Positions 1 to 64,000 of a stretch of 64,000 nucleotides of DNA are shown here, piece by piece (the stretch's first letter is position 1; every line of letters starts with the position of its first letter). Source of the stretch: Paracoccaceae bacterium (lineage in GTDB: Bacteria > Pseudomonadota > Alphaproteobacteria > Rhodobacterales > Rhodobacteraceae); contig JASJAU010000006.1 of assembly GCA_030066855.1 (NCBI GenBank), positions 1-64,000 of the forward strand, in the 5' to 3' direction. The notes beneath the pieces are model-generated. The model was not told the origin of the DNA, did no database searches, and saw nothing but the letters and a program-made list of their open reading frames with translations. Position numbers and translations under genes: made by a program.

Positions 1-116
1 ACCGGATAGGCCGTGTAGAGGTGCTTTTCCATGCCGTCGGCCACCGCACGGAGAGTCGGGCGCGGGGTGGCGCGAAGCGCGTCGATTTCGGCCTGTTGCT
101 CGGGCGTCAGCGGCAT
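1..116 (-). CDS. N-terminal fragment of an unidentified protein (MPLTPEQQAEIDALRATPRPTLRAVADGMEKHLYTAYPV...), truncated by window edge
   Basis: Reverse-strand open frame from ATG (CAT at 114-116) to the window edge; upstream GGGACACAA. Confidence 0.5.
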   Translation of the reverse strand, partial: MPLTPEQQAEIDALRATPRPTLRAVADGMEKHLYTAYP

Positions 117-267
117 GTTGTGTCCCTTTTTCTTATGAGTCGCCGACATACTGTATCTATGGGCAGCCCCCGGTGGAACCACAATATGCGCTAATCCTCA
201 GGGAGAGGCGTTGCCAAGACGGGACACTCCGGCGGGATGCAGCGCGCCAGAGTTGACGGCGATTGAC

Positions 268-276
268 TTATCCACA
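268..276 (+). promoter_or_regulatory. Perfect DnaA-box-like 9-mer TTATCCACA
   Basis: Exact match to TTATNCACA, upstream of the lipoprotein start; a single copy. Confidence 0.35.
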
Positions 277-324
277 GGGATGCGCAGGATTTCCGCAAAC
301 AACTTTGCAAGGGCAGTGGATCAG

Positions 325-1335
<1,011 letters not shown>

Positions 1336-1340
1336 GATTG

Positions 1341-2738
1341 ATGCCTTCGCGCCAAATCGATAGAAGCCGTCCCATGCGGGCGGCTTCTTTTTTTTTCGCA
1401 GCGGCAGTGTTTCTGGCAAGCAGCGTCGCGATCGCGCAGGCTCCGGACCGGGGCGTTTCGCTGTCTCTTGCCGAGGCGCGCGTCGTGGCGCGCCAGGCGC
1501 TGAACAGCGGGAACACTCCGGTTGCCGACGCGATTTCACGGGCGCTTCTTCAGCGCGACCCCGACGACGCCGAAATGCTCCTGTTTCGGGCCGTCATCTC
1601 CCAAAGGCAGGGCGATCTCGACGCGGCGGAAGATTTCGCCCGGCGCGCTCACGGCGCGGCCGAGGCGCCGAATTTGCGCTTTGACGCCGCGTTCATCGTC
1701 GCTGACGCTCTGGCGCGCCGCGAGGCGTTCACGCGGTCGCAGCTCTGGCTGCGCCGGGCCGATCAGGCGGCTCAAAACGACCGCCAGCGGCAACTAATCG
1801 AGAACCGCTACCGCGCCGTCACGCGCGCCAACCCGCTGTCCGTGCAGCTCCGGTTCAGCGCGCGCCCGTCCAACAACGTGAACAATGGCGCGGAATCCGT
1901 TGTTGTGGACATTGGCGGCCTGCCCTTCCGGCTGGACGACTCCGGACAGCAGCTTGGCGGTTACGAGGCCTCGGCCGGCGCGTCGCTTTCCTACCGCGTG
2001 TCCGAGAACGAAACCCAAAAGACCGAGGTGCTGGGCGAGCTGTTTGGCCGCAAGACCTGGCTGAACTCGGACGCCAAGGAGGCGGCGCCGGATGCGGAAG
2101 GGTCAGATTTCGACTACGCGGTCATCATCGCGGGCCTCCGGCACCAGCGGCTGATCTGGCCTGATGTCGGGCCCTCAGCATTCACCGGCCTCGCCGGGCA
2201 GAGCTGGTACGGCGGACAGGAGCTCGCGCGGTGGGGCGAGCTGCGTTTCGACCAATCCTTCGCGCGGGACGACAGCTCGGTTTATCGGCTGGGCCTGCGC
2301 GTCAGGACCGAAGACCGCCAGGACGACAGCATCAACGACTCCGAGGCGCTTTCCGTGTCTGTCGACTACATTCAGCGGACCGAAGACGGCGGCAGTTTCG
2401 GGTTCGGCGCCACGCTCAAGAAGGTCTGGTCCGACGCGGCCACGGTCGATCAGCATTCGGCCGCCATTCGCGCCAACCGCAACTTCGCGCGGATCGGCGC
2501 GTTCGAGCCGCGCGTGCGGGCCTCCATCGAAGGCCGCATATACGACAAGTTCACTTCCGTCGTCGACGGGCGGGAAGACATCGCGGCCTCCCTCAGTATC
2601 TCGACGTCTTTCCCGGACGTGACCTATTACGGCTTCTCTCCCGAGGTCAGCCTTCAGGCCAGACGCACCTGGTCGAACGTCGATATCTACGACAGGAACG
2701 AGCTCTCCTTGGGCCTGACGGCGGTCTCACGGTTCTGA
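1341..2738 (+). CDS. TPR plus outer-membrane beta-barrel protein, surface lipoprotein assembly modifier (Slam/T11SS, DUF560)-like
   Basis: N-terminal signal peptide (MRAASFFFAAAVFLASSVAIAQA from alternative start 1374), TPR-like helices, then barrel beginning LRFSARPSNNVNNGAES and ending in a C-terminal aromatic (SRF). Confidence 0.75.
   Translation: MPSRQIDRSRPMRAASFFFAAAVFLASSVAIAQAPDRGVSLSLAEARVVARQALNSGNTPVADAISRALLQRDPDDAEMLLFRAVISQRQGDLDAAEDFARRAHGAAEAPNLRFDAAFIVADALARREAFTRSQLWLRRADQAAQNDRQRQLIENRYRAVTRANPLSVQLRFSARPSNNVNNGAESVVVDIGGLPFRLDDSGQQLGGYEASAGASLSYRVSENETQKTEVLGELFGRKTWLNSDAKEAAPDAEGSDFDYAVIIAGLRHQRLIWPDVGPSAFTGLAGQSWYGGQELARWGELRFDQSFARDDSSVYRLGLRVRTEDRQDDSINDSEALSVSVDYIQRTEDGGSFGFGATLKKVWSDAATVDQHSAAIRANRNFARIGAFEPRVRASIEGRIYDKFTSVVDGREDIAASLSISTSFPDVTYYGFSPEVSLQARRTWSNVDIYDRNELSLGLTAVSRF
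1362..1396 (+). terminator. Intrinsic-terminator-like hairpin overlapping the start of the downstream CDS
   Basis: AGAAGCCG-T-CCC / ATGC loop / GGG-CGGCTTCT followed by T8; loop ATG (1374) is in frame with the downstream CDS. Confidence 0.75.
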
Positions 2739-2841
2739 TCGGGGCCGGCGCGTCCTGTCCGACGCTCTCGCCAAATCCCCGCGCCCGCCCTATCCTTGGA
2801 AAAAGGGCCGCGATGCGGCCAGCGCGGAAAAGGAACATCGC

Positions 2842-3276
2842 ATGGGCATTGAATACCTCCACACCATGGTTCGGGTCGCCGATCTGGACAAATCCATCGC
2901 CTTCTACGAGCTGCTTGGCCTGAAGGAACGGCGGCGGCACGAGAGTGAGAACGGCAGATTCACGCTGGTCTTCATGAGCCCGCCGGATCAGACAGACGGC
3001 GGCGCCGATGTCGAGCTGACTTACAATTGGGACGGCGACGAGGGCCTGCCTTCAGACAGCCGCCATTTCGGCCACCTCGCCTATCGCGTCGACAATATTT
3101 ACGAGCTTTGCCAGCACCTTATGGACAACGGGGTGACGATTAACCGGCCGCCGCGCGACGGCCATATGGCCTTCGTCCGCTCGCCCGACAACGTCTCGGT
3201 CGAGCTGTTGCAGCGGGGTGACAACCTGCCGCCGCAGGAACCGTGGGCCAGCATGGGAAATACCGGGCACTGGTGA
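2842..3276 (+). CDS. gloA: Lactoylglutathione lyase (glyoxalase I)
   Basis: HTMVRVADLDKSIAFYELLGLKERRR..., GlxI/VOC fold. Confidence 0.9.
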   Translation: MGIEYLHTMVRVADLDKSIAFYELLGLKERRRHESENGRFTLVFMSPPDQTDGGADVELTYNWDGDEGLPSDSRHFGHLAYRVDNIYELCQHLMDNGVTINRPPRDGHMAFVRSPDNVSVELLQRGDNLPPQEPWASMGNTGHW

Positions 3277-3321
3277 GAGGACTTGCCGCCCGGATCGCCG
3301 GGCCGTCCCGGCGCCCGCCGC

Positions 3322-3819
3322 TTAGTAGATGTAGCGAATCTGGTCGCCCCAGTACCGCTCAATCCGGCCAAGGGCGCTGTTCAGTTCCATGATCCTGGCG
3401 CCGCCGATCAAGGTGTCGCCCTCCAGTCCAGCGGAATGCCGCTGGAACAGCTCATCGACGACCTGCCTGACCTCGCGACCCTTGTCGGTCAGGCGAACGC
3501 GTACCGAGCGGCGGTCGATCTCGCACCGCTGGTGGTGCATGTAACCCATCTCGACCAGCTTCTTGAGGTTGTACGAGACGTTCGAGCCCTGATAATAGCC
3601 GCGCGTCTTCAGCTCGCCCGCCGTCACCTCGTTATCGCCGATGTTGAACAATAGAAGCGCCTGAACCGCGTTGATCTCCAGCATGCCCAGACGCTCAAAC
3701 TCATCCTTGATGACGTCCAGAAGCAATCTGTGGAGCCGCTCCACCATCCCGAGACTGTCGAGATAGTCTTTGAGAAATGGCCGCTCACCGGCCTCCGGCA
3801 CGGATTGATGGATGCTCAT
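3322..3819 (-). CDS. ldtR: MarR-family winged-helix transcriptional regulator, LdtR-like
   Basis: GYYQGSNVSYNLKKLVEMGYMHHQRCEIDRRSVRVRLTDKG wHTH and wing. Confidence 0.8.
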   Translation of the reverse strand: MSIHQSVPEAGERPFLKDYLDSLGMVERLHRLLLDVIKDEFERLGMLEINAVQALLLFNIGDNEVTAGELKTRGYYQGSNVSYNLKKLVEMGYMHHQRCEIDRRSVRVRLTDKGREVRQVVDELFQRHSAGLEGDTLIGGARIMELNSALGRIERYWGDQIRYIY

Positions 3820-3897
3820 CCGGGTCGTCCCTTGCTGCTCTTCAGGCCCGGGTTTCGCGCAAATTCGCCAATAATCGGTTAAAGATAGAAAGCGTTT

Positions 3898-4158
3898 TCA
3901 GGACGCTTCCGCATGGGCGCGGAGGCGGTCGATCATCGGCCGGAAACGGTCGGGCGCGGCCTCGCGACCGCTGACCCAGCCGTAGAGATCCTGGTCGTTC
4001 TCGGACAGGAGTGCTTCGTAGAGATCGAGCGCTTCAGCATCCAGGTCCGCGATCCGCGCGTCGCAGAAAGGGCCGAGAATCATGTCCATCTCGCGCGTGC
4101 CGCGCCGCCAGGAGCGGATCCTGAGCCGTTTCAGCCGCGTCTCGTGATCCTCGCTCAT
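3898..4158 (-). CDS. sdhE: Succinate dehydrogenase flavinylation factor SdhE (DUF339)
   Basis: RRGTREMDMILGPF...YEALLSENDQDLYGWVSG motif. Confidence 0.9.
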   Translation of the reverse strand: MSEDHETRLKRLRIRSWRRGTREMDMILGPFCDARIADLDAEALDLYEALLSENDQDLYGWVSGREAAPDRFRPMIDRLRAHAEAS

Positions 4159-4553
4159 GCCGCCTGATCTGAGATCGCCGATTTCAGGCGCTTCTCTAGG
4201 ACGCCCATCCGATCCGCCGCTTGATTCATCTGCGTCCTCAGAAGCCGCATCTCGGCCATCAGCTCCCGGATCTCGACGCCATCCTGTGGCGCGTCCGGCG
4301 CGTCCAGCCCGTCGCCCTCGCCGGTCAGAAGCCAGGGGATCGACACGTTCAGAACGCCGGACAGCATCTGAAGCCGGTTGGCGCGGGGCTCGGACATGTC
4401 ATTCTCCCAGGCCTCGAGCGTCTTGGTCGAGATGCCAAGCTTTTTCGCAAGCGATTTCTGGGACAGCGACTGCGCCTCGCGGGCGCCGGCAATGCGGTCT
4501 CCGAAGGTGGCCGCGTCGTTCGAGTACCAGTTGATGTCAACCGTGTCGGTCAT
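4155..4553 (-). CDS. XRE-family helix-turn-helix regulator
   Basis: GDRIAGAREAQSLSQKSLAKKLGISTKTLEAWENDMSEPRANRLQMLSGVL HTH; start at MTDTVDIN (the ORF track extends further upstream). Confidence 0.85.
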   Translation of the reverse strand: MTDTVDINWYSNDAATFGDRIAGAREAQSLSQKSLAKKLGISTKTLEAWENDMSEPRANRLQMLSGVLNVSIPWLLTGEGDGLDAPDAPQDGVEIRELMAEMRLLRTQMNQAADRMGVLEKRLKSAISDQAA

Positions 4554-4599
4554 TGGGGCGATCCTGATAGCTTGCAGTCGGAATAGCGTGTTCCTATGA

Positions 4600-6316
<1,717 letters not shown>

Positions 6317-6397
6317 CGTCCCGTCCCGCCTTTTCGGCTGGAAACGCGCCTAGCACGAGGCTAGGTCAGGCACAAATTCCCACGGGAGCCCTTACAG

Positions 6398-7003
6398 ATG
6401 TTCTACCGCCCAGAAGATGGCCACGGGCTGAGGCACAACCCGTTCAATGCCATCGTCACGCCGCGCCCGATCGGCTGGATCTCAACGCGCGGCGCGGACG
6501 GGTCGGAGAACCTCGCCCCCTACTCCTTTTTCAACGCCGTTGCCTATGTCCCGCCGCAGGTGATGTTCGCCTCGACCGGGACGAAGCCGGACCGCCATGG
6601 CACAAAGGATTCAGTCTCGAACATCCGCGAGACCGGCGAGTTCTGCGTCAACATCGTGGAATACGCGATGAAGGACGTGATGAACACGTCCTCCGGCGTC
6701 TGGGATCGCGAGGTGGACGAGTTTGAGAAGGCAGAGATCGAGAAAGCTGCCTGCGAGACCATCGCATGCTCGCGCGTGGCCGCCGCGCCCGCGTCTTTGG
6801 AATGCAAGCTGACCGACATCGTGACGCTCAAGGGCGCGGCGAATTTCCTGGTGCTTGGCGAGGTGACAGGCGTGCATCTGCGCGACGATTGCGTCTCGGA
6901 CGGCCTCTTCGACATTCTGACATATCAGCCGCTGACCCGGCTCGGATATCGGGACTACTCGCGCATCACTGAGGTCTTCAGCCTGAAGCGCCCCGGCGAG
7001 TAA
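6398..7003 (+). CDS. Flavin reductase family (FMN-binding split-barrel) protein
   Basis: NAIVTPRPIGWISTRGADGSENLAPYSFFN. Confidence 0.9.
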   Translation: MFYRPEDGHGLRHNPFNAIVTPRPIGWISTRGADGSENLAPYSFFNAVAYVPPQVMFASTGTKPDRHGTKDSVSNIRETGEFCVNIVEYAMKDVMNTSSGVWDREVDEFEKAEIEKAACETIACSRVAAAPASLECKLTDIVTLKGAANFLVLGEVTGVHLRDDCVSDGLFDILTYQPLTRLGYRDYSRITEVFSLKRPGE

Positions 7004-7007
7004 CGCG

Positions 7008-9071
7008 CTACCGCCGCCCCTCACGCAGCCACGCAGCGACGGCGAGTAGCGACGCCAGCAAGAGCAGCGCCCAGGCGGGCAAGAGCGGCGAGACCCGGAT
7101 GTCCGCCGTCACATAAGCGTCACGCGGGGTGATACCGAGCCAGCCGCGTCCGGCGGCGGCCCGCCCCTCGCGCACGTGGCGGAGGTCGGGAACGCCTTCG
7201 TCGATGCGGCGGATTCCGCCGCGCGTGGCAGCGACCTGATCGGCCAGTTTCTCACCCGACGAGATCGTCTCCTCGAACTCCTTCGGCGAGGCCGGTCCAA
7301 GCGCGATGACGGACGACTGATCGCCCTCCGCCAGCCGGTAAAGCCCGATGTCCGGCGCCTCCCAAGTGACGGAGAACCTCCCCGGAGAAACCTCCTCCAG
7401 CGGGACGATCGCCACCGCCCCGTCCGGCCCGGTGATCTCCACATCTCCCACGCTCTCCCCGAGGGTGCGGCGCGTGATGGTCATGGTCTGGCCTTCCGCC
7501 GTGGCGGTCAGCGCCTCCTCCTCGAGGTCCGGCTCCTTCATCATCCAATGCGCGAGACGGCGGAGCAGCTCCAGTTGGGGGCCGCCACCCTCAAACCCGC
7601 GCGACCAGAGCCAAGCGTGGTCCGAGGTCAGAAGCGCGACGCGCCCAGTGCCGACGCGGTCCAGCACCAGCAAGGGCCGATCCTCGACGCCCGACATGAC
7701 CGCCGTGCCGCGATCGGCAAAGACGTCAACCAGCCGCAGCCAACGACCCCAGGGCGGATCGCCCTCCTCGGTCAACGGCATGAAGCCCTCGGTGACCGGA
7801 TGACGCTGGCCAATCTCGGTTACCATCGGCGCGAAGGGCTCTTCCAGAACCCGGCCGCTCGGGGCGGCAGGCAGGATCGTGGAGAGCGGCGAGCGGTAGA
7901 TAGAATCGGCCGAGGCGTAGTCCGGCCCGGCAGCGATCAGAAGCGCGCCGCCGTCCTCGACATAGCGGCGCACGTTGTCGAGATAGATCGACGGAAGAAT
8001 GCCGCGCCGCTTGTAGCGATCGAAGATAATCAGGTCGAACTCATCTACTTTGTCGAGAAAAAGCTCGCGCGTCGGGAAGGCGATCAGGCTGAGCTCATTC
8101 ACCGGCACGCCGTCCTGCTTCTCGGGCGGGCGGAGTATGGTGAAGTGCACAAGATCGACCGAGGCGTCGGATTTCAGCAGGTTCCGCCAGGTGCGCTCGC
8201 CCGCATGCGGCTCGCCCGAGACGAGCAGAACGCGCAAGCGGTCGCGCACCCCGTTTATCTGAACGACAGCGGCGTTGTTGCGCGTGGTCAGTTCCCCCGG
8301 CTGCTCCGGCAGGGCGAACTGAATCACGTTGATCCCGCCGTGCTGAAGCGTGACGGGAAGCTTCAAATCCTCGCCAATGGGCACCTCGAAACGCTGGGCT
8401 TCCTCGCCATCAACCGCGATGTCGATCGCCGCCCTCTCAGGCAGACCGGACGGCACATCGCCCTGATCCTCGATCCGCAGGGTCATGGTCACCGGCTCGC
8501 CGATGATTGCGAATGCGGGCGCGTTCTGGACGATCAGACGGCGGTCCCAGTCATCCTCACGCCCGGTCAAAAGGGCGTGGAGCGGCGCGGGCATCTCCGG
8601 CGCGGCCTCGAGATCATGAAGCTGGCCATCAGTCAGCAGGATCGCCCCCGCGATGCGAGAGCGCGGCTCTTCCGCCATTGCAGCCGACAAGGCGTCCATC
8701 AGAAGGGTGCCACGGTTTCCGTCGCTATCGGCAAGCCGGACGATCCGCAGCTCGGTGTTCGAGAGGCCCGCGATGGCGTCTTCGATTTCCGCCAATGCCT
8801 CGGCGGTCTGGTCGGGGCGTCCGGCGATCCGCTGACTTGCGCTTTCATCGACGACAAGGATCACAATGTCGCTCAGCGCCTCGCGCTCTTCGACCTGAAG
8901 GGACGGGTTCGAGATCGCCAGAAGCAGGACGGCAAAGGCCAGACCCCGCAACCACCAGCCCCTGAGCCCGCGCCACAGCGCGACGCCGACGAACAGAGCC
9001 GCGAGCATGACCCCGGCCCAGAGCGAGCCCCAGGGGAGAAGCGGATCGAAGATGATCGCGGAGGTCTCCAT
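7008..9071 (-). CDS. Large membrane protein with VWA/GATase-like interior (partner of the DUF4159 protein)
   Basis: N-terminal TM helices, ILVVDESASQR, LLVSGEPHAGERTWRNLL, C-terminal TM; operon context with MoxR/DUF58/DUF4159. Confidence 0.7.
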   Translation of the reverse strand: METSAIIFDPLLPWGSLWAGVMLAALFVGVALWRGLRGWWLRGLAFAVLLLAISNPSLQVEEREALSDIVILVVDESASQRIAGRPDQTAEALAEIEDAIAGLSNTELRIVRLADSDGNRGTLLMDALSAAMAEEPRSRIAGAILLTDGQLHDLEAAPEMPAPLHALLTGREDDWDRRLIVQNAPAFAIIGEPVTMTLRIEDQGDVPSGLPERAAIDIAVDGEEAQRFEVPIGEDLKLPVTLQHGGINVIQFALPEQPGELTTRNNAAVVQINGVRDRLRVLLVSGEPHAGERTWRNLLKSDASVDLVHFTILRPPEKQDGVPVNELSLIAFPTRELFLDKVDEFDLIIFDRYKRRGILPSIYLDNVRRYVEDGGALLIAAGPDYASADSIYRSPLSTILPAAPSGRVLEEPFAPMVTEIGQRHPVTEGFMPLTEEGDPPWGRWLRLVDVFADRGTAVMSGVEDRPLLVLDRVGTGRVALLTSDHAWLWSRGFEGGGPQLELLRRLAHWMMKEPDLEEEALTATAEGQTMTITRRTLGESVGDVEITGPDGAVAIVPLEEVSPGRFSVTWEAPDIGLYRLAEGDQSSVIALGPASPKEFEETISSGEKLADQVAATRGGIRRIDEGVPDLRHVREGRAAAGRGWLGITPRDAYVTADIRVSPLLPAWALLLLASLLAVAAWLREGRR

Positions 9072-11837
9072 CTACTGCCCCAGCCTGTCGAGGAGCGCGG
9101 GCACATGCACCTGATCGGACTTATAGTTGCCGGTCAGCACATGCATGATCAGGTTCACGCCAAAGCGGTAGGCGATCTCGCGCTGCCGCTCTCCGGCGAA
9201 GCCTCGCCCTACCGGATAGAGCGGCGTCCCTCGCTCGTCAGTGGCCCAGGCCGAGGCCCAGTCGTTGCCGCCGATGACGACCGGCGTAACGTTGTCGTTG
9301 AGATTACGAAACGGCATGCCCTCGGCGCGCTCCGCATCCGCCGGGGCCGACTCGACCCAGACGTCGCGGCTGGCATGCCGACCCGGGAAATCCTGCAGGA
9401 GGTAGAAGGTCCGGGTCAGAACATGATCATTCGGCACGGGCTCAAGTGGCGGAATGTCGAGCGGCAAAGCCAGCTCTCTCAGCTTACGGCCATTTGCGCT
9501 GCCGCCGCCGAATTGCGATGTGTCGGCGTCCCGCGTGTCGAAGAGGATCATGCCCCCCGTGCGCAGATAGCGGTTGAGCCGCGCATAGGCCTCGGCGGAG
9601 GGGCGCGGCTGATCCGGCGTGATCGGCCAGTAAAGGAACGGGTAGACCGAGATCTCGTCCAGCTCCAGGTTCACCGCCGTCGGCTCGATCGGCTCGATGG
9701 AGGTCCGGCGGTAGAGCACGTTAGACAGCCCGCGCATCCCGGCCTCGGACACGCCGTCGACGCGCGCGTTTCCGGTCACGACATAGGCCAGCGTCACCTC
9801 GGAGGCGGCGCGGAGCGCCTTGTCGATCTCAGCGTCCTGCGCCTCTGCCGCGGGCGCGGCGAGGATCAGTGCGATCAGGATCACCGCAGCCTGCCCGGCG
9901 CGCGGTCCCATGAGACGCCCGGAAAGCCAGAGCGAGGCCAGAACGTCGATCATTAGGGCAAGCATTGCAAGCGTGAGCAGGAGCCCTTGAAGCGGCGTCT
10001 CCGCCAGCACGTCGAGGCCCTCGACCGGAACACCCTCCGGCCAGACGGCAGGCGCGAGTTCCGCGTCGGGCGCGACGACGTTCAGGGCGAGCCTGCGGTC
10101 TTCGCCGGCATAGAGGCCAGGGACCAGATCGGGACCAAGCCGTGCTTCGGCGATCGCCTCGCCCGGCACCCTTATCAAGTCGCCCGCGTCTTCGACATCG
10201 CCGAAGGCGGTCAACACCTGATCCGGCGTCCACGTCGTGCCTGCGAGATCCTCGGCGGACGGGCTGACGGGGCGGGAAGAGACGGCCAGGCGCTCGAGCA
10301 TCTGCACGAATAGGCCCGAAAGCGGCAACGTCGACCATTCCGCATTCGCGGTGACATGGAACAGCACGATCTGCCCCGCGTCGAGCCTCTTGCGCGTGAC
10401 CAGGGGCGTGCCGTCCGCCAGCGTCGCGATGGTTCGCGCCGATAGGGTCGGGTCGGGCTCGGCCATCACCTGCGCGCTCACGGTCACATCCGGCGGGACG
10501 GGCAGGCCAAAAAACGGGCTGTCCGCGCTGAACGTCCGGAGCGTTTTGGGTTCGCCCCAGCTCATGGCGCCGCCGACACTGCGCCCGCCGGCGCGAAGAC
10601 GAACGGGCATGAGGATATCGTCCTCGACCCGCGCCACGTCGGACGCGGCCACACGCGGCCCGGCGAAGCGCAAAAGGAGGCCGCCATTGCGGACCCACTC
10701 CTCGATCGCATCCGGCTCGGTGCCCGCAAGCGTCGCAATATCGGCCAGAACGATCACGTCCGGGTTGGCCAGCACGAGGTCCTCGATCGCGCCGTCGATG
10801 AGATCGGCATTCTGGATCAGCGCCTGCTCCAGGTAATGCGTGGGCGAGAGAAGCTGCAGCCCCTCCCGCTCATCCCGCGCAGAGAGGATCGCGATCTCGC
10901 GGCGGCGGAGCGCGTCGTCGGTCAGGCTCACCGCGCCCGCAGACCGTAGTCCGGCCAATTCGAACCGCGTGATCCGGTTTCTCAGCTCTGGCGGAAGCGC
11001 CAGGGCGGTCGTCGCAACGACCTCGCCCGGCGCGAAGGTAAATGTGGCGGTGGCCAGCTGCCGGGGCGTGCCGCTCGGGTCGAGCCCGTGGGCGATGACG
11101 TTGATCTCGGACGGTCCCTCCGACCGGCTCCTGAGCGCCTCCAGACGGACCTCCCCGTCTTCGTACTCCGCAGGCTTCAATCCGAAAACCGGGCGGGCGG
11201 TCTCGAAGACCGTCAGCGACCCCCGCGCCATGACCGCCTCGGTCAGCGTAGCGCGGCCGTCCCAGTCCAATCCGTCCGACAGCCAGAAGGTGTCGAAACC
11301 CCCGCCTAGAGCCTCGGCCCAATCCGCAATTGCTTCGCTATCGGGCAGCCAGGGCGACGGGGCCAGTCCCGGCAGCGAGGAGGCCCAGGCGTCGGCGGCC
11401 CGGAAGGGCAAATCGCCGGGGGGCAGGTCCGTCAGAACGACCAGCGCCGTCTCGCGTCCAAGCTCGCCGGCCTCTCTCAGCGCGGCGTCCGCCCGTTCGA
11501 TCCGCCGGTTCCAGTCCGGGGCGTCAGCCCATGTGCCGTCCATGAGGATCAGAAGCGGGCCAGTGTCGGCGCGTTCGGGCACAGGGTTCAGGACCGGTCC
11601 GGCGAAGCCGATGATCGCTGCCGCAATTGCGATGGTGCGCAGGAGCAACAGCCACCAGGGCGTGCGATCCGTCTGCGTCTCGTCGTCTTTCAGGCCGAGG
11701 AGCAACGCCACGCCCGGGAAGCGCCGCCGGATCGGCGCCGGGGGAATGGCGCGGAGCAACAGCCACAGGATGGGCAGCAGAACAAGGCCCAAGAGCAGCC
11801 AGGGCGCCGTGAACCCGACAGGACCCAGCGTCCACAT
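9072..11837 (-). CDS. BatA-N/DUF4159 domain membrane protein
   Basis: N-terminal FTAPWLLLGLVLLPILWLLLR (BatA-like) and C-terminal DUF4159-like YPFLYWPITPDQPRPSAEAYARLNRYLRTGGMILFDTRD. Confidence 0.85.
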   Translation of the reverse strand: MWTLGPVGFTAPWLLLGLVLLPILWLLLRAIPPAPIRRRFPGVALLLGLKDDETQTDRTPWWLLLLRTIAIAAAIIGFAGPVLNPVPERADTGPLLILMDGTWADAPDWNRRIERADAALREAGELGRETALVVLTDLPPGDLPFRAADAWASSLPGLAPSPWLPDSEAIADWAEALGGGFDTFWLSDGLDWDGRATLTEAVMARGSLTVFETARPVFGLKPAEYEDGEVRLEALRSRSEGPSEINVIAHGLDPSGTPRQLATATFTFAPGEVVATTALALPPELRNRITRFELAGLRSAGAVSLTDDALRRREIAILSARDEREGLQLLSPTHYLEQALIQNADLIDGAIEDLVLANPDVIVLADIATLAGTEPDAIEEWVRNGGLLLRFAGPRVAASDVARVEDDILMPVRLRAGGRSVGGAMSWGEPKTLRTFSADSPFFGLPVPPDVTVSAQVMAEPDPTLSARTIATLADGTPLVTRKRLDAGQIVLFHVTANAEWSTLPLSGLFVQMLERLAVSSRPVSPSAEDLAGTTWTPDQVLTAFGDVEDAGDLIRVPGEAIAEARLGPDLVPGLYAGEDRRLALNVVAPDAELAPAVWPEGVPVEGLDVLAETPLQGLLLTLAMLALMIDVLASLWLSGRLMGPRAGQAAVILIALILAAPAAEAQDAEIDKALRAASEVTLAYVVTGNARVDGVSEAGMRGLSNVLYRRTSIEPIEPTAVNLELDEISVYPFLYWPITPDQPRPSAEAYARLNRYLRTGGMILFDTRDADTSQFGGGSANGRKLRELALPLDIPPLEPVPNDHVLTRTFYLLQDFPGRHASRDVWVESAPADAERAEGMPFRNLNDNVTPVVIGGNDWASAWATDERGTPLYPVGRGFAGERQREIAYRFGVNLIMHVLTGNYKSDQVHVPALLDRLGQ

Positions 11838-11877
11838 CAGCGGACCCTCCCGCCAGACCTATGCCCAGCGGCGTCCA

Positions 11878-12756
11878 TCAATGCACGCGCTCCAGCGCGC
11901 CATAGAGCCAGAGAAGCGCCGAGGCCGAAGGGTTGTTCGTGTGGTGGCAGAGGTACTGCCAGTCCGTGTCCCGCGCGAGGCGCTGAAGCGCGTCCTTCCG
12001 CTCCGCTAGCCGCTCGAGATAGCGGTCGCGCAGCTCCCCCGCCTTTAGTGTCTCGTGCACCATCGTACCGCCGACGCTCTCAAAGATCGTCCGGCCATCA
12101 TAGGGAAAGGCCTCCTCCTCGGGATCAAGGATTTGGACAAGCGCGCCGTCGATCCCACGGTCCGCTGCCTGGATTAGCGCTTTCTCGACACCAGCGATGT
12201 CGCCCAGAAAGTCGGAAAAGAAGACCGCCCGCGACCGGGCCGGAATGCCGCGCAGCTCGGGCGGCGCGTATTCTTCAGCCTCGGCCGGCTGGGCGAGGCT
12301 GTCGGTGAGGCGCATGAGCTGCAACTGACCGGAGCGCGGCGGCAGACCGGCATTAGAGAGGCCTACCCGCTCCCCGCCTCGAATGAGCAATACGGACAGC
12401 GCCAGCGCCAGCGTGCGCGCCGCGTCCGCCTTGGAGTGCAGCTCCTTGGACGAGGCGAACTCCATCGACTGTCCGCTGTCGACCCAGAGCATGACGGATT
12501 GCGCCGCCTGCCATTCCTTCTCGCGCACGAAGAGCGAGTCGTCAGCGCGCGCAGACCGACGCCAGTCGATCATGCGTGCCTCGTCGCCCGCGTGGCTGGG
12601 CCGGTACTGCCAGAATTGGTCGCCCTGCCCCACGCGCCGCCGCCCGTGCTCGCCCGACATGACCGAAGACGCCAGATGCTCCGCCGCCGCCAGCAAGGGC
12701 GGCAGAGGACCGGCAAGCGTCTCCGCGTCTTGACGAAGGCGGGCGGGCTCTCTCAC
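11878..12756 (-). CDS. DUF58 domain-containing protein
   Basis: GEHGRRRVGQGDQFWQYRPSHAGDEARMIDWRRSARADDSLFVREKEWQ. Confidence 0.9.
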   Translation of the reverse strand: MREPARLRQDAETLAGPLPPLLAAAEHLASSVMSGEHGRRRVGQGDQFWQYRPSHAGDEARMIDWRRSARADDSLFVREKEWQAAQSVMLWVDSGQSMEFASSKELHSKADAARTLALALSVLLIRGGERVGLSNAGLPPRSGQLQLMRLTDSLAQPAEAEEYAPPELRGIPARSRAVFFSDFLGDIAGVEKALIQAADRGIDGALVQILDPEEEAFPYDGRTIFESVGGTMVHETLKAGELRDRYLERLAERKDALQRLARDTDWQYLCHHTNNPSASALLWLYGALERVH

Positions 12757-13760
12757 GCAGCCGCCTCGACCTTTGTGACGTTCTCAGTGACCCGCGTGAT
12801 CACCTCGTCGAGCGAGAGCCCGCGCGCCCGCGCTGCGAAGGTCAGCGCCATCCGGTGGGTCAGAACCGGCGTGGCGAGCGCGGCGACGTCGTCGGCATTG
12901 GGCGCGAGGCGGCCTTCCAGCAAAGCCCGCGCGCGAACGGTCAGCATCAGCGCCTGAGCGGCGCGCGGCCCCGGCCCCCAGCCGACGTTGTCGCGCACCA
13001 CATCCAGCGCGCCAGGCTCATCCGGACGGCAGGCGCGGACCAGATCGAGTATCAATTCCACCACACCCTCGCCGACCGGCATTTGCCGGATCAGGCTCTG
13101 GGCCGCCATCAACTCTTCCGCCGTGAAGACCTGGCTCGACTCCGCCTCCGAGACCCCCGTGGTCGCCATCAGAATGTCCCGCTCGGTGTCGCGATCGGGG
13201 TACGGCACGTCGATCTGCACGAGGAACCGGTCGAGCTGCGCTTCCGGCAGCGGATAGGTTCCCTCCTGCTCGATCGGGTTCTGGGTCGCCAGCACGTGGA
13301 ACGGTTGCGGAAGCGCGTGCGGCGCGCCCGCCACCGTCACCGATTTCTCCTGCATCGCCTGTAGAAGCGCCGACTGCGTCCGGGGGCTCGCGCGGTTGAC
13401 CTCGTCGGCCATCAGAAGCTGACAGAAGATCGGCCCCTCGATGAACTTGAACGCCCGGCTGCCGTCCGCCCCGGTCTCCAGCACTTCGGAGCCCAGAATA
13501 TCGGCCGGCATCAGGTCCGGCGTGAACTGGACCCGCTTGCCGTCGAGGCCGAGGACCGTGGACAGCGTGTCCACGAGGCGCGTCTTTCCGAGCCCCGGAA
13601 GGCCGACCAGAAGGCCGTGACCGCCGCAAAGAATCGCCGACAGCACAAGGTCCACGACCCGCTCCTGCCCGATGAAGCGATGGGTGATGCTTTCCTTCGC
13701 CTCGGCGAGCTTTCCGCCCAGAGCTTCGATATCCGCGACCAAGTCGGCGCCTTCTGCCAT
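12753..13760 (-). CDS. MoxR-family AAA ATPase
   Basis: GLPGLGKTRLVDTLS Walker A; LMADEVNRASPRTQSALLQAMQEKSVT; ATQNPIEQEGTYPLPEAQLDRF. Confidence 0.95.
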   Translation of the reverse strand: MAEGADLVADIEALGGKLAEAKESITHRFIGQERVVDLVLSAILCGGHGLLVGLPGLGKTRLVDTLSTVLGLDGKRVQFTPDLMPADILGSEVLETGADGSRAFKFIEGPIFCQLLMADEVNRASPRTQSALLQAMQEKSVTVAGAPHALPQPFHVLATQNPIEQEGTYPLPEAQLDRFLVQIDVPYPDRDTERDILMATTGVSEAESSQVFTAEELMAAQSLIRQMPVGEGVVELILDLVRACRPDEPGALDVVRDNVGWGPGPRAAQALMLTVRARALLEGRLAPNADDVAALATPVLTHRMALTFAARARGLSLDEVITRVTENVTKVEAAA

Positions 13761-13817
13761 GGCAACTGCTCCTCAAATGCCTATGCTCAGTAGACCGAAG
13801 TATTGCGCAGGGCACAA

Positions 13818-14417
13818 ATGGCAAAAGAGGAAAAGGCACAAAACATCGTGAAGCCGACCGCTGAGGGCATCGCCGCCAGCGCCCGCGCCGCATCGACTCG
13901 CGGATTGCCACCGGTCCACCTCTGGAATCCCCCCGATTGCGGCGATCTGGACATGCGGATCGCCCGCGACGGCACCTGGTTCTACCTCGGCACGCCCATC
14001 GGCCGCCCCGAACTTGTGCGCCTTTTCTCCACCATCCTGAGGAAGGACGGCGACCGCTACGTGCTCGTCACGCCGGTCGAAAAGGTCGGCATCATCGTCG
14101 ACGACGCGCCCTTCGTCGCCGTGGACTTCGAGGCGGCGGGGGAAGGAGCAGAGCAGGACCTCAAGTTCTTCACCAATCTGGGCGACACGGCGGAGGCCGG
14201 TCCCGAACACCCCATCCGCGTGGAGCGCGACCCGGAAACCGGAGAGCCCGCGCCCTACGTTCACATCCGCGCCGATCTGGAGGCGCTGATCGACCGCAAG
14301 AGCTTCTACCGGCTGGTCGAGATCGGCGCCCATGCGGACGTGGACGGCGAAAGCTGGTTCGGGCTCTGGTCCGGCGGGGTCTTCTTCCCGGTCATCCCCT
14401 CCGCCGACCTGCCGTGA
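13818..14417 (+). CDS. DUF1285 domain-containing protein
   Basis: PPVHLWNPPDCGDLDMRIARDGTWFYLGTPIGRPELVRLFSTILRKDG. Confidence 0.9.
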   Translation: MAKEEKAQNIVKPTAEGIAASARAASTRGLPPVHLWNPPDCGDLDMRIARDGTWFYLGTPIGRPELVRLFSTILRKDGDRYVLVTPVEKVGIIVDDAPFVAVDFEAAGEGAEQDLKFFTNLGDTAEAGPEHPIRVERDPETGEPAPYVHIRADLEALIDRKSFYRLVEIGAHADVDGESWFGLWSGGVFFPVIPSADLP

Positions 14418-15187
14418 GGCTCGCCGCGAATCTGGACTGGCTCTTCACCGAACGCCCGTTTCTCGACCGCCCCGCCGCCGCGCGGGAGGCGGAGTTTGAC
14501 GCGGTCGAGGCGCTTTGGACCTACGACACGCCCGCAGCGCGGTTTGCAGAGTCTCTCGAGTCGGCAGGCCTGCCGTGCCTCCTTATCAACACGCCGAAGC
14601 CAGAGGGTGGATGGGGCTTTGCCGCAATCCCCGGCGAGGAGACAGAATTCCGCGCAGGCTTCGAAAAGGCCGTGGCCTATGCACGAACCATCGGCGCGCA
14701 AATGGTTCATGTCATGTCGGGCGCGGCCGAGGGTGACGAGGCCGCTGAGGTTTGGAAAAGGAACATGGCCTGGGCCGCCGCGGAGGCCACTGACCTGACG
14801 CTGACGGTAGAGCCTCTGAACCCGTTCGACGTGCCGGGATACTTCCTGAAAGAAGTCTATCACGCGGCCGCGTTGATCGAAGACGTCGGCGTACCGAACC
14901 TCCGCCTGCAATTCGACGCCTACCACGCCGAGCGCATCCACGGCGACGCGCTCAAGGTCCTCGCCGAGGTCGGAGATCTGGTCGGCCATGTCCAGATCGC
15001 CGGCGCGCCGCATCGGGGGGAGCCCGACACGGGAACGCTTGATCTGACAGCGTTCTTCAAATGCCTTCGCAAACAAGGCTACGACGGCGCGATCAGCGGC
15101 GAGTACCGTCCGAATGGCGCGACCGCCGAGGGTCTGGGCTGGATGAAGATGGCCCGGGCTGTGTTTTCCGACACTCCTGACACATAG
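14414..15187 (+). CDS. hyi: Hydroxypyruvate isomerase-like TIM-barrel sugar isomerase
   Basis: GTG start overlapping the DUF1285 stop (GTGA); LTVEPLNPFDVPGYFL, LQFDAYHAERIHGD, GHVQIAGAPHRGEPDTG, GYDGAISGEYRP. Confidence 0.85.
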   Translation: MRLAANLDWLFTERPFLDRPAAAREAEFDAVEALWTYDTPAARFAESLESAGLPCLLINTPKPEGGWGFAAIPGEETEFRAGFEKAVAYARTIGAQMVHVMSGAAEGDEAAEVWKRNMAWAAAEATDLTLTVEPLNPFDVPGYFLKEVYHAAALIEDVGVPNLRLQFDAYHAERIHGDALKVLAEVGDLVGHVQIAGAPHRGEPDTGTLDLTAFFKCLRKQGYDGAISGEYRPNGATAEGLGWMKMARAVFSDTPDT

Positions 15188-15232
15188 CTGTCAGGAGAGG
15201 TGTGCGAAGAAAGGTCATTCGTTTCTGAAAGG

Positions 15233-15622
15233 ATGACCGACATGAGCTTCGCCCCCGACAATTCCGTCGTTTGGATGGAAATCCCCGTCCGCGACATCGA
15301 CCGCGGAATAGAATTCTACAAGACCGTCTTCGCCTACGACCTGAAACGCGACGATACCGGCCCCAACCCAATGGCCTACTTGCCGACCAAAGACGGCGGC
15401 GGCGTCTCCGGCCATCTCTATCCAGGCGAACCCGCCGCACCCGGCGCCGGCTCGACGATCCACCTTCTTGTCCCCGACTCGCTCGAAGAGACGGCGGAAC
15501 GTTGCGAGAAGGCGGGCGGCACGGTTAAATCCGACCCGATACCGCTGCCCATGGGAAGGTTTCAGTACATGCTCGACCCGGACGGCAATTCCATCGGGAT
15601 GTTCGAGGCCGCGAAAGGATAG
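15233..15622 (+). CDS. VOC family (glyoxalase/bleomycin-resistance-like) protein
   Basis: VVWMEIPVRDIDRGIEFYKTVF...YMLDPDGNSIGMFE. Confidence 0.85.
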   Translation: MTDMSFAPDNSVVWMEIPVRDIDRGIEFYKTVFAYDLKRDDTGPNPMAYLPTKDGGGVSGHLYPGEPAAPGAGSTIHLLVPDSLEETAERCEKAGGTVKSDPIPLPMGRFQYMLDPDGNSIGMFEAAKG

Positions 15623-15624
15623 GC

Positions 15625-16329
15625 ATGCGCCGCGCCGACCGCCTGTTCCAGATCGTTCAGTACCTTCGGGGCGGCCGGCTCACCACCGCTCGGCAATTGG
15701 CCGAGAGGCTCGAAGTCAGCGAGCGCACCATCTACCGCGACATCGCCGACCTCATCGGCTCCGGCGTGCCCATCGATGGTGAGGCCGGGGTCGGCTACCT
15801 CATGCGCGAAGGCTTCGACCTCCCTCCTCTCATGTTCACTCGCAATGAGATCGTGGCCCTCGTGGCCGGTGCGCGTCTGATCCGCGCCTGGGGCGGCGCG
15901 GCGATGGCGTCGGCCGCCGAAGAGGCGCTGGTGAAGATCAGCGCGGTGCTTCCGGAGGAGGAAAAGGCCCGGGCAGCCTCGGTGCGGGTTCACGCTTTCC
16001 AGATGCCGGAGCTTGACGCGGACACACGGCGGCGCCTCGACGTGCTCGAGCATTCCGCCGAGAATCGTCGAAAAATCGCGATCGCCTACGAGGCTGAGAG
16101 CGGCGCGCGAACGGAAAGAACGGTGCGGCCGCTCGGCCTCTGGTTCTGGGGCAAGGTCTGGACGCTGGTCGGCTGGTGCGAGCTTAGGGAGGATTTCCGC
16201 ATGTTCCGCGCTGACCGCATCCGGTCGCTGGAGGACGCCGGTTCGTTTCGCGACGAGCGCGGCAAACGGCTGCAGGACTTCTATGCCACCGCGCCACGGC
16301 CGCCTGACCTTCAGCCTCCGCTAGGCTGA
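15625..16329 (+). CDS. HTH-11/WYL domain (YafY-like) transcriptional regulator
   Basis: RADRLFQIVQYLRGGRLTTARQLAERLEVSERTIYRDIADLIGSGVPIDGEAGVGY; WYL-like core RPLGLWFWGKVWTLVGWCELREDFRMFRADRI. Confidence 0.9.
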   Translation: MRRADRLFQIVQYLRGGRLTTARQLAERLEVSERTIYRDIADLIGSGVPIDGEAGVGYLMREGFDLPPLMFTRNEIVALVAGARLIRAWGGAAMASAAEEALVKISAVLPEEEKARAASVRVHAFQMPELDADTRRRLDVLEHSAENRRKIAIAYEAESGARTERTVRPLGLWFWGKVWTLVGWCELREDFRMFRADRIRSLEDAGSFRDERGKRLQDFYATAPRPPDLQPPLG

Positions 16330-16905
16330 CGGCACCCGCCCCCGCCGGTCGCCCCTAAGGTTGGCGTAGAGCACATGGTTTCGCCAGCGCCCGTTGATCT
16401 GCAGGTAGCTCTGCGCGACGCCCTCGTACTTATACCCGCATTTCTCCAATAGCCCGCGCGAGGCCGCGTTCTCAGGCAGGCAAGCGCTTTCCAACCGGCT
16501 GAGATCGAGGACCTCGAAGGCGTGGTGGACGAGCGCGAAAAGCGCCTCGCGCATGTAACCCTCCCGCGCGAAAGGCGCGCCGATCCAATACCCGATGGTG
16601 CCCGCCTGCGCCGGCCCGCGCCGGATGTTGTCGAGCGTGATCGCGCCCAGAAGCACCTTGTCGGAGCGCCGCTCCATGAAAAGCGGCAGGGCGGTTCCTT
16701 GCGCGATGGACCGGTTGGCCCAGTAGACTCGGTTCACGAAGGCTTTGCGTGTCAGATGGTCGGTGGACCAGGACGGCTCCCAGGGCTTGAGGAAATCCTC
16801 ACTTTTCGACCTCAGCGCCGCCCAAGTCCGGAAATCGGTATGGACGGGCGGGCGGAGAATCATCCGTTCGGTGTCGATCCGGACTTTGCCCCGCCTCCGG
16901 AGCAT
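16321..16905 (-). CDS. RimJ/RimL-type GNAT N-acetyltransferase
   Basis: IDTERMILRPPVHTDF; GYWIGAPFAREGYMREAL; CLPENAASRGLLEKCGY. Confidence 0.9.
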   Translation of the reverse strand: MLRRRGKVRIDTERMILRPPVHTDFRTWAALRSKSEDFLKPWEPSWSTDHLTRKAFVNRVYWANRSIAQGTALPLFMERRSDKVLLGAITLDNIRRGPAQAGTIGYWIGAPFAREGYMREALFALVHHAFEVLDLSRLESACLPENAASRGLLEKCGYKYEGVAQSYLQINGRWRNHVLYANLRGDRRGRVPSA

Positions 16906-18167
16906 CAGGCGGCCAGCCTCTCCGCCAGCCGGTCCAGTCCGGGCGCTGCCTTGACCGGACCGTAAAGCGCCAGTGCGGGGGCGCCAGAGGCTGCCAGACC
17001 GGCTGCGAAATCGCGCACGTCGCCTGTGGTAACGGCGTCGATATGCGAAACCGTCTCCTCGATCGGCGGCACCCGGTCCCAGATCGCGAGGAGCCGCGCC
17101 AGCCGCTCGGCCCGGGAGGACGGGCTTTCCAGCCCCATCAGCAAGCCCGCCTTCATCTGCGCACGCGCCCGCGCGACTTCCGACGGGGTCATGTCACCGG
17201 CGGCGCGTTTCAATTCGTCGATTGTCAGGTTGGCGAGCTCTCCAACCTCCTCGTGGCTCGTGCCTGCATAGACCGTCATCAGGCCGCTGTCGGAATAGGC
17301 GCCGGTTTGCGCGAAGACGGTGTAGCAAAGCCCGCGCTTCTCCCGCGCCTCCTGAAACAGGCGGGAGGACATTCCGCCGCCAAAGGCCGTCGAGAAGATC
17401 TGCGCCGTCCAGATCGCCTCCTCACGATAGCCGGGAGTCTCGAAAGCCAGAGCAAAATGCGCCTGCTCCAGCCCCTTCTCAACCCGCCGCTCGCCGCCCT
17501 TGAATGAGGCAGGCTCCACGAGACCGCCATCATGAGCGGTCAGATGCGCGAAGGCGCTCTCGGCCGAGCGGACCACGGCGTCGTGATCTACCGCGCCCGC
17601 CGCCGCCACGATGATGTTGCCCGGCGCGTAGCGCTCGGCGACGAAGCCCGAAAGGTCGGTCGCGCCGAAGCTCTCCACGCACGATGCCGGACCGAGGATG
17701 GTCCGCCCGAGCGGCTGGTTGGGAAAGGCGGTCTCCTGAAGCCAGTCGAAGATGATGTCGTCAGGCGTGTCGAGCGCCTGTCCGATCTCCTGCAGGATGA
17801 CATGCCGTTCAACCTCGATCTCGTGCGGGTCGAAGACCGGGTTCAGCACGATGTCGGAAATCACATCAAGCGCCAGACCTACATCCTCCGCCAGAATCCG
17901 GGCGTAGTAGGCGGTCATCTCGCGCGAGGTATAGGCGTTGATGTAGCCGCCCACGTCCTCGATCGCCTCAGCGATCTGCAGGGCGCTCCGCGTCTCAGTC
18001 CCTTTGAACGCCATGTGCTCCAGGAAATGCGCGATGCCGTTCTGTTCGGCCCGCTCATGCCGGCCGCCGGCGTTCACCCAGACACCGACCGAGGCCGACT
18101 GAAGCCCCGGCATATGTTCGGTCACGACGCGCACGCCGTTCGCCATGCGATGAAGCTCGACCGTCAC
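16905..18167 (-). CDS. M16 family (pitrilysin/MPP-like) peptidase
   Basis: HERAEQNGIAHFLEHMAFKGT (HxxEH). Confidence 0.95.
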   Translation of the reverse strand: MTVELHRMANGVRVVTEHMPGLQSASVGVWVNAGGRHERAEQNGIAHFLEHMAFKGTETRSALQIAEAIEDVGGYINAYTSREMTAYYARILAEDVGLALDVISDIVLNPVFDPHEIEVERHVILQEIGQALDTPDDIIFDWLQETAFPNQPLGRTILGPASCVESFGATDLSGFVAERYAPGNIIVAAAGAVDHDAVVRSAESAFAHLTAHDGGLVEPASFKGGERRVEKGLEQAHFALAFETPGYREEAIWTAQIFSTAFGGGMSSRLFQEAREKRGLCYTVFAQTGAYSDSGLMTVYAGTSHEEVGELANLTIDELKRAAGDMTPSEVARARAQMKAGLLMGLESPSSRAERLARLLAIWDRVPPIEETVSHIDAVTTGDVRDFAAGLAASGAPALALYGPVKAAPGLDRLAERLAA

Positions 18168-19561
18168 GTTCGGCGCGTCTCCCGTATCACCCCTTCGATC
18201 CTTGCGAGGTCATTGGGGACCCGCGTGATCCGTTCCGATCGCTCATACAGATCCGCCATCCGCTTTGGAAGAGGCGGGCGGACAGCTGTCGCGGCCTCGA
18301 CCGCGTCCGGGAATTTGGCCGGATGCGCCGTGGCAAGCGTGATCATGGGCGTGGACGGCGCGCGCGCCGCGTGAGCGTCGCCCACATGCACTCCGACGGC
18401 GGTGTGGGGGCACAGAAGCTCGCCCCGATCCGCCAGATTGCGCGTGATCTCGGCAGACGTCGTCACCTCGTTCGCCGTGCCGCTGTCGTAATGGCTGCGG
18501 AGAGCGGTGATCGCGTTCTCGGACACCCGGAAACCGCCCTCGCCCGCCAGCTCCCGCATCAGCCCGGCAATCGCCGCGTCGTCCTTGTCATGGGCCCAAA
18601 AGAGCGCCCGTTCGAAGTTTGAGGAGACCTCGATATCCATCGACGGGCTGATCGATGGGGACACGCCGCGCTTTGTGTACTCTCCGCTTTCGAGACAGCG
18701 GTGCAGAATGTCGTTCTGGTTCGTCGCAATCACCAGCCGGTCGATGGGCAGCCCCATCTCCTTGGCGATGAAGCCCGCGAAGATGTCTCCGAAGTTGCCC
18801 GTGGGCACCGTGAAGCTGACTTGCCGAGCAGGCGCGCCCAATGAGACCGCCGACGAGAAGTAATAGACGACCTGCGCCAGCACACGCGCCCAGTTGATCG
18901 AATTGACCGCCGCCAGCCCGACCTCGTCCCGAAAGTCGAAGTCGTTGAACATGTCCTTCAGCCGCGCCTGGCAATCGTCGAAGTCGCCCTCGACGGCGAG
19001 CGCGTGGACGTTCGACTCGGACGGCGTGGTCATCTGCCGCCGCTGCACCTCGCTCACGCGCCCGTGCGGGTACATGATGAAGACGTCGACGTTGTCGAGG
19101 CCCTTGAACGCCTCGATCGCCGCGCTCCCGGTGTCGCCGCTCGTCGCGCCGACGATGGTGATCCGCTTGCCCGACCGCGCCAGCGCCGTCTGGAACATCT
19201 GGCCGATCATCTGCATCGCGAAGTCTTTGAAGGCCAGGGTCGGCCCGTGGAACAGCTCCAGAAGGAAGTGGTTCGCGTCGAGCTGTACCAGCGGCGCCCG
19301 GGCGTCATGACCGAAAGTGGCGTAGGCCCGCTCGATGATCCCGCGGAATTCTTCGTCGGCGAACGTGTCGCCCACGAAGGGGCGCATGACGCGATAAGCC
19401 AGCTCCTCATAAGACAGCCCCGCCAGCGCGGCGATCTCGTCCGCCGTCATCGCAGGCACTGTCTCGGGCACATAGAGCCCGCCGTCCCGGGCCAGCCCGG
19501 TCAGCATCGCCTCTTCGAAACTCAGAACCGGAGCCTGCCCCCGGGTGGATACGTATCTCAT
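18164..19561 (-). CDS. thrC: Threonine synthase
   Basis: MRYVSTRGQAPVLSFEEAMLTGLARDGGLYVPE; FHGPTLAFKDFAMQ; TSGDTGSAA. Confidence 0.95.
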   Translation of the reverse strand: MRYVSTRGQAPVLSFEEAMLTGLARDGGLYVPETVPAMTADEIAALAGLSYEELAYRVMRPFVGDTFADEEFRGIIERAYATFGHDARAPLVQLDANHFLLELFHGPTLAFKDFAMQMIGQMFQTALARSGKRITIVGATSGDTGSAAIEAFKGLDNVDVFIMYPHGRVSEVQRRQMTTPSESNVHALAVEGDFDDCQARLKDMFNDFDFRDEVGLAAVNSINWARVLAQVVYYFSSAVSLGAPARQVSFTVPTGNFGDIFAGFIAKEMGLPIDRLVIATNQNDILHRCLESGEYTKRGVSPSISPSMDIEVSSNFERALFWAHDKDDAAIAGLMRELAGEGGFRVSENAITALRSHYDSGTANEVTTSAEITRNLADRGELLCPHTAVGVHVGDAHAARAPSTPMITLATAHPAKFPDAVEAATAVRPPLPKRMADLYERSERITRVPNDLARIEGVIRETRRT

Positions 19562-20244
19562 GCCTCGCCCTCTGGCCTTCGGCGCCTCATACGCCAAAGA
19601 AAAAACGCCGTCATCCCCGCCCAGACCGTCGCCAGTCCGAACCACTGGATCGCATAGCCAAGGTGATCGTTGGGAATCCCGCTCGAATCGACTGGCAAGG
19701 GCGTCGCGCGAGGGTCCGTTCCCGACACGGTACGGGCGATGACCAGTACTGGCTCAGCGCCCAGCGCCTCTGCCATGCGCGGCACATCGCGGGCGAACCA
19801 GATGCCCGCCGCCAGATCGGGTTCCGGCGTGAAGCGGTCGACCTCCTCCGGCCAGTGCAGGTTGCCTGTGACGGTCATTGCAGTCGCCGGGCGCCCCGCA
19901 TTCTTTTCCGTTGTCCAGATGTAGCCCTCGTCCACCATGATACGGCGTCCGTGGTCGGTCTCAAACGCCGATATCACCCGGTACCCCGCCCCCGACGCCT
20001 TCGTGGAGACCAGAACGTTCAATTCCTCGCCCACGGTCCTTCCTTCGATCCGAACCGGCAGATACCGGTCAGCATCCACCACCGGTCTTTCCGGCAAAGC
20101 GACCGGCGCCGCGACGATCCGGGCGTCGATCTCGGCCAGAATCGCCTCCTTCCACGCCAGCCTCTGCAACTGCCAAACCCCGAGCGATATCAGCACGCCG
20201 GTCCCGGCGATCCCGAAGATCAGGGGCAGAAGGAAACGGCGCAT
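19558..20244 (-). CDS. surf1: SURF1 family cytochrome oxidase assembly protein
   Basis: LGVWQLQRLAWKEAILAEIDAR; NDHLGYAIQWFGLATVW. Confidence 0.9.
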   Translation of the reverse strand: MRRFLLPLIFGIAGTGVLISLGVWQLQRLAWKEAILAEIDARIVAAPVALPERPVVDADRYLPVRIEGRTVGEELNVLVSTKASGAGYRVISAFETDHGRRIMVDEGYIWTTEKNAGRPATAMTVTGNLHWPEEVDRFTPEPDLAAGIWFARDVPRMAEALGAEPVLVIARTVSGTDPRATPLPVDSSGIPNDHLGYAIQWFGLATVWAGMTAFFLWRMRRRRPEGEA

Positions 20245-20261
20245 CGCAGGCCTCTCAAGGG

Positions 20262-20289
20262 AAAAGGCGCGAGGTGTCCCCGCGCCTTT
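20262..20289 (-). terminator. Intrinsic terminator 3' of coxIII
   Basis: AAAGGCGCG ... CGCGCCTTTT inverted repeat with T run on the minus strand. Confidence 0.6.
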
Positions 20290-20318
20290 CGGTCAGTCGC
20301 TTTGTTGAATGGCGCGGC

Positions 20319-21125
20319 TCACGCGCCCCAGATGTAGATCGAGGCGAACAAGAAAAGCCAGACCACATCCACGAAGTGCCAATACCAGGCCGCGGCTTCA
20401 AAACCGACATGCTTCTCGGGCGTGAAGTGCCCGGCCCTAAGACGCAGGTAGCATACAAACAGGAAGATCGTGCCAATGATCACATGCGCTCCGTGAAAGC
20501 CGGTCGCCATAAAGAAGTTCGCGCCATAGATGTTGCCGGAAAACCCGAACGCCGCGTGGCTGTACTCGTAAGCTTGAAATGCGGTGAAGAGCACGCCCAG
20601 CAAGATGGCGATGATCAGACCGTTCGCCATATCCCTGCGGTTGTTCTCATGCACGATCGCATGGTGCGCCCAGGTGGCTGCGGCGCCCGAGCAGAGGAGG
20701 ATAAGCGTATTCACGAGAGGAAGATGCCAAGGGTCAAAAGTCTCGATGCCAACTGGCGGCCAAGGGCCATCAATAGCCGGGCTGAGACCGCCGGGGTCCA
20801 TCGGATACAGCGCGTGCTTGAAAAAGCTCCAGAACCACGCCGAGAAGAACATGATCTCGGACATGATGAACATTATAAAGCCGTAGCGCAGGCCGAGCCG
20901 GACAACCGGCGTGTGATCGCCGGCTTTCGATTCCGCGACCACGTCCGACCACCAGGCAAACATGACGTATGCAACGCCGACCAGCCCGATGAAGAAGAGG
21001 AACGGCGTGACGCCGTGCATCCACAAGACCGCCCCGAATAACATCGTGAAGCCCGAAACGGCCCCAACGAAAGGCCAGATCGAGGGATCGAGGATGTGGT
21101 AGTCGTGGTTCTTTACATGCGCCAT
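20319..21125 (-). CDS. ctaE: Cytochrome c oxidase subunit III
   Basis: [48 protein letters not shown]. Confidence 0.97.
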
Positions 21126-21148
21126 GTCGATCGTCCCCTTGGCGGTTC

Positions 21149-21758
21149 TTAGTTCAGGTCTTGCTGGTCCGGCACCTTATCCAGACTGGCCTGCTGCTCA
21201 AGGTAATCCTCGGGCAGGTCCGTCTTGTGGAAGGTATAGGACAGCGTGATGGTTTTGGCGTACTTCGCGTCCGGATCGTCAAGGATCTCTGGCTCGACGA
21301 AGAAATTGACGGGCATCGTCACCCGCTCGCCGGGTTGAAGCACCTGCATCTCGAAGCAGAAGCAGTGAATCTTGGAAAAGAACGCGCCCGCAGCGAAGGG
21401 CGCGACATTGAAGCTCGCCGTGCCTGCGATCGCCCGGTCGGTCGGGTTGTAGGCCTCGTAGAAAGCGAGCCCCTCCTCGCCGATGCGGATCGTCATCTCG
21501 CGCTCGACGGGCTTGAACTCCCAAGGCATGTCCGAGGCTTTCGAGGCGTCGAATCGCACAACGACTGTCTGCTCTAGCGGCTCGTCCATGGCGGCTTCGG
21601 CCACGTCGGTCGCGCCGCCCCAGCCGGTCACCCGGCAGAACCAGTCGTAGAGCGGCACCGACGCCCAAGCGAGAGAGCCCATGAAGACGACCACGCCCAC
21701 AAGCTGAAGAACCGTCTTGTTCTTCGGGTCCATCGGGGTCTTGGTCGTGTCGGTCATT
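21149..21758 (-). CDS. ctaG: Cytochrome c oxidase assembly protein CtaG/Cox11
   Basis: [34 protein letters not shown] copper motif; start MTDTTKTP. Confidence 0.95.
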
Positions 21759-21945
21759 GCCCCTCCCCGGCGGGAACCATCTCCATGCGCGGCGCGTGAT
21801 CGAAGGCTTGCATCGAGTCCCCTCGCTGCACTTTGACCACGGTGAGCCCAAAGACCACTGCGATTAAGAACACAAGCGTCAGCGCCACGCCAACGTTCCG
21901 CGAGAACCGGCGCTGGTGGATTTCGTGGGTTGCCTTCAGACCCAT
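21754..21945 (-). CDS. Small single-TM protein in the cox cluster (CoxF-like)
   Basis: 63 aa, one TM segment, between ctaB and ctaG with overlapping starts and stops. Confidence 0.75.
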   Translation of the reverse strand: MGLKATHEIHQRRFSRNVGVALTLVFLIAVVFGLTVVKVQRGDSMQAFDHAPRMEMVPAGEGQ

Positions 21946-22877
21946 CAGATCGCGCCCCCGAACCGCAGCGCCGCGTCGACCAGAAGAGCGCCGAAATGCG
22001 CAAAGAGATACAAGAGCGAGAACCGGAAGAACGCCTTCTCGACCTTGTACTTGTCGGCCTCCGCGTCCGCTTCGCTCCGCCGCCAGATATATACCGCACC
22101 TTTAAGGAACCAAAGGTTGAGCGCCACGGCCACGACCAGAGTTGCTGGTCCGCCCACGGATGTCAGCGCCAGCCAGACGCCAACCGGCGCCAAGAGCGCC
22201 GTATAGGCCAGGATGTGCCGGCGCGTCGCCCTGCGCCCGTGCGTCACGGTCAGCATCGGCACGCCGGCATCGTCGTAGTCCGACTTCATGAACAGCGCGA
22301 GCGCCCAGAAATGCGGCGGCGTCCACATGAAGATCAGCGCGAACATGAGTGCGGATTCGACGGATACGCCGCCCGTCACCGCCGCCCAGCCGATCATCGG
22401 CGGGAAGGCTCCGGCCGCGCCGCCTATGACGATGTTCTGCGGCGTCCAGCGCTTCAACCACATCGTATAGATGGCGATATAAAAGAAGATTGTGAAGGCG
22501 AGCAGCCCGGCGGCGAAGAGGTTCGTCGCCAGCGCCATCATCACCACCGCGATGCCGGAAAGCCCGACGCCGATGGCCAGCGCCTCGCCCGGCTCGACCC
22601 GGCCCGAGGGCACCGGCCGCTTTGCGGTCCGGCGCATCACGGCGTCGATGTCGGCGTCGTACCACATGTTCAAGGCGCCCGACGCGCCCGCGCCCAGCGC
22701 AATGAAGAGGATGGCTGCGAAGGCCTCGAACGGATGCAGCCCGCCCGGCGCCACGACCAGCCCGACAAGCGCCGTGAAAACCACGAGCGACATCACCCGC
22801 GGCTTCAAAAGCGCGACGTAATCGCCGAAGGTCGGCTCGTACTCGCGCTCGGCGATGTTGACGCTGATCTCGGCCAT
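21945..22877 (-). CDS. ctaB: Protoheme IX farnesyltransferase (heme O synthase)
   Basis: [42 protein letters not shown] UbiA motif. Confidence 0.97.
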
Positions 22878-22885
22878 GACGATCC

Positions 22886-23842
22886 TTAGTTCGCGGAGGC
22901 TATTCTGAGCGCGCGCGGCTTTGGAATGATCTCGCCAGCCTCGGCGGCCGCCCGCGCGTCATCCAGCCAGACGTTGTAGTCGTCCTCGGTCACAGCGATC
23001 ACGGTGATCGGCATATAGGCGTGGCTGATCCCGCACAGCTCGGAACACTGGCCGAAATACACGCCCTCCATGCCCTCTTCGACTTCAAACCAGAGCTCGG
23101 CCAGCCGGCCCGGCACGCCGTCCTGCTTCACGCCGAAGGACGGGATCGTCCAGGAGTGGATCACGTCCGCCGCCGTCACCTGAACAACGACGGTCTTGCC
23201 GGTCGGCACGACCACGGCCGTGTCGGTAGCCAGAAGGAAGGCATTCTCGTCATAGCCGAAGTACTCGAGCTTGGCCCGCGCCACATCCGTCAGAACCTGC
23301 GCGTCGCTCATTTCTTGATCGTCGCCCCAGCCGGCGGCCTCGTCGTCGATCTTGTAAGAGCCGTCGATCATGAAACTTTCGAACTCGATCCCTTCGTCGA
23401 CATATTCATAGCCCCAGTACCACTGATAGCCCGTCGCCTTCACGATGACCTCGCCCTGCGGAATCTCCTGCTGTTTGAACAGTACCGGCAGAGAGAAGGC
23501 GCCGATGAAAACGAGAATCACGATCGGAATGACGGTCCAGGCGACTTCGATCGGCGTGTTGTGCGTGAAACCGGCCGGTTCCGGATTGGAGCGGCGGTTG
23601 TATCTCACGATCACGACGGCCAGAAGCGCCATCACAAAGAGCGAAATCAGCGTGATGATAACCAGCAAGAGCCCGTCCAGCCATTGCAGGTCCGTGGCCA
23701 GTTCGGTCGCGGCGGGTTGAAACCCGGTCTCGCGATCGACCGGCGCCCCGATCACGGGCAGGCCTTGCGCGGCAGCGGTTGTTGCCGCGCCCGCGCCTGC
23801 GATGGCTGCGGCAAGGCGGCTGAAAAGAGTCGGTAGACGCAT
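22886..23842 (-). CDS. ctaC: Cytochrome c oxidase subunit II
   Basis: [38 protein letters not shown] CuA motif. Confidence 0.97.
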
Positions 23843-24002
23843 CTGTCCTCGGTCCTGTTTGGCGTGGCGGTCCCCGGCCCGATACGGCGCGACCGCCGGA
23901 CCTGTTGTTCTTCCGCCGTTTGAAATCATATTAGATGTTCGGGAACAAGGCTCCCCATTGCGGCATTCAGCCGCTCAGAGCCTCAGATTTGAGGACGCTT
24001 CC

Positions 24003-25427
24003 ATGTCGGATCACACCCCCTTCCGCCCCTTTGAGACCCACCTCGACCAAGAGGCGGCGCTGGGGCTCCTGCGCGACGCCGTCGCAGGGGCCGATGACGG
24101 AGAGCTCTTTCTGGAGCGCCGACGCTCCGAAGTGCTGACCTGGGATGACGGACGGGTCAAGACCGCCAGCTACGACGCTTCAGAGGGTTTCGGCCTTCGC
24201 GCCGTTCGGGGCGAGACCGCCGGCTACGCCCATTCCACGGACGTGAGCGAGCAGTCCCTGAAGCGCGCCGTCGCGACCGCTCGGCTGGCCGTGGGTGACG
24301 GCGGCGGCACCATGGCCGACGCGCCGCCGGCCACGAACCAAAAACTCTATTCCGACCACGATCCGATGGCGGATGCGGAATTTCCTGTTAAGATTGAGAC
24401 CCTTGCAGAGATCGACGCCTTCGCTCGCGGGCTCGACAAACGCGTGGTTCAGGTCTCGGCGACCCTAGCAGCGTCGTTGCAGGAGGTCGTCATCCTCCGC
24501 CCCGAAGGTCACGCGGTCACAGACACGCGGCCCATGACCCGGCTCAATGTCTCGGTCATCGTCGAGGAGAACGGACGGCGCGAAAGCGGCATGTCCGGCG
24601 GCGGCGGACGCTATGCGCTCACCGGGCTCATCCAGCCGGACCACTGGCAGGACGCCGCCCGAGAGGCGCTCAGAATCGCGCTCGTCAACCTCGAGGCCGT
24701 CGCGGCGCCTGCCGGCGTGATGGACGTGGCGCTCGGCGCAGGCTGGCCCGGCATTTTGCTCCACGAAGCCATCGGCCACGGGCTGGAGGGCGACTTCAAC
24801 CGCAAGAAATCCTCCGCGTTCGCCGGGCTTATGGGCCAGCGGATCGCGTCAAAAGGCGTGACCGTGCTCGATGACGGTACGCTCCCCGACCGGCGCGGCT
24901 CGATCAGCGTCGATGACGAGGGCACGCCGTCCAATGCGACCACGCTGATCGAAGACGGCATTCTCGTGGGCTATATGCAAGACCGTCAGAATGCCCGGCT
25001 CATGGGCGTCAAACCCACGGGCAACGGTCGCCGCCAGAGCTACGCCCACACGCCGATGCCGCGCATGACCAACACTTACATGCTCTCGGGCGATGCCAAA
25101 CCGGATGAGATCGTGGGGGATGTGAAGGACGGCATCTACGCCATCGGCTTCGGCGGCGGCCAGGTCGACATCACCAATGGCAAGTTCGTCTTCTCCTGCA
25201 CCGAGGCCTACTTGGTCGAGAATGGCAAGATCGGCGCGCCCGTCAAGGGCGCCACACTGATCGGCGACGGGGCGACTGCGCTCAAGCAGATCCGCGCGGT
25301 CGGCAACGACATGGCGCTCGATCCGGGGATCGGGAACTGTGGCAAGAACGGCCAGTGGGTGCCGGTTGGCGTCGGCCAGCCGACGCTTTTGATCGGCGGG
25401 TTGACAGTGGGCGGCTCGGCGGCCTGA
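24003..25427 (+). CDS. tldD: Metalloprotease TldD
   Basis: GWPGILLHEAIGHGLEGDFNRKKSSAF (HExxxH); DEGTPSNATTLIEDGILVGYMQDRQNARLMG. Confidence 0.97.
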   Translation: MSDHTPFRPFETHLDQEAALGLLRDAVAGADDGELFLERRRSEVLTWDDGRVKTASYDASEGFGLRAVRGETAGYAHSTDVSEQSLKRAVATARLAVGDGGGTMADAPPATNQKLYSDHDPMADAEFPVKIETLAEIDAFARGLDKRVVQVSATLAASLQEVVILRPEGHAVTDTRPMTRLNVSVIVEENGRRESGMSGGGGRYALTGLIQPDHWQDAAREALRIALVNLEAVAAPAGVMDVALGAGWPGILLHEAIGHGLEGDFNRKKSSAFAGLMGQRIASKGVTVLDDGTLPDRRGSISVDDEGTPSNATTLIEDGILVGYMQDRQNARLMGVKPTGNGRRQSYAHTPMPRMTNTYMLSGDAKPDEIVGDVKDGIYAIGFGGGQVDITNGKFVFSCTEAYLVENGKIGAPVKGATLIGDGATALKQIRAVGNDMALDPGIGNCGKNGQWVPVGVGQPTLLIGGLTVGGSAA

Positions 25428-25611
25428 GCGCGAAGAGGCCTGTCTGAACGGCGGCGCGCAGCCGCTCTGGGGCGTTGTAGAGGCGGGTCAAGCTGTTGTC
25501 GGGACTTCGTTGACGCTGTTTCAGCTTCCCACCTCCCCCCCCTCCCGAGCGCTGGCGCAAAACCTCCTCCGTGGCTAGGCTGCGGGCGCGCCGCAGTGCA
25601 GGAGGAGCGCG

Positions 25612-26121
25612 ATGCCCCGGATTTTCTGGTTCATTCTCGCTGCGACGCTGGCCCCCTGGCTCACCATGAACCTCGTCACCGCTCCAAGGATCGAGGAACT
25701 CGCCGGCGGGCTGCGTCTCCTCGACATGCGGTTCACCGGCTACTCCTTTGAGGAGGCCAGGGACTTCATTGCCGCCATCGGCGACGAGGGGGCGGCGCTC
25801 TATCTCGGGTGGCAGATGTGGCTCGACATGATCTTTCCGCCGCTTCTGGGCGCGGTCATGTTCCTGCTCTACCGCTGGCTCGTCCCCGGCTGGCCGGGCC
25901 TGACCGCCGCGATTGTGTCGCAGAGCTACGTCGTCGTGGACATCCTGGAGAATCTGGCGATCTCCGCAATGGCGCGCGCCGGAGCGGACGGCGTGACGCC
26001 CGAAATGGCAGCTCTGGCCAACCAGTGGACAGTCACGAAGTGGGGCCTCGCGATCGTCGGTCTCGCAATGCTGACCGTCGGCATCGGGATGCGTCTGCGA
26101 ATGCGCGGGCCGGCGGGCTAG
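25612..26121 (+). CDS. Hypothetical integral membrane protein
   Basis: 169 aa with about four hydrophobic segments; GGAGGAGCGCG upstream. Confidence 0.75.
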   Translation: MPRIFWFILAATLAPWLTMNLVTAPRIEELAGGLRLLDMRFTGYSFEEARDFIAAIGDEGAALYLGWQMWLDMIFPPLLGAVMFLLYRWLVPGWPGLTAAIVSQSYVVVDILENLAISAMARAGADGVTPEMAALANQWTVTKWGLAIVGLAMLTVGIGMRLRMRGPAG

Positions 26122-26262
26122 GCGAGTCCGCATCAGCCGTCGTCGGAAAGACCATCTGCCAAACCGCCCCTCCCCTGAAATAGCGAGGGCGCGGAGATTC
26201 ATCGTTAATCCCGCATTAACCGACTCCTGTCAGATACGTTCTCAGCAAGAGACGGAGCCAGG

Positions 26263-27396
26263 ATGGCCAAGGACTTATCCCCTTCCACCCACCCTCTCAC
26301 CCCACCCCTCACAGAGGAAGAGTGGCGCTCCTGGCTCCGGCTCTTGCGCTCACGCCGCGTCGGAATCTCCACCTTTTTCAGAGTCATGGCGGAATACGGA
26401 TCGGCCGAGGCCGCGCTCGAAGCACTACCCGGGATAGCCGGCGAGGCGGGCGTATCCGACTACAAGGTCTGCCCCTTAGAGCCTGTCGAGCGCGAGTTCG
26501 ACGCCGCCCGGCAGGCGGGCGTCCGGACGGTCGCGATCGGCAGCAAGGAATACCCGAAATCGCTTGCCAACATCCCCGACCCGCCGCCGATCCTCTGGTG
26601 TCTCGGCGACATCGAGCTGCTCCAGCGCCCCATGATCGCCCTCGTCGGCGCCCGCAACGCCTCGTCCCTTGGCACCCGCATGGCGCGGAAGCTCGCGGCC
26701 GACCTCGGCAAAGACGGTCAGGTCATCGTCTCCGGCCTCGCACGGGGCGTCGACACCGCCGCCCATATCGCCGGCGTCGGGACCGGGACGATCGCCGTGA
26801 TGGCGGGCGGCGTGGACGTCGTCTATCCCGCCGAGAACGCGTCGCTCGCGCAGGAGATCGAAGAAAAAGGCCTGCGATTGAGCGAGATGCCCATGTCCGC
26901 CGCGCCTCAGGCGCGCCACTTCCCGCGCCGCAACCGGATCGTCTCGGGCCTGGCCCGGGCCGTCGTTGTTGTCGAGGCAGCCGCCAAATCCGGCAGCCTG
27001 ATCACCGCCCGCACCGCGCTCGACCAGGGTCGCGACGTGCTTGCTGTGCCCGGCCACCCGTTCGACGCCCGCGCCTCAGGATGCAACATGCTGATCCGCG
27101 ACGGCGCTGAGCTCGTCCGGTCGGCGATGGACGTTCTCGAAGCGCTGGAGCGCCCGGATCCCGAGGCCCCAGCGGATGTCGCGCCGGAGCGCGCGGAAGC
27201 TCCGGGACCTTCCGTTCCGATGCATGAGCTGCATCAGCAGATTCTCGACCGTCTTGGCCCTAGCCCGGTGCCGGAGGACCAGGTCATCCGCGACCTGAAG
27301 ATCCCTGCCGGAACGGTCTCGCCCGCAATTGTCGATCTTGAGCTTGACGGCAAAATCCGGCGCGAGGCGGGCGGCATGCTCGCGCTGGCGACCTGA
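26263..27396 (+). CDS. dprA: DNA processing protein DprA
   Basis: VGARNASSLGTRMARKLAADL; VSGLARGVDTAAHIAG; FPRRNRIVSGLARAVVVVEAAAKSGSLITARTALDQGRDVLAVPG. Confidence 0.97.
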   Translation: MAKDLSPSTHPLTPPLTEEEWRSWLRLLRSRRVGISTFFRVMAEYGSAEAALEALPGIAGEAGVSDYKVCPLEPVEREFDAARQAGVRTVAIGSKEYPKSLANIPDPPPILWCLGDIELLQRPMIALVGARNASSLGTRMARKLAADLGKDGQVIVSGLARGVDTAAHIAGVGTGTIAVMAGGVDVVYPAENASLAQEIEEKGLRLSEMPMSAAPQARHFPRRNRIVSGLARAVVVVEAAAKSGSLITARTALDQGRDVLAVPGHPFDARASGCNMLIRDGAELVRSAMDVLEALERPDPEAPADVAPERAEAPGPSVPMHELHQQILDRLGPSPVPEDQVIRDLKIPAGTVSPAIVDLELDGKIRREAGGMLALAT

Positions 27397-27515
27397 CGCT
27401 CGGGCGCATCTGTCGCACGGCTTCAGCTGCCCGAAAATCGCCCGAGCGTTGACAAGCCCATGCCCGATCCCACATGTACCGCCGCCAAGGTCTGCTATTT
27501 TCCGAAAGGTTTTTC

Positions 27516-30059
27516 ATGCCCGTCGTTGTTGTCGAGTCCCCGGCTAAGGCCAAGACAATCAACAATTATCTCGGCTCCGACTACACAGTCCTCGCAAGCT
27601 ACGGGCATGTGCGCGATCTGCCGTCCAAGGACGGTTCGGTCGACCCGGACGACGATTTCGGGATGAAGTGGGAGGTCGGGAGCGACTCTAAAAAGCACGT
27701 CAAAGCGATCGCGGACGCGCTCAGGGACGACCCCGTCCTGATCCTCGCCACAGACCCCGACCGCGAGGGCGAGGCGATCTCCTGGCACCTGGAGGAGACG
27801 CTGCGCAACCGGAAGGCCCTGAAGAAGGACACGCCCGTCAGTCGGGTGGTCTTCAACGCCATCACCAAGTCCGCAGTGACCGAGGCGATGTCGAATCCGC
27901 GCGAGATCGACCGCGACCTGGTCGAGGCCTATCTCGCCCGTCGCGCCCTCGATTATCTCGTGGGGTTCAACCTCTCGCCGGTTCTGTGGCGAAAGCTCCC
28001 GGGCGCCCGTTCGGCGGGCCGCGTGCAATCGGTCTGCCTGCGCCTGATCGTTGAGCGCGAGATGGAGATCGAGGTCTTCCGCGCACGGGAGTATTGGACG
28101 GTCAAGGCGCTCCTGACAACGCCGCGCGGGCAGGAGTATGAGGCACGGCTCACCGTTCTGGGCGGCGCCAAGCTCGACAAGTTCGACATCCCGAACGAGG
28201 CGGCGGCCGAGCTTGCCGTTCAGGCGATTAACTCCCGTGACCTGACGGTGAAATCGGTCGAGGCCAAGCCCGCCTCCCGCAACCCATCCGCGCCATTCAT
28301 GACCTCGACGCTACAGCAGGAGGCGAGCCGCAAGTTCGGCTTCGGCGCACGCCAGACAATGCAGATCGCCCAACGGCTCTACGAGGCCGGGCACATAACC
28401 TATATGCGGACTGACGGCATCGACATGGCGCCCGAGGCGGTCATGGCCGCGCGCGACGCGATCAAGGAGCGGTACGGCGAGAGCTACCTCCCAGACAGCC
28501 CGCGCATGTACAAGAACAAGGCCAAGAATGCGCAGGAGGCGCATGAGTGCATCCGCCCCACCCGGATGACCGCCGACCCGGCGAGCCTGGGCCTGCGCGA
28601 CGCCGATCAAACAAAACTCTACGATCTTATCTGGAAGCGAACGCTTGCCAGCCAGATGGCGGGCGCCCGGCTGGAGCGCACCACGGTGGATGTGGGCAGC
28701 GGGGACGGGCAGGTCGAGCTAAGGGCGACCGGCCAGGTGGTCCTGTTCGACGGGTTTATGCGCGTCTACGAAGAAGGCCGCGACGACGTGGCCGATGAGG
28801 ACGACAAGCGCCTGCCGCAGATCATGCAGGGCGAGGCGGCGGCCAAATCCTCGGTCACGCCGGAGCAGCATTTCACCCAGCCCCCGCCCCGCTACACCGA
28901 AGCCACGCTGGTCAAGCGGATGGAGGAGCTCGGCATCGGCCGCCCATCGACCTACGCCTCGATCGTGACGACGATTCAGGACCGGGGCTATGTGCGGAAA
29001 GAGAAAAACCGGCTCTTCCCCGAAGACAAGGGCCGCCTGGTCACCGCCTTTCTGGTCAATTACTTCCGGCGCTACGTGGGCTACGACTTCACCGCCAAGC
29101 TCGAGGACGAGCTCGACGACATCACTGCCGGCGACCGCGACTGGCAGGACGTGCTCAGCCGTTTCTGGCGCGACTTTAAGGCGGCGATCGAGGAGACGAG
29201 CGAGCTTCGGATTACCGAGGTGCTCGAGAAGATCAACGAAGTGCTTGAGCCGCACCTCTTCCCGCCGAACGAGGACGGTAGCGATCCGCGTCTTTGCCCG
29301 AACTGCGGCGAGGGGCGGCTGTCGATGCGCACCGCGCGGTCGGGCGGAGCCTTTATCGGCTGCTCCCGCTATCCCGACTGCCGCTACACCCGCGCCTTCG
29401 GCCCCCCTGGAACCGAACCGGAAAGCGCGATCCCACCCGAGGGCAAGCTCTTGGGCCAGGACGGCTCGGACAAAATCTGGGTCCACAAGGGGCGGTTCGG
29501 GCCCTACGTGCAGCGGGGCGAAGTGACCGAAGAAGTGAAAAAACCGCCGCGCCAATCCGTTCCTGAGGGTTGGGATCCGGCAGAGGTTTCTCTCGAACAA
29601 GCGCTGAAGCTTCTCGAATTGCCGCGCCTGGTGGGCCGGCATCCGGCCGACGACGTGCCGATCTGGGCCAATCTTGGGCGCTATGGCCCCTACCTCAAAC
29701 ACGCGGAATCCACCAGTTTCAAAGGCGGCACCAACGCCAATCTGGAGTCCATCGACGAGGTTTGGGAGGTCGGCATGAATCGCGCCGTCCAGCTCATCGA
29801 CGAGAAGGCCGCGTCACGCGGGCGCGGGCGGGGTCAGGCGAAAACGCTCAAGGACCTCGGCGAGCATCCGGAAAGCGGCGGGCCAGTCGCCATCATGGAT
29901 GGGAAGTACGGGCCTTACGTGAAGTGGGACAAGGTCAACGCGACGCTGCCCAAGGACACCGATCCGGACAAGGTCACGATGGACATGGCGATCGAGCTGA
30001 TCGCCGCCAAGGCCGCCAGCAAGGGCAAGAGAGGCGGGCGAAGGAAGAAGGCGGGCTAA
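27516..30059 (+). CDS. topA: DNA topoisomerase I
   Basis: VVVESPAKAKTINNYLGSDY; ATDPDREGEAISWHL; GHITYMRTDGI; zinc finger CPNCGEGRLSMRTARSGGAFIGCSRYPDC. Confidence 0.97.
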   Translation: MPVVVVESPAKAKTINNYLGSDYTVLASYGHVRDLPSKDGSVDPDDDFGMKWEVGSDSKKHVKAIADALRDDPVLILATDPDREGEAISWHLEETLRNRKALKKDTPVSRVVFNAITKSAVTEAMSNPREIDRDLVEAYLARRALDYLVGFNLSPVLWRKLPGARSAGRVQSVCLRLIVEREMEIEVFRAREYWTVKALLTTPRGQEYEARLTVLGGAKLDKFDIPNEAAAELAVQAINSRDLTVKSVEAKPASRNPSAPFMTSTLQQEASRKFGFGARQTMQIAQRLYEAGHITYMRTDGIDMAPEAVMAARDAIKERYGESYLPDSPRMYKNKAKNAQEAHECIRPTRMTADPASLGLRDADQTKLYDLIWKRTLASQMAGARLERTTVDVGSGDGQVELRATGQVVLFDGFMRVYEEGRDDVADEDDKRLPQIMQGEAAAKSSVTPEQHFTQPPPRYTEATLVKRMEELGIGRPSTYASIVTTIQDRGYVRKEKNRLFPEDKGRLVTAFLVNYFRRYVGYDFTAKLEDELDDITAGDRDWQDVLSRFWRDFKAAIEETSELRITEVLEKINEVLEPHLFPPNEDGSDPRLCPNCGEGRLSMRTARSGGAFIGCSRYPDCRYTRAFGPPGTEPESAIPPEGKLLGQDGSDKIWVHKGRFGPYVQRGEVTEEVKKPPRQSVPEGWDPAEVSLEQALKLLELPRLVGRHPADDVPIWANLGRYGPYLKHAESTSFKGGTNANLESIDEVWEVGMNRAVQLIDEKAASRGRGRGQAKTLKDLGEHPESGGPVAIMDGKYGPYVKWDKVNATLPKDTDPDKVTMDMAIELIAAKAASKGKRGGRRKKAG

Positions 30060-30526
30060 TACAACCGCCGCGCGATCTCGTCCGGGTCTTCCGTCTCCAC
30101 ATGCCAGAACGCCCGCGCCTCCTCGGGCAGCTTTGAGAGCACGATCTCGAACTGCCGGTGGTTCACATACCGCCAAAGCGCCCAGGCCGTCGCTTCGATC
30201 GCGTCATTGGGCGTAAGGTTGTGGTTTTGGCGGACTCTCTGCGCCTCTCGGTTCATCTCGCCCTTGCTGCCAAACGGCAAGGGCGGGGCGCCGACATCCC
30301 AGTCGCGGATGAAGATCGCGGCCAGAACCGACGGCAGGACGCTCGCAAAGACGATCCCTTCCGATGGCGTCAGGCGCCGGCGAAAAACCTGAAAGACCGC
30401 ATCAACCGCCGTATAGGCGCTGTTGTCTGAGACCAGATCCATCCGCTCCTTCACGTCGTCCAGAAACGCGCGAAACTCCATTGAGGCGTGGCGATGGCTG
30501 TTCGGCATAGGCATGAGACGGCTCAT
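30056..30526 (-). CDS. DUF2267-like protein
   Basis: MEFRAFLDDVKERMDLVSDNSAYTAVDAVFQVFRRRLTPSEGIVFASVLPSVL; start codon uncertain. Confidence 0.75.
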   Translation of the reverse strand: MSRLMPMPNSHRHASMEFRAFLDDVKERMDLVSDNSAYTAVDAVFQVFRRRLTPSEGIVFASVLPSVLAAIFIRDWDVGAPPLPFGSKGEMNREAQRVRQNHNLTPNDAIEATAWALWRYVNHRQFEIVLSKLPEEARAFWHVETEDPDEIARRLY

Positions 30527-30654
30527 CCAAGGCGAGGTTGAGCGAGTGTCGCCCGCAAGCGCGCCTGCCTCAAGCGCCCATGCCGCGCTGCGGCGATTGA
30601 CTCTGCCCCGCCCCCGCGTCAGAACCTTGCGCGACATCGGCAGGGAAGCGTTTC

Positions 30655-31359
30655 ATGAAAAAAGTCTATGCCAGCGCGACCGAGGCGCTCGACGGCCTCC
30701 TCCACGACAACATGCTCATCGCCGCCGGCGGTTTCGGGCTTTGCGGGATACCGGAGCTCTGCATCGACGCCATCGTGGAAAGCGGGGTCCAGCACATCAC
30801 CATTGCGTCGAACAACTGCGGCGTGGACGGGTTCGGTCTGGGCAAGCTTCTGGACACCAAACAGATCAAGAAGATGATGTCATCTTACGTGGGCGAGAAC
30901 GCCGAGTTCATGCGCCAGTACCTGTCGGGCGAGCTGGAGTTGGAGTTCAACCCGCAGGGCACGCTGGCCGAGCGGATGCGCGCTGGCGGCTGCGGCATCC
31001 CCGGGTTCTACACCCGGACAGGCGTTGGCACGGTCATCGCCGAGGGCAAGGAGCACAAGGACTTCCATGGCGAGACTTACATCATGGAAGAGGGAATCTT
31101 CGCCGACCTATCCATCGTTAAGGCCTGGAAGGCCGACACCACAGGAAACGCCATCTTTCGAAAGACCGCCCGCAACTTTAATCCGCCCGCCGCGATGTGC
31201 GGGAAGATTTGCGTGATGGAAGTCGAGGAGATCGTGCAGCCGGGCGAGCTGGACCCCGACCACATCCATCTGCCTGGCATCTACGTGAACCGCATCATTC
31301 AGGGCGAGCACGAGAAGCGCATTGAACAACGCACCGTCCGTCAGAGGGAGGAAGCCTGA
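30655..31359 (+). CDS. 3-oxoacid CoA-transferase subunit A
   Basis: MKKVYASATEALDGLLHDNMLIAAGGFGLCGIPE. Confidence 0.95.
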   Translation: MKKVYASATEALDGLLHDNMLIAAGGFGLCGIPELCIDAIVESGVQHITIASNNCGVDGFGLGKLLDTKQIKKMMSSYVGENAEFMRQYLSGELELEFNPQGTLAERMRAGGCGIPGFYTRTGVGTVIAEGKEHKDFHGETYIMEEGIFADLSIVKAWKADTTGNAIFRKTARNFNPPAAMCGKICVMEVEEIVQPGELDPDHIHLPGIYVNRIIQGEHEKRIEQRTVRQREEA

Positions 31360-31982
31360 TGCCCTGGGACCGCAATCAAATGGCCGAACGGGCCGCAAAG
31401 GAACTAGAAGACGGCATGTACGTGAACCTCGGCATCGGAATTCCGACGCTGGTGGCGAACTACGTGGGCGACAAAGACATCACGCTGCAGTCGGAAAACG
31501 GCATGTTGGGCATGGGGCCGTTCCCTTTAGAGGGCGAGGAAGACCCGGACCTCATCAACGCGGGCAAGCAGACGATCACCGAGCTGGACCGAACCGCGTA
31601 TTTCGACAGCTCGCAGAGCTTCGGCATGATCCGGGGCGGCAAGATCGCCGCGGCGATTCTGGGCGCGATGGAGGTGTCCGAGAAAGGGGATCTGGCGAAC
31701 TGGATGATCCCCGGCAAGCTTGTGAAAGGCATGGGCGGGGCGATGGATCTCGTGGCGGGCGTCGGCCGTGTGATCGTGGTCATGGACCACACCAACAAGC
31801 ACGGCGAGTCGAAGCTTTTGAAAGAATGCACGCTCCCCCTGACGGGCAAGGGCGTGGTCGACCTGATCATCACCAACCTCGGCGTTATGGAAGTCGATCA
31901 CAAAGGCCTGCACATCATCGAGTGCGCGCCCGGCGTGACCCGCGAAGAGATTCGCGCGGCGACCGAGGCCAACGTTGTCTGA
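31359..31982 (+). CDS. 3-oxoacid CoA-transferase subunit B
   Basis: YVNLGIGIPTLVANYV; LQSENGMLGMGPFP (catalytic Glu). Confidence 0.95.
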   Translation: MPWDRNQMAERAAKELEDGMYVNLGIGIPTLVANYVGDKDITLQSENGMLGMGPFPLEGEEDPDLINAGKQTITELDRTAYFDSSQSFGMIRGGKIAAAILGAMEVSEKGDLANWMIPGKLVKGMGGAMDLVAGVGRVIVVMDHTNKHGESKLLKECTLPLTGKGVVDLIITNLGVMEVDHKGLHIIECAPGVTREEIRAATEANVV

Positions 31983-32265
31983 GTTTCAGATCGAGACCGA
32001 GATCGATGGTTCCAAGGGCCGCTACGTAATCCGGCAGGACGGCGAGGAGGCGGAGCTGACCTTCTCCATCGCCTCGCCGACCATGCGGATCGCTGATCAC
32101 ACGGGCGTTCCGGACACGTTCCGCTCGACCGGTATGGGGCACGCGCTGGTCGAGCACCTGGTCGCGGCGGCCCGGCGCGAGGGGTTCAAAATCGTGCCGC
32201 TCTGCCCCTTCGTGAATGCGGAAAGGCGCAGACACCCGGAATGGGCAGATGCCTTCAACGTCTGA
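31975..32265 (+). CDS. GCN5-related N-acetyltransferase (YjdJ/COG2388-like)
   Basis: GSKGRYVIRQDGEEAELTFS...STGMGHALVEHLVAAARREGFKIVPLCPFVNAERRRHPEW. Confidence 0.9.
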   Translation: MSEFQIETEIDGSKGRYVIRQDGEEAELTFSIASPTMRIADHTGVPDTFRSTGMGHALVEHLVAAARREGFKIVPLCPFVNAERRRHPEWADAFNV

Positions 32266-32338
32266 CGCCTTGCGCCACTGTTCCTAAAACCGAAACAGCA
32301 TCATAATATCGCCTAAATCTGTCGCTAGCCGACGGCCA

Positions 32339-33358
32339 ATGGCAATGAGCAGTGCGTCAACCTCCAACCGGCTTTCCGCGCCCGCGTCCGCGCGCCGCTG
32401 GCGCGATGTTGCGCTTTTGGGCGGACTGTTCCTTTTGGTGGTCGCTGGACTCGCGGGGCTTGCGGCGGCGACCGGTTGGGAGGAGACGCTGGCAGGCCTG
32501 CAAAGACTGACCATTGCCCAGCTCCTCCTCCTCCTGGCGCTAAGCCTGATGAACTACGGCTTCAGGGCGCTCCGCTGGCACCTGTTCTCAGGACGCCTGG
32601 GTTTGGGCCTGCCGCTCGCCGCCGACACACGCCACTTTCTCGGCGGCTTCGCGATGTCGGTGACGCCCGGTCGAGTGGGCGAACTGGTTCGCATGCGTTG
32701 GATCCGACGCGAAACGGGCTGGCCCTTCGACCGGACGGCGCCGCTCGTTCTCGTGGACCGCGCCTCCGACCTGGCGGCCATGGCTGTGGTGCTGGCGATC
32801 GCCATCGCGCTCTCGACCGGCGGGATCGCAGGCGGGGTGCCTGTCGCGATCGCGGCGCTCGCTGTCGCCTGGGTGGCGACGCGGCCCAACCTCCTGCGCG
32901 GGATCGCCGAGGGCGCCTATCGACTCATTGGACGCCGCCTGCCCCGGCTTTTCGCCCGCATCCGGCGCGCTTCCGTGTCGCTCGGGGCCTTCAACGGGCC
33001 CGGCCTGCTCTTCGCGGCGTCCTTCCTCGGCATTGTCGGCTGGGCGGCCGAGGGCGTGGCGTTCTGGCTGCTCCTCGTGTGGATGGGCGCAGACATCGGC
33101 CTCGCCATGGCCGTGGCGATCTTCATTTTCGCGACGCTCGCAGGCGGCCTCACCGGCGCGCCGGGCGGCATCGGCGGGGCGGAGGCGGCGATGGTCGCGC
33201 TTCTGGCCTTGAACGGCGTGCCGCTCGAAATCGCTGCGCCTGCAACTCTTATCATCCGCGTGACAACCCTCTGGTTCGCTATCGGGATCGGCCTCCTGGT
33301 CTTCCCGGTCGCCGAGCGGCACTCCCTGAAAGGCGGCCATGCTTTGGAAAACAGCTGA
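32339..33358 (+). CDS. YbhN/LPG-synthase-TM-like putative flippase membrane protein
   Basis: Multiple TM segments; FLGGFAMSVTPGRVGELVRMRWI; APGGIGGAEAAMVALL. Confidence 0.85.
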   Translation: MAMSSASTSNRLSAPASARRWRDVALLGGLFLLVVAGLAGLAAATGWEETLAGLQRLTIAQLLLLLALSLMNYGFRALRWHLFSGRLGLGLPLAADTRHFLGGFAMSVTPGRVGELVRMRWIRRETGWPFDRTAPLVLVDRASDLAAMAVVLAIAIALSTGGIAGGVPVAIAALAVAWVATRPNLLRGIAEGAYRLIGRRLPRLFARIRRASVSLGAFNGPGLLFAASFLGIVGWAAEGVAFWLLLVWMGADIGLAMAVAIFIFATLAGGLTGAPGGIGGAEAAMVALLALNGVPLEIAAPATLIIRVTTLWFAIGIGLLVFPVAERHSLKGGHALENS

Positions 33359-34646
33359 ACTCTCCGGCTGGGGCCGCGCCTTGCGCGGGCCCGCCCAGCT
33401 TGCCCGGCCCGAGCGCGCATCCACCCTCGCCGCGCTGCAGTCCGAGGTGCCTGCGCCGGCCATCGGCATGCGCCGCAGCTACGGCGACGCGCCTCTGAAT
33501 TCTGGCGGCAAGGCGATCGACATGACCCGGCTGGACCGGGTGTTGAGCTTCGACGCGGACACCGGGCTCCTTGAGGTGGAAGCGGGGGCGCGGCTTGGCG
33601 AGCTCGTCCGCATCTTCGCGCCCAAGGGTTGGCTGCCGCCGGTTCTTCCGGGCACAGGGCTCGCGACCGTGGGCGGTGCGATCGCCATGGACGTGCACGG
33701 CAAAAACCACCATGGCGCGGGCACCTTTGGCTGCCATGTTCGGGCCCTCTCCTTGATGACTCCCAAAGGACCAAAGACGGTCAAAGAGGGCTCAGCGCTA
33801 TTCAAAGCGACCATCGGCGGTCTGGGCCAGACAGGGCCGATCTATTCCGCCAAGTTCCAGCTTTTGAGGACGAAAGGCGACGTGATCGTTGTGACCGAAC
33901 GCCGGATCGAGGGCTGGGACGCGTTCATCTCCTATCTTGACGCCTCCGACGCGACCTACACGGTCGGCTGGATCGACGCGACCGCAACCGGCAACGCCCT
34001 TGGGCGCGGCATCCTGGAAGAGGCGGAGACCGGCGGCGGTCTCGTCCCGCCCGCTAAGCGAGGCAAAAAGGTGCCCGTCGACGCGCCGGACTTCACGCTC
34101 TCGCCTCCCGTGGTGCGGGCGTTCAACGCCGCCTATTGGCGGCGCGTTCCGAATGCCGGGCGCACGGTGGTCAAACCGATCGACGACTTCTTCTTCCCGC
34201 TCGACAGGATCCACGACTGGAACCGGCTCTACGGCAAAACCGGCTTTCATCAATTCCAATGCGTGGTCCCGCTGGCCCAAGCGGGCGCGCTCCGCGAGAT
34301 CCTGGCCAGGATCGCGCGGTCCGGCCTTGCCTCCCCGCTTGCCGTACTGAAGCGGATGGGGCCGGGGCGGGCCGGGTACATGTCCTTCCCGATGGAGGGC
34401 TACACGCTCGCCGTCGATTTCCCCAATCGGAGCGGCGCCGAGGCTCTCATTTCTGAGCTGGAGCGCGATGCGGCGAAGGCCGAAGGCCGGATCTATCTCG
34501 CCAAGGACGCACTCGCCGCGCCCGAGACGATCCGATCGATGTACCCCGAGCATGGCGACTGGCTGAAAGCCGTGCGCAAAGCGGACCCGGGGGCCGCCTA
34601 CGAGACGGACATGACGAGGCGGTTGAACCTGAGAGGCGCGGAATGA
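33339..34646 (+). CDS. FAD-binding oxidoreductase, DprE1-like (decaprenylphosphoryl-beta-D-ribose 2-oxidase family)
   Basis: GGAIAMDVHGKNHHGAGTFGCHV; RLYGKTGFHQFQCVVP; MYPEHGDWLKAVRKADPGAAYETDMTRRLNL. Confidence 0.9.
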   Translation: MLWKTAELSGWGRALRGPAQLARPERASTLAALQSEVPAPAIGMRRSYGDAPLNSGGKAIDMTRLDRVLSFDADTGLLEVEAGARLGELVRIFAPKGWLPPVLPGTGLATVGGAIAMDVHGKNHHGAGTFGCHVRALSLMTPKGPKTVKEGSALFKATIGGLGQTGPIYSAKFQLLRTKGDVIVVTERRIEGWDAFISYLDASDATYTVGWIDATATGNALGRGILEEAETGGGLVPPAKRGKKVPVDAPDFTLSPPVVRAFNAAYWRRVPNAGRTVVKPIDDFFFPLDRIHDWNRLYGKTGFHQFQCVVPLAQAGALREILARIARSGLASPLAVLKRMGPGRAGYMSFPMEGYTLAVDFPNRSGAEALISELERDAAKAEGRIYLAKDALAAPETIRSMYPEHGDWLKAVRKADPGAAYETDMTRRLNLRGAE

Positions 34647-35377
34647 CGACCTGGATCATCCTCGGCGGCACATCGACCATCGCCCGCGCCTTCGCCCGGA
34701 AGGCGGCGGATCGCGGCGAGGGCGTCATCCTGGCCGGGCGCGACGCCGATGATCTGGCCGCCACCGCGGCGGATTGCGCCGCGAGGGGGGCGCCTTTGGG
34801 CGAGTCGATCCGACTCGACGCCCGCGACCCTTTGACCTTCGGCCCAATCGCGGAAAGGGCGGGCCGCATATCGGACGAGATTGGCATCGCAGTTTTTGTC
34901 GGCTCAATGCCGTCGCAGGAAGAAATCGACTCCGACCCCGCCCTGATCGACGGCGTGGTGGCCGATAATTACTCCGGTCCGGCGCGTCTCTTACATGAAC
35001 TGGCACCCCTCCTGGAAGACCGCGGTGCGGGGACCGTCATCGGCGTCGGATCGGTGGCGGGGGATCGCGGGCGGATCGGCAACTACGTCTATGGATCCAG
35101 CAAGTCAGGCTTTCACGCCTATCTGTCCGGTCTCAGAAACCGCCTCGGTCGATCCGGGGTTCATGTAGTGACTGTCAAACCGGGCACGGTGGACACCGCG
35201 ATGACCTGGGGGATGGAGAAGCTCCCCTTCCTCGCGCCGCCCGAAAAGATCGTCCAAGACATCTTCCGCGCGGCAGACAAGAAGAAGGACGTGATCTACA
35301 CGCCTTTGATCTGGTGGCCGGTCATGACCGTGATCCGGGCGATCCCTGAGCGCGTCTTCAAAAAGATGAGCATCTGA
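34643..35377 (+). CDS. SDR family oxidoreductase, DprE2-like
   Basis: ILGGTSTIARAFARKAADRG; YVYGSSKSGFHAYLSGLRNRL (YxxxK); 4-bp overlap with the DprE1-like gene. Confidence 0.88.
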   Translation: MTTWIILGGTSTIARAFARKAADRGEGVILAGRDADDLAATAADCAARGAPLGESIRLDARDPLTFGPIAERAGRISDEIGIAVFVGSMPSQEEIDSDPALIDGVVADNYSGPARLLHELAPLLEDRGAGTVIGVGSVAGDRGRIGNYVYGSSKSGFHAYLSGLRNRLGRSGVHVVTVKPGTVDTAMTWGMEKLPFLAPPEKIVQDIFRAADKKKDVIYTPLIWWPVMTVIRAIPERVFKKMSI

Positions 35378-35394
35378 GCGGCTGCGGCTCCGCC

Positions 35395-36273
35395 CTATCT
35401 AACCGAGAAGACGCAGCCGTCGGTTATCAGCTCTGGTGGAGTCTGACAGAGCGACCGGGCGACGTTCCAGGCGGCCAAGACCTTGGGCACATAGGCCCGT
35501 GTCTCGGCAAAAGGCGGCACGCCCGCATGCTGGGAAACAGCGCCTTCTCCCGCATTGTATCCCGCAAGCGCCAGAACGGGATCGCGGTCAAACTCGCGGA
35601 GCAGCCAGTCCAGATAGGCCACGCCGCCCTGAATGTTCTCGCGCGCGTTCATACTGTCGTCCACTCCGAACCTCGCCGCCGTGGCGGGCATCAACTGCAT
35701 GAGCCCTTCCGCCCCGGCCCGGCTGACCGCATCAATGCGGCCGGCGCTTTCGATGGAGATGACGGCGAGCACGAGAGCAGGAGAGACCTCGGTTCCGATG
35801 GTCGAGGTCAGGATGTCCACGCCGTGCCGCTCGGCGATGGACCGGAGCGTCTGCAACCGGGGGGTTCCCACCTTTGCAACCCCACGCTGGACAGCGGCCA
35901 GCGCGTCCTGAAAACGCGACGCGGGGTCCTCGTTCAATCCCGGTGAAACGACGTCCCAATACCAGTCGAACTCAGTGGAGCCGTCTGGGACCACGCCGCC
36001 CGGCACGCGAAATGCCGCGTCCGGCCTCGGGTCGCCCGGCCGGCGCGGCTCCTCGCCCGGCGTGATCCGATAGACTTCTGCCTCCGGGTCGATCTGCACG
36101 GTGATTCTGCGAGGTGCATCGCCCGAAGGCGGCGCGACGCGCCGAAACGTGAAATCGCCGCCAGTCTGGGCGGTCTGAGCGGAGGCGGGGCCTGCGACTC
36201 CCGGCGAAAGCGCGGGAATCGACGCGACCGCGGCGCCGACCAGAAGAAATCGCAAGATGCCAATCAGTTTCAT
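35395..36273 (-). CDS. Lytic murein transglycosylase (SLT domain)
   Basis: SPALVLAVISIESAGRIDAVSRAGAEGLMQLMPATAARFGV; ALAGYNAGEGAV. Confidence 0.93.
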   Translation of the reverse strand: MKLIGILRFLLVGAAVASIPALSPGVAGPASAQTAQTGGDFTFRRVAPPSGDAPRRITVQIDPEAEVYRITPGEEPRRPGDPRPDAAFRVPGGVVPDGSTEFDWYWDVVSPGLNEDPASRFQDALAAVQRGVAKVGTPRLQTLRSIAERHGVDILTSTIGTEVSPALVLAVISIESAGRIDAVSRAGAEGLMQLMPATAARFGVDDSMNARENIQGGVAYLDWLLREFDRDPVLALAGYNAGEGAVSQHAGVPPFAETRAYVPKVLAAWNVARSLCQTPPELITDGCVFSVR

Positions 36274-36436
36274 GGCCCGTTTTTTCGCAAATCGCCCCCG
36301 CATCGGCCAGCACAATCGGGCGTATTGTTCGCGTTTGCCGGATAGTCGTGCCCGACGGACATCATTGACTATCATGACGAAACCCAATTTCAGTTTTATT
36401 CATTTATTTTCAGGTAGTTATTAGATTCATCCCATC

Positions 36437-36454
36437 TTTCGCATGCGTGCGAAA
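36437..36454. repeat. Inverted repeat TTTCGCA-TGCG-TGCGAAA upstream of flp gene 1
   Basis: Perfect 7-bp arms, 4-nt spacer. Confidence 0.7.
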
Positions 36455-36475
36455 ATTGTACCTCCGGCGCCAAAC

Positions 36476-36498
36476 TCTCGCCCCAATTACCGGCGAGA
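36476..36498. repeat. Inverted repeat TCTCGCC-N9-GGCGAGA upstream of flp gene 1
   Basis: Perfect 7-bp arms, 9-nt spacer. Confidence 0.65.
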
Positions 36499-36598
36499 AA
36501 AGCAACATGCCAAGGCGGCAAAGGATTGGAAGTGAGAGTTTCGGTCCCTTCAGTCGTCAAGGTTGTTTGGAAACTGATCCTACCCAATGGAGGGACAC

Positions 36599-36784
36599 AT
36601 GAAACTGTTCAACGCTTTTCTTAACGACGAATCCGGCGCCGTCACGGTTGACTGGGTTGTTCTGACCGCTGCTATCGTTGGTCTCGGCATTGCCGTTATG
36701 ACCTCGGTTGGCGCCGGTACGGCCGACTTCGCCGACACGATCTCGGGCCACATGTCGACCGGCTCGGTCACCACGAGCTACTAA
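36599..36784 (+). CDS. Flp-like type IVb pilin 1
   Basis: MKLFNAFLNDESGAVTVDWVVLTAAIVGLGIAV; GGAGGG SD upstream; 61 aa; Tad locus context. Confidence 0.88.
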   Translation: MKLFNAFLNDESGAVTVDWVVLTAAIVGLGIAVMTSVGAGTADFADTISGHMSTGSVTTSY

Positions 36785-36807
36785 CAGACATTCCTAGTCT
36801 GGTTATG

Positions 36808-36842
36808 AGGCCGCGCCCCCCGGGGCGCGGCCTTTGGCTTTT
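36808..36842 (+). terminator. Intrinsic terminator after flp gene 1
   Basis: GGCCGCGCCCC/GGGGCGCGGCC hairpin followed by TTTGGCTTTT. Confidence 0.75.
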
Positions 36843-36981
36843 CCAAACAAAGAACAGATTTTTCTGAAAATTGAGGGAATTGTGGAGAAAAGGAGATCGG
36901 CAGGTCTCACTTGCGCCATATTTCCCTGTCAGTGGTGGGAACAGAAATCGCAACAACTCGCATTTGGCAACGGAGTGAACG

Positions 36982-37173
36982 ATGTTTGGTACCTTTAGAA
37001 ACTTCTGCCTTCAGGAAGACGGAGCTGTAACCGTCGATTTTGTCGTTCTGACGGCGGCGGTGATCGGCCTGGGCCTTGGCGTAATCCTGACCATTTCCAA
37101 CGGCGCCACAGACTACTCCGGCAGCGTCGGAAACTACCTGACTGCGCAGACCGTCACCTCGACTTATGACTGA
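36982..37173 (+). CDS. Flp-like type IVb pilin 2
   Basis: MFGTFRNFCLQEDGAVTVDFVVLTAAVIGLGLGVIL. Confidence 0.85.
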   Translation: MFGTFRNFCLQEDGAVTVDFVVLTAAVIGLGLGVILTISNGATDYSGSVGNYLTAQTVTSTYD

Positions 37174-37217
37174 TCCTCAATCGAAAATGCGTGGACACTG
37201 CACGACATAATCAAGTT

Positions 37218-37230
37218 CCGTCCACGGTTT
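37218..37230 (+). promoter_or_regulatory. 13-mer CCGTCCACGGTTT, repeated inverted at 38223-38235
   Basis: Exact reverse-complement 13-mer in two Tad intergenic regions. Confidence 0.35.
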
Positions 37231-37317
37231 CGCCACAATCAAAGGCCAACCCTAGCATGACGAAAACCGGGTGGTGGCGGAACAATCCGCCAGGCCGATA
37301 GTAAAAGAGGAAACGTC

Positions 37318-38157
37318 ATGCGTTTGGTGTTCGGATTTGTCCTTTTGCTCGGCATGGGTTTGGCCGGAGCTGCCGTTTATATGGCCAAAGGATACATTGG
37401 CCAGCAGCAGGCCCAGCTCGCGGAAGCGAACAAGGTCAGGCAAGCGATCGTTCCCACGGTCGAAGTCTATGTGCTGAACAAACCCTTGCGCTACGGCCAG
37501 CGGCTAACGCTGGAAGACATAAAGAAGGTGCGCTGGCCGGAGGAGGCCGTGCCGGAAGGCGCCTTCGTCTCCGAAGAGGAGCTCTTCCCCGAAGGCACCG
37601 ACACGCCACGTGAAGTCCTGCGGACCATGGAAGCCGACGAGGCCGTGCTCGTCTCCAAAGTGACCGATCCGGGCGAGAACGCCGGGATCTCGTCCCGCTT
37701 GTCGACCGGGCTCAGAGCTTTCACGATCCAGACCGACGTCACGTCTGGCGTCGGGGGGTTTCTGCGCGTGGGCGATCGCGTCGATGTGTATTGGACCGGC
37801 AATCTGCCTGAGGGCAGACGCGTGACCCGGCTGATCGACACCAACATCCGGCTGATCGGCATCAACCAGTCGGCCGACGAGGACCGCACCGGCGCCATCG
37901 TGGCGCAGACGGTCACAGTCGAGATCAATCCGCGGCAGGTCGCATCGCTCGCTCAGGCGCAAGCCACCGGACGACTTACGCTGTCTCTGGTGGGTGTCGA
38001 GGACCTGACCCAGGTCGAAAGCGTCGAGATCGACCAGAATGAGCTTCTTGGAATTGAGGAGAAACAAGTTGTCGAGGTCGAGACGGAAGAGATTTGCACC
38101 GTGCGGCGCCGCAACGGAGAAGAGATCATAACGGTCCAGATTCCCTGCACAAACTAG
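37318..38157 (+). CDS. cpaB: Flp pilus assembly protein CpaB/RcpC
   Basis: VEVYVLNKPLRYGQRLTLEDIKKVRWPEEAVPEGAF (SAF); RVDVYWTG; TVTVEINPRQVASLAQAQATGRLTLSL. Confidence 0.93.
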   Translation: MRLVFGFVLLLGMGLAGAAVYMAKGYIGQQQAQLAEANKVRQAIVPTVEVYVLNKPLRYGQRLTLEDIKKVRWPEEAVPEGAFVSEEELFPEGTDTPREVLRTMEADEAVLVSKVTDPGENAGISSRLSTGLRAFTIQTDVTSGVGGFLRVGDRVDVYWTGNLPEGRRVTRLIDTNIRLIGINQSADEDRTGAIVAQTVTVEINPRQVASLAQAQATGRLTLSLVGVEDLTQVESVEIDQNELLGIEEKQVVEVETEEICTVRRRNGEEIITVQIPCTN

Positions 38158-38182
38158 ACACTTCGAACTCAGGACACGAGCT

Positions 38183-38216
38183 ACGCGCCACCATATTCGG
38201 TGGCGCGTTTTTTATT
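38183..38216 (+). terminator. Intrinsic terminator between cpaB and cpaC
   Basis: ACGCGCCACC-ATATTC-GGTGGCGCGT followed by TTTTTTATTT. Confidence 0.85.
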
Positions 38217-38222
38217 TGGCCC

Positions 38223-38235
38223 AAACCGTGGACGG
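38223..38235 (+). promoter_or_regulatory. 13-mer AAACCGTGGACGG, inverse of 37218-37230
   Basis: Exact reverse complement of the copy upstream of cpaB; contains CCGT-GG-ACGG dyad. Confidence 0.35.
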
Positions 38236-38369
38236 TGTGTTGCGACTTTTCCACATCAGTTTTCGCATTCAACTGCCTGATTGTTGCAATGAATTAACGC
38301 TTGCCGCACTCTGCCGGCATCTGGGCGAAGAAACCCGACAACAGAGGCGTGATCGGAAAGGCAGGTCAC

Positions 38370-39794
38370 ATGAAATTTGATAGGTTCATAAAGGCGGCGC
38401 TCCTAGGATTTGCCGTCACAACAGCGAGTGTCGCCCAGTCTGGGGCGCAGTCGCTTTCCGTAATGGAGGGGGAGGTCTCATCCGCGCTGCAGGTTCCGAT
38501 GAACCGCGCCGTGGTCGTTGAAGCTGAGAACCCCTTCGCAGAACTCAGCATCGCAAACCCGGGCATCGCCGATATCTCGACACTGTCGGACCGGACGATC
38601 TACGTTTTGGGCAAAGCGCCGGGCCGCACAACCCTGACGCTCCTCGGCCCGGACGGTCGTCTGATCACGAACGTCGAGGTGCACGTCACTCCCGATATCG
38701 CCGAATTCAAGGAGCGGCTTCGCCAGATCCTGCCGGGGGAGCCGATTGAGGTCCGCACCGCCAACGACGGCATCGTGCTGTCTGGCGTCGTCTCTTCAAT
38801 CGCCCGCCTGGACCGCGCGCTTGACCTCGCCAACCGGTACGCGCCCGATCGAGTATCCAACCTGATGGTCGTGGGCGGAACGCAGCAGGTCATGCTGAAG
38901 GTTCGCTTCGCCGAGGTTCAACGCCGCGTTCTGAAGGACCTGTCCGCAGGCCTCAACTTCGTCACCGCCGGCTCCGACGCCGCAATCTCCGGCGCCGCCG
39001 GTTCCGGTTCGCTGGTGCCCGGCACCTCGATCGGCGACACGGCGTCCACCACGCTTGATCTGGACGGCACCGCGGTCGGCCAGTTCGGCATCGGGTTTGA
39101 GGTCGGCAGCGTCGCTTTCGGCGTCCTGCTGGAAGCGCTGGAGCAGAAGAACCTGGTCCGGACGCTTGCCGAGCCTAACCTGACGGCGCTTTCCGGTCAG
39201 GAAGCCAGCTTCCTCGCCGGCGGCGAGTACCCGATCCCGGTCACCGACGGGGACGGCGGCGTCACGATCGACTACAAACCGTTCGGCGTTCAGCTGAACT
39301 TCATCCCGCGCGTGGTCGACGGCCACCGCATCAACCTCGAGCTCAACGCCGCCGTTTCGGCCATCGATTTCGGAACCTCGGTGACGAACTCGGGCTTCTC
39401 GGTCAACGCGTTCACGCGCCGCGAGACGCAAACGACGGTCGAGATGCTCGACGGTCAGAGCTTCGCAGTCGCCGGCCTTCTGCAGGACGACTTCCGCGAC
39501 TCCGCCGCACAGGTGCCCTGGCTTGGAGATGTTCCGGTCCTCGGCGCGCTGTTCCGCAGCGCGAACTACGAGCGGAATCAATCGGAGCTCGTGATCATTG
39601 TCACGCCGCACCTTGTTACCCCGACCCGGGGCGAGGCGCTGGCGCTGCCCACGGATCGCGTGCGCATCCCGACTGAATCGGAGCTGTTCCTCTTCGGACA
39701 GACCACACTGCCGGCCGGGGCGCCCCGTTCCGGCGCCGCGGCTGAAGTCGCAAAGCAGGACTTCACGGGGTCCTACGGCTACGTGATGGAGTGA
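38370..39794 (+). CDS. cpaC: Tad secretin CpaC/RcpA (type II/III secretin family)
   Basis: LRQILPGEPIEVRTANDGIVLSGVVSS (BON); LAEPNLTALSGQEASFLAGGEYPIPV; LVIIVTPHLV. Confidence 0.95.
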   Translation: MKFDRFIKAALLGFAVTTASVAQSGAQSLSVMEGEVSSALQVPMNRAVVVEAENPFAELSIANPGIADISTLSDRTIYVLGKAPGRTTLTLLGPDGRLITNVEVHVTPDIAEFKERLRQILPGEPIEVRTANDGIVLSGVVSSIARLDRALDLANRYAPDRVSNLMVVGGTQQVMLKVRFAEVQRRVLKDLSAGLNFVTAGSDAAISGAAGSGSLVPGTSIGDTASTTLDLDGTAVGQFGIGFEVGSVAFGVLLEALEQKNLVRTLAEPNLTALSGQEASFLAGGEYPIPVTDGDGGVTIDYKPFGVQLNFIPRVVDGHRINLELNAAVSAIDFGTSVTNSGFSVNAFTRRETQTTVEMLDGQSFAVAGLLQDDFRDSAAQVPWLGDVPVLGALFRSANYERNQSELVIIVTPHLVTPTRGEALALPTDRVRIPTESELFLFGQTTLPAGAPRSGAAAEVAKQDFTGSYGYVME

Positions 39795-39799
39795 GACAC

Positions 39800-40462
39800 A
39801 TGACCCTCAAGATCAAAACACTTCTTGTCGGGGCAAGCGCGCTCGCTCTGGCGGCCTGCTCGGACACATCGTCCTTCAACAAGGAAGCGGGAGCATTCAT
39901 CGATGAGGGCGCCTTCGGCAACCCGACGATGAACAACACGCTGATTATGAACGGCGATCAGCAGTTCCTGGCCAACCTGAACCAGCGCTTCGCGGCCGAG
40001 GTTCCCACAATGGTGACCTTCGAATTCGACCGCTCGGTTCTGGACGGCGACGCGCGGGCGATCCTGAACGAGCAGGCGGACTGGATCCGCCAGTTCCCGG
40101 AAATCCGCTTCAGCGTGTTCGGTCACACCGACCTGGTCGGCACCGACGCCTATAACAAGGCGCTCGGCATGCGCCGCGCACGCGCGGTCGTTAACTACCT
40201 TGTCAGCCAGGGCGTCAACCGCTCGCGCCTGAAAGCTCAGGTGTCCTTCGGCGAGACGCGCCCGGTTATCGACACCCAGGATCGCGAGCGCCGGAACCGC
40301 CGGACCGTCACCGAGGTGTCGGGCGTCGTTCAAAGCCACCCGATGGTGCTGAACGGCAAGTACGCCGAGATCATCTTCCGCGACTACGTGGGAAGCGCTC
40401 AGTCACCCGCCACGCTTGGCGGCGGCGGCCTCGAGGCCATCGAAGGTCAGGCCGGCAACTGA
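39800..40462 (+). CDS. OmpA-family lipoprotein within the Tad locus
   Basis: LVGASALALAACSD lipobox; FSVFGHTDLVGTDAYNKALGMRRARAVVNYLVSQGV. Confidence 0.93.
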   Translation: MTLKIKTLLVGASALALAACSDTSSFNKEAGAFIDEGAFGNPTMNNTLIMNGDQQFLANLNQRFAAEVPTMVTFEFDRSVLDGDARAILNEQADWIRQFPEIRFSVFGHTDLVGTDAYNKALGMRRARAVVNYLVSQGVNRSRLKAQVSFGETRPVIDTQDRERRNRRTVTEVSGVVQSHPMVLNGKYAEIIFRDYVGSAQSPATLGGGGLEAIEGQAGN

Positions 40463-40484
40463 CGCGAAACATATCATTTACGAA

Positions 40485-40512
40485 GGGCGGCCAATGGCCG
40501 CCCTTTTTGTTT
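40485..40512 (+). terminator. Intrinsic terminator after the OmpA-like gene
   Basis: GGGCGGCC-AAT-GGCCGCCC followed by TTTTTGTTT. Confidence 0.9.
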
Positions 40513-40683
40513 CATCGTCGCTCAATACCGAATAATTACGATTTTTTAGCCTCAATGTCGCCAACATTACCTTTCACAAAATGACAGTGGGGAGACCTCC
40601 GCGCGGATTCGCGTGGCGGTGTCCTCGCGCCGGAATAACTGGGCCTCGGTCTGATCGGGGACCTCCCGGAAGCGGAAGGACAA

Positions 40684-41946
40684 GTGGGTATGACGACCAA
40701 CGCGGCAGCAGTGCAGGACGAACCGGCGCCTCTTACGGCGTGCACGATCAGCCGGGACGTTCAGAACTTCGATCTTCTGATCGAGGACATGGAGGCCGAG
40801 TGCGGCGAAGGTTGGGGCGATCTGTCATTCGACGACGCGGCGCTCTTTCTCAAGCAAGAGGATTCCGAGACGCTTGAGTTCGTGGCGCTCGCCATCGACC
40901 AGGAAGACGAGGAGATCATCGACACGCTCGCCGATCTCGTGAAATCGGCCCGCGACCAGGATATCCGCGTTCTGGTCATCGCCGAGGAAGTCAGCCCCAT
41001 CGCGCTGCACAAGCTTTTGAAAGTCGGCGCCGACGAATTCGTCCCCTACCCGCTTCCCGACGGCGCCCTGCACGACGCGATCGAACGGATGCGCCGCGCC
41101 GCGCTTCGCCAGGACAATGGCGAGCTGCCGGACGAGATGCGCACGAAGCTCAAGGCGACCGGAGACCGGAACGGCATTGTTCTGGGCGTTCAGGGTTTTG
41201 CGGGCGGAACTGGCTCGACGACCTTCGCGGTCAACCTCGCGTGGGAGCTCGCCAGCCTCGATAACGGCGGAGAGCCGCTGCGAGTCTGCCTGATCGACTT
41301 CGATCTCCAATTCGGCGCGGTCGCGACTTATCTCGACTTGCCCCGCCGCGAAGCGGTCTTCGAGCTCCTGCAAGACACCGGGTCCATGGACAGCGACAGC
41401 TTTATGCAGGCGCTGCTGACCTTCAACGACAAGCTCCACGTCCTGACCGCGCCGAGCGATCTCATACCGCTTGACATCATCGGACAGGAGGACGTCGAAA
41501 AAATCCTCGAAGTCGCTCGCACGAACTTCGACTACGTGGTTATCGACATGCCGCAGTCGGTCGTGATGTGGACCGAGACGATCCTCAACGCGGTCCACGC
41601 CTATTTCGCCATGACCGAGTTGGACATGCGCTCCGCCCAGAACACGCTTCGCATGATCCGAGCGTTCAAAGGCGAGGACCTGCCGATCAATAAGGTGCGA
41701 TACGTTCTGAACCGCGCCCCCAAATTCACCGACCTCACCGGCAAGAGCCGGGTCAAGCGAATGGCGGAGAGCCTGGACATCAAAATCGAGGTCTTGATGC
41801 CGGACGGCGGCAAGCAGGTGGTCCAGTCGAATGACCACGGCGTGCCGCTCTCCGAAGTCGCGTCGAAAAACCCGCTTCGCAAGGAAATCGAGAAACTGGC
41901 GGAGTCAGTTCACGAATCGAACGTCGCAGTCGCAGAAGGCGCCTGA
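40684..41946 (+). CDS. cpaE: Tad pilus localisation ATPase CpaE/TadZ
   Basis: Receiver-like N-terminus; GVQGFAGGTGSTTFAVNLAWELA deviant Walker; FDYVVIDMPQS. Confidence 0.93.
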   Translation: MGMTTNAAAVQDEPAPLTACTISRDVQNFDLLIEDMEAECGEGWGDLSFDDAALFLKQEDSETLEFVALAIDQEDEEIIDTLADLVKSARDQDIRVLVIAEEVSPIALHKLLKVGADEFVPYPLPDGALHDAIERMRRAALRQDNGELPDEMRTKLKATGDRNGIVLGVQGFAGGTGSTTFAVNLAWELASLDNGGEPLRVCLIDFDLQFGAVATYLDLPRREAVFELLQDTGSMDSDSFMQALLTFNDKLHVLTAPSDLIPLDIIGQEDVEKILEVARTNFDYVVIDMPQSVVMWTETILNAVHAYFAMTELDMRSAQNTLRMIRAFKGEDLPINKVRYVLNRAPKFTDLTGKSRVKRMAESLDIKIEVLMPDGGKQVVQSNDHGVPLSEVASKNPLRKEIEKLAESVHESNVAVAEGA

Positions 41947-41965
41947 GTGAAGAAGGATTAGTCCA

Positions 41966-43450
41966 TTGTTTTCGAAATACAAAAAGACTGACGGAACAAG
42001 CGGCGGACAGGGCTCGCCCGAGCTGAAAAGCATCCCCGGCGGCTCGGTGGGCCGGGCGACCTCGAAGCCTTCCCCGACGCCCGATCTCCCGGCAACTCAG
42101 ACGCAAGACGTCGTGACGCGGCGGCGCCAGTCGAAGCCGGACGCGCAGCCCAAGCCTGTCGACAAGGAGCGCAAACGCAAGGAGCGCTTGGGCGAGATCA
42201 AGCTCGAGCTCCACAAACGGCTTCTCGACAACCTGAACCTCTCGGCTCTTGAGACCGCGACGGAAAACGATCTCCGGGCCGAGATCGTCGCCATCTCGGG
42301 CGAGGCGCTCGACGAAATGGGCGTCGTCCTGAACCGGGAAGAGCGGCAGACCCTTAACCAGGACCTCTATGACGAGGTGACGGGCCTCGGCCCGCTGGAG
42401 CCGCTTCTCAAGGACGACACGGTTAACGATATTCTCGTCAACGGCCCACAGCAGGTCTTCGTCGAACGCGCGGGCAAGCTCGAGCTGACCGACACGACCT
42501 TCAAGGACGAAAAGCACCTACTTCGGATCATCGACAAGATCGTATCGGCGGTGGGCCGGCGCGTCGATGAATCGAACCCGTATGTCGACGCCCGTCTCGC
42601 CGACGGCTCGCGTTTCAACGCGATGGTTCCGCCGATCGCGGTGGACGGCTCGCTCGTCTCGATCCGTAAGTTCAAGAAGGAAAAATTGTCTGTCGACGAC
42701 CTGGTGAACTTTGGCGCCTTCACCGAAGAGATGGCTGCGTATCTGCAAGCCGCTGTTGCAACCCGCCTCAACGTGATCGTCTCCGGCGGCACCGGCTCTG
42801 GTAAGACGACAACGCTCAACGCGCTCTCGTCCTTCATCGACAACGACGAGCGCATCCTGACGATCGAGGATACGGCGGAACTTCAGCTTCAGCAGATCCA
42901 TGTGGGCCGGATGGAAAGCCGTCCGCCGAACGTCGAAGGCAAAGGCGCGGTCAGCCAGCGCGACTGTCTCAGGAACGCGCTCCGGATGCGTCCCGACCGC
43001 ATCATCGTCGGCGAGACGCGGGGCGAAGAAGTCATCGACATGCTCCAGGCCATGAACACCGGCCACGACGGTTCGATGACCACGATCCACGCCAACTCGG
43101 CGCGCGACGCGGTCTCCCGTCTCGAGAACATGATCTCGATGGCGGGGATCGAAATGCCGATCAAGGCGACGCGCTCCCAGATCTCGTCGGCTGTGAACCT
43201 GATCGTGCAGGCCTCCCGCCTGCAGGACGGCTCGCGCCGCATGGTCTCGATCACCGAGGTAACGGGCATGGAAGGCGAGGTCATCTCGATGCAGGAGGTC
43301 TTCCGCTACCAGCGTGTCGGCCTTACCCCGGACAACAAGATCATCGGCCATTTCACGGCCACTGGCGTACGTTCCAACTTCTCCGAGCGCTTCCGCATGT
43401 GGGGTTACGATCTGCCGTCCAACATCTTTGAACCCTTTGCGGCGGAGTAA
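41966..43450 (+). CDS. cpaF: Tad secretion ATPase CpaF/TadA
   Basis: [21 protein letters not shown] Walker [65 protein letters not shown]. Confidence 0.97.
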
Positions 43451-43456
43451 CCAGTT

Positions 43457-44425
43457 ATGATGATCTCTGCGGAACCGCTGATCTACGGCCTGATCTTCAT
43501 CGCCGTGCTCGCCCTGGTCCAGGGCATCTACCTGACCGTTTTCGGCAAATCGATCAACCTGAACAGCCGCGTCAACCGCCGCCTCGAGATGCTCGAAAAG
43601 GGCGCGGGACGCGAGCAGGTGCTGGAACAGCTCCGAAAGGAGATGTCGCAGCACATGAAGTCGCGGTCTATTCCGCTCTACGCGATCCTGGCCGACAAAG
43701 CGCAGAAGGCGAATATCGCCTTCAGCCCCACCCAGCTTGTGATGCTGATGGTCATTCTGACCGTCGTCGCCTTCTTTCTGCTGACATTCGGCACCGCCGC
43801 CTCCTTCCCCATCCGCGCCGTGGTTTCTGTGATGATGGGCGTGGGCGCCGTTTTTGTCTGGGTCAACAACACCGCCAAAAAGCGTCTCGCCATGATCGAG
43901 GAGCAGCTGCCGGATGCGGTCGAGCTGATGGTGCGAAGCCTCCGCGTCGGCCACCCGTTCTCGTCGGCGCTTCAAATCGTCGCCAAGGAAGTGCCCGATC
44001 CGCTCGGCTCGGAGATGGGCGTGATCTCGGACGAAGCCGCCTACGGCCGCGACGTTGGAGAGGCGCTCAAGCATATGGCCGAACGCATGGACATGCAGGA
44101 CCTCCGCTTCCTCGCGGTCGCGGTGACGATCCAGCAAACGTCAGGCGGCAACCTCGCCGAAATCCTCGACGGCCTCGCCAAAGTCGTCCGCGCCCGTTTC
44201 AAACTGTTCCGACGGGTCAAGGCGATCACGGCGGAAGCGAAATGGTCGGGCATGTTCCTCAGCGTCTTCCCGCTGGTGGCGCTCGTCATGATCAACGTGC
44301 TCCAGCCCAACTACTACGATGACGTCAAAGACACCGCCGCCTTCATCCCGGCGTGCCTTGTCGTCGCCGGCTTTCTCGTCGCCAACATCTTCGTGATGAA
44401 GGCCCTCGTGAACATCAAGGTGTGA
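43457..44425 (+). CDS. tadB: Tad inner membrane protein TadB
   Basis: EEQLPDAVELMVRSLRVGHPFSSALQIVAKEVPDPLGSE (T2SSF). Confidence 0.95.
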   Translation: MMISAEPLIYGLIFIAVLALVQGIYLTVFGKSINLNSRVNRRLEMLEKGAGREQVLEQLRKEMSQHMKSRSIPLYAILADKAQKANIAFSPTQLVMLMVILTVVAFFLLTFGTAASFPIRAVVSVMMGVGAVFVWVNNTAKKRLAMIEEQLPDAVELMVRSLRVGHPFSSALQIVAKEVPDPLGSEMGVISDEAAYGRDVGEALKHMAERMDMQDLRFLAVAVTIQQTSGGNLAEILDGLAKVVRARFKLFRRVKAITAEAKWSGMFLSVFPLVALVMINVLQPNYYDDVKDTAAFIPACLVVAGFLVANIFVMKALVNIKV

Positions 44426-44430
44426 CCCCC

Positions 44431-45444
44431 ATGGACCAGTTGATGGCATATCTGGATCAGGCGAACGCCATTCTCACCGAAAACTTCGGAGAGCTTGGCC
44501 CGCTGCTGATCATCGGCGTCTTGGGGATGTTCCTCATTCTTCTGACGCTACCGATCCTTCTCAGGAAAGAGAAAGATCCACTGGACCGCATCCGCGAGGC
44601 GGCGCGGGAAGTTGAGACCACCGACAAGGACGGAAAGAAGAAAGCCGGTCTGCGGCGCGGCAATGGCCGCAAGGACAAGCTGTCGAAGTACTCCAACTTC
44701 CTCGAGCCACAGAACGAGGAGGAGTATTCCGCCGTCCGCCTGAAGCTCCTCCAGGCCGGCTATCAGTCGAAAGACGCCGTTCGCACCTACCACTTCCTGC
44801 AGTTCGCGCTTGGCATCCTGTTCCTGGTGATCGGCGTAATATACGCGATCTACAGCAGCGCGACAGGTGAGCCGACGACGCAAAACCTGGTCCTGTCGAT
44901 CCTGATCCCTGGTGCCGTTGGCTATATGCTGCCCAAATACTGGGTCACCAAGCGTCAGCAGTCGCGGCAGGAGGAGATTACCAACGGCTTCCCCGACTCG
45001 CTCGACATGATGCTGGTCTGCGTTGAAGCCGGCCAGTCGCTCGACCAGGCGATCATCCGCGTCAGCAAGGAAATCAAGGCAGGCTACCCATCGCTCGCCC
45101 ATGAGTTCGAAATCGTCTCGCACGAGATCAAGGCCGGCAAGGACAAGGTCGCGGTTCTCCGCGATATGGCAGAGCGCGCGGGCGTTCCCGACGTCGCCAG
45201 CTTCGTGACGGTGCTCATTCAGTCGGCGAGCTTCGGCACCTCGATCGCCGAGGCGCTTCGAGTCTATGCAGGCGAGATGCGCGACAAACGGGTCATGCGG
45301 GCAGAAGAAAAGGCAAACACCTTGCCGACCAAGATGACCCTTGCCACTATGATGCTCACGGTGCCTCCGCTCCTGATCATTCTGATCGGACCTTCGGTCT
45401 ACGGTATCGTTCAAACGCTGAGCAACTCGCAGATGAGCTTCTGA
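44431..45444 (+). CDS. tadC: Tad inner membrane protein TadC
   Basis: NGFPDSLDMMLVCVEAGQSLDQAIIRVSKEI; RAEEKANTLPTKMTLATMMLTVPPLLIILIGPS. Confidence 0.95.
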   Translation: MDQLMAYLDQANAILTENFGELGPLLIIGVLGMFLILLTLPILLRKEKDPLDRIREAAREVETTDKDGKKKAGLRRGNGRKDKLSKYSNFLEPQNEEEYSAVRLKLLQAGYQSKDAVRTYHFLQFALGILFLVIGVIYAIYSSATGEPTTQNLVLSILIPGAVGYMLPKYWVTKRQQSRQEEITNGFPDSLDMMLVCVEAGQSLDQAIIRVSKEIKAGYPSLAHEFEIVSHEIKAGKDKVAVLRDMAERAGVPDVASFVTVLIQSASFGTSIAEALRVYAGEMRDKRVMRAEEKANTLPTKMTLATMMLTVPPLLIILIGPSVYGIVQTLSNSQMSF

Positions 45445-45451
45445 AGGCTGA

Positions 45452-46030
45452 ATGACCGCAAAAACGCCGCGCCTCGTTCTGGCGCTCCTGGCACTGGCCG
45501 CCTGTGACGCCACGGGCGGCCTTCGCCAATCCGAAGACAGCCCTTTCGCGCCACCCGCGGGCGTCGGCCCGACCGAGGAGGCGGTCGACGGGTTAACGGT
45601 CGGACATCGCCTGATGGCGGCGGGCGAGTACGAGCTGGCGCTCAAGGCCTATCTACGCGCGGCCTCCGAGCAAGGCGTCAACGTCGACGTCCTTTCCGCG
45701 ATCGGCTCCGCCAACCTTCAGCTCGGGCGCCTCGGGCAGGCCGAGCAGATCCTCCGCCGCGCGACCGAGTTCGACGAGACCTTCCCCCCGGCCTGGAACA
45801 ATCTCGGCGTCGTTCTCATGGAAAAGGGCGATTATGGCGAGGCGAGCCGGGTCTTCCGCCTGGCCTTCGCGCTCGACAGCGGCCAAAGCGCGGAAATCCG
45901 CGATAATCTCCGTTTGGCGCTCGCAAAACTTGAAAATCCCGCGTATTCTTCGCTCGAGAATGAATTCCGTCTGGTCAGGCGAGGTCCGGGCTTTTACCGG
46001 ATCCTGTCGACAGGAGAGACCCGAGAATAG
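45452..46030 (+). CDS. tadD: TPR lipoprotein TadD-like
   Basis: LALLALAACDA lipobox; TPR helices including NLGVVLMEKGDYGEASRVFRLAFALD. Confidence 0.85.
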   Translation: MTAKTPRLVLALLALAACDATGGLRQSEDSPFAPPAGVGPTEEAVDGLTVGHRLMAAGEYELALKAYLRAASEQGVNVDVLSAIGSANLQLGRLGQAEQILRRATEFDETFPPAWNNLGVVLMEKGDYGEASRVFRLAFALDSGQSAEIRDNLRLALAKLENPAYSSLENEFRLVRRGPGFYRILSTGETRE

Positions 46031-46071
46031 GGCCGCCGGACGGGCCACGAGCAGCGAGAGGGCCGAGCCAA

Positions 46072-46932
46072 ATGCGCCGAGTTACCTTATTCACCGCCTG
46101 CCTGGGCAGCGCGGCAATTCTTGCGGCCTGCGAGCAGGGCGTGAACGACGCCGATGTGGAGCAGGCGTTGAAAGACGTCAACGTCATCGACGAGTCCAAT
46201 CTGAACGACGTGATGCTGACCGTCGCCGATCCAAATGAGGCTGTGACCTATTTTGAACGCACGCTGGCGGCGAATCCTGACCGGCTCGACCTCAAGCGCG
46301 GCCTTGCCGTGTCGCTGGTTCGCGCGGGCAAGGCTACGGCAGCAGCCGCGGCCTGGCGCGACGTGCTTCAGTCGCCGGAGTCAACGAACGAGGACCGCGT
46401 CGAATATGCGGACGCGCTGATCCGCTCGAACCAATGGGACGTGGCCGAAGCTGAGCTCGACAAGATCCCTCCGACGCACGAGACGTTCAAGCGCTACCGG
46501 CTCGAGGCCATGGTGGCCGACAGCAACAAGGAATGGACCAAGGCCGACAGCTTCTACGAGATCGCTGTCGGTCTGACGACCACGCCCTCCGGCACGCTGA
46601 ACAACTGGGGTTACTCCAAGCTGACGCGCGGCGATTTCGCAGCCGCCGAGCGGCTCTTCGGCGAAGCGCTGACCTACGACGCGACACTGTTCACCGCTAA
46701 GAACAACCTCGTTCTGGCCCGCGCCGCGCAGCGGAAATACGACATGCCGGTTGTGCAGATGACTCAGATCGAGCGCGCCCAGCTGATCTACACAGCCGCC
46801 CTTTCGGCGATCAAACAGGGTGACGTGAACACGGGAAAAAGCCTTTTGGAAGAGGCGATTAGCACGCATCCGCAATACTTCGACGCGGCCGTGCGCAGCC
46901 TGGAAGCGCTTGAGAACGACCGCGCGGGCTGA
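46072..46932 (+). CDS. TPR lipoprotein, second in the Tad locus
   Basis: GSAAILAACEQ lipobox; NNWGYSKLTRGDFAAAERLFGEALTYDATLFTAKNNLVLA. Confidence 0.85.
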   Translation: MRRVTLFTACLGSAAILAACEQGVNDADVEQALKDVNVIDESNLNDVMLTVADPNEAVTYFERTLAANPDRLDLKRGLAVSLVRAGKATAAAAAWRDVLQSPESTNEDRVEYADALIRSNQWDVAEAELDKIPPTHETFKRYRLEAMVADSNKEWTKADSFYEIAVGLTTTPSGTLNNWGYSKLTRGDFAAAERLFGEALTYDATLFTAKNNLVLARAAQRKYDMPVVQMTQIERAQLIYTAALSAIKQGDVNTGKSLLEEAISTHPQYFDAAVRSLEALENDRAG

Positions 46933-46944
46933 CGGGGACGAGAC

Positions 46945-47436
46945 ATGCTCGCGATTGATCCGGCCACAGCACTGTGGTTCATTCCTTTCGTTCTGCCGCT
47001 CGTGATCTGGGTATCCTGGAGTGATATGGCGAGCATGAAGATCCCGAACAAGGCGGTGCTCGCGACACTGGCCGTCTTCGCGGTCGTCGGCCTCGCCGCT
47101 CTGCCCTTCACAGATTACCTCTGGCGCTGGGCCCATTTCGCCGTCGTGATCTTCGTCGGGTTTCTTCTCAGCACGGGCGGCCTCGTCGGCGCCGGTGACG
47201 CGAAGTACGCGGCGGCTATGGCGCCTTTTATCGCGCTTTCTGACTGGTTCGCCTTCATGATCCTGCTGACGGCGGTCATTCTTGCCGCATTCGTGCTCCA
47301 TCGCGCGACCAAAGCGAGCCCTATGAGGGCGCGCTTTGAGAACTGGGAAAGCTGGACACGGAAGGAATTTCCGATGGGTATGGCGCTGGCTCCCGCGCTC
47401 TTGTTCTATCTGATCCTCGGCGCTCTGGGCGTTTAG
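46945..47436 (+). CDS. cpaA: Type IV prepilin peptidase CpaA/TadV
   Basis: SWSDMASMKIPN and GAGDAKYAAAM (GxGD aspartic protease motifs). Confidence 0.93.
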   Translation: MLAIDPATALWFIPFVLPLVIWVSWSDMASMKIPNKAVLATLAVFAVVGLAALPFTDYLWRWAHFAVVIFVGFLLSTGGLVGAGDAKYAAAMAPFIALSDWFAFMILLTAVILAAFVLHRATKASPMRARFENWESWTRKEFPMGMALAPALLFYLILGALGV

Positions 47437-49040
47437 CGGACCTCGAACAGCGTGAGCACGTCGTTGTCGTCGACAAGGCGGACGTCCAAAACGGCGGCCG
47501 CCAGCTCCTCAAGTGCGACTTTCCGGTACAAGGGCGACACGGCGCACTTCGGTATGACCACGTAGTCCGCCGCTTCAAAGGCCTCCTGTCCGCCATAGTA
47601 CCAGGGCGCGCCGTTTTCGACCGGCGCGAATGGACCGAACAGCCATGCGACGCTCAGGATGTCCGCAGTGAAAACCGTGGAGCCTTCCGCGACCCCAAGC
47701 GATTGCAGGCGATCGCTCATCTCCAGTTGTTGCGCGCGCAACCCGGCGGCCAGCAAGCATTCACCGTACTCGATGCCTTGAAACTCTATCTGGGCCGCCT
47801 CCTGCTCGAGCGTAGCGTGATGCGCCCAATCCTCGCTCACATCACCCAGCGGGAGGGTTGCGTTCAGCGTTTCCGCGCGTCTCTTTGAAACGAAGACATC
47901 CTGGTGATCGGGCCACGCAGGCAGCATCTCTACGTAATTCTCCCGGTCGAATGCGGCGTGGTCCAGCGTGGACATCAAGAAGTTCGCCCAGACCGGAAGA
48001 AAGAGGCCGACGCACATCGCAGCCACGACATTCATGCTCGTGCGGAGATCGGCAGCCAGAAACAGCACTTGACCGGCTTCCGGACGGAGGGCGAGCAGGA
48101 GCACGGCGAGGAACATCAGCCACACAGGGTCCGTCCCGAAGTTCTGGAATGCGATATACGCCAACCCCGGCACGAGAATGAGCCAAAGCAGACCGAGCCC
48201 GTCATGGCCCGTCCGGCGAATCAACATCGCAGACAAGCAGGCAAGCACCGTTGCGCCGATGCCGCCGCTGCCGGCAAGAAGTTCGGTGTAGGGCACGCCG
48301 GCATTAGGTCGCGTTTCCGAGCGGGAGACCTCGATCAAAGAGCCGACATACTCAAGCCAGAACGCCGGCCCGAATACGATCGCGAAGGCCAGGATCGCCG
48401 CGACGCCTGCCATCATCGCTGCCGCCAGCGCCGCGACATCGCGCCGGATCAGCAGCGCCACGCAGGCGGCGGGCACGAGGAACACGAAATAGGTCGCTTT
48501 CGTCAGCAGTAGAAACGCGCCCAGAATACCCAGCAGCGCGCCATCCAACCAGGGTTGCTGACGCGCCATCGGCGGCAGCATCGCGATCAGCAAAAGCGTG
48601 AAGCCCGCGGCCCAGCACCAGCGGTTGTAATGCATGCCCATCGAGACGCTTCCATCCGCTTCGCCGGGAGTTAAGGCGATCAAGAGGCTCATGCAGGCGA
48701 ACATGAAAAGCGCGGCCGGCCCTCTCTCGAGCCGGGTCACGCCCGCATAGATCACGAAGGGCAGCAGCGCGGCCGCGACGGCGAACTGACCCCATAGAAT
48801 GGCGTTACCCACGCCGAACCCCTGCGCCATGAACGCCGTTGTCGGATAGAAGGCGAAGAAGCCCAAAGGGGTGAAGAAATCGAGATGGATGACCTTGCCC
48901 GCATGCAGTCGGAGCAGAATATCCATCATGTGGTAGCCGTCGCCCTCGAATTCATCGAGAAACAACGCCCCTTTCCAATAGGCGAGCGCCCCGTAAAGGG
49001 CGAGCATCGCGATCGGAATGATTGTTTCGAACCTGCTCAT
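47433..49040 (-). CDS. Polytopic membrane protein, possible GT-C type glycosyltransferase-like
   Basis: About ten hydrophobic segments; early DEFEGDGYH acidic motif in the first loop. Confidence 0.65.
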   Translation of the reverse strand: MSRFETIIPIAMLALYGALAYWKGALFLDEFEGDGYHMMDILLRLHAGKVIHLDFFTPLGFFAFYPTTAFMAQGFGVGNAILWGQFAVAAALLPFVIYAGVTRLERGPAALFMFACMSLLIALTPGEADGSVSMGMHYNRWCWAAGFTLLLIAMLPPMARQQPWLDGALLGILGAFLLLTKATYFVFLVPAACVALLIRRDVAALAAAMMAGVAAILAFAIVFGPAFWLEYVGSLIEVSRSETRPNAGVPYTELLAGSGGIGATVLACLSAMLIRRTGHDGLGLLWLILVPGLAYIAFQNFGTDPVWLMFLAVLLLALRPEAGQVLFLAADLRTSMNVVAAMCVGLFLPVWANFLMSTLDHAAFDRENYVEMLPAWPDHQDVFVSKRRAETLNATLPLGDVSEDWAHHATLEQEAAQIEFQGIEYGECLLAAGLRAQQLEMSDRLQSLGVAEGSTVFTADILSVAWLFGPFAPVENGAPWYYGGQEAFEAADYVVIPKCAVSPLYRKVALEELAAAVLDVRLVDDNDVLTLFEVR

Positions 49041-49172
49041 TCTCATCCTTTTTTCATTATTTGGCCACAATAGGCAGGCACCTTCCAACGAGCAAAGGTC
49101 TGGCAGCGCTTATTGTTCAAAATCGGGCAACGGCGGGGCGGGCCTGGACCTATATGAGGCACGTGTAGACCA

Positions 49173-50483
49173 ATGAATATGGAAACGGCGAACGTTATCG
49201 CGCCCCCGGCCCCCCGCTCGCTTTCGGGGATGAAGCTGCCCACGGTGATGATGCGCGACATCCTTTTGAAGACGATGTTCCGCATGAACCTCGACGCGGT
49301 TTCCGATCTGGCCAAGGCGCTCTGCCTGCCCAATCCGGTCACGCAGGAGTTGATCGATATGGCGCGCGAGCAGAAGCTGATCGAGGCGACCGGCACGCTG
49401 CACGCGAACTCGGGCGGCGAGATGGGGTTCCAACTGACCGAGGCGGGCAAGGCCCGCGCGCTCGATGCGTTGGCGCAGTCCGAATACTACGGCGCGATGC
49501 CCGTGCCGCTCGACATTTACCGCGAGCAGGTGCATCGCCAGTCGATCCGCAACATCCAGGTCACCCGCGACCAGCTGACCGGAGCGATGGGCCATCTGAT
49601 CCTGCCGAACGAGCTCCTCGACCATCTTGGGCCAGCGGTGTCCGCCGGGCGGTCGATTCTGATGTACGGGCCTCCGGGCAACGGCAAATCGTCGATCTCC
49701 AACGGCATCCGCGACGCGCTTGGCGACAAGATCTACATCCCCCGCGCGATCGAGTATTCCGGCCAGGTGATCACCGTCTATGACCCGATCGTCCATTCGG
49801 CCGCCGAGGTGCTGGAGGACGACCCGAACTCGCTACGCCGTACGTCGAACCGGTTCGACACGCGCTATGTGCTCTGCGACCGCCCGACCGTGATCACCGG
49901 CGGCGAGCTTTCGCTTTCCATGCTGGACCTGGTCTACAACCCGACGGCGCGAACCTATCAGGCGCCCCTGCAGCTCAAGTCGACCGGCGGCGTCTTCATC
50001 GTCGACGACCTTGGCCGTCAGGAAGAACCGCCCCAGGCGCTCGTCAACCGCTGGATCGTTCCGCTGGAAGAAAACAAGGACATTCTGGCCTTCCAGTCGG
50101 GCGAGAAGTTCGAGGTGCCTTTTGACACGCTTGTTATCTTCTCGACCAACTTCCATCCGAACGAGATCTTCGACAAAGCGGCGCTTCGCCGGATCTTCTT
50201 CAAGATCAAGATCGACGGGCCGAACCAAGAGGATTACCTGAAGATCTTCGCGATGGTCGCACGGAAGCGGAAGATGCCGCTGGACGAGGACACGCTCGTC
50301 TACCTGATCAAGAACAAGTACCCGACGATCGACAATATCTACGCGAACTACCAGCCTATCTTCCTGGTCGACCAGATGATCTCGATCTGCGAGTTCGAGG
50401 GCATCCCCTACCAGATGTCGCCAGAGCTGATCGACCGCGCCTGGGCGAACATGTTCGTCAAGGAAGAAAAGATCGTGCACTAA
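49173..50483 (+). CDS. AAA-type ATP-binding protein
   Basis: MYGPPGNGKSSISNGI Walker A; GGVFIVDDLGRQ Walker B-like; conserved-looking N-terminal domain. Confidence 0.88.
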   Translation: MNMETANVIAPPAPRSLSGMKLPTVMMRDILLKTMFRMNLDAVSDLAKALCLPNPVTQELIDMAREQKLIEATGTLHANSGGEMGFQLTEAGKARALDALAQSEYYGAMPVPLDIYREQVHRQSIRNIQVTRDQLTGAMGHLILPNELLDHLGPAVSAGRSILMYGPPGNGKSSISNGIRDALGDKIYIPRAIEYSGQVITVYDPIVHSAAEVLEDDPNSLRRTSNRFDTRYVLCDRPTVITGGELSLSMLDLVYNPTARTYQAPLQLKSTGGVFIVDDLGRQEEPPQALVNRWIVPLEENKDILAFQSGEKFEVPFDTLVIFSTNFHPNEIFDKAALRRIFFKIKIDGPNQEDYLKIFAMVARKRKMPLDEDTLVYLIKNKYPTIDNIYANYQPIFLVDQMISICEFEGIPYQMSPELIDRAWANMFVKEEKIVH

Positions 50484-50571
50484 TCCCGTTTCCGCCGCGC
50501 AGCCCGCGCGGCGACCGGATGGAGGGTTTTGCCCCTCTAATCCTCCCCAGAGTATTTGCCCCAATAGAAAG

Positions 50572-50595
50572 GCCCGGGTTCCCCCGGGCTTTTTT
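50572..50595 (+). terminator. Intrinsic terminator after the AAA ATPase gene
   Basis: GCCCGGG-TTCC-CCCGGGC followed by TTTTTT. Confidence 0.85.
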
Positions 50596-50613
50596 GCGGG
50601 CTAGGTGAAGGGC

Positions 50614-53028
50614 ATGGCCGACCTGCCCCCCGCATTCACCGATTGGTTCGTCTCGCGCGGCTGGTCGGCGCATCCCCATCAGATCGAGATGGCAGCGCGG
50701 GCCGGCTCGCCCTCGCTCCTGCTGATCGCACCGACGGGCGGGGGCAAGACGCTCGCCGGGTTTTTGCCCACCTTGGCGGAGCTGGCCGACGGTGAGTATG
50801 ACGGGCTTCACACCATCTATGTCTCGCCTTTGAAAGCGCTGGCGGCCGACATCCGGCGCAACCTCTCCTCCCCTATCGAGGAGATGGGATTGCCGGTCCG
50901 GGTCGAGGACCGGACCGGCGACACGTCTGCCACGCAGAAGAAGCGCCAGCGCGCCGACCCGCCGCATATCCTCCTGACCACGCCCGAAAGCCTCGCCCTC
51001 CTCCTGACCTACGAGGACGCGCCCCGGATGTTCCGAGGCCTCACCCGCGTGATCGTAGATGAGATTCACGCGCTGTCGGAGTCTAAGCGGGGCGATCAGC
51101 TCATGCTGGCGCTGGCCGAGCTCGAGGCAATGACGCCGGGCCTCCGCCGCGTCGGCCTCTCCGCCACCGTCGAGGACCCGAAGGGCATCGCGGCCTTCCT
51201 CGCCCGCCACCCCGACCCCTGTCCCATTCTCTTCGCGGATCCGGGGCCCGAACCCGACATCTCAATGCTTGAGACCGCCCATCCGCCGCCCTGGTCCGGC
51301 GGCGGCGCGGCCTATGCAATCCCCGAGGTCATGGCGGCGATCCGCCGACACAAGACGACGCTGGTCTTCCATAACACGCGGGCGCAGGCGGAGATCTTCT
51401 TCTACAACCTCTGGCTCGAGAACGACGAAGCGCTTCCCATCGGCATTCACCACGGCAGCCTCGCCCGCGAGCAGCGCCAGAAGGTCGAGGCGGCGATGGC
51501 GGCGGGGGACCTTCGCGCGATTGTCTGCACCGGCACGCTGGATCTGGGCATCGACTGGGGCGACGTGGACCTGATCATCCAGATCGGAGCGCCCAAAAAC
51601 GTCAAGAGGCTGGTCCAGCGCATCGGGCGGGCGAACCATCGCTACAACGCGCCATCCAAGGCGATTATCGTGCCCGCGAACCGTTTCGAGATCGTGGAAT
51701 GCGTCGCCGCACTGCAAGCGGTCCGCGAAGCCGATCTCGACGGCGATCCACGTGGCTCCGGGCCGCGCGACGTGCTCTGCCAGCACATCCTGATCCGCGC
51801 CTGCCGGGGTCCGTTCGATGCGAGCGCGTTCTACGAGACCGTGCGGACGGCGGGGGCTTATGCGGACCTCACACGCGCCGAGTTCAACGCCTGCCTTGAC
51901 ATGGTGGCCACCGGCGGCTACGCGCTCCGCGCCTATGACCGCTGGCAGCGTCTGAAGGAGCGGCCCGACGGGCTTTGGGAGCTCCGCGATCCCCGCGCGG
52001 CGCGCGACGTCCGGATGAACCTCGGCACCATTCAGGACACCGAAACGCTCAAGGTGCGGATGAAGGGGCGGCAATTCGGAAGACCGCTGGGCGAGATCGA
52101 GGAGGGCTTCGCCGCCTCCCTCGTCCCCGGCGACACGTTCCTGATCGGCGGGCAGGTCGTGCGCTATGAGGGCCTGCGGGAGATGACGGTGGAAGTGACC
52201 CGCCGCGCCGACAAGAAGCCTAAAATCGCCACCTTCAACGGCACCAAATTCGCGACCTCTACCCAGCTGTCGCAACGCATCCTCGGCATGTTCCGGCAAG
52301 ACGACTGGCCGGACTTGCCGCGCCACACCGCCGACTGGCTCGCGCTTCAGGCCCGCGTCTCACACCTGCCGAGGGCCGACCGCCTGCTGGTCGAGAGCTT
52401 TCCCCATGACGGGCGCCAGCACGTCTGCATCTACGGCTTCGCAGGACGGAACGCGATGCAGACGCTGGGGCTTCTGGTCACCCGGCAGATGGAAATGGAG
52501 GGCCTCAATCCCCTCGGTTTCGTCTCCACCGACTACGCCGTGCTCATCTGGGGGCTAAACCAGGTCATTGACCCGGAACCCCTTTTCGATGCTCGGGACC
52601 TGCGGGCCGCATTCGAGAGCTGGCTGCAAAGCAACGCCGTCATGAAGCGTACCTTCCGCGCCTCGGCCACGGTCGCAGGGCTGCTGGAACGGAACTGGGG
52701 GGCGCAGAGACGGACGGGTCGGCAGGCGACCTTCTCCTCCGACATCCTTTACGACACGCTGGTCAAATACGACCCGGAACACCTGATGCTACAGATTACG
52801 CGGGAAGAGGCTATGCGCGGCCTCGTCGATTTCGGCCGGATTGAGGAGATGCTGACGCGGACGCAAGGCCGCGTCGATCATGTCATTCTCGACCGCGTCA
52901 CGCCGCTTGCCGCGCCCTTGTTCCTCGAGCAAGGGCGGGTACCGGTGATGGGCGAGGGGCGCGAGCGGTTGCTGGCGGAGGAGACCGAGCGGCTGATGGC
53001 CGCCGCCGGACTGCAGGACGTGGCCTGA
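50614..53028 (+). CDS. Ligase-associated DNA damage response DExH-box helicase (Lhr-like)
   Basis: LLIAPTGGGKTLAGFLPTLAEL; VIVDEIHAL (DEIH); QRIGRANHR; DTGDL-like Lhr C-terminal region. Confidence 0.93.
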   Translation: MADLPPAFTDWFVSRGWSAHPHQIEMAARAGSPSLLLIAPTGGGKTLAGFLPTLAELADGEYDGLHTIYVSPLKALAADIRRNLSSPIEEMGLPVRVEDRTGDTSATQKKRQRADPPHILLTTPESLALLLTYEDAPRMFRGLTRVIVDEIHALSESKRGDQLMLALAELEAMTPGLRRVGLSATVEDPKGIAAFLARHPDPCPILFADPGPEPDISMLETAHPPPWSGGGAAYAIPEVMAAIRRHKTTLVFHNTRAQAEIFFYNLWLENDEALPIGIHHGSLAREQRQKVEAAMAAGDLRAIVCTGTLDLGIDWGDVDLIIQIGAPKNVKRLVQRIGRANHRYNAPSKAIIVPANRFEIVECVAALQAVREADLDGDPRGSGPRDVLCQHILIRACRGPFDASAFYETVRTAGAYADLTRAEFNACLDMVATGGYALRAYDRWQRLKERPDGLWELRDPRAARDVRMNLGTIQDTETLKVRMKGRQFGRPLGEIEEGFAASLVPGDTFLIGGQVVRYEGLREMTVEVTRRADKKPKIATFNGTKFATSTQLSQRILGMFRQDDWPDLPRHTADWLALQARVSHLPRADRLLVESFPHDGRQHVCIYGFAGRNAMQTLGLLVTRQMEMEGLNPLGFVSTDYAVLIWGLNQVIDPEPLFDARDLRAAFESWLQSNAVMKRTFRASATVAGLLERNWGAQRRTGRQATFSSDILYDTLVKYDPEHLMLQITREEAMRGLVDFGRIEEMLTRTQGRVDHVILDRVTPLAAPLFLEQGRVPVMGEGRERLLAEETERLMAAAGLQDVA

Positions 53029-53067
53029 CCCCTTGCCAAGGCGCTCGCGACCCGGCAAGAACGAAGC

Positions 53068-53727
53068 ATGAACTCAGCCGCCCTCTCCCTCGCCGGTGAA
53101 ACCCTGATCGCGCTGCCCTCGGGCGCGCTTCATTGGCCTGCGAAAGGCGTGCTGGTCGTCTCCGACCTGCACCTCGGCAAATCCGAGCGCATGGCCCGGC
53201 GCGGCGGCGCGCTTTTGCCGCCCTATGAGACGATCGAGACGCTGACCCGGCTTGCAGGCGATATCGAAGCAACGCGCCCGGCGACCGTTCTTTGTCTTGG
53301 TGACAGTTTCGACGACCTTCTGGCGGCGGAAGCGATCGAAGACGCGCATCGCGACACGATCCGGCGCCTGCAAGCGGGGCGCCAATGGGTTTGGATCGAA
53401 GGCAACCATGACCCAGGGCCGCTTGATCTGGGCGGCACGCACCGGGCCGAGGTCCGACTGGGCGCCCTGGTCTTTCGCCACATCGCCGAAGATGGAAGTC
53501 CGCCCGGTGAGATCTCTGGCCATTACCATCCCAAGGCGCGGGTTCGGAGCGCCCGCCGCCCCTGCTTTCTGACCGACGGGCGGCGGCTCATCCTGCCTGC
53601 CTACGGCACCTATACCGGCGGGCTGGACTGGACGACGCCGGTCCTGCGGCGCCTCTTCGCCGACAGCGCCACTGCCTATCTGACGGGTTCGCGCGTGCTC
53701 GCCGTGCCCGTTCCGAGGGCTGCATGA
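53068..53727 (+). CDS. pdeM: Ligase-associated DNA damage response endonuclease PdeM
   Basis: VVSDLHLGKSERMARRGG; LGDSFDD; IEGNHDPGP; SGHYHPKARV metallophosphoesterase motifs. Confidence 0.93.
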   Translation: MNSAALSLAGETLIALPSGALHWPAKGVLVVSDLHLGKSERMARRGGALLPPYETIETLTRLAGDIEATRPATVLCLGDSFDDLLAAEAIEDAHRDTIRRLQAGRQWVWIEGNHDPGPLDLGGTHRAEVRLGALVFRHIAEDGSPPGEISGHYHPKARVRSARRPCFLTDGRRLILPAYGTYTGGLDWTTPVLRRLFADSATAYLTGSRVLAVPVPRAA

Positions 53728-54149
53728 CGCTCGCGCCCGAGATTGAGGCCAAGATACGCCAGTCGTTCAACGCGCAGACGTTGATGTCCACGCTCCATGC
53801 CACGCTGGACGAGATCGACCACGGCCATGCGGTGATCTCGGCTCCAATCCACGAGGGCAGCCGACAGCAGCACGGCGCGGCCCACGCCGGTCTGACCTTT
53901 GCCATCGGCGACAGCGCGGCGGGCTACGCTGCGCTTGGCATGTTCGAGGAGGCCAAGGAGGTCATGACCGTGGAGATGAAGATCAACCTTCTCCGCCCCG
54001 CCATCGGCGATCGGCTTGTTGCGGAAGGCCGGGTCGTGAAGCCGGGCCGTCGGCTGACCGTCGTTCAGGCGGAGGTCTTTGCGGAAACGAACGGCGTCCG
54101 GAAATCAGTGGCGCTGTTGCAGGGGACCATGATCCCAGTCGACGGCTAG
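53724..54149 (+). CDS. PaaI family hotdog thioesterase
   Basis: QQHGAAHAGLTFAIGDSAAGYAA; VEMKINLLRPAIGDRLVAEGRVVKPGRRL. Confidence 0.92.
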   Translation: MTLAPEIEAKIRQSFNAQTLMSTLHATLDEIDHGHAVISAPIHEGSRQQHGAAHAGLTFAIGDSAAGYAALGMFEEAKEVMTVEMKINLLRPAIGDRLVAEGRVVKPGRRLTVVQAEVFAETNGVRKSVALLQGTMIPVDG

Positions 54150-54151
54150 TC

Positions 54152-55045
54152 TCAGGCCGTCAAGCCTTCCGGCTCGGGCAATCCATTGGCCCGGCAGCAC
54201 GCGGTCAGCGTATTCGCCAGCAGACAAGCGATGGTCATCGGCCCGACGCCGCCCGGCACAGGGGTGATGGCGCCGGCGACCTCGACCGCGCTGTCGAAAT
54301 CCACGTCGCCCACAAGCCGGGTCTTGCCCTCTCCCGCGTCAACGCGGTTGATGCCGACATCGATCACTGTCGCGCCTGGCTTGATCCAGTCGCCCGGCAC
54401 CATTCGCGGTCGCCCCACCGCCGCAACCACAATATCCGCGCGACGAACCACCTCCGGCAGGTCCTTGGTGCGGGAATGCGCGATCGTTACCGTGCAACTG
54501 TCGCCCAGCAAGAGCTGCGCCATTGGCTTGCCGACGATGTTCGAGCGCCCGACGACCACCGCGTCCAGTCCCGAGAGCGAGCCGTGATGCTCGCGCAGCA
54601 TCATCAGGCACCCCAAAGGCGTGCATGGCACCATGGATTTCTGGCCGGTACCCAAGAGGCCGACGTTCGAGATGTGGAACCCGTCGACATCCTTGGCCGG
54701 ATCGATGGCGTTGATCACGAGGTCTTCGTTCAGATGATCTGGCAAAGGCAGCTGCACGAGGATGCCGTGAATGGTCGGATCGGCGTTCAGCTCTTGAACA
54801 AGCGCCAGAAGGTCGGCTTCCGATGTGTCCGCATCGAGCCGATGCTCGACCGACTTCATGCCGACCTCGACGGTCTGCTTGCCCTTAGACCGCACGTAGA
54901 CCTGGCTTGCCGGGTCTTCGCCGACCAGAACCACCGCCAGTCCGGGCGTGATCCCGTGATCCGCTTGCAAGCGTCCTACCTGTTCCGCTACCCGCCCGCG
55001 TACGCCAGCCGCGAATGCCTTGCCGTCAATGATCGCCGCCGTCAT
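54152..55045 (-). CDS. folD: Methylenetetrahydrofolate dehydrogenase/cyclohydrolase FolD
   Basis: [66 protein letters not shown]. Confidence 0.97.
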
Positions 55046-55355
55046 CCCGTTTCTCCCCTGAGGGTCCCAGCGCGGTCTCCTCCCGCGCGATGGACCATTC
55101 GATCAACCCCCGCCACACCTGTTCGGCCAGATCGGGGGGCAGTCCCTGCACATCGGCCGCCCGGCGCACGTTCCCGACCACTTCCTCCACCCGGTCGCCG
55201 ATACGCGCGGGCAGGCCAATTCCGGCCTTGATCTCGGAGGCGCGGTCGATGAAGCGCACGCGTTCGGCAAGAAGCGTCACGAGCTCCTGGTCGATCTCGT
55301 CGATGCCCTGACGCAGCTCTTCCATCGTCTGGCAATCCTCGGGGGCAATGGCCAT
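55026..55355 (-). CDS. Chorismate mutase (AroQ class)
   Basis: [39 protein letters not shown]...[13 protein letters not shown]. Confidence 0.92.
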
Positions 55356-55432
55356 GGGACCTCTCTTTCGAACCGCCCCCACTTACGCTGCCCGCCCTGG
55401 CGGGCACAAGGTCACACCGTGCCGCAGAACGC

Positions 55433-57109
55433 CTAGAACAGCCCCTCGATCTCGCCCGCATCGTTCAACCGAATGCTCTCCGCCGCTGGAACGCGAGGAA
55501 GACCCGGCATTGTCATGATCTCTCCGCAGACAACAACGACAAATCCGGCGCCTGCGGACAGGCGCACCTCGCGAACCGGGACCGAATGGCCTGTCGGCGC
55601 GCCGCGCAGGTTCGGATCGGTCGAGAAGGAGTATTGCGTCTTCGCCATGCAGACCGGAAGACCGCCATAGCCCTGTTCTTCCCAAAGCTTCAGCTGATCC
55701 CGGATCTTCTTGTCCGCCAGCACCTCGTCGGCTCGGTAGATGCGCTTGGCGACGGTCTCGATCTTGTCGAAGAGGCTCATCTCGTCGGGATAGATCGGCG
55801 CGAAGTTCGCGGTGCCGGCGTCCGCGATCTCGGCCACCCTCGTGGCGAGCTCGGACGATCCCTCAGACCCAAGCTCCCAGTGACGTGACAGAATCGCCTC
55901 GGCGCCCTGCTCGGCCACGAAATCCTCCACCGCCTGGATTTCGGCCTCGGTGTCCGTGACAAAGTGGTTGATCGCCACAACGACCGGCACCCCGAAGGAT
56001 TTGACGTTCTCGATGTGCCGCCCGAGGTTCGGGCAGCCCTTCAGCACGGCATCGACGTTCTCGGCGCCAAGATCGGCCTTGGCGACGCCGCCGTTCATCT
56101 TCATCGCCCGCACGGTCGCCACGACCACGACGACAGACGGGGCGAGCCCCGCCTTGCGGCACTTGATATTCATGAACTTTTCAGCGCCCAGGTCCGCGCC
56201 GAACCCGGCCTCCGTCACCACATAATCGGCGAGCTTCAGCGCCGTCGTTGTCGCGATGACCGAGTTGCAGCCGTGCGCGATATTGGCGAAGGGCCCGCCA
56301 TGGACGAAAGCGGGGTTGTTCTCGAGCGTCTGCACGAGGTTCGGCTGCATCGCGTCCTTGAGGAGAACGGTCATCGCGCCCTCGGCCTTGATGTCCCGGC
56401 AGTAGACCGGCGACCGGTCGCGGCGGTAGGCCACGATCATGTCGCCCAGCCGCTTCTCCAGGTCCTTGAGGTCCTTCGCGAGGCAGAGGATCGCCATCAC
56501 CTCGGAAGCCACCGTGATGTCAAAGCCGCCCTCGCGCGGGAAACCGTTCGTCACGCCGCCGAGCGACAGCGTCACCTGGCGCAGCGCCCTGTCGTTCATG
56601 TCGACCACTCGCTTCCACTGGACGCGGCGAATATCGATCTCCTGCTCGTTCCCCCAGTAGACGTGGTTGTCGATCATCGCCGACAGAAGCGAGTGCGCCG
56701 AGGTGATGGCGTGGAAATCGCCGGTGAAGTGAAGGTTCATCTCCTCCATCGGCACGACCTGCGCGTAGCCACCCCCGGCCGCACCACCCTTCATCCCGAA
56801 GTTCGGGCCGAGCGAGGCCTCGCGAATGCAGATCATCGCGTTTCTTCCGATGCGATTCAGACCGTCGCCTAACCCGACCGTGGTCGTCGTCTTGCCCTCG
56901 CCCGCCGGCGTCGGGTTGATAGCAGTGACGAGAATTAGCTTGCCGTCCTCTCGGCCCTGTACCGAATTGATGAACTCCTGGCTAACCTTGGCCTTGTCAT
57001 GGCCGTAGGGCAATAAATGCTCCGACTCGATTCCCAGTTTGGAGCCGATCTCCATGATCGGGCGTTTCGACGCCGCGCGGGCGATCTCGATATCGGATTT
57101 GTGGCTCAT
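55433..57109 (-). CDS. fhs: Formate--tetrahydrofolate ligase
   Basis: [68 protein letters not shown]. Confidence 0.98.
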
Positions 57110-57226
57110 GACCCTGTCCCTGTCGCTCGGCTGAGACGCCGCGTTCCTCGTCCGCCTAGCACGGAGAGGAACGGCAGGTGCGGCCCGTTTTCGACATTTC
57201 CAGCGCCTCTTGCGTCGGAGGCGAGA

Positions 57227-57808
57227 TCAGTCCGGTTGCCAGGGCCGTTGATCAGGGACATGCAGCCGCACGCGGTCGCCCGCCGCCAGCCATCCCTCAC
57301 GCTCGACCCATGCCGTCACGCCGCGCCGCCCGCTCGCCGCTGCTTTGAACCTTTTGCCATGGCCAGGCAACGCAGCGTCGATCACGGCGGCAGGAAGAAG
57401 GCATGGCCGGTTCTCCATATCGACTGTCAATGTCGCCCCGCTTTCCGCCTGCAGGCGGGAGGACGGCGGGATATGGGTGAAGTCCGAAATGCCCTCGATC
57501 ACTATCGACGCACCAACCATCGCAGGATCGAGCGTGTCGATCTTCATCGCGTCGGCAATCGCGCGGAGCTCCTCGGCGGAAAGAACGGAGAACTGCCGTA
57601 CGTTCCGAATCTCGGTGCCCCTCGGGTACTGGCTGGCGACGCGGCTGCAGGACGGCCGGGTCAGGCCGCCATGCGTCTCGCCCTCCACACCGGCGAACGC
57701 CGCAAATACTCGGTCCAGAGATGCGGAGGACAGGGACGCTTCCCGGTCCTCCACGCGTCCGAGCCAGGTGATCGTGCCATAGTGGTCAGTCGGCGAAAGC
57801 GCGGGCAA
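57227..57808 (-). CDS. MOSC domain-containing protein
   Basis: GETHGGLTRPSCSRV; RAGTEIRN-like RGTEIRNVRQFSVLSAEELRAIA; LQAESGATLTVDMENRPC. Confidence 0.85.
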   Translation of the reverse strand: MPALSPTDHYGTITWLGRVEDREASLSSASLDRVFAAFAGVEGETHGGLTRPSCSRVASQYPRGTEIRNVRQFSVLSAEELRAIADAMKIDTLDPAMVGASIVIEGISDFTHIPPSSRLQAESGATLTVDMENRPCLLPAAVIDAALPGHGKRFKAAASGRRGVTAWVEREGWLAAGDRVRLHVPDQRPWQPD

Positions 57809-57880
57809 AGGGGAGCTCTCCTGTCATTCAGAAGGGTGCCGGAGGCACCGGCGCCTTCGGAATGAAACGCCCGCGCCCTG

Positions 57881-57914
57881 AAAAAAACAATGCCCCGCGC
57901 GAGGCGGGGCATTA
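57881..57914 (-). terminator. Intrinsic terminator of ftsH
   Basis: AATGCCCCGC-(C)TCGC-GCGGGGCATT followed by a T run on the minus strand. Confidence 0.85.
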
Positions 57915-57917
57915 TTG

Positions 57918-59867
57918 TCATCCGGTCGGTTCGGGTTCCAGGCCCCCGTCGCCCTCGGGCCGTTTCTTGGGCTTGGTCTTGGGGATCGCCGTGACCGAGG
58001 CAGTGCCGCCGGTGTCGGGCGTGTCGTCCTCGTCATCGCCGCGATTGAGCGGCTCGCCAGCGATAACTTTGGTGATCTCGTCACCTGTCAGGGTCTCATA
58101 CTCCAAAAGGCCCTGCGCCAGACGCTCCAGATCATCATGCTTTTCGGTGAGAACCCGCTTGGCAGTCTCGTAGCCTTCATCGACGATCTCTTTGACCTTG
58201 CTGTCGATACGCTTCTGCATCTCCTCTGAATGGCCAGAGCCGCCCTGATACGCGCCCAGATAGGACTGCTGCTCGTTGGCGTAGTCGATGTATCCAAGCT
58301 CTTCGGCAAATCCGAACTGGGTGACCATCGCCCGCGCGATCTTGGATACCTGCTGGATGTCAGACGCCGCGCCCGAGGTCACGTTCTCGGCGCCGAAGAT
58401 CAGCTCTTCGGCGACGCGTCCGCCCATCGCCATAGCGATCTTGGACTTGTACTTAGTCAGCGTCACCGAAAGCTGATCGCGCTCCGGCAGCGACAGCACA
58501 AGGCCCAGCGCGCGACCGCGCGGAATGATCGTCGCTTTGTGGATCGGATCATGCTGAGGCACGTTCAAACCGACGATGGCGTGGCCCGCCTCGTGATAGG
58601 CGGTCAGCTTTTTCTCGTCCTCGGTCATGACCATCGAGCGGCGCTCGCTGCCCATCATGACCTTGTCCTTGGCGTTCTCGAAATCCTCCATCGTCACGAA
58701 CCGCCGGCCAACGCGCGCCGCCATCAAGGCCGCCTCGTTGACCAGGTTCGCGAGATCGGCGCCGGAGAATCCGGGGGTGCCGCGCGCGATGATGCGCAGG
58801 TCCACATCCGGACCCAGCGGCACCTTGCGCGCGTGCACGCCGAGGATCTTCTCGCGGCCCTTGATGTCGGGGTTCGGGACCTGAACCTGACGGTCGAACC
58901 GGCCCGGGCGTAGGAGTGCCGGGTCCAGCACGTCCGGACGGTTGGTTGCTGCGACGATGATGATGCCTTCGTTCGCTTCAAACCCGTCCATCTCGACCAG
59001 AAGCTGGTTCAGCGTCTGCTCGCGTTCGTCGTTGCCGCCGCCGTAACCGACGCCACGCGACCGGCCGACCGCGTCGATCTCGTCAATGAACACGATGCAG
59101 GGCGCGTTCTTCTTCGCCTGTTCGAACATGTCGCGAACGCGGCTCGCCCCGACGCCGACGAACATCTCAACGAAGTCCGAGCCCGAAATAGTGAAGAACG
59201 GCACGCCCGCCTCGCCCGCGATCGCGCGGGCCAAAAGCGTCTTACCGGTGCCCGGCGGGCCGACCAGGAGCGCGCCTTTCGGGATCTTGCCACCAAGGCG
59301 CGAAAATTTCTGCGGGTTCCGCAGGAACTCCACGATCTCTTCCAGCTCTTCCTTGGCCTCGTCGATGCCGGCGACGTCATCGAAGGTCACGCGCCCATGC
59401 TTTTCGGTCAGAAGCTTGGCCCGGCTCTTGCCAAAGCCCATAGCGCCGCCGCGGCCGCCGCCCTGCATCCGGTTCATAAAGTAAATCCAGACGCCGATTA
59501 GCAAGAGGAACGGCAGGAAGGTCATCAGAACGGTGACAAAGCCCGACTGCTCCTGCGGCTCGGCGCGGAAGCTGACGTTGTTGTCAACGAGCAGATTTGT
59601 CGTATCCGCGCCCTCAGGCTGGATCGTCACATAGTCGCGTCCGTCGGCGCTGCGGAAGATCAGCCGCTCGCCGTCAATGGTCGCGTTCGACACCTCGCCA
59701 GACTCGACCCGCTCGACGAAGTCAGAGTAGCTCACCGAACTGGTCGCCATCGTCGACTGACCACCCGAAATCAGGTTGAAGAGCGCCAGAATCAAAAGAA
59801 ACAGGACGACCCAGAATGCAATGCTGCGCGCGTTGTTCAAAGGAAGCTCCTTTGGAATGTTCCCCAT
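57918..59867 (-). CDS. ftsH: ATP-dependent zinc metalloprotease FtsH
   Basis: [31 protein letters not shown] region [23 protein letters not shown]. Confidence 0.98.
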
Positions 59868-59922
59868 GGCCGGCACAAGGCCCGCCCGACTAGGAGATTA
59901 AATAGCCATCCGAGGCCATTCT

Positions 59923-61203
59923 TCAACGGGAATGAAGAAATGCGGCGAATGTGCCGCGACCTGTAGCTGACGCTGACCATTCCTCACCAAACCCCGCCAA
60001 TGGGGCGGCAATAAGGCTGTCGCCGCGCCAAATCGACGGCGAGGCCATCAAAGCGGCCCGCGGTCGAGCGGAATCCCGCCAGTCGGGACACTTGCTCACC
60101 GCCTCGCCGAGCGCCCGGATCTCGAGGTCTTCGTCGTGCGGGCCGTCGAGGCGCCAGCGACCGTCCCAGAGCGCGTCTGTTTTTGTGATCACATCCTTCA
60201 CGGCGTTGAATTCCCGCGAAATCCTCCAACGAGTCTGATAGAATTTCTCGCCTTCCATCTTGTGAAAACGGCAGCCGCCCAACGTGTAGCTGTCCTGTTC
60301 TCTCAGGCCCATATCGAGCTCAATCATCGCGTCCGACCTGGGCGGATAATCCGCTCCGCCCACCCATCGGATGGCCGCGCGGCGCAGGCGGAAGATGATC
60401 TCACTTGGAATAATGCGATCCACTTCGGGGTGCTCGGTCGGCAGGATCAAATCCCCGCGATCCTCGGCGACATAACGATAGACCACATCCCGCATCACGT
60501 GATCGAGCGCCGATTTAGACACCCAGAGGTTATGAGAGACGTCCGCCAACACGTCCGCGTCGATCCCGAGTGGCGCCAGAGCCGCAAGCACGCTCCGCGC
60601 CTTGACCCGCTCGAACTCCGGGTCCTCGTTCGAAGGATCCTCCGCCCATTTGATCCCGTGCCGGCGCAGATAATCGCGCAGGTCCGCCCTGCCGGCATTT
60701 AGCAATGGCCGGGTCCAGGTCACGCCGTCACGCTTGAACCGATGTTCCATTTGGGCGAGCCCGTCCACGCCCGAGCGCCGGGCAAGGCGCATCAGAAAGG
60801 TCTCGGCCACGTCGTCCTGCGTATGGCCAAGCGCCACCCAATCGACGCCCCGCTCCTTCGCCCAGGCCGCGATCAGCCCGTAACGCGCCGCGCGCGCCTC
60901 AGCCTGAAGGTTACCCGTTCCATCCCACGACCAGTCGAGAACCGAATGCCTGACGCCGCGATCGGCGCAATACGCGGCGACCAAAGCGATTTCGTCCGCC
61001 GCTTCCGGCCGAAGCCCGTGATCGACTGTAACCGCCTCGACCGGGAACTCGGAGTCTCTCCCGTGCGCCAGCATCAGGTCCAAGCAGGCCATCGAGTCGC
61101 CGCCGCCGGACACAGCGACCGCGAGCTTCTTCGGTTTCTCGATGATGAAACCCGAGCCGATGAAATGCCGGAGCATCTCGTCCGGCAGCACCTCGTCGCT
61201 CAT
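59923..61203 (-). CDS. tilS: tRNA(Ile)-lysidine synthetase
   Basis: VAVSGGGDSMACLDLMLAHG PP-loop; GHTQDDVAETFLMRLARRSGVDGLAQM; start MSDEVLPDEML overlaps the cpoB stop. Confidence 0.95.
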   Translation of the reverse strand: MSDEVLPDEMLRHFIGSGFIIEKPKKLAVAVSGGGDSMACLDLMLAHGRDSEFPVEAVTVDHGLRPEAADEIALVAAYCADRGVRHSVLDWSWDGTGNLQAEARAARYGLIAAWAKERGVDWVALGHTQDDVAETFLMRLARRSGVDGLAQMEHRFKRDGVTWTRPLLNAGRADLRDYLRRHGIKWAEDPSNEDPEFERVKARSVLAALAPLGIDADVLADVSHNLWVSKSALDHVMRDVVYRYVAEDRGDLILPTEHPEVDRIIPSEIIFRLRRAAIRWVGGADYPPRSDAMIELDMGLREQDSYTLGGCRFHKMEGEKFYQTRWRISREFNAVKDVITKTDALWDGRWRLDGPHDEDLEIRALGEAVSKCPDWRDSARPRAALMASPSIWRGDSLIAAPLAGFGEEWSASATGRGTFAAFLHSR

Positions 61204-62024
61204 GCGCAGCCCATCGACGCCCGCGCCGCCTGCGCCTCGATCGAGGCGTCCGAGCTCGGGAAGCGCAGCGTGACCTCGCCCAGCGTTATGCAGGCCTCCG
61301 AGGTCTGGCCCAGCCCGTTCAGCGCCAGCCCGAGTTTGAGCAGCGCGGTGGGCGATGTCGGGCCATTGGGCGTGCCCGAGTAGCTCTCCAGATAGGCCCG
61401 TGCCGCAGAAGAGGTCAGGCCGAGGTTCTGCAGCGCCTCGCCTCTCAAGAGATGCGCGAGCCCGGTCAGCGGCCCGCCTTGATAGGTCTCCGTAAACTGC
61501 TGAAACGCCTCCGCCGCCAGGTCGTACTCGCCCGCGTCCAGCCGCGCCTTCGCCCGGTCGAAATCCTCCCGTTCGGCCACGGCCAGCTCGACGCCGCCAG
61601 AGTCCAGAGGCGCAGGCTGGGGAGCGGGCGCCGTCGAAACAGTGGGAAGCGCCCCGCCGCCAAGCGTCGGCGTGTCGGTCAGCGAGGCGATGTCGCATCC
61701 CGCCTCGAGCTCGCAGAGCCGAAACTCGAGGTCGCCGATCTGGTTTGTGCCGTCCGCCACGACGGCGCTCACCCGGTTCGAGAGCTGCTCGGTCGAGGCG
61801 GTCAGCCTCTGCACCTCGGCCTCAAGCGCGTTCAGACGGTCGAGCACGTTCGTCCCCGCGAGGTTCGTGTTGACCCCGCCGGTCGTGGAAAGTTCGCGAT
61901 TAAGTTTCTGGATCTCGACATAGAGAACCGTCAGCTCCTGCCGGATATCCGCCAGCGTCTGGTTCCGGTCCTGCGCGACGGCGGGACCGGCGACGAGCAA
62001 AGCGGCGATCAGAAACGCGCGCAT
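61200..62024 (-). CDS. cpoB: Tol-Pal system protein CpoB/YbgF
   Basis: Coiled-coil N-terminus, TPR C-terminus; upstream Pal and TolB. Confidence 0.93.
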   Translation of the reverse strand: MRAFLIAALLVAGPAVAQDRNQTLADIRQELTVLYVEIQKLNRELSTTGGVNTNLAGTNVLDRLNALEAEVQRLTASTEQLSNRVSAVVADGTNQIGDLEFRLCELEAGCDIASLTDTPTLGGGALPTVSTAPAPQPAPLDSGGVELAVAEREDFDRAKARLDAGEYDLAAEAFQQFTETYQGGPLTGLAHLLRGEALQNLGLTSSAARAYLESYSGTPNGPTSPTALLKLGLALNGLGQTSEACITLGEVTLRFPSSDASIEAQAARASMGCA

Positions 62025-62040
62025 CGGCTTTCTCCTGAGA

Positions 62041-62550
62041 TCAGACCCCGGCTCCAGCGGCCAACACGGTCACCGATCGGCGGTTCTGGGCGTAGCAGCT
62101 CTCATCCGAGCACACCTCAATCGGGCGCTCTTTGCCATAGCTGATTGTGCGAAGCCGTCCGGGCGCGACGCCCCGCGTCACGAGGTAGGTCCGCACTGCT
62201 TCGGCCCGCCGCTCGCCCAACGCAATGTTGTATTCCCGGGTGCCCTGCTCGTCCGCGTGACCTTCGATCAGCGCGCTGTAGTCCGGGTTCTGGGCGAGCC
62301 AGAGCGCCTGCGCGTCCAGCGTCGACTGCGACACGGGCGTCAGAACCGACTGATCGACCGCGAAGAGAACGCGGTCGCCAACCGTCTGGTTGAAATAGGC
62401 GGGCGAGGTCGGGTCGCTGACCGATCCCGCGATGCCGCCTGCGCCATCCGCGCCGAAACCGCCCGCGTCCTCGCCAAAGCGGTCGGCGCTCGTGCATGCG
62501 CCCAGCGCCAGCGCGGCGCACATGGTCAGGGCGAATCTTGAAACTGTCAT
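62041..62550 (-). CDS. pal: Peptidoglycan-associated lipoprotein Pal
   Basis: ALALGACTSAD lipobox; YSALIEGHADEQGTREYNIALGERRAEAVRTYLVTRGV. Confidence 0.96.
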   Translation of the reverse strand: MTVSRFALTMCAALALGACTSADRFGEDAGGFGADGAGGIAGSVSDPTSPAYFNQTVGDRVLFAVDQSVLTPVSQSTLDAQALWLAQNPDYSALIEGHADEQGTREYNIALGERRAEAVRTYLVTRGVAPGRLRTISYGKERPIEVCSDESCYAQNRRSVTVLAAGAGV

Positions 62551-62674
62551 GGAGTCACCTGTTCACTCAGTTTTTTCTGCTCTTGGCGGCACAGTACCAC
62601 TCATCCCGGCCAATGAAAACGGGTGCAGTGGCGATCCGCCGATTACTTTCGCTTTGTCTCGCAGCGTTTTCCCG

Positions 62675-63994
62675 TCAGGGCAGTAAAGGCGACCAGGCCG
62701 GGTCCGACGCTGCCGTGGCGGTCGGCACCCGTTTCAGGTTCCGCCCTGAGATATCGACCGAGAAGAGCGCCGGCTGCCCGTCCGCGCCCGCGCTCTCGCG
62801 CGTAAACATCAAAACGCGACCATTTGGCGCCCAGGTCGGCCCCTCGTCGAGGAATGACGCGGTCAGAAGCCGCTCCTGGCTTCCGTCCGTCCGCATCACG
62901 CCAATGTGGAACCGCCCCGCGTTCTGTTTGGTGAAGGCAATGAAATCGCCGCGTGGCGACCAGACGGGCGTGCCGTAGCGCCCCTGCCCGAAGCTGATGC
63001 GCGTCGGCTCACCGCCGTCCATGGACATGGTGTAGATCTGCTGGCTCCCCGAACGGTCGCTTTCAAAGACGATCCGGCTGCCGTCGGGCGAGAACGAGGG
63101 CGCCGTCTCGATCGACGGGGCGCTCGTCAGTCGGGTCCGCTGCCCGGAGCCGAGATCGAGCTTGTAAATATCCGTGTTCCCGGCGTCCGACCGCGAATAG
63201 ACAACCGTCCTCCCATTCGGCGCGTAGCGCGGCGCGAAGGTCATCCCTTCCGCCTGCACATCGAGCTGGCGTTTCACTACCGTGCCGACCGACAGCTCGT
63301 AGATCTGCGGGAAACCTGTCTCATAGCTCGTGAAAAGAACCCGGTCGCCTGTGGGTGAGAAGCGCGGCGCCAACACGATCGAGGCATTGTCGCTCAGGAA
63401 CTGCACGTTCGCGCCGTCGTAGTCCATGATCGCCAGCCGTTTGCGACGGTCGTTCTTGGGCCCAGTTTCTTCGACATAGACCACCCGACTGTCGAAGTAC
63501 CCGTCCTCGCCCGTGATGCGGCTGTAGACCTGATCGGCGATCTTGTGCGCGACCCGCCGCCAGCTGTCGGTGCCGCCTGCGAATTGCAGGCCCTCGCCCA
63601 AGGGCTGACCCGAGAAAATGTCGAAGAGCCGGAACTTGGCGATGAGCCGCCCGTCGCTTGTCAGCGTGACGCCGCCCACCACGAGCGCTTCGGCGTTGAT
63701 CGCCCGCCAATCGGGGTACTGCACCTGCGCGTCGAAATCCGTCACCTGGCTGATGTAGGCCGATTGCGGGATGTCGCGGAAGAGCCCGGTTCCCGTCAGG
63801 TCGGCCGAGACGACTGCCGTGATCTGCCTGGCGAAGTCGTTCGCTGCCGCGTTCTCGGCGATGAACGGCGCGACCGCGATCGGCACTGGCTCGATCACCC
63901 CCTCGGTGATCTCGATCCTTAGGGGGCCGGAGCGCTCCTGCGCCAGCGTAACGGGCGCGGCCAAAGCCAAGACAAGCACCAAAAACCACTTCAT
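62675..63994 (-). CDS. tolB: Tol-Pal system translocation protein TolB
   Basis: [20 protein letters not shown]40-like repeats [22 protein letters not shown]; signal peptide. Confidence 0.97.
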
Positions 63995-64000
63995 CGGAAC

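Follow-up and report, generated by a model that had tools for sequence, protein, structure and literature searches.

A probable intrinsic terminator within the signal-peptide codons of a Slam-like gene in a marine cluster-3 type XI secretion locus

Can a single element end transcription of a cargo lipoprotein gene and, at the same time, code for the signal peptide of the outer-membrane protein that probably secretes that lipoprotein? The question is raised by the first few kilobases of the stretch of DNA analyzed here (the window, 64,000 nucleotides), in which a sequence-only reading had pointed out a terminator-like hairpin and a T-run just downstream of a lipoprotein gene. The lipoprotein gene occupies 325..1335 of the forward strand, ends with a TAG at 1333-1335, and codes for the lipobox LAAC and a poly-Gly linker. 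It is followed on the same strand by a gene for a type XI secretion (Slam-like, SlipAM/DUF560) outer-membrane protein, hereafter the secretor (1341..2738), which was recognized from the Pfam SlipAM model and from its orthologues. The syntenic neighbours are, on the upstream side, the 5' end of a divergent gene for a flavin-dependent thymidylate synthase (ThyX; 1..116, reverse strand; peptide MPLTPEQQAEIDALRATPRPTL) and, on the downstream side, a glyoxalase / lactoylglutathione lyase gene (2842..3276, forward strand), which matches Pfam PF00903 and falls under the cutoff of TIGR00068. The same order, ThyX, a cargo lipoprotein, the T11SS OMP and lactoylglutathione lyase, has been published for a marine cluster-3 T11SS locus in Roseobacteraceae/Rhodobacteraceae, and the words terminator and operon are absent from the main text of that report (PMC12282271). 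No plasmid relatives were found.

The profile matches of the two central genes are close to or under the thresholds of the models. The secretor scores 22.0 bits against SlipAM (PF04575), exactly at the curated cutoff of 22, its residues 50-104 score 22.7 bits against TPR_16, under the cutoff of 32.7, and a sequence search returned no PDB homologues for it. The lipoprotein matches the NCBIfam model slam_lipo (NF041636) weakly, with 25.1 bits against a cutoff of 80, and its structure model, with eight C-terminal strands and a mean pLDDT of only 36, is too poor to use. Its orthologues sit upstream of the secretor in relatives, and the neighbouring Slam-like protein is the probable secretion channel of the lipoprotein, surface delivery of this partner being the predicted role of the secretor. 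Just past the lipobox, the lipoprotein also carries a run of about 14 glycines (window 409-450), whose codons are nearly all GGC, GGT or GGA.

Positions 1362-1388 read AGAAGCCGTCC-CATGC-GGGCGGCTTCT, and the hairpin and T-run of the sequence-only reading were both recovered. The 5' arm (1362..1372, forward strand) encodes part of R-S-R-P, the loop CATGC lies at 1373..1377, and the 3' arm (1378..1388) encodes R-A-A-S. A T stands at every position of 1388..1396, giving a U-tract of nine T, eight of them past the stem, which encodes S-F-F-F at the start of the hydrophobic core. Folding with RNAfold gave an 11-bp stem with the pentaloop CAUGC at -18.8 kcal/mol, a stability reached by none of 200 shuffled sequences; an alternative fold with a bulged T and an ATGC tetraloop is nearly isoenergetic (-18.2 kcal/mol, 0.6 less stable). 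Under both folds the loop holds the ATG at 1374, which, as had been claimed, is in frame with the barrel-protein ORF ending at 2738. The codons concerned fall within the signal-peptide coding region of the secretor (MPSRQIDRSRPMRAASFFFAAAVFLASSVAIAQA; 1341..1442, forward strand), called by inspection, with the cleavage site between AQA and P. A dispersed repeat or insertion was rejected as the origin of the element, since a related hairpin pattern was found once in the whole genome, and a riboswitch or other known structured RNA was rejected as well, with no credible Rfam match in window positions 1-6000.

The strength and spacing of the element were compared with those of other hairpins in 394 kb of the same genome. 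Its terminator score (d = 49.7, nT 5.51) ranks fourth among 49 sites with d>=0, on a scale calibrated only by the enrichment of high scores at gene ends in this genome. High scores (d>=20) were reached by 20 sites: 14 at gene 3' ends, 5 that are intergenic, a class that depends on our crude, home-made gene calls for this control, and the window hairpin, the only one to overlap a gene 5' end; no such site was internal to a gene. The distance from the lipoprotein stop to the hairpin is 27 nt, and most other terminators of the genome lie at 22-37 nt. By its anatomy, the hairpin with its U-tract would be the intrinsic terminator of the lipoprotein gene.

We then asked whether this arrangement is kept in relatives. 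Orthologues were collected from the family, and the sole congener of the window genome in the set is the Kangsaoukella pontilimi match. Five orthologues, from K. pontilimi (L002/L022), Boseongicola aestuarii (L023/L051) and the genomes G414 (L052), G354 (L026) and G289 (L027), have 53-57% protein identity and each carry a hairpin at the corresponding site of the signal-peptide region and in an unchanged reading frame, its end lying 75-79 nt ahead of a homologous anchor codon in all six loci. Together with the window they form one group on the protein tree (fork support 83/77; wider clade 100/99). In the alignment of the six hairpins, 96.7% of cells are paired, with lower values in shuffled and slid controls, and five of the ten stem pairs have changed on both sides with pairing retained, more than in either control. 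The hairpin was thus conserved in close relatives and its stem covaries, both of which had been set as checks on the original idea. GCGGC in the 3' arm is invariant and read as Ala-Ala in 6/6 loci, while the T-rich codons that follow are read mostly as Phe, Leu or Ser. Overall, U-richness of the T-tract exceeds the synonymous expectation, but the tracts of Boseongicola (L023) and G414 (L052) are short and their scores marginal (2.5 and 7.9), so termination in these two loci may be weak. In the G289 locus (L027) there is also an in-frame TAA near secretor codon 110 (reverse complement, about 1738-1740), either a broken gene or a sequencing error.

The sequence-only reading had placed the start codon of the secretor in the hairpin loop, at 1374, and had seen AGAAG in the 5' arm as the only SD-like stretch. 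The start-codon claim is probably wrong. In K. pontilimi the loop has its ATG in another frame, and the other four orthologues have no loop ATG (the G354 loop holds an in-frame TTG), whereas ATGs cluster at the lipoprotein stop: of 72 lipoprotein-secretor pairs, 38 have an in-frame ATG at -4 to +8 nt of that stop, while control windows give 2-7. Within the hairpin clade, the ATG overlaps the lipoprotein stop in three loci and lies 2 and 5 nt past it in two others. AGAAG is not the only candidate ribosome-binding stretch either, as GAGGAAG (1318-1324) and AGGA (1334-1337) precede possible starts at 1338 and 1341. The stop/start junction (1334..1343, forward strand) thus comprises AGGA overlapping the stop, TTG at 1338 and ATG at 1341, the favoured start. 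Given the clustering of ATGs, the secretor likely starts at 1341 (or 1338), which would put the whole hairpin within coding sequence. These observations also bear on the idea that the hairpin acts in translation, by sequestering the 1374 start or by slowing early elongation and so aiding signal-peptide targeting. An in-frame AUG in the loop, an SD-like AGAAG within the 5' arm and the stable structure that each of the six loci has in its first codons are in its favour; the loop start, however, is unconserved while starts cluster upstream at the lipoprotein stop, and pure translational control predicts neither a U-tract nor a hairpin that disappears together with the upstream gene, so that we consider it highly improbable.

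Another possibility is that the hairpin is a by-product of coding, the codons of Ala/Arg/Phe-rich signal peptides in a GC-rich genome folding fortuitously; such peptides ordinarily contain AA and FF(F). This was evaluated with a null model in which codons were redrawn synonymously according to the codon usage of each locus. In the six-locus clade, terminator-like sites were observed in 6/6 loci against 0.4 expected, and in 384 control genes of the window genome the null appeared well calibrated, with 2 sites observed and 1.3 expected. When the first 49 codons of the window gene were recoded synonymously, the score of the hairpin was reached in 1 of 3000 trials. Both the null and the control genes, together with the covarying pairs, reject an origin by chance folding, which we regard as barely credible. 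With the window sequence left aside, hairpin stability exceeds what coding demands with a Fisher p of about 6e-10 and U-richness with a p of about 0.011 (7e-4 with the window included), values that are indicative and not fully independent because the six loci are related. In two loci, L002 (p 0.21) and L027 (p 0.56), U-richness of the tract by itself does not exceed the synonymous expectation. As judged from these comparisons, selection appears strong on hairpin stability and weaker on U-richness.

This imbalance is relevant to a post-transcriptional role. In the puf operon of Rhodobacter, an intercistronic hairpin protects the mRNA 3' end after endonucleolytic cleavage, and the stem described here might likewise serve mainly to shield the lipoprotein mRNA at its 3' end once it has been cleaved in this way, with no terminator involved. 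Stem stability being the most strongly selected property and the weak U-tracts of two orthologues favour such a role, but the window copy has nine T right after the stem and a top terminator score, and U-richness overall still lies above the synonymous expectation. A terminator hairpin would also stabilize the 3' end, and the two readings are therefore not exclusive; protection without termination seems improbable to us, and its output is the same, namely more cargo than channel.

If the hairpin is a terminator, it should accompany the gene that it terminates, and this is what was seen in loci that lack the cognate lipoprotein. In G235 (L025) the lipoprotein gene and the hairpin are both missing, and the secretor, with its own strong AGGAGG site, directly follows ThyX (region 1339-1600 of the L025 reverse complement), much as in a cargo-less strain reported previously (PMC12282271). 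The secretor genes of L024 and L029 lie behind a different lipoprotein and show no such hairpin. The ThyX counterpart in L025 matches PF02511. The same type of secretor is paired in L024 and L029 with unrelated-looking lipoproteins, which suggests cargo swapping at the locus.

Beyond the clade, most of the more distant homologues are without the hairpin, which is thus not essential to such loci. Terminator-like sites were nonetheless present in 6/74 other homologues against 0.62 expected (Poisson p about 5e-5). Hairpins of this kind occur in the first codons of the distant homologues L003, L075, L081, L088, L004 and L039; those of L003, L075 and L081 lie at nearly the same position, and repeated evolution is possible. 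Intrinsic terminators may be pre-adapted to encode signal peptides, since GGCGGC-TTTTTT is translated into small or charged residues and then Phe/Leu. A wider proposal, tentative and in our judgement falling somewhat short of probable, is that of a conserved class of dual-coding terminators, each with a 3' arm and U-tract that belong to the cargo gene but are read as the signal peptide of its own channel. This class would have arisen on more than one occasion at marine T11SS loci and would set the cargo:channel ratio, perhaps via ribosome coupling.

For the window itself, we favour, with reasonable though not full confidence, a terminator/attenuator that is both intercistronic and dual-coding and belongs to a type XI secretion locus of marine cluster 3, with termination inferred from sequence. 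The intrinsic terminator of the lipoprotein gene would have been retained among the codons for the secretor signal peptide; read as Ala-Ala-(Ser/Phe/Leu)-Phe/Leu, its 3' arm and U-tract supply the end of the n-region and the beginning of the hydrophobic core. RNA polymerase would mostly halt at the U-tract, yielding abundant monocistronic lipoprotein mRNA, and a minority of read-through would yield bicistronic mRNA, on which ribosomes that finish the lipoprotein could start anew at 1341 (or 1338) and so produce the secretor. The predicted outcome is many cargo molecules per channel, and the hairpin probably limits the channel to small amounts compared with its cargo. Such an arrangement would carry a cost, as terminated transcripts would hold a start codon without a stop, and reinitiating ribosomes would reach the transcript end still translating. 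In E. coli reporter constructs, termination efficiency was about 90% for a terminator about 28 bp past a stop codon, and translation lowered by only about 10% the efficiency of another that lay 30 bp past the AUG of the second ORF (PMC4824070); by this precedent, most transcripts should stop after the lipoprotein and a minority should read through.

Ribosome coupling could add regulation to this scheme, which does not require it. As a special case of the terminator reading, the closeness of the ribosome to RNA polymerase might set termination, and the secretor would then sense translation of its cargo. The coupled stop/start geometry and the finding that ribosomes close to a terminator can block termination in E. 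coli (PMC4824070) speak for such a conditional attenuator. The same E. coli data, however, give near-maximal termination at 27 nt from the stop and little repression of early-ORF terminators, and neither an alternative antiterminator fold, in a non-systematic look, nor an Rfam riboswitch was seen. The ORF upstream of the hairpin is a full lipoprotein gene, to be set beside the leader-peptide type of attenuator. We rate conditional attenuation as unlikely, though worth keeping in view. The earlier suggestion that ribosomes melt the hairpin is possible, and the effect is likely weak so far from the stop and near a start codon (PMC4824070). The underlying dual-coding idea, a terminator-like element between cargo and secretor that codes for part of a signal peptide, emerges strengthened.

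If this reading is true, terminators can also code for protein and be selected in both roles, and the need for the secretor in small amounts relative to its cargo would be a clear reason for this double selection. The locus would offer a natural system for following the fate of ribosomes that reinitiate on transcripts ending inside the next gene (non-stop mRNA), and it suggests a search of other cargo-channel and operon junctions for signal-peptide-coding terminators. Literature searches of partial coverage turned up no account of a signal peptide encoded by a terminator; gene finders and terminator finders tend to treat the two kinds of element as exclusive, so overlaps between them are easily filtered out.

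Among known systems, the nearest natural relatives are intrinsic terminators within operons and intercistronic attenuators, which share with the window a GC-rich stem and a U-tract about 27 nt past a stop codon, between co-directional genes, and a predicted lowering of the downstream gene. Unlike these, the window element lies wholly within the downstream coding sequence, its codons supply a signal peptide, and it shows signs of double selection across a clade. At the E. coli frd terminator / ampC attenuator, one hairpin ends the upstream operon and attenuates the next gene, and that hairpin lies in the untranslated ampC leader rather than in coding sequence. The sharing of one hairpin between the two roles would be the same here, whereas the window hairpin is coding. 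The closest geometry is that of the synthetic W48 construct, with tR2 30 bp past the AUG of the second ORF, which nearly coincides with that of the window; W48, however, is an engineered reporter whose terminator has no protein role, and the non-stop effects on the upstream gene that were seen there are, for the locus described here, a prediction (PMC4824070).
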